27,496 nucleotides of DNA, from positions 1-27,496 of IMG/VR virus record IMGVR_UViG_3300042868_008480, one strand, 5' to 3'. Position 1 is the first letter of the stretch. Each line of letters starts with the position of its first letter. The notes below the pieces were generated by a model, which searched no databases, had not been told where the DNA came from, and saw nothing but the letters and a program-made list of their open reading frames with translations. Origin of the DNA: a virus. This document shows positions 1-27,496 of this stretch, piece after piece. The position numbers were made by a program, and so were the translations under genes.

Positions 1-774
1 AAATACTACGATGAAATACTAAAGATTGGTAAGAAATCAGCCGACGAGCTATTAGAATACCAAATTAAGAAATCACAAGAACGCCAAAAGATACTTGACG
101 GTAATATTTCGGCTAGTGAAAAAGAGTCGGATATATTAGCTCAAAAAGCATCACAGGGTAATTTATTAGCTGAGGAATCGTTAAAGAAACAGCAGGAAAT
201 AACGAATAAATACCGCGATCAAAGACGGCAAGAAGAAGAAAAGGAGCAGGCATTACAACAGGCTAAAAAGTACGTTGAAATAGCGTTGAACATTACAAAT
301 TCATTGATTCAAAAAGGCGGTGAACCAATCACGTCAGCGGGTAAATCAATAGGTTTGGTTAGTGTGATTAAAGGTTTGTTTGGGAAAGGATTCTTCTTTG
401 GTACGGATGATACCGGAAGTAATTCACCTGTAGCCGATGGATATGGTAAGATCACAGGGTTTACACACGAAAACGAACAGGTTTGGTCTAAAAAAGACCG
501 TTCAGATGTAGGTTTCGCTAGTCGTGAAGAACTGAAAAAGTCGTGGGATTTCATGAACTCGGCTAATATGTTGTTGCCTAAAATATCGACCAAAACGGAC
601 GTTACACACGCTCCTATATTGAAGGATCAACTACGTGAATTAAGCCAAATACATAAGGAATTGAAAAGCCAACCAAAAGAGTATATGTCAAAAGAAGTTA
701 TTGACGATTTCTTACGTATTGTTCATACAAGGGTTGAGGGAAATACGACTTACAAGAAATACAGCGATTCATGA
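1..774 (+). CDS. Phage tail tape-measure protein, C-terminal part (5' end outside window)
   Basis: The reading frame is open from base 1 to the TGA at 772-774, so the start lies outside the window and 257 codons are visible. About the first 95 codons are rich in Lys, Glu and Gln and look like a long coiled coil. Next come a hydrophobic/glycine stretch (GLFGKGFFFGTDDTG) and a conserved-looking tail with ADGYGKITGFTHENEQVWSK. This layout is common at the C-terminus of tape-measure proteins of Bacteroidota siphoviruses, which set tail length and help DNA ejection. The next gene starts inside its stop (ATGA, 771-774), as expected for the next tail gene. The family call is inference from architecture and position, since the diagnostic N-terminal part is missing. 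Confidence 0.7.
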   Translation, partial: KYYDEILKIGKKSADELLEYQIKKSQERQKILDGNISASEKESDILAQKASQGNLLAEESLKKQQEITNKYRDQRRQEEEKEQALQQAKKYVEIALNITNSLIQKGGEPITSAGKSIGLVSVIKGLFGKGFFFGTDDTGSNSPVADGYGKITGFTHENEQVWSKKDRSDVGFASREELKKSWDFMNSANMLLPKISTKTDVTHAPILKDQLRELSQIHKELKSQPKEYMSKEVIDDFLRIVHTRVEGNTTYKKYSDS

Positions 775-2498
775 GAATAGAATTTGAAAATATCGTTTTA
801 GAGATACGTGAGCGCGAAAAGTTAGGACGTGTTTTGTCGTTTGATACCCGTGAAAACAGAATCGAAATGAACCAAACTGAGGTGACATTTTACGGTAGAT
901 CAACGCTTAAAATCATCAACAACTTCATCGATCAGTATTCCCGTGCCTATCCGATGCCCGCTAGTTTGATTAGCCGAATAGGTGAAACATACGGTTGTTA
1001 CATTCATTTCGTTTCGTCATTCATAAGCGATACTGAGATTAAAGGACGTGTTGAAATTCGCGGTTCAGGCTCGCACTTCTTTAATGTTGCAAATGGTGTT
1101 TCTTTCCAGTATCTGAACAGCAAGGGATTTTTACCCGAATCAATTTCAACCAAAATAAAATACCAAATATTTCCGAATACAACGAGAGCAGAACACTTTG
1201 CTATTATATTCACTGGAATCATTCTAACGATTCAGTTGATACAGGCAACGCTAGAGCTAGCTAAATTAATCGCTGACTTTCTCGATGTTCTTGGAACAGG
1301 TTTGCTAACAGCGATAGCCAAAGCAATAGCCGTTGCAATCTACTTTGCTACTGCTTTACTTGCTTTTATTCAGTATGGAATACAGGTGAGAAACACTTAT
1401 GCACCACCGTTGCGACGAATGTATTCAACACCGCTTTACACGCTATTACAAAAGGCTTGCGAGGGAATAGGATTCACGTTTGAAAGTTTTGCCTTGTCGG
1501 AAATGTCACCTGAACTTCAAATGATCTTTATCAACAAGTATGTTGCGGGCAAATCCATTTTCAAGTTATTTGAGTACGAAGATGCCGATACTATTTATAA
1601 CTCATGGTTTCCGCGCGAAGGTGATACGTTTTCCATTTTAGGTGACGCCATTAACAAGGTGGCTCGTTGGTTTAATTTGACTGTAAGATGTTTTAATAAC
1701 ACTGTGAGAATGGAAAAGGAGGCTTATTTCGAGACTTCAACGACTATTACTATTGCAGAGTTTCTATCAGGTCAGGAAAAAACACAGGATCAGAAAACAT
1801 TTAACACAAATCCTGACCGAGTTTGGCAAGCGAAAACACTTCGTTACCCCGAAGATCAAAGCGACATTCATTCCAAAGACATTACCCGAAATGAGTTTAA
1901 CGAAAAGCGGGCTGAATTTATAAACACCTATCCCGACACACCCGATGCTTACATAAAAGCGGATCAGGATTTAGCGGGTTACAGTGATTTTTTCGCGCCT
2001 TGGAGTTTAATTAGGCGTAAAGAGGAATTATTCAGATTGGAAAAACTCATTAAGAACCTTGTTTTACAGCCGATAGATGCGATTACAGGTATTTTCGGAG
2101 GTGGCACTAATTACGCAAGTACATTTACAGCCGAACGTGTTGGAATCGCTGTTATTGAAAACTTGTACTTTACGAATACCCGCGTGTTTTGGAATGAAGG
2201 AAACGGAAAACAGCCTGTTAATTTCATGGATTATCTGAATACGCAAAAGATTTATAACGATTTTCATTTAGACCTTGAACCTGCCAATGCTTCTGCAGTA
2301 GTTCGATCAATGACTATTCCTTACTATGCAGGAAACTTTGCGCAACTATCGGCTAACAACTTTGTGAAAACTCAAAGTGGTAAAACGATCAAAATTGTGA
2401 AGATCGATTACTCCGACGAATGGGATGAAAACAGCGCACGAATCGATTATCAGGAAAAAGATGATTCAATGAATAACGTTGAGGTTGTTAACGTTTAG
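771..2498 (+). CDS. Distal tail / baseplate-like structural protein with internal hydrophobic helices
   Basis: This 575-residue protein overlaps the tape-measure gene by 4 bp. In siphoviruses this position is held by distal tail or tail-associated proteins (Dit/Tal-like), so a tail-tip role is inferred from order. The first 130 residues look beta-rich. Residues about 142-205 form a strongly hydrophobic block (segments such as IIFTGIILTIQLI and AIAVAIYFATALLAFI) that could make two or three membrane-spanning helices, unusual in a soluble tail component. The C-terminal half is again mixed alpha/beta with many aromatic residues. The hydrophobic block may insert into the host membrane during DNA entry, but no catalytic motif is visible. 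The 3' end overlaps the convergent gene at 2466-2921 by 33 bp. Confidence 0.6.
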   Translation: MRIEFENIVLEIREREKLGRVLSFDTRENRIEMNQTEVTFYGRSTLKIINNFIDQYSRAYPMPASLISRIGETYGCYIHFVSSFISDTEIKGRVEIRGSGSHFFNVANGVSFQYLNSKGFLPESISTKIKYQIFPNTTRAEHFAIIFTGIILTIQLIQATLELAKLIADFLDVLGTGLLTAIAKAIAVAIYFATALLAFIQYGIQVRNTYAPPLRRMYSTPLYTLLQKACEGIGFTFESFALSEMSPELQMIFINKYVAGKSIFKLFEYEDADTIYNSWFPREGDTFSILGDAINKVARWFNLTVRCFNNTVRMEKEAYFETSTTITIAEFLSGQEKTQDQKTFNTNPDRVWQAKTLRYPEDQSDIHSKDITRNEFNEKRAEFINTYPDTPDAYIKADQDLAGYSDFFAPWSLIRRKEELFRLEKLIKNLVLQPIDAITGIFGGGTNYASTFTAERVGIAVIENLYFTNTRVFWNEGNGKQPVNFMDYLNTQKIYNDFHLDLEPANASAVVRSMTIPYYAGNFAQLSANNFVKTQSGKTIKIVKIDYSDEWDENSARIDYQEKDDSMNNVEVVNV

Positions 2499-2921
2499 AG
2501 CTTTCCATTTTTTTATTGATATAGGACTAGCTAAATGATTTGTTTCTTCGCTAAATGAACCAAACCTACCATTGTACGACCCATAACCAACGTGATTTTT
2601 GTTATTAAAAATGATTCTATCGAATTTGCTTTTTAAGCAAAACCATTCTATAAACTCACGCGTAACATCTTCTTTTTTTATGTACCAGTTTTTAGGAGCT
2701 ATTAAATTATACAAAGAATCCGTTGTAATTTCATGTTCACACATGAAATGTAAATCATCTCTAAGTGACCATGAATTTTCTGATTTATAGTACCAAATAT
2801 GATTTCCTGAAATATTGCTATTTTTATTAATAGAGTATCCGAATTCAGAAAGAATGTCGAGTAATTTGATTAATTGATCGTGTTCTCCCTTAATAAAGGA
2901 ACAGTTTTTAATGTCGCTCAT
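2466..2921 (-). CDS. Hypothetical protein, inverted accessory gene (moron-like) in tail module
   Basis: A 151-residue protein with no family I can name. It is rich in Asn, Trp and charged residues (SGNHIWYYKSENSWSLRDDL), with no signal peptide or membrane segment. It is the only leftward gene inside the tail module and overlaps the 3' end of the preceding tail gene tail-to-tail. It has its own promoter: TAGATTTG on the minus strand at 2948-2955, preceded by the phage box at 2983-2995. A lone inverted gene with its own promoter inside late genes is typical of a moron, a late-acquired gene that can be expressed independently of virion genes. The start is the ATG at 2921, about 25 bp after the -7 element. 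Confidence 0.65.
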   Translation of the reverse strand: MSDIKNCSFIKGEHDQLIKLLDILSEFGYSINKNSNISGNHIWYYKSENSWSLRDDLHFMCEHEITTDSLYNLIAPKNWYIKKEDVTREFIEWFCLKSKFDRIIFNNKNHVGYGSYNGRFGSFSEETNHLASPISIKKWKALNVNNLNVIH

Positions 2922-2947
2922 ATTCCATATCCTTTAGTTTTGTCCAC

Positions 2948-3030
2948 CAAATCTACAAATACCAATCGAACGAAATTAACTATTGTGATGAGTGGTAAGT
3001 ACAAAGTATAGGCGGTTTTTTGTAACTTTG
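2948..3030. promoter_or_regulatory. Divergent box-controlled promoter region (site 1)
   Basis: The minus strand reads CCACTCATCACAA at 2995-2983, then 27 bp, then TAGATTTG at 2955-2948, driving the leftward gene. The same box read on the plus strand is also followed after 27 bp by TAACTTTG (3023-3030), pointing toward the tail genes. A second box, CCGCCTATACTTT on the minus strand, lies exactly 20 bp upstream of the first (3015-3003) and overlaps the spacer of the rightward promoter. Neither promoter shows a TTTG at the -33 position. That the sites are functional is inference from recurrence elsewhere in the window. Confidence 0.65.
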
Positions 3031-3039
3031 GTTTTCAAA

Positions 3040-3070
3040 TTGTTCTATTTAACATAATATCATACATTTG
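3040..3070 (+). promoter_or_regulatory. Canonical Bacteroidota-type promoter, near-leaderless start
   Basis: TTG at 3040-3042, a 20-bp spacer and TACATTTG at 3063-3070 match the known Bacteroidota -33/-7 pattern. The ATG at 3075 begins only four bases after the -7 element, so a transcript from here would have almost no leader. A second rightward -7 element (TAACTTTG, 3023-3030) lies upstream and would give a longer leader. Confidence 0.6.
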
Positions 3071-3074
3071 TACT

Positions 3075-3305
3075 ATGTCACAGGAGCAACAGTTACGGCA
3101 AATGCAGGAGCAGATGATTAACACGGCTAAATCATCTATGCAAATGGTTGACAATTTTATCACAACTGGCATTTTCTCAGAAAACGGTCTTTCAAGTGAT
3201 CAACAAAAAGAGGCGCACTCTATAATGGTTGAACTTAAGAAAAACGCCTCACCTGAAAACATAGCCAAAGCGACTGATTTAATGAAACAATTTACAGGCA
3301 AATGA
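3075..3305 (+). CDS. Small helical hypothetical protein of the tail module
   Basis: A 76-residue, Gln/Met/Lys-rich and probably all-helical protein (MSQEQQLRQMQEQMINTAKS). It has no cysteine, signal peptide or membrane segment. It is the first gene of the rightward fibre block and its stop overlaps the start of the 1093-residue tail protein (ATGA, 3302-3305), so the two are likely co-expressed. It could be a chaperone or minor virion component, but nothing in the sequence proves this. Transcription can start from one or both promoters just upstream. Confidence 0.7.
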   Translation: MSQEQQLRQMQEQMINTAKSSMQMVDNFITTGIFSENGLSSDQQKEAHSIMVELKKNASPENIAKATDLMKQFTGK

Positions 3306-6300
3306 TCAATATAATTGACTTCAAGGCAACAGACAAGCAGGGGCGCGATTTACCGTACTACGCTGCAAATGCCTTAGATAAACACTTCATCGTTTGCCGT
3401 TTTCGTGTTTCATTTGGTCTTATTTTAACTGGTTATGGAAATTCTATTTCAGTAACAGGAGCAAACGACATTCTTATTCTAAACTCAGGCAGTTGGCAGG
3501 ATTTGGGCGCGGTTGTTGGTGCGGGTGTGACGGGATCAGTTAACGGTGTTGCACTTCCTGTCGGACTGACGATCGATTACGTAAATTCAAACGTTTTAAA
3601 GTTATCGGCACCACACGGATTAGCTACCACGCCTGATACTTATACCATTTGTGATATTCAATTCGTTTTAGACCCGCAAGCCGTTGAATTTGCGGTTAAC
3701 CTAGTTCCCGCAAATTCAAACGGATTCCCTGAAAGTTTGCTTGATGACAATGTTAATCGATTTTTGGCTACAGGTGTTGATACGTTGACTATTGGATCGG
3801 GTTCAGTGCCATTTAACCAAATCGGAAATTTCTCAGGTGGTTCAGATATTGACCCTGTTATAAGCCGTTTCGCTGATGAATATGGTCAACAGGTTTACGA
3901 AATAGCATTTGGTGATTTTACACAATTTCTATACCTTGACGGTTCACCATTTACTGGTGCTGATAGCGTTAAAATGTGGCTGAACATTAAGGTAATGCCC
4001 GATGCGCTTGACAACGGAACTTTTGCCGAAACGAACTATCTTACTCCTGACGGGCAAACGGGTTTCTTTGATGAAGTATTTGATGGTATAACTACAGAAT
4101 TTGAAGTTAAAAGCGTTGATTTAAGCGTTGGAGGTGATGCAGTAAGTCAAGTTGACTACACACAGGTTACACACTTTCAAATAAAAGTAAAGGCGAAAGA
4201 TTCAAGCGCAATATTTGATGCTACAAATTCACGTTTCGGAATTGGATTATTTCACGTACTTACAAAAGATAGTCCAAACTGGTATCCGAATGCTCATGTT
4301 GAAGCAAACACGATGCTTTGTAGTGACGAAGATTTATCAGTTACGGGATCAGGATCAACTATTACAGGGCGTTTAAATTCATTTGGTTGTGTAACTGACA
4401 TTGAAAACTTTGAGGTATTTGTAAGTGTCGGAGGTGACGAGGCAACTTTTGTAGGTGATATTACGCCAAATGCAGATTTTACTGCGTTAATGTCTAGCTT
4501 ATCAGCTTCGGATAGAGGCTACAGATTAGCAGTTAAAGTTGAAGATTACACGCTTTCAGGTAATTTAATTCGCCCTGTTTGGCTTACTGCTTCGTTTACA
4601 ACAATGGCTAAATATATCCCACCTTTAGGTGGTTATCCGTTTGTTGGTTTTACACCAATTGACCATGATGGTAATTTAATTTTCTCAGCTCCTGATATTG
4701 GCTACATAAATACCGAAGATGATATAAAAATGGAGGTAACGTTTAAGTTGCCGAAACAATCACTTCAAATAACAGCGGATCGGTTTTATCAAAGTATTAC
4801 ACTTTCAGTTGTTGCGCGTAAATTTACAGGTGAGTTTTTCCGATTCGAAGAGTTCAACTTTCCTTTAGGCACTTATTTACCCGATGAAACGCAACCGATC
4901 AATCAAACTGTTGGGCGTGGGTTTGTTTTGCCCCCGTCAACAGATAAGAACGTTGTTAAGATTTACCGCGACACGCCCGAAGACACAATGACCCAATTCG
5001 CAATAAAAGCCGAATACGGTTTACTCATGGATTGGCGTTATTGGTTGCCTCAACTTGGTGTAAGTGCTGATTTTTTCGGTAGCGAAGATAAAGACTGGTT
5101 TCACTATCAGAATGCTGATTGGGATTTAGGGTTTTTACTTGAAATAAACACAACGGACGGAGCTTATCAGAACTTTCTTGATTTAGAGCATTTAACGTAC
5201 GATGATTGGTCGGGAACATCAACTATTAACTTCTACTTAGAAGATGGTGTAACACCTATTACTAAGCCTATTTCAGGGCAAACGATTATCGTTGAAGCTG
5301 TTCATGTTGCTTCATCTCCATACATTTGGCAATCGGCTACTGTTTGGGGTCAGATCACGGTTGAGCCAAAAGAACAATCGCCACGTTGGGTTAGTTCAAC
5401 GGTTTTACCTTATGGTATTGATCCACAAAACCCACTTATTCCATTATCAGGTGAAGTTGGTTGTGAAATAACAGTATCAGGTGATACAGTTACGCTAAGA
5501 ACTAAGTTTAACCCCGATCTAATCAATTGGCAGGATGATTTGTCATTCGGTTCAAAAGTTTGGGGTGAAGCAAGAAAAGGCACGGAAACCGATGTTGTTT
5601 TTAACCGAACCAAGATAACCACCGATGTGGCGCGAAAAACGTCACCAATCGAACAGGAACGTATTTTACGTGAATGTTGCGAAGCTAGAAAAGTTGTTGC
5701 TGATTTAGAAACACCAAATCGAAGTGATGCTACTAGCCATGTTTGGGCTGGTGATAGCGTTGATTTCACTTTGTATAAAGATGGTTCACCAACTACATTT
5801 ATTTGCGAAACAGTGCCTTTGCCTAATTCTGCGGGTTGGTATTCAGTTCAATTGAATTGGTACGCGATTTACTTAACGGATGGAATTGGTTGTTTTGAAT
5901 TGAAGGTAACAGAAAACGTTGCAGGAATTGAAAATACCTACACGATTGAGAATTACGAACTATTCAAGTTCAATCGAAAAACATTTAACGGTGAAGCACG
6001 TTTGATGGTTCTTTACGATTTCGTTGATGTTGAAAATGGAATTGATTACACTGGTTCGTCTTTGGTTGATTCAGTGCGTTATCATGGTTCTTTCGGATGG
6101 TATCAGCCAAATCTACAAGTTGATAACGCAACAGATTACAGTTATTCAATCGAGAAAGTAAGACGAATTAAGCGTAAAACCTACGAAATGAAAGCGCACA
6201 ATCTATCGAGTAAATACGTGCATTTGATGGATTATATGTTGCATCATGAAAACCTATGTTGGTTCACTGATTACAACTTACAAAACGTTGATTACTTCCT

Positions 6301-6583
6301 CGATCCTGTACCCGTAATTGTAAACGAATCGCCACAAATCGTGCCACAGGAAACTCTAACCCGAAAGGTTGGAATGACTTGTAAATTCAGACACAAACTA
6401 GACAATAGTATTTCGGCTTTCAATTCACCAAACGCAAGCAAAATACCACCTGTTATTCAAATAGGAGGTGTTGGAATTATACCCGAAGGTGTGACTGTTA
6501 ATATCTTTGTTGCCGACGAACTTGAATCAACAACGGCAGTACCATACGGTGAAGATGCTGACTTTAATATAAATTGGACATGA
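3302..6583 (+). CDS. Large tail protein (putative baseplate/side-tail or receptor-binding component)
   Basis: The longest gene in the window encodes 1093 residues. The sequence is acidic, rich in Gly, Thr, Ser and aromatic residues, and appears to be mostly beta strands. No signal peptide, coiled coil or enzyme motif was seen. Its place after the tape-measure and distal tail genes and before a recognisable fibre tip suggests a structural protein of the tail tip. Such proteins often vary between related phages and contact the host surface. The start ATG overlaps the preceding stop, and the end overlaps the next gene (ATGA at 6580-6583), so the tail-tip genes appear translationally coupled. The exact role is inference. 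Confidence 0.6.
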   Translation: MINIIDFKATDKQGRDLPYYAANALDKHFIVCRFRVSFGLILTGYGNSISVTGANDILILNSGSWQDLGAVVGAGVTGSVNGVALPVGLTIDYVNSNVLKLSAPHGLATTPDTYTICDIQFVLDPQAVEFAVNLVPANSNGFPESLLDDNVNRFLATGVDTLTIGSGSVPFNQIGNFSGGSDIDPVISRFADEYGQQVYEIAFGDFTQFLYLDGSPFTGADSVKMWLNIKVMPDALDNGTFAETNYLTPDGQTGFFDEVFDGITTEFEVKSVDLSVGGDAVSQVDYTQVTHFQIKVKAKDSSAIFDATNSRFGIGLFHVLTKDSPNWYPNAHVEANTMLCSDEDLSVTGSGSTITGRLNSFGCVTDIENFEVFVSVGGDEATFVGDITPNADFTALMSSLSASDRGYRLAVKVEDYTLSGNLIRPVWLTASFTTMAKYIPPLGGYPFVGFTPIDHDGNLIFSAPDIGYINTEDDIKMEVTFKLPKQSLQITADRFYQSITLSVVARKFTGEFFRFEEFNFPLGTYLPDETQPINQTVGRGFVLPPSTDKNVVKIYRDTPEDTMTQFAIKAEYGLLMDWRYWLPQLGVSADFFGSEDKDWFHYQNADWDLGFLLEINTTDGAYQNFLDLEHLTYDDWSGTSTINFYLEDGVTPITKPISGQTIIVEAVHVASSPYIWQSATVWGQITVEPKEQSPRWVSSTVLPYGIDPQNPLIPLSGEVGCEITVSGDTVTLRTKFNPDLINWQDDLSFGSKVWGEARKGTETDVVFNRTKITTDVARKTSPIEQERILRECCEARKVVADLETPNRSDATSHVWAGDSVDFTLYKDGSPTTFICETVPLPNSAGWYSVQLNWYAIYLTDGIGCFELKVTENVAGIENTYTIENYELFKFNRKTFNGEARLMVLYDFVDVENGIDYTGSSLVDSVRYHGSFGWYQPNLQVDNATDYSYSIEKVRRIKRKTYEMKAHNLSSKYVHLMDYMLHHENLCWFTDYNLQNVDYFLDPVPVIVNESPQIVPQETLTRKVGMTCKFRHKLDNSISAFNSPNASKIPPVIQIGGVGIIPEGVTVNIFVADELESTTAVPYGEDADFNINWT

Positions 6584-7464
6584 CAACATACAACATAAAT
6601 ATTCCCGTTCCTGTTAAACGCAACACAACGGCAGGGTGGGCTTCGGATTCGGTGGTTTATCCTGCGGGAATGCACTTGCAAGTAACGGATAACTTTTATA
6701 CTGGAACAGATCAACCGCGGTTTAAGATAGCTAACGGAACAGATGCGTTTTCGGCTTTAGATTTTGTTCCAACACCCCCAACAATTAACACAATTTACAC
6801 ATCAGATGATTCTTTAACGTCAAATAGAACACTGAATGGCGATGGTTACTCCTTAGAATTTTCAGCTATTGATTCATTTTCAGTAACAACAGCTGGAACT
6901 GTTTTTGGGGATCAAGATTATGTGTTTTCAACATCAAGCGGAGTTGCTCATGTTATTTATGGTGATCGAAGTACTAGATTTTACAACAGCATGGGTATTG
7001 GTGATGCGCCACAATCTAATATAAGGTTACAAGTTTATGGTAGTGGAAAAGATGTTGGTATCAATGTCGAAGCAACTAATTCTGCATCAAAAGGACTTGT
7101 ATCAACTTCATCGGGGGCAAATGGAAAGGGAGGTCAGTTCACGTGTCAAGCTGGAGGTGGAACTGGAATTTCAGCTCTTGGAGATGCAATAGGAATTGAA
7201 GGAAAGGTAACGGGATCATCGGGAACGGCATTAACAATAAATGGAAAAGGAGTAATTCAAGATTATAACACCTTTAATTCTAGGGCTAATTGTGCTGTAT
7301 TAGATATTAATAGCACGACTGGAGGATTACTTTTCCCAAGAATGACAACATCTCAAAGAACAGCTATTTCAAGCCCTGTAGGCGGACTTATGGTATTCGA
7401 TACAGATTTATCTTCATTCATGGCTTATGATGGTTCTTCATGGAAAACCGTTGTACTAATTTAA
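6580..7464 (+). CDS. Tail fibre / fibre-tip protein
   Basis: I chose the ATG at 6580, which overlaps the previous stop, rather than the TTG two codons earlier; this gives 294 residues. The N-terminal 70 residues probably attach to the preceding protein. The middle is low-complexity, glycine- and serine-rich beta sequence (TSSGANGKGGQFTCQAGGG). The C-terminus has the motif GGLLFPRMTTSQRTAI with VGGLMVFDTDLSSFMAYDG and SSWKTV. I recognise this ending from many Bacteroidota phage fibre and surface-repeat proteins, where PRMT..QR.AI..P..GL.V.D....... .YDG..W recurs. Receptor contact is therefore plausible. Confidence 0.75.
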   Translation: MTTYNINIPVPVKRNTTAGWASDSVVYPAGMHLQVTDNFYTGTDQPRFKIANGTDAFSALDFVPTPPTINTIYTSDDSLTSNRTLNGDGYSLEFSAIDSFSVTTAGTVFGDQDYVFSTSSGVAHVIYGDRSTRFYNSMGIGDAPQSNIRLQVYGSGKDVGINVEATNSASKGLVSTSSGANGKGGQFTCQAGGGTGISALGDAIGIEGKVTGSSGTALTINGKGVIQDYNTFNSRANCAVLDINSTTGGLLFPRMTTSQRTAISSPVGGLMVFDTDLSSFMAYDGSSWKTVVLI

Positions 7465-7482
7465 CAACTAACACAAATAATA

Positions 7483-7899
7483 ATGACAGAAACAAGAAGA
7501 ATAGTAAGGACAATTAGTCCGGTAACAATTCAACTAGGAAGCCAACCAAGTATTGAAGTACAAATTTACTTTCAGGTTAGGAGAGGTGGATTTGATTTTG
7601 ATAAACGATCACATAAAGACCCATCTATTAGAAATGTTTACCGTTTTATGGTTGATGCTATGGAATATGATTCAGAATCAAAAAAGCTGAAACACATTAA
7701 AAACGTTTCTCCTATTGAAGCCGAATATAAAATGAATACATTCCGATCAATATTTGGTGAAAGCACTATTAACGATTGGTTTGACTCATTTCCTGAACAA
7801 ATAATTTCTCAAATAGATTACACCTCAACAAATGAAGCTGGATCATATTTTGGTCTGAAAGAAGATGATATGGAAATAGTAGAAATAGAATTAAATTAA
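7483..7899 (+). CDS. Hypothetical protein at the end of the tail operon
   Basis: A 138-residue acidic protein starting with ATG 18 bp after the fibre gene. No named domain was recognised. The first third is beta-like (VTIQLGSQPSIEVQIYFQV), the rest mixed with many charged residues. It is the last gene before a strong terminator at 7901-7927, so it belongs to the tail transcript. Genes here are often fibre-assembly helpers or minor tail components, which is only a positional guess. Confidence 0.65.
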   Translation: MTETRRIVRTISPVTIQLGSQPSIEVQIYFQVRRGGFDFDKRSHKDPSIRNVYRFMVDAMEYDSESKKLKHIKNVSPIEAEYKMNTFRSIFGESTINDWFDSFPEQIISQIDYTSTNEAGSYFGLKEDDMEIVEIELN

Positions 7900-7900
7900 G

Positions 7901-7927
7901 AAAGGCGGGTTAATTCCCGCCTTTTTG
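7901..7927 (+). terminator. Intrinsic terminator of the tail operon
   Basis: AAAGGCGGG (7901-7909) pairs perfectly with CCCGCCTTT (7916-7924) around a TTAATT loop, followed by more T. It begins one base after the stop of the last tail gene. The opposing gene ends at 7930, so the hairpin may stop both strands. Confidence 0.9.
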
Positions 7928-7929
7928 TT

Positions 7930-8268
7930 TTAAAATATACCGTCAATTAATTCGTGTTTCTTCATTAGGGCTTTGAAAATATTTGATTTTATTATTCCGT
8001 CAACCGATTCAACTTCTGTCTTTAAATACTTTAGTCTTTTGTGTGTACGGTAAATATAATTCACTTCGGCTTCTTCTTTGGTGGGAAAAGCAAAACGTCT
8101 ATTTCCTGAGTTTAGGACAAATCGTTTCTTTCCGTAACCATGAATCCAAAAACCACACTTTGTATGTTTGATTACTTCAAATTCATCGAAATCTACTATT
8201 GCGTTAAAGTTCTCTAATTCAACTCCGATTATACAACGATATAATGTTTTAACTTCTTCTTTCTTCAT
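7930..8268 (-). CDS. Hypothetical phage protein, last gene of leftward block
   Basis: A 112-residue basic protein. The middle reads GKKRFVLNSGNRRFAFPTKE followed by EAEVNYIYRTHKRLKYLKTE. A short beta segment followed by an F.TKEEA...Y..R..R helix occurs in many small phage proteins of unknown role that I cannot name more precisely. It has no membrane segment or cysteine motif. It lies three bases after the stop of the 46-residue membrane gene upstream and is probably part of that operon. Confidence 0.65.
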   Translation of the reverse strand: MKKEEVKTLYRCIIGVELENFNAIVDFDEFEVIKHTKCGFWIHGYGKKRFVLNSGNRRFAFPTKEEAEVNYIYRTHKRLKYLKTEVESVDGIIKSNIFKALMKKHELIDGIF

Positions 8269-8271
8269 ACA

Positions 8272-8412
8272 TCAATTATTATACAGCCAAAATATCACGC
8301 CTACCGTTCCAAATATTACAGCGAACGACCAAAGCCAAGCGAGTAGTGCTAAAGACTTATAATCAGTCCTGAATAGCAGGAAGTCGATTATTGTTGGTTC
8401 TTCGTGTTTCAT
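8272..8412 (-). CDS. Small single-pass membrane protein (46 aa)
   Basis: ATG at 8412 to TGA at 8274-8272 encodes 46 residues beginning MKHEEPTIIDFLLFRTDYKS. Residues about 21-43 are a clear membrane helix (LALLAWLWSFAVIFGTVGVI). The short charged N-terminus is followed by the helix and a three-residue tail. Its start overlaps the stop of the upstream gene (ATGA) and its stop lies three bases before the next start, so it fits the operon exactly. Possible roles include membrane anchoring, holin-like activity or superinfection control; none can be proved. Confidence 0.65.
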   Translation of the reverse strand: MKHEEPTIIDFLLFRTDYKSLALLAWLWSFAVIFGTVGVIFWLYNN

Positions 8413-8702
8413 TCCGTTGCGCGTTTGATTAATTGTTCTAATTCTTCAATTGATATTACATCGGATTCGATATTACTATTTTCAACAGCTTGTAGAATGT
8501 TTTTTAGCATTTCCAACAACTCAGGCGCACAAGCGATTAGTTTGGCGTTGGCTAACGCCTCGAAATCTGTATCATGAGATGAATACTTATGTACTGAGCA
8601 AACGTCAGTACGCATATTATTTTCGTCGGTTGACTTAATGATAAAATCTTCTTTTGAAAAATCTTCTGATTCCCACTTCCCTTTCGTTCCTTTAAATTCC
8701 AT
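8409..8702 (-). CDS. Conserved small phage protein (ANAKLIACAPELLEML type)
   Basis: A 97-residue protein whose centre reads ALANAKLIACAPELLEMLKN. That motif (ANA.LIA.APELL..L) is very widespread in small tailed-phage accessory proteins of unknown function, usually preceded, as here, by a beta-rich part with a GKW motif. No catalytic residue is evident. The start is ATG at 8702, overlapping the end of the broken gene upstream, and its own stop overlaps the start of the 46-residue membrane gene. Confidence 0.75.
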   Translation of the reverse strand: MEFKGTKGKWESEDFSKEDFIIKSTDENNMRTDVCSVHKYSSHDTDFEALANAKLIACAPELLEMLKNILQAVENSNIESDVISIEELEQLIKRATE

Positions 8703-8940
8703 TGTTATGTTTTTTGATTGTTAGTAAAGCTTTAATTTTCTTTTCGTGGTATTCGTCATCAATTGGATTAGCCATAGCTAACTCGATTAACGAATTTAAC
8801 AACTCCTGCTTTTCGGATTCGAGTTATTTGACCGCGAATTGTACACCCGCCTCAAAACCGTTTCCGAAATATGCGTTTTCACCTATTCGCTGATAGGATT
8901 CATTACACGCATCTGCTATTTTATCTTCGTCTATTTTCAT
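8692..8940 (-). pseudogene. Small gene interrupted by an in-frame TAA
   Basis: From ATG at 8940 the frame runs 38 codons (MKIDEDKIADACNESYQRIG...FAVK) to TAA at 8826-8824. Beyond that stop the same frame stays open for 43 more codons (LESEKQELLNSLIELAMANP ... LLTIKKHNNGI) to TAA at 8694-8692. The continuation is helical, has the composition of the flanking genes and ends across the next start, as an operon gene should. One change, for instance CAA to TAA, would explain this. Readthrough or a sequencing error are alternatives. The gene follows repeated leader motif B and has no known function. Confidence 0.6.
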
Positions 8941-8980
8941 AATTTATGCGCGTTACAGTCGCTCCCCTGATTTAGTTATA
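8941..8980 (-). repeat. Repeated leader motif B, copy 1
   Basis: On the minus strand this stretch (TATAACTAAATCAGGGGAGC, then GACTGTAACGCGCATAAATT) runs directly into the ATG at 8940. It closely matches 14633-14676 on the plus strand, which also ends directly before a start codon. The shared core AATCAGGGG.GCGACTGTAACGCGCAT can form a short hairpin with loop ACTGTAA. It also overlaps the stop codon of the upstream gene in both copies. Confidence 0.7.
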
Positions 8981-9362
8981 TGTTATTTTGAAGTTTATTC
9001 AGTTTTTCAACCGTAGAATTAAAATTTACTACTCTATAAAACAAAGGGTTCATAAGAAAAAATGAAATTTCACGAATAAACTCAATGACCTTTTCGTTAT
9101 CTTCGTGCCTAACCAAGCATTGTAATATTTTCGTTGCTAAATGACCGTGATCGAAATAAGCATCTTCTAATATGTTTCTAAGCGTTTGCGAAATCCGATC
9201 CTTATACATTTTCTCTATGTAAACATCAACTCCAAGTTCTTTGAATTGGATAAATGCCTGATCAACTGTGTGCGATTTTTCAGTGATATTCATTTTGGAA
9301 GCAATGTTTTGAAATATGATAATGGGGTATTGATTTAATCCTGTTGTGTTTGCTATGCTCAT
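8976..9362 (-). CDS. Hypothetical helical protein
   Basis: A 128-residue, mostly helical protein beginning MSIANTTGLNQYPIIIFQNI. No signal peptide, cysteine motif or catalytic signature was seen. The C-terminal half (KVIEFIREISFFLMNPLFYR) has a moderately hydrophobic helix probably too polar to span a membrane. It is the first gene downstream of a box-type promoter at 9386-9433 and may be co-transcribed with all genes down to 7930. No family recognised. Confidence 0.65.
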   Translation of the reverse strand: MSIANTTGLNQYPIIIFQNIASKMNITEKSHTVDQAFIQFKELGVDVYIEKMYKDRISQTLRNILEDAYFDHGHLATKILQCLVRHEDNEKVIEFIREISFFLMNPLFYRVVNFNSTVEKLNKLQNNI

Positions 9363-9385
9363 AATCTTTCCGTTTTTGTTATACC

Positions 9386-9453
9386 CAAAGATACTTACAT
9401 CAACCGTCTTAAATAAAACTTTGTGATAGGCGGTGATTAATCGTTTTTAATGG
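9386..9453 (-). promoter_or_regulatory. Box-controlled promoter (site 2), leftward
   Basis: The minus strand reads CCGCCTATCACAA at 9433-9421, then exactly 27 bp, then TATCTTTG at 9393-9386; the ATG follows at 9362. There is no TTTG near -33. A weak second box (CCATTAAAAACGA, 9453-9441) sits 20 bp further upstream and lies within the end of the preceding gene. Confidence 0.65.
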
Positions 9454-9643
9454 TAATTAGGTAAAATCTACCAAACTGCTCTACATCTTCTGCTCCTAGC
9501 CATTTTAAATGGCTTGATAGTTTTCGGTTGGAATGATCGGTGTCGAATTGCTTTAATCTTATTACATCGGCTAGATAACGCTGAACTAACTGGTACGTTT
9601 TACCAGTTAGTTCACAGTATTCTTGGGGGGTTATTTGTTTCAT
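9437..9643 (-). CDS. Small putative helix-turn-helix protein
   Basis: A 68-residue protein whose N-terminus (ITPQEYCELTGKTYQLVQRY) resembles the recognition part of small MerR/excisionase-type winged-helix proteins: a helix, a short turn and a second helix beginning around residue 15. The rest is too short to define a family. The start ATG overlaps the stop of the upstream 56-residue gene (ATGA). A DNA-binding regulator is a reasonable guess and it is a candidate for the factor reading the repeated boxes, but no evidence links the two. Confidence 0.6.
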   Translation of the reverse strand: MKQITPQEYCELTGKTYQLVQRYLADVIRLKQFDTDHSNRKLSSHLKWLGAEDVEQFGRFYLITIKND

Positions 9644-9810
9644 TTTGCGTCTTTTAAAGCGTTAGTTAAGCAAGTGTATCTACCGATGTGTCTACCGTTT
9701 TTAGATAAAATTACAGGTGCCGTTCTTAAATGCTGAGTTGCTGAACTGTGAACAAATTGAAACTTATATCCTTTTTGTTCCGCCTTTGATTGTTTTTCGT
9801 CGTTTGTCAT
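9640..9810 (-). CDS. Small basic hypothetical protein (56 aa)
   Basis: ATG at 9810 to TGA at 9642-9640 encodes 56 residues beginning MTNDEKQSKAEQKGYKFQFV. It is basic, with a His/Arg-rich middle (KNGRHIGRYTCLTNALKDAK). The stop overlaps the next start (ATGA), supporting real translation. No family recognised. Confidence 0.6.
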   Translation of the reverse strand: MTNDEKQSKAEQKGYKFQFVHSSATQHLRTAPVILSKNGRHIGRYTCLTNALKDAK

Positions 9811-9835
9811 GATTTCCTGTTTTTATAGTTTTTAA

Positions 9836-10138
9836 TTAAATGATTGCTGACCATTGTTGGTTAGGTGCTTGTGATTTCAATCTAGCTGTCATTGCGTCGA
9901 ATGCTTCAACGTTAGAATGATTGAAGTAGACATCACCCATAACGAAAGGCAAAACATTAGATGCTTTATTTGCGCTTTTGCAATTATTGTTAATCATTCC
10001 CTGCATAACTTCAACCATGAAATCTTTAACCGTAACACCGTCGAAGAACTGCTCAGATGATAATTGGTTGTATTTCGCGATAACAGTTTCTTTGTTTTCA
10101 GTTAACCAAGCTTTCAATTCAAATTTTGCAGTTGCCAT
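9836..10138 (-). CDS. Hypothetical protein, first gene of leftward block
   Basis: I take the ATG at 10138 (MATAKFELKAWLTENKETVI, 100 residues). The frame extends upstream, but the -7 element TATATTTG (10174-10167) lies inside that extension, so a longer product is unlikely. The protein is mostly helical, with a conserved-looking segment around VTVKDFMVEVMQGMINNN. It is the promoter-proximal gene and its promoter contains a perfect 16-bp palindrome, so autoregulation by this protein or the HTH protein downstream is possible. The function is unknown. Confidence 0.65.
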   Translation of the reverse strand: MATAKFELKAWLTENKETVIAKYNQLSSEQFFDGVTVKDFMVEVMQGMINNNCKSANKASNVLPFVMGDVYFNHSNVEAFDAMTARLKSQAPNQQWSAII

Positions 10139-10166
10139 AATCGTTTGTTTTTCGTTTTGTATAGAA

Positions 10167-10235
10167 CAAATATAGGTGGTTGTTTTAAAACAACAATACA
10201 CAAAATGATGAACGGTTGTAGAAAAGTATAAACGG
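10167..10235 (-). promoter_or_regulatory. Box-controlled promoter (site 3) with 16-bp palindrome
   Basis: The minus strand reads CCGTTTATACTTT (10235-10223), CCGTTCATCATTT (10215-10203; 20 bp between starts), 28 bp, then TATATTTG (10174-10167). Between the box and the -7 element lies GTTGTTTTAAAACAAC (10179-10194), a perfect 16-bp palindrome positioned like a repressor operator. On the plus strand a weaker TAAATTAG (10242-10249) may drive the rightward gene at 10266. Confidence 0.65.
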
Positions 10236-10265
10236 TTTTTGTAAATTAGCCGAAAATCCTTTGAT

Positions 10266-10439
10266 ATGCCAAAGACAATTAAATACAAGGACAACAGCGG
10301 GGTGATTCAGACGGTCGGGTTTGATTCAAGTTACCCCGTTGAAGTAGAAACGAATGCCGATACTGAGTGGACATTAAAAACTACTGATCCATTAGGCACT
10401 GATACCTCAAATTGGATCGGGCGTAAACCAAAGAAATAA
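10266..10439 (+). CDS. Small hypothetical protein (57 aa)
   Basis: ATG at 10266 to TAA at 10437-10439 encodes 57 residues (MPKTIKYKDNSGVIQTVGFD...). It looks beta-rich and ends in a basic tail (GRKPKK). The next gene starts three bases after its stop, which supports an operon with the membrane proteins downstream. The divergent region at 10167-10249 supplies the promoter. No family recognised. Confidence 0.6.
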   Translation: MPKTIKYKDNSGVIQTVGFDSSYPVEVETNADTEWTLKTTDPLGTDTSNWIGRKPKK

Positions 10440-10441
10440 GA

Positions 10442-10804
10442 ATGAAGAGTTGGTATCTTGACGTTCTTATTGGTTGGGTAAGTGTAATCGGTGTGTTGCT
10501 GATTAACATTGCTTTTATTGGCTTCGATCCGAACACTTCACCATATACCGAAAGCAACGATTTTTGTTTCAATATTGAGGCGATTGGAAATTTCTTTTGC
10601 TCGGGTTCACTTTGCTATTTTATTTCAGTTGGACGAGTGCCGTTGATAGGTAAGATAGGAGCTACATTGTTTGCGAGCGGTTACGCTATGAACTTAGTGA
10701 AAGAATTGATCGGGCTTAATGTTGATGCATCTTTTATTCAGATACTATTCTATTTAGCAACCACTATTTTAGTTTTATATGTCGCCAATTCAAGACGTGA
10801 ATAG
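10442..10804 (+). CDS. Multi-pass membrane protein, possible holin
   Basis: A 120-residue protein with a strongly hydrophobic N-terminal segment (residues about 5-28, DVLIGWVSVIGVLLINIAFI), one or two weaker segments in the middle and a C-terminal one (about 98-115, SFIQILFYLATTILVLYVAN) followed by a basic end. Three to four membrane passes are plausible. Together with the single-pass protein that overlaps it by 26 bp, it could form a lysis cassette. No endolysin was recognised nearby, so holin remains tentative. Confidence 0.6.
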   Translation: MKSWYLDVLIGWVSVIGVLLINIAFIGFDPNTSPYTESNDFCFNIEAIGNFFCSGSLCYFISVGRVPLIGKIGATLFASGYAMNLVKELIGLNVDASFIQILFYLATTILVLYVANSRRE

Positions 10805-11069
10805 ACCTACGGGTTCTTTTAAGATTGATTCAATTATTCAGATAGCAAATAGCAGGGTTGTTGGTTTGATAGTGCTTTTAGTTACTGCTTATGCGTTCTA
10901 TTCATGGATTAATGAGGATCGCATACAGGATAAGAAAGACCGTGAACAATCGCGTGTTGAGAGCTTGCAATGTAATGAGCAGTTGATTAGAGTTTTGCTT
11001 AACCAAGTTGAAGAAAATACCAACACGAATAAACAAATTTTAAAGTATCTCGAAAAGAACGATAAATAA
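10779..11069 (+). CDS. Single-pass membrane protein with coiled-coil tail
   Basis: A 96-residue protein: a short cytoplasm-like N-terminus, one membrane helix at about residues 28-44 (VVGLIVLLVTAYAFYSWI), then a charged, Gln/Asn/Glu-rich helical region likely to form a coiled coil. This topology resembles inner-membrane spanins and some small holins. It starts inside the preceding membrane gene and is followed by two tandem terminators, so it ends this short transcript. The lysis role is inferred from topology and neighbour only. Confidence 0.65.
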   Translation: MSPIQDVNRPTGSFKIDSIIQIANSRVVGLIVLLVTAYAFYSWINEDRIQDKKDREQSRVESLQCNEQLIRVLLNQVEENTNTNKQILKYLEKNDK

Positions 11070-11081
11070 CCCTACCTTTAC

Positions 11082-11143
11082 GAGCCTTTTGGCTCTTTCA
11101 TACTTTCGTTTAAAGTGCTTTCGTAATTGGAGGCACTTTTTTT
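11082..11143 (+). terminator. Two tandem intrinsic terminators
   Basis: GAGCC-TTTT-GGCTC (11082-11095) is followed by TTT. AAAGTGC (11112-11118) pairs with GCACTTT (11133-11139), followed by a run of T to 11143. They end the 10266-11069 transcript, and a new -7 element starts only two bases later. Confidence 0.8.
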
Positions 11144-11144
11144 G

Positions 11145-11265
11145 TACATTTGTAATGTCATTAACCTTGACCAGTTGGTTTTTTGTCGGTGAAACGAAAT
11201 CAAAATCTGGTGGTTTGACTCTTTTTATAGAGCAGATTTAAGCCCCCGTTAAAAGGGGCTTTTTT
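11145..11265 (+). ncRNA. Short promoter-terminator unit; possible small RNA or 28-aa ORF
   Basis: TACATTTG at 11145-11152 starts a short unit that ends at a strong terminator, AAGCCCC (11240-11246) paired with GGGGCTT (11255-11261), followed by TTTT. A 28-codon ORF (ATG 11155, MSLTLTSWFFVGETKSKSGG..., TAA 11239-11241) begins two bases after the -7 element and ends in the hairpin, so either a leaderless micro-gene or an RNA is possible. It converges on the 57-residue gene at 11238-11411. The -33 match is weak. Confidence 0.4.
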
Positions 11266-11411
11266 GTTTTGTATCGTTTATGAAATTCAAATCCACCACA
11301 GTTTATACAAGAATGCAACTCTAAATCAATTTCATCTTCACTTACTGAACTTGTAAAGTTTGATAGATTGCATTCGTTGCATACCCATTCAAAGTCATTA
11401 TTTTCTTCCAT
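11238..11411 (-). CDS. Small zinc-ribbon-like protein (57 aa)
   Basis: ATG at 11411 to TAA at 11240-11238 encodes 57 residues. It has CNEC at residues 11-14 and CINC at 35-38, two CxxC knuckles 20 residues apart, typical of a small zinc ribbon. Zinc ribbons in phages serve in DNA, RNA or protein binding. The last codons lie within the convergent terminator hairpin. It is the last of four small leftward genes from the promoter at 11964-12031. The exact role is unknown. Confidence 0.65.
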   Translation of the reverse strand: MEENNDFEWVCNECNLSNFTSSVSEDEIDLELHSCINCGGFEFHKRYKTKKPLLTGA

Positions 11412-11441
11412 ATCTTTTTTGTTAGTCGTGGATTGAGCCGA

Positions 11442-11633
11442 TTACTTCGATTCTGCTCCAATTTTTTCTAGCAACGCATCGATTGTAAAAAATTGGATCA
11501 CAGTATCAATGTCGAATTGCTCTAAAATTGAATCTGAATTAATCGCTGTGATATCAAGATCAATTGATCTATAACCGTTCGGGCTTATTTCAACTCCTTC
11601 ACACGATATTTTTAAACTTATTTCCTTACTCAT
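11442..11633 (-). CDS. Small hypothetical protein (63 aa)
   Basis: A 63-residue acidic protein beginning MSKEISLKISCEGVEISPNG. The first half looks like beta strands, the second helical (DTVIQFFTIDALLEKIGAES). It begins five bases after the stop of the 30-codon gene upstream and belongs to the four-gene leftward block. No family recognised. Confidence 0.55.
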   Translation of the reverse strand: MSKEISLKISCEGVEISPNGYRSIDLDITAINSDSILEQFDIDTVIQFFTIDALLEKIGAESK

Positions 11634-11638
11634 GTTTT

Positions 11639-11731
11639 TTAATTTAGATTAATTGCTTTTTTATCGGAAGTCCACTGAACGCTATCGCCTACTTTTTTAC
11701 TTGATGAATAATTTATGGCTATTTCACTCAT
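11639..11731 (-). CDS. Micro-gene (30 aa)
   Basis: ATG at 11731 to TAA at 11641-11639 encodes 30 residues (MSEIAINYSSSKKVGDSVQW...). It overlaps the end of the upstream gene by eight bases and fills the gap to the next gene completely, which supports translation. It is too short to assign. Confidence 0.45.
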   Translation of the reverse strand: MSEIAINYSSSKKVGDSVQWTSDKKAINLN

Positions 11732-11948
11732 CGTTCAGTTGTTTTAGAAGTTCGTCTGTCCACCGTATAGCAAGTTCAACACCTTGCTTTGAGTTGCTTA
11801 AATGACCATTAGGCGCATTTGCTATTAAACCCTGCATAGCTAAACCAGCGAAATGTTCACGCTTTGTTAAGCCGTTATAACTTCCTGAACCATCTTCAAA
11901 TTTGATTGGATTTACAGGATTAATTGGTTCTTTTCCTAGTTTACTCAT
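11724..11948 (-). CDS. Hypothetical protein, first gene of small leftward operon
   Basis: I choose ATG at 11948 (MSKLGKEPINPVNPIKFEDG, 74 residues). A TTG-initiated extension would start inside the -7 element TAACTTTG (11971-11964), so it is excluded. Residues 30-60 read REHFAGLAMQGLIANAPNGH, a pattern common in small phage proteins of unknown function (EhFA.mAmqGll.n), followed by a helix with WTDELLKQL. The leader would be about ten bases. Confidence 0.75.
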   Translation of the reverse strand: MSKLGKEPINPVNPIKFEDGSGSYNGLTKREHFAGLAMQGLIANAPNGHLSNSKQGVELAIRWTDELLKQLNDE

Positions 11949-11963
11949 ACTTTCAATTTTCCC

Positions 11964-12031
11964 CAAAGTTACGGTATAGCAATCGTTGACATCCGTTAAT
12001 GTGATGAGCGGTTGTAATAGATGATAAACGT
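11964..12031 (-). promoter_or_regulatory. Box-controlled promoter (site 4), leftward
   Basis: The minus strand reads ACGTTTATCATCT (12031-12019), CCGCTCATCACAT (12011-11999; 20 bp apart), exactly 27 bp, then TAACTTTG (11971-11964). No TTTG occurs at the -33 position. The distal box overlaps the spacer of the opposing promoter at 12012-12043, so binding could block that promoter. Confidence 0.65.
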
Positions 12032-12140
12032 TTATTACATTTGTATTGAATCAAAGTGATAATAACCGTACCCGAATAGCTTCCCGTAAGATCAGCGTTC
12101 GGGTCTTTTCTTAAATAAGAAGTTCGTTATTTAAGTTTTT
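12012..12140 (+). ncRNA. Small RNA unit: canonical promoter and double terminator
   Basis: TTG at 12012-12014, a 21-bp spacer and TACATTTG at 12036-12043 form a standard promoter. About 20 bases downstream ACCCGAA (12070-12076) pairs with TTCGGGT (12098-12104). Then CTTAAATAA (12110-12118) pairs perfectly with TTATTTAAG (12127-12135), followed by TTTTT. No credible ORF lies between. A transcript of about 90 bases with two hairpins is expected. From 12141 to 12236 I see only AT-rich DNA with a GCTTATT/AATAAGC inverted repeat and CGATTAAA twice (12182, 12191). Confidence 0.5.
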
Positions 12141-12214
12141 AGCTTATTTGGTTAAATATGTCAGAATAAGCATGGTTGTTTCGATTAAAACGATTAAATG
12201 ATATTTATTTAATT

Positions 12215-12308
12215 TTTGCATATTCAGAAAATTTCCTATCTTTGATGAAAGAACTTTGACAGATTTGAAAGTTAATAAATACCCCCGAGTTGGTGCTCGG
12301 GGTTTTTT
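12215..12308 (+). ncRNA. Small RNA unit: canonical promoter and terminator
   Basis: TTTG (12215-12218), an 18-bp spacer and TATCTTTG (12237-12244) are followed 38 bases later by CCCCGAG-TTGGTG-CTCGGGG (12283-12302) and TTTTTT. The predicted transcript is roughly 58 bases. The only ORF is ATGAAAGAACTTTGA (four codons). The strong terminator argues for a discrete product rather than a leader for the methyltransferase downstream. Confidence 0.5.
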
Positions 12309-12405
12309 GTTCCCAGTTTCGAACGCCCCTAATTTACAAATTATTTTCGTGATAAATCATTAGGAAGCGGATTTGAAAAATCCGTGTGTGCAAAGGCTTG
12401 TAGGG

Positions 12406-13272
12406 GCTATTTAACATAAAGTGACGTTATACGGCGTGGCGCGACCAAAGGAAGCCCATGTTGTATAACGGTATCGGGCTTGGCGAAGTTGCCGAACCGA
12501 AAAGCTAAATAGAAGTACAAATGTTTAAAATTAAGAACGAATGTTGATAGAAGAACAAAACGGCAATTTTGCCAAACCCGTGTTAGGTGCAGTGCCTTCT
12601 GTGGTGTATAATGAGGATTGTGTAGAGGTTTTAAAACGCTTTTCTGATAATCATTTTGACCTTGCAATAGTTGACCCACCTTATGGCAATATTGATGCAA
12701 TAGGTTTAAGTGATAACAAAAAGAAAGGCAAGCAAGCGACTAAAAGAAAAGGTTATCACTTATTTGAAAATATTGCACCTGATAATGAATACTACTACCA
12801 ATTAGAAAGAGTATCTAAAAATCAAATCGTTTGGGGTGGTAATTTTTTAGGGCTTTGCGGTGGTGTAATTGTGTGGCAAAAAAATGGAACTGCATTTGGT
12901 GAAGCGGAGGTTGCAATTTGCTCAACGCATAAAAGTGTAAAGGTTTTTGAATATACTTGGAATGGTATGATACAACAGAATATGAAGGATAAAGAGATTA
13001 GAATACACCCAACTCAAAAACCTGTGGCACTTTACGAATGGATATTGCATAATTACGCAAAGCCAAACGATTTGATTTTAGATACACATTTAGGTTCAGG
13101 TAGTAGTCGTATTGCTTGCCATAAGATGGGATTCAACTTTACAGGAATAGAAATAGACCCAAAATATTATGAAGCACAAGAAAAGCGTTTTAAAGATTTT
13201 GTCAGCCAACTCCGAATGTTTTAGGGTGTCCGCTGGCATTGCAGCTAATGTTGACCTTTATGTTAATATAGC
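12406..13272. mobile_element. Candidate methyltransferase cassette bounded by imperfect inverted repeats
   Basis: The left end (12406-12431) reads GCTATTTAACATAAAGTGAC. The right end, read on the minus strand from 13272, is GCTATATTAACATAAAGGTC. They share GCTAT and an 11-bp exact TTAACATAAAG. The only gene between them is the methyltransferase. The left flank is also unusually structured: CGTTATAC pairs with a later GTATAACG, AAGCCC with GGGCTT, and it is more GC-rich than its surroundings. No transposase and no clear target duplication were seen, so this may be a gene cassette or a non-autonomous element. Confidence 0.45.
12541..13224 (+). CDS. DNA methyltransferase (amino-group type, beta order of motifs)
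   Basis: A 227-residue protein. Residues 24-49 read NEDCVEVLKRFSDNHFDLAI and end in VDPPYG, catalytic motif IV (DPPY) of N6-adenine or N4-cytosine methyltransferases. The AdoMet-binding motif I follows near the C-terminus (residues about 179-192, LDTHLGSGSSRIA). IV before I is the beta-class order. HPTQKP just before motif I is also typical of this class. It probably methylates phage DNA to resist host restriction; no partner endonuclease is present. It sits alone between inverted repeats and lacks the box-type promoter of its neighbours, consistent with separate acquisition. Confidence 0.9.
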   Translation: MLIEEQNGNFAKPVLGAVPSVVYNEDCVEVLKRFSDNHFDLAIVDPPYGNIDAIGLSDNKKKGKQATKRKGYHLFENIAPDNEYYYQLERVSKNQIVWGGNFLGLCGGVIVWQKNGTAFGEAEVAICSTHKSVKVFEYTWNGMIQQNMKDKEIRIHPTQKPVALYEWILHNYAKPNDLILDTHLGSGSSRIACHKMGFNFTGIEIDPKYYEAQEKRFKDFVSQLRMF

Positions 13273-13330
13273 TTGGCAACTATTCGAGCGTTAAGCTCGT
13301 TGTACAGGATGAGGTAAAATATAAAAATAA

Positions 13331-13398
13331 CCTTCCATCACATTATACAGCCGTTCGTCACATTCGGTACTTTCGTATAGTAAAACGCAATATATTTG
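13331..13398 (+). promoter_or_regulatory. Box-controlled promoter (site 5), rightward
   Basis: CCTTCCATCACAT (13331-13343) and CCGTTCGTCACAT (13351-13363) start exactly 20 bp apart. The second is followed by 27 bp and TATATTTG (13391-13398). The HNH gene starts at 13424. The rest of 13225-13330 has no gene: it holds the right repeat of the methyltransferase cassette and a CGAGC-GTTAA-GCTCG hairpin at 13285-13299. Confidence 0.65.
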
Positions 13399-13423
13399 CA
13401 TTGTAACCAAACGAGGTTTAATA

Positions 13424-13864
13424 ATGGAAAAAAGATTAAACGGCGATTGTATTGAGGTTTTTGGTTGTTCTACAAATGATGGATACCCAAGATATTCAGT
13501 CAACGGAGTTCTTGACTTTGGTCATAGGCATTCTTACAGACAACACTTTGGAGAAATACCAAAAGAAATGGTTGTGATGCACTCCTGCGATAACAGGTCT
13601 TGCGTAAACATAAATCACCTTTCATTAGGAACGATTCAAGATAACATAAAAGATCGAGACTTAAAAGGTAGAACAGCTAAGGGAGAGAAAAACGGTAGGT
13701 CTAAACTATCTGAAAAAGATGTTTTATCTATTTTAAAAAGCACAGATAGCAGTTGGAAGTTATCAAAATCTCTAAATGTAGACCCAAAGGTGATACGTGA
13801 TATTAGGGGTGGCAAAACATGGAGATATCTAACAAATATCATCCAACCGCCCATCAATGCCTAG
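13424..13864 (+). CDS. HNH homing endonuclease with C-terminal DNA-binding helices
   Basis: A 146-residue protein. Residues 50-70 read VVMHSCDNRSCVNINHLSLG, the compact HNH motif of phage homing nucleases (H53, the CDN..CVN knuckle, N-x-x-H at 62-65), which cuts DNA with a metal ion. Residues about 90-135 (KLSEKDVLSILKS ... LAKS-like SKSLNVDPKVIRDIRGGKTW) form a helix-turn-helix related to the DNA-binding modules often attached to such nucleases. It is free-standing; no interrupted gene is evident around it. It follows promoter site 5 and precedes a long structured non-coding stretch. Confidence 0.85.
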   Translation: MEKRLNGDCIEVFGCSTNDGYPRYSVNGVLDFGHRHSYRQHFGEIPKEMVVMHSCDNRSCVNINHLSLGTIQDNIKDRDLKGRTAKGEKNGRSKLSEKDVLSILKSTDSSWKLSKSLNVDPKVIRDIRGGKTWRYLTNIIQPPINA

Positions 13865-13869
13865 CGGTG

Positions 13870-14050
13870 TTGGTGGGGACGAGCTGAAAGCAACGGACTG
13901 TTAAACCGTAAGACTAGTTGTCTTTTGCTTATCAGTTCCCCTCAAAGCACTGAATCGCGATGAGGGGGCAAAATCCTGCCGAATAGGATATTAATTTAGT
14001 TATTCGGGTGGTGGTTAAACGGTAAGCGGGTGATTCTGCTTACCGTTACT
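13870..14050 (+). other. Structured non-coding stretch upstream of the 44-aa gene
   Basis: No ORF fits here, but several stems do. GGGGA (13875-13879) can pair with TCCCC (13936-13940), enclosing AAGCAA/TTGCTT and two hairpins, one with a tRNA-Asn-like seven-base loop CTGTTAA. CCGAATA (13979-13985) pairs with TATTCGG (14001-14007). AACGGTAAGC (14018-14027) pairs perfectly with GCTTACCGTT (14038-14047). A full tRNA cloverleaf does not form because no T arm follows. This may be a regulatory leader or an independent RNA. The folds were made by eye. Confidence 0.4.
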
Positions 14051-14084
14051 AAAAGAGGAAGTCGAAAATCTTATAGAGTAGGCG
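14051..14084 (+). repeat. Repeated leader motif A, copy 1
   Basis: AAAAGAGGAAGTCGAAAATC followed by TTATAGAGTAGGCG lies 19 bases before the ATG at 14104. It matches 14939-14974, which lies 21 bases before another start. AAGA can pair with TCTT here where the other copy has AGGA with TCCT, a compensatory pair change. GTC could then pair with the distal GGC as a pseudoknot. Confidence 0.6.
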
Positions 14085-14103
14085 AAATTAAAAACTAGTT
14101 ATC

Positions 14104-14238
14104 ATGAATAATGTGACTAAAAAACTTGAATGCTTGTTTGCTTGGAGCGATTTCTACAAACAGAATCAGCGTTGGGATGATTGGGCTAATACTCAACAAC
14201 AAATCGACGAGTTTAAGCGCAAGCATAACATCAAGTAA
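14104..14238 (+). CDS. Small hypothetical protein (44 aa)
   Basis: ATG at 14104 to TAA at 14236-14238 encodes MNNVTKKLECLFAWSDFYKQ and 24 more residues, rich in Trp, Gln and Lys. It probably forms two helices. The repeated leader motif A directly upstream supports expression. No family recognised. From 14239 to 14290 nothing further is visible. Confidence 0.55.
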   Translation: MNNVTKKLECLFAWSDFYKQNQRWDDWANTQQQIDEFKRKHNIK

Positions 14239-14290
14239 ATACTGCCGTGGTAAGCAGTTTTCAGTGAATAGTGATTTAGGTGGTTAGGTT

Positions 14291-14317
14291 AAAGGGAGGT
14301 TTCGGAACCTCCCTTTT
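14291..14317 (+). terminator. Strong intrinsic terminator
   Basis: AAAGGGAGGTT (14291-14301) pairs perfectly with AACCTCCCTTT (14306-14316) around a TCGG tetraloop, followed by T and AT-rich DNA. It separates the HNH transcript from the promoter region that begins eight bases later. Confidence 0.9.
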
Positions 14318-14324
14318 AAATTTA

Positions 14325-14392
14325 CCGCTTGTCAGTTTGTTTTGCCACTCATCATAAATTAAGTTCAAAACGGCTATAGTGCTATATCTTTG
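14325..14392 (+). promoter_or_regulatory. Box-controlled promoter (site 6), rightward
   Basis: CCGCTTGTCAGTT (14325-14337) and CCACTCATCATAA (14345-14357) start 20 bp apart. Then come 27 bp and TATCTTTG (14385-14392). No TTTG occurs at -33. The first gene starts at 14414. Confidence 0.7.
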
Positions 14393-14413
14393 CTGTATAC
14401 AAAACGAAAGGAT

Positions 14414-14641
14414 ATGAAAACAACAATCGAAATGAACGGGTTAGACAGCAAAGAATTAACCTTCCAAGAATTTGAATCATTAATAAACCAAGTTGGAATG
14501 AATTGGTATGGTCTTGATAATTGGACTAGAGGCGATTTAGATTTGTTCGAAGAAAAATTCGACGGATTTACTTGTGAGCCAATCGATGGAAAGATGAAAA
14601 TTTGGGATAGAAATTTCGATTATTCACCATTGTATAACTAA
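14414..14641 (+). CDS. Hypothetical protein (75 aa)
   Basis: The start is ATG at 14414 (MKTTIEMNGLDSKELTFQEF). A TTG-initiated extension would begin inside the -7 element, so it is rejected. The protein is acidic with a Trp-rich middle (NWYGLDNWTRGDLDLFEEKF). The stop codon lies within repeat motif B that leads into the next gene. No family recognised. Confidence 0.65.
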   Translation: MKTTIEMNGLDSKELTFQEFESLINQVGMNWYGLDNWTRGDLDLFEEKFDGFTCEPIDGKMKIWDRNFDYSPLYN

Positions 14642-14676
14642 CCAAATCAGGGGCGCGACTGTAACGCGCATTAGTT
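14633..14676 (+). repeat. Repeated leader motif B, copy 2
   Basis: TATAACTAACCAAATCAGGG and the following GCGCGACTGTAACGCGCATTAGTT run directly into ATG 14677. The hairpin GCGCG-ACTGTAA-CGCGC (14653-14669) is perfect here. The other copy is on the opposite strand at 8941-8980. A further unrelated-sequence hairpin with a five-base stem and seven-base loop, CGCGT-ACATGAG-ACGCG, occurs 20 bases before ATG 15978. Confidence 0.7.
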
Positions 14677-14934
14677 ATGAACCTACAACAATTTAAAAAC
14701 ATCAAAAGCGGTCAACTTGTAATGTTCCAGCAAGACGTTTACCGAATCCTGTCAATGAATGGGATGCCAACCGGATTAATGTGTGGTGGTGGATCAAACT
14801 TAAGAGCAATATTGACAATTGTAGTCCATGAAAAAACAAAAACATTCACACTTGTTAAGCACATTGAGGGTTTCCGATTCGAAACACACCACTTTGAAAT
14901 CGACGAAATAAAGTTGATCGACAACCAAAACTAA
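14677..14934 (+). CDS. Small beta-rich hypothetical protein (85 aa)
   Basis: An 85-residue protein beginning MNLQQFKNIKSGQLVMFQQD. The pattern K.GQLV.F....YRI, then a Gly-rich turn (MCGGGSNLRA) and two further strands, suggests a small SH3-like beta barrel. No catalytic motif. Its start is directly preceded by leader motif B, which may control its translation. Confidence 0.6.
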   Translation: MNLQQFKNIKSGQLVMFQQDVYRILSMNGMPTGLMCGGGSNLRAILTIVVHEKTKTFTLVKHIEGFRFETHHFEIDEIKLIDNQN

Positions 14935-14938
14935 ACCC

Positions 14939-14974
14939 AAAGGAGGAAGCCGAAAATCCTGAAAAGAGTAGGCG
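14939..14974 (+). repeat. Repeated leader motif A, copy 2
   Basis: AAAGGAGGAAGCCGAAAATC followed by CTGAAAAGAGTAGGCG lies 21 bases before ATG 14996. It contains a perfect AGGAGG, but too far from the start to serve as an ordinary ribosome site. AGGA/TCCT and GCC/GGC pairings would form an H-type pseudoknot. The first copy is at 14051-14084. Confidence 0.6.
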
Positions 14975-14995
14975 TTTTTTAGAAAATAAAAAATC

Positions 14996-15379
14996 ATGAA
15001 TATATTTAAAGTAAACGCCTGTCAAGAAAACGGAAGAGAATTAATCTGTGAATTTCTTGAAAAACTCGAAGTAAAATTCGTTAAGCCAACTATACTTCCT
15101 AATGCTATTTTCAATCATAATCGATATATTAAATTCGAGGTGAATGGTCAAGAATATCACATTGAGTGGTACATTAATCAATGTACATTAATAATCGGTA
15201 ATAGAGAGATGGGCGCTAGAATTCCATTCAAATGGATGTATCAAGATGTTAATTTCCCAATAGCTGTAGGAAATAGTAATAGAAGTATTGGCTTCTCGGA
15301 TGAGATAAAAGAAAAACAGCATGATTTTGATGATGAATTTCCTTACGCTGTTCTTAGAATTCCGACCAATAGAATTTAG
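14996..15379 (+). CDS. Hypothetical protein (127 aa)
   Basis: A 127-residue mixed alpha/beta protein beginning MNIFKVNACQENGRELICEF. No membrane segment or named motif. It lies downstream of leader motif A and five bases before the next gene. No family recognised. Confidence 0.65.
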   Translation: MNIFKVNACQENGRELICEFLEKLEVKFVKPTILPNAIFNHNRYIKFEVNGQEYHIEWYINQCTLIIGNREMGARIPFKWMYQDVNFPIAVGNSNRSIGFSDEIKEKQHDFDDEFPYAVLRIPTNRI

Positions 15380-15384
15380 AAACC

Positions 15385-15681
15385 ATGACAACCAACCTAG
15401 AAATAGACCGCTCGATCAATTGCGTATATGGCAAGTACAACGGTGGTGACTTCGCTTTTAACTTTGAGGTTGATGATTATGAGTTAACGTTAAAAGACGA
15501 CACTTTTTACGATGCCAACGACGATCCGATTGTCTTACAACCGCAAGTGCTTAAATCAATCAAGCAAGAAGTTCACGAATGGTTCATCCAACAAGACGAT
15601 TGGCACGAACTTACCGAGCCTAGTCACGATGCCTACGAATGGCATCAGCAAGCATTGGAAGACGAACGAATGGATAATTAA
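15385..15681 (+). CDS. Acidic hypothetical protein (98 aa)
   Basis: A strongly acidic 98-residue protein: a beta-rich first half (CVYGKYNGGDFAFNFEVDDY) and a helical, Trp/His/Glu-rich C-terminus (EVHEWFIQQDDWHEL). Strong acidity is common in phage proteins that mimic DNA, but nothing here proves that role. Confidence 0.65.
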   Translation: MTTNLEIDRSINCVYGKYNGGDFAFNFEVDDYELTLKDDTFYDANDDPIVLQPQVLKSIKQEVHEWFIQQDDWHELTEPSHDAYEWHQQALEDERMDN

Positions 15682-15693
15682 ACGTTGATTGAT

Positions 15694-15939
15694 ATGAGCA
15701 AAAAAGTAGAATACAATTTAGACTTTTACGAAGCGCTTAAGATAGTTATGGATGGTGGTTGTGTAAAAGGTGATAATTTTATCGATGGTATATTTTTGAA
15801 GTTGTGTGATCGCGGACGGCTAGTAATTGTAGATGTAAGGGAATTTTACAAAGAAGACCCTGCTGTTTACATTAAAGGAATGCTTCAGCAAAAATTTAGA
15901 AGTATAACCGTAATGACTTTAAGAGAATTGTCACACTAA
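15694..15939 (+). CDS. Hypothetical protein (81 aa)
   Basis: I use ATG at 15694 (MSKKVEYNLDFYEALKIVMD) rather than an upstream TTG three codons earlier. The N-terminal F.EALK.....G..VKG resembles the opening of several small phage proteins, DUF2829/Tad1-type among them, but key residues cannot be confirmed by eye. No further assignment is justified. Confidence 0.6.
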   Translation: MSKKVEYNLDFYEALKIVMDGGCVKGDNFIDGIFLKLCDRGRLVIVDVREFYKEDPAVYIKGMLQQKFRSITVMTLRELSH

Positions 15940-15977
15940 CCCGCGTACATGAGACGCGATAATCAAGATTTTGGATT

Positions 15978-16286
15978 ATGAAAACAGCAGAGGAAATATT
16001 AAACAAAACTTTCACGTTAGGTGAATTTGATGAAGTTGGTAATTGTAATGATCCTTTTTATGATAAAGAAGATGTTATCAACGCCATGGAAGAATACGCA
16101 GACCAATTCAAACCGAAGTGGAACGTATTTACAAGCAACAGATCAAACGATCCGAAGTTCGGTGAGTATGTTTTGATTGTAAGCCAGTATAAACCAGATA
16201 AGCCGATTTTGATGATGTGGGATAATGTTTATGGCGTTATAGAGGGCGATGAGTGGATTTACTTTAAAGACTTACGGCAACCATAA
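15978..16286 (+). CDS. Hypothetical protein with DUF551-like C-terminus
   Basis: A 102-residue protein. The N-terminus is a helical segment with a conserved-looking INAMEEYADQF (a pattern common in phage accessory proteins). The second half reads GEYVLIVSQYKPDKPILMMW and then EWIYFKDL, the VLv...W...... W pattern of DUF551-type proteins. Function unknown. The stop directly precedes promoter site 7. Confidence 0.6.
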   Translation: MKTAEEILNKTFTLGEFDEVGNCNDPFYDKEDVINAMEEYADQFKPKWNVFTSNRSNDPKFGEYVLIVSQYKPDKPILMMWDNVYGVIEGDEWIYFKDLRQP

Positions 16287-16334
16287 CCGTTCATCACAAT
16301 TCCGAGAAACGGGTAAAAAACAGTAGTAACTTTG
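16287..16334 (+). promoter_or_regulatory. Box-controlled promoter (site 7), rightward
   Basis: CCGTTCATCACAA (16287-16299), exactly 27 bp, then TAACTTTG (16327-16334); ATG follows at 16346. This is the best match to the box consensus and the only site without a recognisable second box 20 bp upstream, where coding sequence lies. No -33 TTTG is present. Confidence 0.75.
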
Positions 16335-16345
16335 AAGAAAAAATT

Positions 16346-16555
16346 ATGACAGCAAAGGAAAAGGCGGTTGAACTTTATAATAAGTTCAGAAACGAAAACG
16401 CGGTTTTATCGGCAAATGTTCGCGCTAAAAAACAGGCATTAATCGCGTGTGATGAGATACTTCGATTAGCTTGTTTAAATGACACTGACGGATATACAGG
16501 ATCAAATACTGAAAAATACTGGCAACAAGTAAAACAAGAAATCGAAAAACTATAA
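16346..16555 (+). CDS. Small helical hypothetical protein (69 aa)
   Basis: A 69-residue helical protein beginning MTAKEKAVELYNKFRNENAV. The pattern of KEKA.ELY..F at the start and YWQQVKQEIEKL at the end occurs in many small phage proteins of unknown role encoded near recombination genes. It is the first gene after promoter site 7, immediately followed by two genes up to the annealing protein. Confidence 0.65.
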   Translation: MTAKEKAVELYNKFRNENAVLSANVRAKKQALIACDEILRLACLNDTDGYTGSNTEKYWQQVKQEIEKL

Positions 16556-16556
16556 C

Positions 16557-16757
16557 ATGGCAAAACCGATTAAAAAAGCAACTGTATATTTTCGTCCGCT
16601 AGTATTGACGGATGAGAATTTCAATCGCATGAAAACGACACCCGAAGAATTTTCGGAAATGACGAGACTTTCACAGATGGTAACGGCAGATGATGCTATT
16701 ACCGAAGGGCTTGAGATAGAAAAAGTAGAAATCGTAAACAGAAAGAAAGAAGTATGA
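16557..16757 (+). CDS. Small hypothetical protein (66 aa)
   Basis: A 66-residue protein beginning MAKPIKKATVYFRPLVLTDE. Its stop overlaps the start of the annealing-protein gene (ATGA), suggesting translational coupling. No family recognised. Confidence 0.6.
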   Translation: MAKPIKKATVYFRPLVLTDENFNRMKTTPEEFSEMTRLSQMVTADDAITEGLEIEKVEIVNRKKEV

Positions 16758-17545
16758 ATAAAAATCCATTAATTTTAAAGTCAGAGCAAATTGACGGTGT
16801 GGTTTTATCCGTTATCGGAAAGAAAAACATTACAGGATTCCAAAAAGCGCACATTGTAAGTGGTGCAATTGTGCAACTTAAAACGCTTTTAGATGCCGAG
16901 TACATGAGTCCAATTATGGCTTTACAAGGCACATCATTAGGATTCAGAACAGACAAAGACAAAACAGGCGGTTATCCCGTGGACGTTGTACAGTATTGTT
17001 TAATTGAAGCCGTTCTAAAAGGTTATCAACCAACTAACAACGAGTTCAATATCATTGCGGGTAATATGTACCCAACTAAAAACGGACTCGAAAGAAAAGC
17101 GAATGAATGGCAAGGTTTGAAGTATTCAATTGTTCAGTCAATTAAAGTCTTTTCAACTGAGAATAAAAATGCTTTGGTTGAAGCTTTGATCAAGTGGGAG
17201 ATAAACGGTGATTCACGCGAGGAAACCGTGCCTATTCCGCTTAAAATAGATTCATGGACATCTGTTGACGCTGTTATCGGAAAAGGCAAGAGAAAAGCTC
17301 TAGCGTGGTTGCTATCCGTAGTCAGTGGTGAGGTGGTTACGGATGGTGATGTTGATGATTTGAAGCTACATGAAATAGCCAAACCAATTGAATCCACTAT
17401 TAATAAACCACCAATGACACCCGAACTACTAACCAAAGCTATCGAATCAATAGTTTTCGAAGGTGTTGACCCCGAAAACATCAAAGCGGAATACGACTGT
17501 ACGCCCGATCAGATTAAACAACTCGACGAGGCAATACCGAAATAA
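16754..17545 (+). CDS. Putative single-strand DNA annealing protein (RecT-like)
   Basis: A 263-residue protein. Residues about 55-105 contain YMSPIMALQGTSLGFRTDKD, GGYPVDVVQYCLIEAVLKGY and NNEFNIIAGNMYPTKNGLER, which matches the plan of RecT-type recombinases: a helical segment with a lipid of A..LGy.P.nneF.II and a beta hairpin leading to a nucleic-acid-binding core. The C-terminal 60 residues are a helical tail (KAIESIVFEGVDPENIKAEY). The next operon encodes a YqaJ-like nuclease, and such pairs drive phage recombination by cutting ends and annealing strands. The exact family (RecT, Erf or Rad52-type) was not determined; a Rec-like role is inferred from motif and neighbour. Confidence 0.65.
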   Translation: MNKNPLILKSEQIDGVVLSVIGKKNITGFQKAHIVSGAIVQLKTLLDAEYMSPIMALQGTSLGFRTDKDKTGGYPVDVVQYCLIEAVLKGYQPTNNEFNIIAGNMYPTKNGLERKANEWQGLKYSIVQSIKVFSTENKNALVEALIKWEINGDSREETVPIPLKIDSWTSVDAVIGKGKRKALAWLLSVVSGEVVTDGDVDDLKLHEIAKPIESTINKPPMTPELLTKAIESIVFEGVDPENIKAEYDCTPDQIKQLDEAIPK

Positions 17546-17614
17546 CCGTTTAACATTTTGAAAAACCGCTCATCACAACTGGGCGGTTTTTTACTTTAAT
17601 CAAACTTATATTTG
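17546..17614 (+). promoter_or_regulatory. Box-controlled promoter (site 8) fused with a terminator
   Basis: CCGTTTAACATTT (17546-17558, directly after the preceding stop) and CCGCTCATCACAA (17566-17578) start 20 bp apart. After 28 bp comes TATATTTG (17607-17614). AAAAACCGC (17561-17569) pairs perfectly with GCGGTTTTT (17583-17591) followed by T, an intrinsic terminator whose stem and loop contain the proximal box. End of one operon and control of the next therefore share the same bases. Confidence 0.75.
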
Positions 17615-17634
17615 TTGAAACGAAAAAGGAAAAC

Positions 17635-18279
17635 ATGAATACATACGTAAAATATTGCCCGAATGTTTTTGTTGCGAAATGCACAGAAAGACACGCTAAA
17701 TTTGAAACAATTATTTTGACAACCAAATACGGTAAAGAAGTTGAAAATATTGTTCATAATTTTCTCTTTGAAAAAGATGGTTTTCACTATTATTCGATCG
17801 TTCGTGCAGATGGTTTTAATACGCAAGAATGGTCGAAACGCAAAGCTGAAAAACTAAACAACGCTAGTATTACGGCAGAGCATAAAAGTACAGAAAGTTG
17901 GAAAGCTTCACATGAAGGTCGTGATTTTCTTGTATTGGCTGAACCAATTAAAATTGGTCACCATTCGGAAAAAAGACACCGAGCATTAATTGAGCGAAAC
18001 CATAACCGAATGCGCAAAGCGGTTGAATTAAATGATAAGGCAAATGAATACGCTGAACGAGCTAAATATTGGGAGTCAAAAACAGAAGAAATAAACCTTT
18101 CAATGCCTGAAAGCATCGACTATTTTGAGTTTAAATTAGAAGAAGCAAAAGAACGACAAGAAGGTTTGAAATCAGGCAAATACCCTAGAGATCATTCTTT
18201 CTCACTTTCTTACGCTACAAAAGCTGTAAAGGAATTACAATCTAAATTCGATACAGCTAAGAAATTATGGCAGGATTAA
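17635..18279 (+). CDS. DUF3560-domain protein
   Basis: A 214-residue protein. Residues about 64-150 contain EWSKRKAEKLNNASITAEHK, then PIKIGHHSEKRHRALIERNH and a charged helix with NDKANEYAERAKYWESK. The GHHSEKRHR motif and helical region identify the DUF3560 domain found in plasmid and phage accessory proteins of unknown function. The C-terminus is a charged coiled-coil segment. It overlaps the start of the nuclease gene by 13 bp and lies between the annealing protein and nuclease, suggesting a DNA-metabolism role, which is inference. Confidence 0.8.
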   Translation: MNTYVKYCPNVFVAKCTERHAKFETIILTTKYGKEVENIVHNFLFEKDGFHYYSIVRADGFNTQEWSKRKAEKLNNASITAEHKSTESWKASHEGRDFLVLAEPIKIGHHSEKRHRALIERNHNRMRKAVELNDKANEYAERAKYWESKTEEINLSMPESIDYFEFKLEEAKERQEGLKSGKYPRDHSFSLSYATKAVKELQSKFDTAKKLWQD

Positions 18280-19139
18280 TAAAGGAGCGATGTTCGGCAC
18301 TTGGTCATTTGATGGTCGGTGCTGAACTTGGTGGTAGTTTGATACCGCTAGGCGTTACGGATCAAAAGCGTTTGGATCAGTGCTTACAGGCTAAGGAAAA
18401 CAGCAAGTTAACTCCTGCCATGGAACGCGATTTAGCTTTACTTATCGAAAAGAGAGATACACCGTTTAAGCCTGAGTTATCTGTAGGCGCTAAAACGCAC
18501 GTTCAAAACAAGTGGTACGGGCAGAAATTCGACTACCAAAAGCGGTTTTCAAATAAGTACACACGCAAGGGAAACGAACGCGAGGCACAAGCGATTAAAC
18601 AGGCGGGCGAATACCTTGGTTATCCGTTCACTTACAAGAATGAAAAGCACCTCGAAAACGATTACATTCACGGTACTTACGATTTCATAAAGCCTATTTT
18701 CATTGGTGATACGAAGTGTGTTTGGGAGCCAAGCGGATTAGGGTTTTTCAGCAAGGAAATCCAATCAATTTACGAATGGCAAGGAAAAGGTTATTGCTAC
18801 TTAGGCGAACGTGATCATTTCGCGCTTATCAGAATCCTAATGAACCCACCCGAAACAATGATTTACAGCCTAGCTAAACCGCTTTGGGAGGAAGCAGGGT
18901 ATCATTGGAGCGAACAGATAACCGATGAGTTCTTAGAGGACGTTAAACACGAATACGATTTCGAGGCAAAGAACCCGATTGAAGATCGGATTAGATTGCT
19001 TCGCGTTGACTTCACCGAACGTGACCAACTTCTAATCAACCAACAGGTAAACCTAATGAACGAATACTGGCAAACGCTCGATGAGGATTTCGCCAACAGA
19101 AATAAACTAGAGTACGAATTTTTCAAACGAAAAACATGA
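18267..19139 (+). CDS. YqaJ-like PD-(D/E)XK nuclease
   Basis: A 290-residue protein. Residues 103-153 hold the catalytic core: NEREAQAI (E104/E106), HGTYDFI (D139) and IGDTKCVW (D148, K150), followed by YEWQGKGYC (Q172). This matches the GxxD....D/E-x-K...Q pattern of YqaJ/lambda-exonuclease-like recombination nucleases, which chew DNA ends to produce single strands for an annealing protein. The likely partner lies at 16754-17545. Its start overlaps the DUF3560 gene and its stop overlaps the next start (ATGA). Confidence 0.8.
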   Translation: MAGLIKERCSALGHLMVGAELGGSLIPLGVTDQKRLDQCLQAKENSKLTPAMERDLALLIEKRDTPFKPELSVGAKTHVQNKWYGQKFDYQKRFSNKYTRKGNEREAQAIKQAGEYLGYPFTYKNEKHLENDYIHGTYDFIKPIFIGDTKCVWEPSGLGFFSKEIQSIYEWQGKGYCYLGERDHFALIRILMNPPETMIYSLAKPLWEEAGYHWSEQITDEFLEDVKHEYDFEAKNPIEDRIRLLRVDFTERDQLLINQQVNLMNEYWQTLDEDFANRNKLEYEFFKRKT

Positions 19140-19357
19140 TCGGAATTAAATGTAAATCAGGACAAGTTTTTTCAGCTTGTAATAGTGATTACGTAGATGC
19201 TGAATGGAAATTACAAGAAGCTTATTACAAAGCGCAAGGATGCGCGGTTGAAGAATCTGATGAAATTAGATTCTCAGAATGCCATTGCGACCATTGCGAG
19301 TCTTTGGAGCATGAGTTTGAAAATTTGATTGATGAAATTAAATCACAAAAGCCATGA
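19136..19357 (+). CDS. Small Cys-rich hypothetical protein (73 aa)
   Basis: A 73-residue acidic protein with CHCDHC near residues 49-54 and additional cysteines at 6, 15 and 36, consistent with metal binding but not a textbook zinc finger. Overlaps both neighbours by ATGA. No family recognised. Confidence 0.6.
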   Translation: MIGIKCKSGQVFSACNSDYVDAEWKLQEAYYKAQGCAVEESDEIRFSECHCDHCESLEHEFENLIDEIKSQKP

Positions 19358-19605
19358 CCCCATCCCGCACCGTACAAGGCTACGACAGCCAACGTAATCA
19401 AGTTATGCCAAAGCACGACGAAGATTTTAATCCGAGCGATTACCGGATTACCGAGGTGAAATTGAAGCGATGTTATTCACGGTACAACCTTCCTAGTTGG
19501 CAACACTTTGATCGTGTTATCAACTTAGGATCGATAACAGGCACTCAACTAGTAATCGGATTAACAGGCAAACACCAAACAGTTTTAAAAGCAGAAAGAT
19601 TATGA
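19354..19605 (+). CDS. Basic hypothetical protein (83 aa)
   Basis: An 83-residue basic protein beginning MTPSRTVQGYDSQRNQVMPK. The end reads TGTQLVIGLTGKHQTVLKAE. Its last codons form the 13-base leader repeat TTTTAAAAGCAGA (19583-19595) before the next start. No family recognised. Confidence 0.55.
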   Translation: MTPSRTVQGYDSQRNQVMPKHDEDFNPSDYRITEVKLKRCYSRYNLPSWQHFDRVINLGSITGTQLVIGLTGKHQTVLKAERL

Positions 19606-19850
19606 ATATTACAGTAAAAGATTTTGTTGGACTTTCAGCAGAAGATAATTTGAAACTATTAAGAAGTTTACTAGATAATCGAAAGCCGAAAGAAGGAAGT
19701 TTTGATTACGGATTTGAAACACATGGTGTATTTGAATTGATTTCAAATTTGCATTTAGACTATCCTATACAGGTTTATCAGAGCAATAAAAGAAAATCAG
19801 ATAAATCCCCAATAGTTGTTACTATTGAAAAGCACAAAATGTTATTTTAA
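19602..19850 (+). CDS. Hypothetical protein (82 aa)
   Basis: An 82-residue protein beginning MNITVKDFVGLSAEDNLKLL, mostly helical in the first half with basic strands at the end. Its ATG overlaps the previous stop (ATGA) and follows six bases after TTTTAAAAGCAGA, a sequence repeated exactly before the next gene. No family recognised. Confidence 0.6.
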   Translation: MNITVKDFVGLSAEDNLKLLRSLLDNRKPKEGSFDYGFETHGVFELISNLHLDYPIQVYQSNKRKSDKSPIVVTIEKHKMLF

Positions 19851-19863
19851 AAGCAGAGAAGGT

Positions 19864-20028
19864 ATGAGAACATTTCACATTTGCTGGATTTCCGGCACAA
19901 CAGAAGCGGGCGCACCGATGTCAACAGGTATAACCGTTGAAGGTGAATCGATACTTGAAGCACTAGTAGAGTTCGAACTCGACCATGAAGGAATAGAACC
20001 AATTTACATTACTCAAATGAATTTTTGA
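19864..20028 (+). CDS. Small hypothetical protein (54 aa)
   Basis: I use ATG at 19864 (MRTFHICWISGTTEAGAPMS) because the in-frame upstream extension would overlap the previous gene and starts with TTG. The second copy of TTTTAAAAGCAGA (19845-19857) lies six bases before it. The protein looks like two or three strands and a helix with ILEALVEFELDHEGIEPIYI, a pattern of small phage proteins of unknown role. Confidence 0.6.
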   Translation: MRTFHICWISGTTEAGAPMSTGITVEGESILEALVEFELDHEGIEPIYITQMNF

Positions 20029-20045
20029 CAATCAATATAAATAGT

Positions 20046-20261
20046 ATGAACGATTTAATAATGGCATTGACAATTCTAGCCAAATACGCCAACCCCGAAG
20101 ACAGAACACCGACTCACTGTGAACATGATGAACTTAATGTTCATGCAGGAATAAAACTAGAATCCGTATCACAAGAAGATGTGAAAAAATTGGATGAACT
20201 TGGTTTCTTTTGGTCTGAATACAACAATTGTTTCATGTCTTATCGATTCGGTAGTTGCTAA
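20046..20261 (+). CDS. Hypothetical protein (71 aa)
   Basis: The likely start is ATG at 20046 (MNDLIMALTILAKYANPEDR), seven codons after a TTG alternative. The acidic protein contains a His/Cys cluster (TPTHCEHDELNVHA) and ends with LDELGFFWSEYNNCFMSYRF, a pattern seen in small phage proteins (eLGf.W......w..yr.GSC). It may be a metal-binding fold. It is the last gene of the operon from promoter site 8. Confidence 0.65.
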   Translation: MNDLIMALTILAKYANPEDRTPTHCEHDELNVHAGIKLESVSQEDVKKLDELGFFWSEYNNCFMSYRFGSC

Positions 20262-20381
20262 CTAACCAATTATTCGTATATTAGCACCTCAAAGTAACGA
20301 CCAATTACAGAAGAGATTATTTGATGCCTTGTTTGGGAATGCCGTTTGGTCGTGGCTACTTGAACAGGGCATTGTTTTTTT
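20255..20381 (+). ncRNA. Small RNA unit or leader with terminator, before HNH gene
   Basis: TTG (20255-20257), 19 bp and TATATTAG (20277-20284) resemble a standard promoter. Downstream GATGCCTTGTT (20323-20333) pairs with AACAGGGCATT (20363-20373; two G-T pairs), followed by seven T (20375-20381), a strong terminator. A transcript of about 90 bases would result, or the hairpin ends the upstream operon. The 10-mer TAACGACCAA occurs at 20295-20304 and again at 20384-20393 around this hairpin. Confidence 0.45.
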
Positions 20382-20394
20382 AATAACGACCAAA

Positions 20395-20874
20395 ATGGAA
20401 AAAGAAATTTGGAAAAAAGTAGAAGGGTTCGAAGATTATCAAGTATCAAATCTAGGAAAGGTTAAGAGTTTAAAATTTGGAAAAGGAAAGATTTTAAAAC
20501 CCTGTGTTGACAATACAGGATATTTAAAAATTGTATTCTGTGTAAACTCAATACACCACACTAGAAGAATCCATCAGCTAGTGGCTATTGCTTTTTTAAA
20601 TCATGAGCCATGCGGTTATAAATCAGTGGTAAATCATAAAGACTTTGATAAATTCAACAATAGAGTTGATAATTTGGAAGTTGTTTCAGCAAGAGAAAAC
20701 ACTAACCGAAAACATCTTAAAAGTAGCAGTATTTATACAGGAGTTAGTTTTAATAAAGCTCGTAAAAAATGGGTATCACAAATTAGAATTAACGGTAAAC
20801 AAACATATTTCGGTCTTTTTAAGACCGATTTGGAAGCCAGCCACGCTTATCAAAATGCACTTAAAAATTTATAA
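20395..20874 (+). CDS. HNH homing endonuclease with NUMOD4 and AP2 domains
   Basis: I choose ATG at 20395 (MEKEIWKKVEGFEDYQVSNL), since NUMOD4-type nucleases normally begin with this WK.I.GFE.Y.VSN.G.V.S pattern; upstream frame extension crosses a terminator. The 159-residue protein has NUMOD4 (residues 1-45), HNH core (about 58-105: RRIHQLVAIAFLNH, VVNHKDFDKFNNRVDNLEVV) and an AP2-like DNA-binding domain (about 112-155: YTGVSFNKARKKWVSQIRIN, GLFKTDLEASHAY). Such genes spread as free-standing homing endonucleases. It splits the early region between the recombination and replication operons. Confidence 0.9.
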   Translation: MEKEIWKKVEGFEDYQVSNLGKVKSLKFGKGKILKPCVDNTGYLKIVFCVNSIHHTRRIHQLVAIAFLNHEPCGYKSVVNHKDFDKFNNRVDNLEVVSARENTNRKHLKSSSIYTGVSFNKARKKWVSQIRINGKQTYFGLFKTDLEASHAYQNALKNL

Positions 20875-20885
20875 AATTGTAAATT

Positions 20886-21659
20886 ATGAGCAAAAACAGC
20901 CCTGCCTTTCAATTTTATCCCGCCGATTTTTTAGTCGGTACTGCTGAAATGACAGCCGAGGAAGTTGGCGGTTACATTCGGTTATTATGCTACCAATGGA
21001 CGAAGGGATCACTGCCAAACGATGATCGTAAGTTAATGCAGTTGGCACTTGTTTTTGATTTGAATGTGATGCGGTCGATTAAAACGAAATTCACAAGACA
21101 GGAAGATGGCACTATTGTAAACCTAAAGCTTCAAAAGGTACGCTTAGAACAGGATCAATTCCGTGAAAAACAAAGGGAAAAGGCTCAAAAAAGGTGGGAT
21201 TCCAAAACAGATGCCACGGCATCATCGGGGCATGAAAACGGCATATCCCAAAACGATGCCCTTCAACCTTTAACCTATAATCTTAATTCTATACCTTCAC
21301 CTACACCTTCGGTTATTACGGAAAAACCGAAACGGTTTATTCCACCGACCTATCAGGAAGTAGTTAATTATTGCATTGAAAGGAAAAACAAAGTCGATCC
21401 GCAAAGATTCATTGACCACTACACATCTAACGGGTGGATGGTCGGTAAAAACAAAATGAAGAATTGGAAGGCGGCGATTCACACATGGGAAAAAAACAAC
21501 TTTAACACAACAGCAAATGGAACAACAGGAACAAAACAACCAATTGATTGGGAGCAACGAGACAGAGCGTTTGTTGAGCGCGTCATGGGATCAGGTCAAA
21601 TCGACGTTACTAGCGAAGGGGATAACGACGAACCTTTCACAAGTTTCGAAGATGCTTAG
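20886..21659 (+). CDS. DUF1376-type replication protein
   Basis: A 257-residue protein. The N-terminus (AFQFYPADFLVGTAEMTAEE, GGYIRLLCYQWTKGSLPNDD) is the DUF1376 winged-helix-like domain found in phage replication initiation proteins. A variable linker follows (residues about 118-145), then a domain FIPPTYQEVVNYCIERKNKV with FIDHYTSNGWMVGKNKMKNW and KAAIHTWEKN, frequent at the C-terminus of replication proteins of Gram-positive and Bacteroidota phages. It probably binds the origin or helps load host helicase. It overlaps the next gene by 8 bp, its likely partner. Confidence 0.8.
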   Translation: MSKNSPAFQFYPADFLVGTAEMTAEEVGGYIRLLCYQWTKGSLPNDDRKLMQLALVFDLNVMRSIKTKFTRQEDGTIVNLKLQKVRLEQDQFREKQREKAQKRWDSKTDATASSGHENGISQNDALQPLTYNLNSIPSPTPSVITEKPKRFIPPTYQEVVNYCIERKNKVDPQRFIDHYTSNGWMVGKNKMKNWKAAIHTWEKNNFNTTANGTTGTKQPIDWEQRDRAFVERVMGSGQIDVTSEGDNDEPFTSFEDA

Positions 21660-22293
21660 TGAAAGCGATCCGATTAGTAAGGACCCGTCGATCACGATTG
21701 ATCTTTTCGGAAAAGCTACAAACTTGCTGTTCGGATTGAACAAAGACAACGTACATCCTGATTTATTCCGAACGGCATATGCTAAGATTTGCGAGACTTT
21801 AATAGGTTGTACGGTGCGAGATATTAAAAACGCTTATAACGACGCTACAATCGAAAAAAAAGCCTACACGACATTAACCCGTGACGAACTAATTCAACCG
21901 ATTAGAGACTATTGGAATAAAAAGCAGGTTATCAAATACGAACTAAGCAAAGTAGAATCAAAAGTTTCGGAGGAAATAGCAATGAAAAAAGAGGGTGAAA
22001 AGTTCAGATCGGAAGCGCATAAACTTTACTTAGATTGCTTAAATAATGGCACGGGTTGGACTGGCACGGACATGCAAGCAAAGACTTTTGCGAAAAACTT
22101 TGCCGATATGTTTAGTCAAGACTTCAAAACATCGGTAATCAAAAAAGCGCAACTAGAATACCATGAGAAAAAAGAGCTAGCTACTTCGAATCCTATTCTT
22201 GGAATAGCACCACCGGTACCCGTCGAATACATATTCTGCCGTATGATAGTCGAAGAAGCCCTGAAACGAAAATTTAACTTAATAGTGGAGTGA
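21652..22293 (+). CDS. Probable replication partner (helicase-loader-like) protein
   Basis: I use ATG at 21652 (MLSESDPISKDPSITIDLFG, 213 residues), giving an 8-bp overlap. A longer frame from 21517 would overlap the previous gene by 143 bp. The protein is helical. Residues about 35-90 (VHPDLFRTAYAKICETLIGC...RDELIQPIRDYWNKK) resemble the helical part of uncharacterised proteins found beside DUF1376 genes. The ATP-binding motif of helicases is absent. A loader or accessory role is inferred from the neighbour. Confidence 0.55.
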   Translation: MLSESDPISKDPSITIDLFGKATNLLFGLNKDNVHPDLFRTAYAKICETLIGCTVRDIKNAYNDATIEKKAYTTLTRDELIQPIRDYWNKKQVIKYELSKVESKVSEEIAMKKEGEKFRSEAHKLYLDCLNNGTGWTGTDMQAKTFAKNFADMFSQDFKTSVIKKAQLEYHEKKELATSNPILGIAPPVPVEYIFCRMIVEEALKRKFNLIVE

Positions 22294-22955
22294 TGGAAGG
22301 AAAGAAGATAAAAATATTGAATCTGTACGCTTGTCTTGGCGGTAATCGGTATAAGTGGGATGAAGTTTGTGAAATTGAAGTAACAGCCGTTGAGTTGGAT
22401 GAAGAATTAGCAAGACTTTACCAAGAACGTTTTCCAAGCGACAAAGTTATAATTGCAGATGCGCACAAATATTTATTAGACCACTATAAAGAATTTGATT
22501 TTATTTGGAGTTCACCGCCTTGCCCTAGTCATTCCAGGGTCAGAATTAGCCAAAAAAATAGAGATACGTTTATTCCTTTGTATCCTGATTTGAAACTATA
22601 TGAAGAAATTATATTTCTTGAAAATTACTTTGAAGGTAAATGGATCGTCGAGAATGTTATTCCTTATTACATACCTTTACTTCCGGCTCAAAAGAGAGGC
22701 AGACACTTATATTGGTCAAATTTTGTTATACCTAATGATACTGGAGAACGAAAAACAACCAAGAACATGATTGAAGCGGGTGATATAAATCAGCTTTCGG
22801 ATTTTCATGATTACGATTTCAGAAAGTATAAAGGAGATCAACGACTTAATAAAATCGCTAGGAACCTTGTTGACTACGAAGCGGGTAAAAAAATATTCGA
22901 AACAGCAATGGGTATTCTAGCATCAAAAAACGTAAATCAACCAACTTTATTCTAA
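22293..22955 (+). CDS. C5-cytosine DNA methyltransferase (short)
   Basis: A 220-residue protein starting at ATG 22293, one base overlapping the previous stop. Residues about 8-17 (LNLYACLGGN) are the AdoMet motif I, about 72-81 SSPPCPSHSR carries the catalytic PPC cysteine of motif IV, and WIVENV (about 115-120) is motif VI. QKRGRHLYW resembles motif VIII. It is short for the family, with little room for target recognition. It likely modifies phage DNA against restriction, a second methyltransferase after the one at 12541. No partner nuclease is nearby. Confidence 0.85.
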   Translation: MEGKKIKILNLYACLGGNRYKWDEVCEIEVTAVELDEELARLYQERFPSDKVIIADAHKYLLDHYKEFDFIWSSPPCPSHSRVRISQKNRDTFIPLYPDLKLYEEIIFLENYFEGKWIVENVIPYYIPLLPAQKRGRHLYWSNFVIPNDTGERKTTKNMIEAGDINQLSDFHDYDFRKYKGDQRLNKIARNLVDYEAGKKIFETAMGILASKNVNQPTLF

Positions 22956-23101
22956 TGAAACAGCGCGAGGTAAATAAAGGCGATGTTGTGCTGTACGAAG
23001 GTAACTATGCCAATGTAACCGAGCTACGACTAAACACCGTAGTAATCGAAGTAAACGACAAACGAATTGTAACAACTTATTGTAATTTGAAGAAGGTATG
23101 A
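22955..23101 (+). CDS. Small beta-rich protein (48 aa)
   Basis: ATG at 22955 (within the preceding TAATG) to TGA at 23099-23101 encodes 48 residues (MKQREVNKGDVVLYEGNYAN...). The GDVVLYEGNYA.V.EL pattern with alternating strands suggests a tiny SH3-like barrel. It overlaps both neighbours. No family recognised. Confidence 0.6.
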   Translation: MKQREVNKGDVVLYEGNYANVTELRLNTVVIEVNDKRIVTTYCNLKKV

Positions 23102-23445
23102 AAACACAGGAACAGCAGAAGGCGGATTTACTTGACGAATTGATGCACCGATGTACGGGTGCATTTTCAAGAAGTTATGGAGGTGAATTACTCCTAGAAA
23201 CACTAAACAAGTATCGTAAAATCACCGCTCAAAAACCACTCACAGCTGATCCGTACGCGGATGAGATTTTTAGTGGGAGGTTATGTAGGTTTTTAGCGCA
23301 TTACTTCTTTGGTGACACAACAGAATTACGGTTGTCCGAATGTCCTAAAATCGATCTAATAAATACAGAAAGAGGCTTCGGTCGCAAGTCGCGCGAGGAG
23401 TATATTGAGGTGATGACTACTTACGAAATGTGGGATAAAATATGA
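23098..23445 (+). CDS. Hypothetical protein (115 aa)
   Basis: A 115-residue mostly helical protein beginning MKTQEQQKADLLDELMHRCT. No membrane segment or named motif. Starts overlapping the preceding stop and ends overlapping the next start (ATGA), so it belongs to the replication operon. No family recognised. Confidence 0.65.
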   Translation: MKTQEQQKADLLDELMHRCTGAFSRSYGGELLLETLNKYRKITAQKPLTADPYADEIFSGRLCRFLAHYFFGDTTELRLSECPKIDLINTERGFGRKSREEYIEVMTTYEMWDKI

Positions 23446-23699
23446 CAACGAACGCAAAACTATTAGCATCGGTTGCCCTTGCTCCAATCGTTGCCGACTT
23501 CTTAGAAGATGCCGAATTAACTGGAACGGCTAAAATGAAAGCAAACCTACTCATTAACCAAATTAGAGCGTTTGATAACTTCATTCTTTCAGGAGCAGAT
23601 AACACCGCTATTGAGCAACAAATCGATATTCAACGAGCATTTAGACAATGGTTCGAATTTAATTTTACAGAAGATGAAAGTAGCGATAATAAAGGTTGA
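23442..23699 (+). CDS. Small helical hypothetical protein (85 aa)
   Basis: An 85-residue, helical protein beginning MTTNAKLLASVALAPIVADF. The first helix is hydrophobic but contains acidic residues and is unlikely to span a membrane. The end overlaps the next gene by 26 bp. No family recognised. Confidence 0.6.
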   Translation: MTTNAKLLASVALAPIVADFLEDAELTGTAKMKANLLINQIRAFDNFILSGADNTAIEQQIDIQRAFRQWFEFNFTEDESSDNKG

Positions 23700-23898
23700 A
23701 TTTCTAAATGATAGCGACCTTAAAAACCTTCTAAATCGATTCGTCGATAGGGATTTCGGAGCGGGCGCAGAATACAAACTAAAGTCGGATCGAAACAACT
23801 CAGTGCTTAACGCCAAAATCGAGTACAAACCGAAAGACCCCGACGATATTCAAACAATCAACGGGCAACAATGCATGATTTACCGATCATCAGTTTAA
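23674..23898 (+). CDS. Small basic hypothetical protein (74 aa)
   Basis: I use ATG at 23674 (MKVAIIKVEFLNDSDLKNLL) because the frame upstream has no good start and overlaps the previous gene heavily. The protein has an alternating strand-helix layout and many Lys/Arg residues. The 3' end carries the distal box of promoter site 9. No family recognised. Confidence 0.6.
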   Translation: MKVAIIKVEFLNDSDLKNLLNRFVDRDFGAGAEYKLKSDRNNSVLNAKIEYKPKDPDDIQTINGQQCMIYRSSV

Positions 23899-23950
23899 CC
23901 AACCACTCAACACAAATCTTTACTAAAACCACAACTCGGCAGTACCTTTA
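23883..23950 (+). promoter_or_regulatory. Box-controlled promoter (site 9), rightward
   Basis: CCGATCATCAGTT (23883-23895, inside the end of the previous gene) and CCACTCAACACAA (23903-23915) start 20 bp apart. After exactly 27 bp comes TACCTTTA (23943-23950), one base off the -7 consensus. ATG follows at 23965. No -33 TTTG. Confidence 0.65.
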
Positions 23951-23964
23951 CAAAAAACGGAGAT

Positions 23965-24192
23965 ATGAACACTGCTGTAAAAAGAGAATTAAACAAAAGA
24001 GCAATTGAATTTGGCGAATCATTAATGCCGTCCGATTGCATTGAAATAATGGAGTCGGTTTTAGGTAATCGTATGGATAAACTAAAGTACGTAACTCTTT
24101 TGAAGCACTGTCAAGATATGATGGCTACGGCTACCGATGCTAATTGTAACTACGAAATATCAACCGCTATTAACGATTGGATGGATTCATGA
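23965..24192 (+). CDS. Helical hypothetical protein (75 aa)
   Basis: A 75-residue helical protein beginning MNTAVKRELNKRAIEFGESL, the first gene after promoter site 9. The CIEIMESVLGNRMDKLKYVT segment is amphipathic. Stop overlaps the next start (ATGA). No family recognised. Confidence 0.65.
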   Translation: MNTAVKRELNKRAIEFGESLMPSDCIEIMESVLGNRMDKLKYVTLLKHCQDMMATATDANCNYEISTAINDWMDS

Positions 24193-24392
24193 AAAATAAA
24201 GGCAGAAAACACATGGCAACAAGCCACAACCAAAAAGGTTGTTTAACAATGATTACCCGTCCGATTAACCAAATGAGTAGCGGAATAATAACCGATGGTA
24301 TGGCAGGTAAATCAAAAAAGTGGGCGAAACGCAAGTGGCAAAAGCGTATGCGCGGATACTTAAATTCTCAAACAAAATACACAAGAAGATGA
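24189..24392 (+). CDS. Very basic small protein (67 aa)
   Basis: I choose ATG at 24189 (overlapping the previous stop) rather than a TTG four codons upstream. The 67-residue product is strongly basic (KSKKWAKRKWQKRMRGYLNS), which suggests nucleic-acid binding or a membrane-active role. It ends overlapping the next start (ATGA). No family recognised. Confidence 0.55.
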   Translation: MKNKGRKHMATSHNQKGCLTMITRPINQMSSGIITDGMAGKSKKWAKRKWQKRMRGYLNSQTKYTRR

Positions 24393-24715
24393 AAATGACT
24401 AACGAAGAACGCGAATGTTTTTTCGCGCAGTATTGGGGGCAAGAAGTATGCAAATTTAATCCAAGTGTATCTGTTTTAAACTGGAAAGTTGACGCAAATA
24501 TGATTGATAATTGCGAAAAACTCTACCTCGAACTCCGAACCGTTCAAATGTTATCGGATGAGGAGTTAAAGTATATGGATATTTTTGATAATGAGTCAGA
24601 ATACCAAAGAATGCAAGTTGACTACCTCCGTCAGATCGGAGTCCTAGTTGGCTTCCGTCACTTCACCCCCGAAATGCTTATCGCGGAGGGGGTGGTTAAA
24701 GTTAAGGAGTTATGA
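24389..24715 (+). CDS. Hypothetical protein (108 aa)
   Basis: The start is ATG at 24389 (MKMTNEERECFFAQYWGQEV), overlapping the previous stop; an upstream start would overlap that gene extensively. The protein has FFAQYWGQEV and later FRHFTPEMLIAEGVVK, patterns common to small phage proteins of unknown role that I cannot name. The stop overlaps the next start (ATGA). Confidence 0.65.
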   Translation: MKMTNEERECFFAQYWGQEVCKFNPSVSVLNWKVDANMIDNCEKLYLELRTVQMLSDEELKYMDIFDNESEYQRMQVDYLRQIGVLVGFRHFTPEMLIAEGVVKVKEL

Positions 24716-24870
24716 TAGTAGTTTTACAAATAGATTTAACACTCGACAAATTCAAGCCGTTCTCTGAAAATTTGAAGCGTAAAAATTGGAAATTAAAAGC
24801 TATTGGATGCAAAGAAGATGGTACTGAAATGCATAGTATTATTGAGAAAAATAAACTAGATAAACGGTGA
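24712..24870 (+). CDS. Small hypothetical protein (52 aa)
   Basis: ATG at 24712 to TGA at 24868-24870 encodes 52 residues (MIVVLQIDLTLDKFKPFSEN...), with a hydrophobic first strand and a basic middle (LKRKNWKLKA). The start overlaps the previous stop. No family recognised. Confidence 0.55.
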   Translation: MIVVLQIDLTLDKFKPFSENLKRKNWKLKAIGCKEDGTEMHSIIEKNKLDKR

Positions 24871-24873
24871 ATT

Positions 24874-24936
24874 ATGGAATTGAATAAATTCGACATTATA
24901 GTTTTGAAAGACAAACAAATTATTGGGAGGATTTGA
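24874..24936 (+). CDS. Micro-ORF (20 aa), possible leader peptide
   Basis: ATG at 24874 to TGA at 24934-24936 encodes 20 residues (MELNKFDIIVLKDKQIIGRI). It fills the gap before the next start and carries GGGAGGA, a strong purine-rich ribosome site for the following ATG at 24941. It may be a coupling peptide rather than a functional protein. Confidence 0.35.
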   Translation: MELNKFDIIVLKDKQIIGRI

Positions 24937-24940
24937 AACC

Positions 24941-25456
24941 ATGACAGATAAACTTTTAGAGGTGGCTTTGTGCGGGTATTTACCGTATGGGGTACAGGTA
25001 GTAGGCGATAGGAAAATCTACTATACAGTCGACGGAATCAGAACTATTAAAACAGGCGATATTTCCATTAAATCAAATGACACCCACATCGGTTTCATAC
25101 GTGAATTAAATTTAGCTTTACGTCCCATCTCCTGCCTCACCAAGCCAATCACAGTGCCGAATTATAATCAAGGTAAGGAGTTTGTGCCGTTGGAGGAGTT
25201 AGCGAAGGCATACATCGATTGGAGTGATCTTGACTCAAATTTAAAGGTTAATCCACATGGTCCGATAGATAGGCAATTTAACTTAGAAATCACATGGGAT
25301 CACCCAAGTGGGTCAAAGCCGTTTTTTAACGATAATCTTTTTATTTTCATTAAATACCCACACAAAAATCAACAATGGATTATCGATCTACTCAACCAAT
25401 GGCTCATCGATTGGCGCGACCTGATCGGTAAAGGGTTTGCGGTTTCAATCGATTAA
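24941..25456 (+). CDS. Hypothetical phage protein (171 aa)
   Basis: The start is ATG at 24941, preceded by GGGAGG; an upstream in-frame TTG is less likely. The 171-residue protein begins MTDKLLEVALCGYLPYGVQV and has ISCLTKPITV followed by helical ELAKAYIDWSD and, at the end, IIDLLNQWLIDWRDLIGKG. The pattern LL...CGYLPYG....... and RPISCLTKPI recurs in Bacteroidota phage proteins of unknown function. No catalytic motif was seen. Confidence 0.7.
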   Translation: MTDKLLEVALCGYLPYGVQVVGDRKIYYTVDGIRTIKTGDISIKSNDTHIGFIRELNLALRPISCLTKPITVPNYNQGKEFVPLEELAKAYIDWSDLDSNLKVNPHGPIDRQFNLEITWDHPSGSKPFFNDNLFIFIKYPHKNQQWIIDLLNQWLIDWRDLIGKGFAVSID

Positions 25457-25466
25457 CGTATATTTG
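25436..25466 (+). promoter_or_regulatory. Canonical Bacteroidota promoter for lipoprotein gene
   Basis: TTTG (25436-25439), a 19-bp spacer and TATATTTG (25459-25466) give an almost perfect host -33/-7 promoter, four bases before the ATG at 25471. There is no phage box, so expression is expected to rely only on the host sigma factor. The transcript would be nearly leaderless. Confidence 0.75.
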
Positions 25467-25470
25467 ACTC

Positions 25471-25836
25471 ATGAAAGTATTGATCTACACATTAGCGTTA
25501 TTCGCTCTAACGGCTTGTAACAAAGAAAAAATAGGCAATCACGATATTGATTGTGTTATTCAGTTTTCCGATCAACCATGCGATGAACTTATTGAAATTT
25601 GGCAAGGTGACAACAAAATCACTCTTTCCCAATCTACAACAGAACACACGTTTAAAAATGGAACAATAAACTACCGTATTTCAGGCACGACAAACGGGTT
25701 TGGAATGTACGATGTCGGGTTTATATTCTATCGAAAATATGCGGAATTGATCACCGAAAAATACGTTTACGCAAACGAAGTAGGACAAAACCAACCATAC
25801 AACGTTACGGGAAGTTTTGAACTTAAAAAAAACTAG
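25471..25836 (+). CDS. Phage-encoded lipoprotein
   Basis: A 121-residue protein with a classical lipoprotein signal: MKVLIYTLALFALTAC, with the lipobox LTAC at residues 13-16 and the modified cysteine at 16, followed by NKEK. The mature part is predicted to be beta-rich (YRISGTTNGFGMYDVGFIFY) and lies in the periplasm or on the surface. Two more cysteines (28 and 37) may form a disulfide. It has its own host-type promoter, unlike its neighbours. Superinfection exclusion or surface modification is a reasonable guess, consistent with known phage lipoproteins, but unproved. Confidence 0.8.
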   Translation: MKVLIYTLALFALTACNKEKIGNHDIDCVIQFSDQPCDELIEIWQGDNKITLSQSTTEHTFKNGTINYRISGTTNGFGMYDVGFIFYRKYAELITEKYVYANEVGQNQPYNVTGSFELKKN

Positions 25837-25838
25837 TC

Positions 25839-25973
25839 ATGTGTTTTGATGTATTTTCATTTGCATTCGGTTTTTTATCATGTATGGCTCTAGCGTTAGT
25901 TATTGTTTATTCTATTCATCAATTCTCGGGATCAGACGAAAGACCATTTAACCCAAATAAACCAAAAAGATGA
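25839..25973 (+). CDS. Small single-pass membrane protein (44 aa)
   Basis: ATG at 25839 to TGA at 25971-25973 encodes 44 residues (MCFDVFSFAFGFLSCMALAL...). Residues about 5-26 form a membrane helix, followed by a polar, proline-rich tail (DERPFNPNKPKR). The end overlaps the start of the small terminase gene (ATGA). The function is unknown. Confidence 0.6.
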   Translation: MCFDVFSFAFGFLSCMALALVIVYSIHQFSGSDERPFNPNKPKR

Positions 25974-26443
25974 GCGCACCGACAGGAAATCAGTTTTGGA
26001 AACTTAGAAGCAAGCATGGTAGGGATAAATTGTTTTCCGATCCAAAAGCACTTTGGGAATCAGCTTGTGAATATTTTGAAGTAACCGATTCACGTAAATG
26101 GATCAAAAAAGACTGGGTTGGAAAAGATGCTTTCGAAGTTGAAAGAGAGAATGAAACACCCTATACTAAGAGCGGTTTATGCCTATTTCTAGACGTTTCA
26201 GAGTGGCGTATATTGACAGATTTAAAAAGTACATCAGAAGATTTTTCCCAAGTCGTATCGCGCATAGAGAACATTATTATCACTCAAAAGACCGAAGGAG
26301 CTAGTGTTGGTGCGTTTAACGCTTCAATTGTTGCCTTGGAATTAGGATTGAAACAACAGATTGATCACACAACGGATGGTGAGAAATTACCTGCATCAAA
26401 CCCGACTATTCTAGTTGAAATAGTTAAGCCAAAGGAGGAATAA
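25970..26443 (+). CDS. Terminase small subunit
   Basis: A 157-residue protein. MSAPTGNQFWKLRSKHGRDK, then LWESACEYFEVTDSRKW and a helix-turn region (ETPYTKSGLCLFLDVSEWRI), then a helix with ASVGAFNASIVALELGLKQQ near the end. These are typical of terminase small subunits in Bacteroidota phages, which recognise phage DNA for packaging and bring it to the large subunit. The large subunit gene follows seven bases downstream, which confirms the call. Confidence 0.85.
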   Translation: MSAPTGNQFWKLRSKHGRDKLFSDPKALWESACEYFEVTDSRKWIKKDWVGKDAFEVERENETPYTKSGLCLFLDVSEWRILTDLKSTSEDFSQVVSRIENIIITQKTEGASVGAFNASIVALELGLKQQIDHTTDGEKLPASNPTILVEIVKPKEE

Positions 26444-26449
26444 AAGTGA

Positions 26450-27496
26450 ATGCAAGCTACAATTGTATTTCAAAAGAATTGGGAAGCGATAAACGCCCGT
26501 AATGAAGATGGAAGTAGGAGATACCGATACATAATCAATACGGGTTCTTCTCGTTCTTCTAAAACATATAGCATACTTCAATCACATTACCTGACTGCCT
26601 TTAGCAAAGATGGTCAGCGTGTATCTATTTGGCGCGAAACAAAGCAGGATGTAAAAAATACAGTGCTATCCGATTTTAAGAAAGCACTTCCAACTTTCCC
26701 GATGTGGGAAAATATAGTATTCAACAAAACAGAAAGCATTTACACCTTTCCGAATAGATCAACGGTTGAGATTTGCGGAGGTGATGATACTAACCGAGTG
26801 CACGGTTTTCAAGGTGATGTTGCACACTTCAACGAACCATACAAAATGCCTAAAGAGGTATTTGATCAAATTGATATGCGTACAACTGATTACATTATAA
26901 TCGATTGGAATCCACGATCAAATCATTGGATAGATGAACTTTCTAAGCAGGATAACGCTATTGTAATTCACTCAACATTCAAAGATAATCCGTTTGTTCC
27001 TGAGCAACAACGTTTGAAAATACTTTCATATGAACCTACACCATACAACATCGAGCAAGGAACGGCTAACGAATGGATGTGGCAAGTTTACGGACTTGGA
27101 TTAAAAGCAGAAAAACCTAACCGCATTCTATCGGGTTGGAAAAAGATTCCGAGACAACAGTACGATGATTTGGATTCTACCGAGTATATCGGAAATGACT
27201 GGGGGAAAAACCACAATTGGGGAATACTTGGGGCAAAATTCTATGACGGTGCGTTGTATCTACGTGAGATGAATTACGCATCTGAGGTTGAAATAATGAA
27301 ATCTTTACCTCTCGAAACCCTACAAGAATTTAAGAAGCAGGAATCTAAGGAAGGCGAAAACTTAGGTATCGTATCATGGATGTTCGCGAAATTAGGCATT
27401 AACAAAAAACAGACGATCGTTTGCGATAATAACCGACCATTAAAAATATCGATGCTTCGTCGTTGTGGTTGGGATTATGCTGTCGGTGCGCAAAAA
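26450..27496 (+). CDS. Terminase large subunit (3' end outside window)
   Basis: ATG at 26450 opens a frame that runs to the end of the window (349 codons visible). Residues 30-39 (NTGSSRSSKT) form the Walker A motif of the packaging ATPase, with GDVAHFNEP (about 122-130) as the Walker B-like motif and its catalytic Glu. EYIGNDWG (about 243-250) matches the first acidic residue of the RNase-H-like nuclease domain, followed by further nuclease sequence (VCDNNRPLKI, where D is a second acidic residue). It drives ATP-dependent DNA packaging and cuts the concatemer. The missing part should contain the last nuclease residues. Confidence 0.9.
   Translation, partial: MQATIVFQKNWEAINARNEDGSRRYRYIINTGSSRSSKTYSILQSHYLTAFSKDGQRVSIWRETKQDVKNTVLSDFKKALPTFPMWENIVFNKTESIYTFPNRSTVEICGGDDTNRVHGFQGDVAHFNEPYKMPKEVFDQIDMRTTDYIIIDWNPRSNHWIDELSKQDNAIVIHSTFKDNPFVPEQQRLKILSYEPTPYNIEQGTANEWMWQVYGLGLKAEKPNRILSGWKKIPRQQYDDLDSTEYIGNDWGKNHNWGILGAKFYDGALYLREMNYASEVEIMKSLPLETLQEFKKQESKEGENLGIVSWMFAKLGINKKQTIVCDNNRPLKISMLRRCGWDYAVGAQK

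Follow-up and report, generated by a model that had tools for sequence, protein, structure and literature searches.

A candidate kissing-loop terminator leader ahead of replication genes in phages related to Flavobacterium siphophages

Promoter-terminator units at the locus

The stretch of DNA analysed here (the window) is a virus record of 27,496 bp, IMGVR_UViG_3300042868_008480, whose terminase is nearest, among cultured phages, to those of Flavobacterium siphophages (about 45-47% identity). Four short promoter-terminator units on its + strand (Table 1) had been grouped in an initial annotation as possible small RNAs without clear genes. Re-checking of the element positions located all four pairs where they had been placed, with a TTG or TTTG upstream of the -7 in units 2, 3 and 4 and a poor -33 in unit 1, as described. 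Terminators are in excess in 12.5 kb of the window, 18 compared with 9.8 +/- 2.5 in shuffled DNA, and pairs of a strict -7 with a simple strong terminator no more than 115 nt behind it number two on the + strand (units 1 and 3), where shuffled sequence gives 0.13 per strand. Units 2 and 4, with their long or compound hairpins, escape this strict scan; the case for unit 4 is made by homology and covariation.

Table 1. Coordinates of the four units and neighbouring features in the window
Feature	Position	Strand	Details
Unit 1	11112-11261	+	upstream terminator 11112-11139; -7 TACATTTG 11145-11152; 28-codon ORF 11155-11241; terminator 11240-11261; poor -33
Unit 2	12000-12104	+	repeat 12000-12036; -7 TACATTTG 12036-12043, TTG 20 nt upstream; leader; terminator stem 12070-12104
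Segment absent from relative contig	12088-14037	+	1.95 kb; 3' half of unit 2 terminator, unit 3, methyltransferase, HNH
Unit 3	12215-12304	+	-33 TTTG 12215-12218; -7 TATCTTTG 12237-12244; terminator 12281-12304
N6/N4 methyltransferase	12541-13224	+	inside 1.95-kb segment
HNH gene	13424-13864	+	inside 1.95-kb segment
DUF805b RNA (RF02914)	14052-14084	+	fed by unit 2 promoter in relative contig
Unit 4, overall	20255-20381	+	TTG at 20255; -7 to U tract
Unit 4 -7 TATATTAG	20277-20284	+	inside 23-bp stretch 20263-20285 identical in relative contig
Unit 4 P1 hairpin	20294-20308	+	GUAA 20294-20297 / UUAC 20305-20308
Kissing strand A ACGACCAA	20297-20304	+	in P1 loop; A20297 usable by either helix
Unit 4 P2 terminator stem	20323-20373	+	20323-20337 / 20359-20373
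Unit 4 P3	20341-20343 / 20354-20356	+	caps P2
Kissing strand B UUGGUCGU	20346-20353	+	in P3 loop
Unit 4 U tract	20375-20381	+	intrinsic terminator
Second exact copy of kissing strand A ACGACCAA	20386-20393	+	translation start region of next gene
NUMOD4/HNH homing endonuclease gene	20395-20874	+	directly behind unit 4 leader
DUF1376 gene	20886-21659	+	next operon gene; last part common to relative contig

A near-identical phage contig, IMGVR 3300042940_001590 (the relative contig), provides the natural comparison and does not treat the four units as one kind. It lacks units 1 and 3, has the unit 2 promoter fused to another gene, and carries unit 4 as a diverged allele. The description "without clear genes" is misleading for unit 4, where only 21 nt separate the end of the terminator stem from the ATG of the NUMOD4/HNH gene. 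The units had also been said to lack a phage box that was left undefined. The operator-like TATACAAAACG found near 10150 and 14385 is indeed absent from all four; unit 2 does carry a different repeat, which is common to 10206-10240 and 17541-17577.

Units 1 to 3

About 120 bp (about 11116-11236), comprising the upstream terminator, the -7 and the 28-codon ORF of unit 1, are missing from the relative contig, where the gene ending at 11069 leads directly to the terminator at 11240-11261, the sole unit 1 terminator kept. Unit 1 thus has the features of a moron, an extra gene with its own promoter and terminator that is absent from a close relative. It is more likely a moron-like insert carrying the ORF, so that the 28-residue peptide, initially offered as an alternative to a small RNA, now appears the likelier reading. 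The ATG lies about 3 nt past the -7, and translation would need to be nearly leaderless. No phage relative was found.

The promoter and the first ~45 nt of unit 2 are retained in the relative contig and lead straight into the DUF805b RNA and a 44-aa gene (14104). The segment lying between them in the window is flanked by GCTTnCCGT repeats. Judged from this comparison, the promoter of unit 2 is a genuine phage promoter, and the methyltransferase/HNH segment interrupts its leader. Half of the unit 2 terminator stem remains in the relative contig, which makes an insertion in the window no likelier than a deletion there. A tRNA candidate at about 13880-13945 was discarded for want of ARAGORN or Rfam support.

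Unit 3 combines the best promoter of the four with a strong terminator and has no start codon with a sensible frame. A search of the phage collection for relatives of unit 3 found none. The unit may represent a small RNA, or else a spacer within the methyltransferase segment, and it is the only one of the four for which a small-RNA reading still stands.

Unit 4 and its allele in the relative contig

Between 20026 and 21493 the window and the relative contig carry different modules, in which the 23-bp promoter is identical and the RNA shape is kept while the sequence has diverged. The gene behind unit 4 differs accordingly, being the HNH gene in the window and a 70-aa gene in the relative contig. 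In both alleles, and at the same place, 8 nt close to the 5' end are complementary to the loop that tops the terminator hairpin, and shuffling gave p about 0.001-0.003 for this 8-bp loop-loop complementarity in each allele alone.

A probable family of related leaders

The covariance model R1 was built from the window and relative-contig alleles with the terminator stem alone paired and no kissing-loop term, and it picked up other members in phages with related terminases. A descriptor composed of two hairpins, the terminator and a required kissing loop gave 15 matches with promoter and ORF in 2.1 Mb of real sequence and none in shuffled sequence. Additional members came from a second covariance model, R2, again without a kissing-loop term. 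Together with protein synteny, these searches brought the relatives to about 25, and every one of them lies in a contig that is phage or likely phage. A common origin of units 1-3 and unit 4 was considered too and rejected: no kissing loop was seen in them by eye, and unit 4 is the only + strand match of the descriptor in the window scoring above 31.

Members share a host-type -7 close to TATATTTG, a 5' hairpin (P1), a linker, a terminator hairpin (P2) capped by P3, and the kissing loop. P1 is mostly 4-7 bp long (14 bp in one member), P2 8-16 bp, and the P3 loop about 8-12 nt; the complementarity between the P1 and P3 loops extends over 7-10 bp. It does so in all of the matches of R1 and R2 in G002, G004, G022, G032, L184, hattifnatt9-1 (two), mumin, phi18:3 and phi10:1. 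The window member has a weak P1 of 4 bp compared with 5-7 bp in most relatives, and in one homologue found by a model (L163:16281-16385) the kissing loop is partly broken and no ORF follows closely; both observations count against a leader function. Conservation of the hairpins in relatives, by which the initial proposal was to be judged, is strong for unit 4.

The family extends to cultured phages. All 46 records of the Flavobacterium LMO6/LMO9 siphophages carry a unit 4 orthologue. The small protein downstream of the hattifnatt leader has a homologue in the Cellulophaga podophage phi18:3, and upstream of that homologue lies a leader with promoter, terminator and 8-bp kissing loop, which was thus reached via the protein and not via the RNA, and which is the sole R2 match in its genome (E 2e-6). 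In the Cellulophaga siphophage phi10:1, R2 matched (E 7e-9) before gp024, gp025 and the primase/helicase gp026; three other Cellulophaga phages gave no R2 match. Under strict filters that lose weak matches, R2 did not find the element in 395 Bacteroidota genomes and matched one of 299 Flavobacteriaceae genomes, in a short contig that is probably phage. Sampling is sparse outside flavobacterial phages, and the distribution of the family is known mainly within them.

Sequence-based searches recovered little. BLASTN of unit 4 and its allele against phages returned chance matches only, exact promoter patterns in the viral and genome collections retrieved unrelated promoters only, and scans with the proteins encoded next to the units recovered nothing but the one close relative or distant fragments. 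In Rfam 15, no family reached its curated (gathering) score for unit 4, and the matches were weak.

Covariation of the kissing loop

The members are too diverged for a MAFFT alignment of the whole set, and covariation was therefore counted on the cultured Flavobacterium phage orthologues (alignment A5). All 27 pairs are kept in A5 and six show compensatory double changes, three in the kissing loop, two in P2 and one in P3, against none in slid control structures. P1 shows only a U-G change in A5 and is varied across distant members. The kissing loop reads GTGAGACG/CGTCTCAC in hattifnatt, GTGGAACG/CGTTCCAC in mumin, snusmum and mymlan, and GTGAGAAG/CTTCTCAC in morran. In the metagenomic leaders R and G022, otherwise about three-quarters identical, half of the kissing-loop positions differ on both sides and still pair.

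Across 23 members, the complementarity of each leader's own loops summed to 181, and the maximum in 20,000 permutations was 114; this set includes members chosen by the descriptor, which requires a kissing loop. Because the descriptor selects for that feature, the members found by R1, R2 or synteny constitute the cleaner evidence. Loop sequences change freely among members and complementarity stays; besides the promoter, no invariant nucleotides were found across members. Faster evolution of the loop was suggestive and not significant, both between hattifnatt and mumin (4/16 against 8/103, Fisher p 0.056) and between R and G022 (8/16 in the loop against 26/91 in the rest, p 0.14).

Position and gene context

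In nearly all members a co-directional start codon lies 5-52 nt past the terminator. The usual order is the leader, a gene of 60-110 codons, a replication protein of the DUF1376/DUF6291 type or another kind, and a primase or helicase; other members sit before DEAD/ResIII helicases, BT4734-like (primase-type) proteins or an AAA ATPase. A homing endonuclease (HNH or GIY-YIG) stands directly behind the leader in the window, L052, L053 and L182. Unrelated members thus have the attributes of attenuator leaders, namely a promoter upstream, an intrinsic terminator before the gene and a co-directional gene, and the independence from the neighbouring gene that would mark a stand-alone small RNA is not seen. 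The gap from terminator to ATG is too small for a second promoter, so that the gene behind depends on read-through or on upstream transcripts, which is the reason for favouring a leader over a free small RNA.

In the window and in G002 (in L144), the start codon of the next gene is closely preceded by an exact copy of kissing strand A. Partial copies occur in the start region of two more members, and the others have none. Beyond the leader and the start-region copies, words of the kissing strands occur elsewhere in the phage genomes near chance level, and trans targets there were rejected on that ground.

Proposed function and alternatives

Sequence comparison supports the promoter, the terminator, the three-helix architecture, the covarying kissing loop, the start-codon position, the replication context and the cultured carriers. 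On this evidence unit 4 is best read as a 5' leader that would terminate transcription ahead of an operon rather than as a free small RNA. We put at roughly two in three the joint probability that unit 4 belongs to a new family of cis-acting phage leader RNAs, the kissing-loop terminator leaders, and that units 1-3 are separate from it, being a moron-like insert, an interrupted leader and an unexplained short transcript. The proposal of small RNAs under host control is thereby divided: the promoter of unit 4 is of the host type, and its relatives place the element as a leader before a start codon, usually that of a replication operon.

In the proposed pathway, the host-type promoter would start a transcript of about 100 nt, which is predicted to fold into P1, an A/U-rich linker and P2 capped by P3, with the P1 loop pairing to the P3 loop. 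The transcript would end at the U tract, immediately before the start codon of an early gene that in most cases opens the DNA-replication operon; in the window, the homing endonuclease gene lies between leader and operon. Most transcripts would stop at P2, and expression of the operon would need read-through. The kissing loop may serve as the switch: whether P2 closes in time would depend on the loop-loop contact forming as transcription proceeds. The released short RNA may in turn exert feedback by competing for the loops. Inspection by eye showed no alternative antiterminator pairing, which counts against the leader model and leaves the route from the loop to termination control not visible. 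The cultured Muminvirus-type carriers of the LMO collection are described as virulent phages (PMC7077304); lysogenic immunity is therefore unlikely as a general purpose, and the initial suggestion of activity when the phage regulator is absent fits poorly.

The divergence of the loops raises the question of whether they act between molecules. The terminated leader could be a stable short RNA whose loops pair with complementary loops, or with the start region, of further transcripts, whether nascent or read through, and so control the replication operon by copy number, the loops diverging to avoid cross-talk between related phages. Such trans-acting feedback would follow the logic of Gifsy-1 IsrK, P4 CI RNA and plasmid antisense RNAs, and we assign it a small but appreciable chance. 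Kissing loops do differ among otherwise near-identical phages of the same hosts, and more than the rest of the leader in the hattifnatt/mumin and R/G022 comparisons, but these rate differences are not significant. The exact copy of strand A at the next start codon in the window and G002 would suit a trans partner, yet most members lack it, and the cis partner in the same molecule should win. A precedent exists in the IsrK RNA of the Salmonella prophage Gifsy-1, for which the published account (PMC4825925) describes a phage promoter, a short RNA reaching to an intrinsic terminator and a read-through form that is the mRNA of the genes behind, the short and long forms being able to pair. By analogy, the P3 loop in the few members with a start-region copy, the window and G002 among them, could also mask the start region, as the short form of IsrK pairs with the read-through mRNA. 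A more speculative extension, which we consider unlikely, takes the kissing loop for a sequence-specific self-recognition code, by which terminated leaders would pair with same-code leaders alone and hold back replication operons according to phage copy number, the same strand masking the start codon in some phages, including that of the window. If so, related phages in one cell would be insulated by their diverging loops.

A free-standing small RNA gene with host or phage targets, close to the next gene only through genome compactness, would account for the own promoter, own terminator and compact fold, and for the different downstream genes of the two alleles; the terminator before the start codon could then be a packing accident. 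Nearly all of some 25 members, however, stand before a co-directional start codon, most of them heading the same kind of operon, with no space for another promoter before the ATG and no enrichment of kissing-strand words beyond the leader and start-region copies, which makes this reading quite improbable. The chance of a ligand-sensing riboswitch with a kissing-loop aptamer is very slight: a leader with an intrinsic terminator before genes is expected of one, and loop-loop contacts are common in riboswitches, but no nucleotides are conserved across members for a binding pocket, loops and stems vary freely, and the downstream genes have no common metabolic theme. Closeness to replication genes would equally suit an element acting as DNA, such as a replication origin or primase site. 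It is hardly to be reconciled with an oriented -7 and U tract in nearly every member, or with the two copies bearing different loops in some genomes (hattifnatt9-1, L097, G003), and we regard it as very improbable.

Relation to known systems

To our knowledge, little is known of early-gene regulation in Bacteroidota phages. The leaders reported here would place a defined RNA element ahead of replication genes in Flavobacterium siphophages and in siphophage and podophage isolates of Cellulophaga. Nature has already swapped loop variants between near-identical isolates, which makes the element directly testable in culture, and loop-loop complementarity can expose a leader family missed by BLAST and Rfam. 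Structured leaders with terminators are a known kind; the three-helix architecture with a freely changing kissing loop appears new, and the family is apparently undescribed, a non-exhaustive search of the open-access literature having found no description of such a leader.

Several phage and plasmid systems share parts of this arrangement. The put RNA of HK022 is a cis-acting structured leader in a phage early transcript that is linked to termination control; it sits upstream of terminators and binds RNA polymerase, whereas in unit 4 the terminator is part of the structure. Plasmid replication-control attenuators of the pT181 and ColE1 type likewise concern replication genes and loop-loop pairing, with transcription attenuation in the pT181 type, but both loops of unit 4 lie in the same transcript. 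In the immunity systems of the satellite phage P4 (CI RNA) and of P1/P7 (c4 RNA), an early leader is terminated prematurely and carries short complementary segments that differ between relatives. Unit 4 differs in that its complementarity lies within one leader, the terminator itself holds one partner, and the carriers checked are virulent, the Muminvirus-type cultured phages (PMC7077304) thus offering no lysogen immunity. IsrK is like the unit 4 model in its phage promoter, its terminated short RNA and its read-through into the genes behind; it belongs to a temperate phage of another host phylum and is not known to have a kissing loop at the terminator tip, and trans activity of unit 4 is hypothetical. 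A further comparison is the DUF805b RNA: unit 4 does not match RF02914 and the structures are unrelated, but in the window phage this RNA is likewise a short leader element before small genes (14052 and 14940).

The methyltransferase segment and repeated elements

The sequence at window 12466-12593, located 5' of the methyltransferase gene, shared 83% identity with the LMO phages (cultured Flavobacterium siphophages), in which the orientation is reversed, and this sequence relationship suggests that the methyltransferase is part of a mobile cassette. An inverted repeat, GTTATACGG..GTATAACGG, was noted immediately 5' of the same region. Downstream of the HNH gene, a string at ~13878-13945 (+) is similar to the D arm and the anticodon arm of tRNA-Asn; neither ARAGORN nor Rfam returned a tRNA call for it.

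Repeated elements of the window
Element	Position (strand)	Setting
TGATGARCGGTTGTA..ATAAACG	10206-10240; 12000-12036; 17541-17577 (reverse)	adjoins promoters, including that of unit 2 (promoter, leader and terminator stem)
60-bp inverted repeat, 82% complementary	8919-8978 / 14639-14698	spans start regions of two genes
Operator-like string TATACAAAACGAAA	10150-10174 (-); 14385-14409 (+)	immediately 3' of -7 elements
DUF805b RNA (Rfam RF02914), copy 1	14052-14084 (+)	~20-25 nt 5' of small phage gene ATG, 14104
DUF805b RNA (RF02914), copy 2	14940-14974 (+)	~20-25 nt 5' of small phage gene ATG, 14997

The operator-like string is probably the phage box to which the initial annotation referred. The third copy of the TGATGARCGGTTGTA..ATAAACG repeat overlaps a terminator.

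Relatives of the kissing-loop leader

Among the searched records, L163 carries a leader homologue (16281-16385), possibly a decayed copy, in which the kissing loop is partly broken; no ORF lies close to it on the 3' side. The motif GGUAAUCUUnAAACC, found between the leader and the small gene in L143 (6957-6990), L154, L132, L097, L189, L191 and L197, is the same or almost the same in Flavobacterium and Cellulophaga phages and perhaps represents a second control element. L184, a contig of a bacterial genome, is likely phage, and further short promoter-hairpin-terminator stretches (L184:1-300) lie 5' of its kissing-loop leader.
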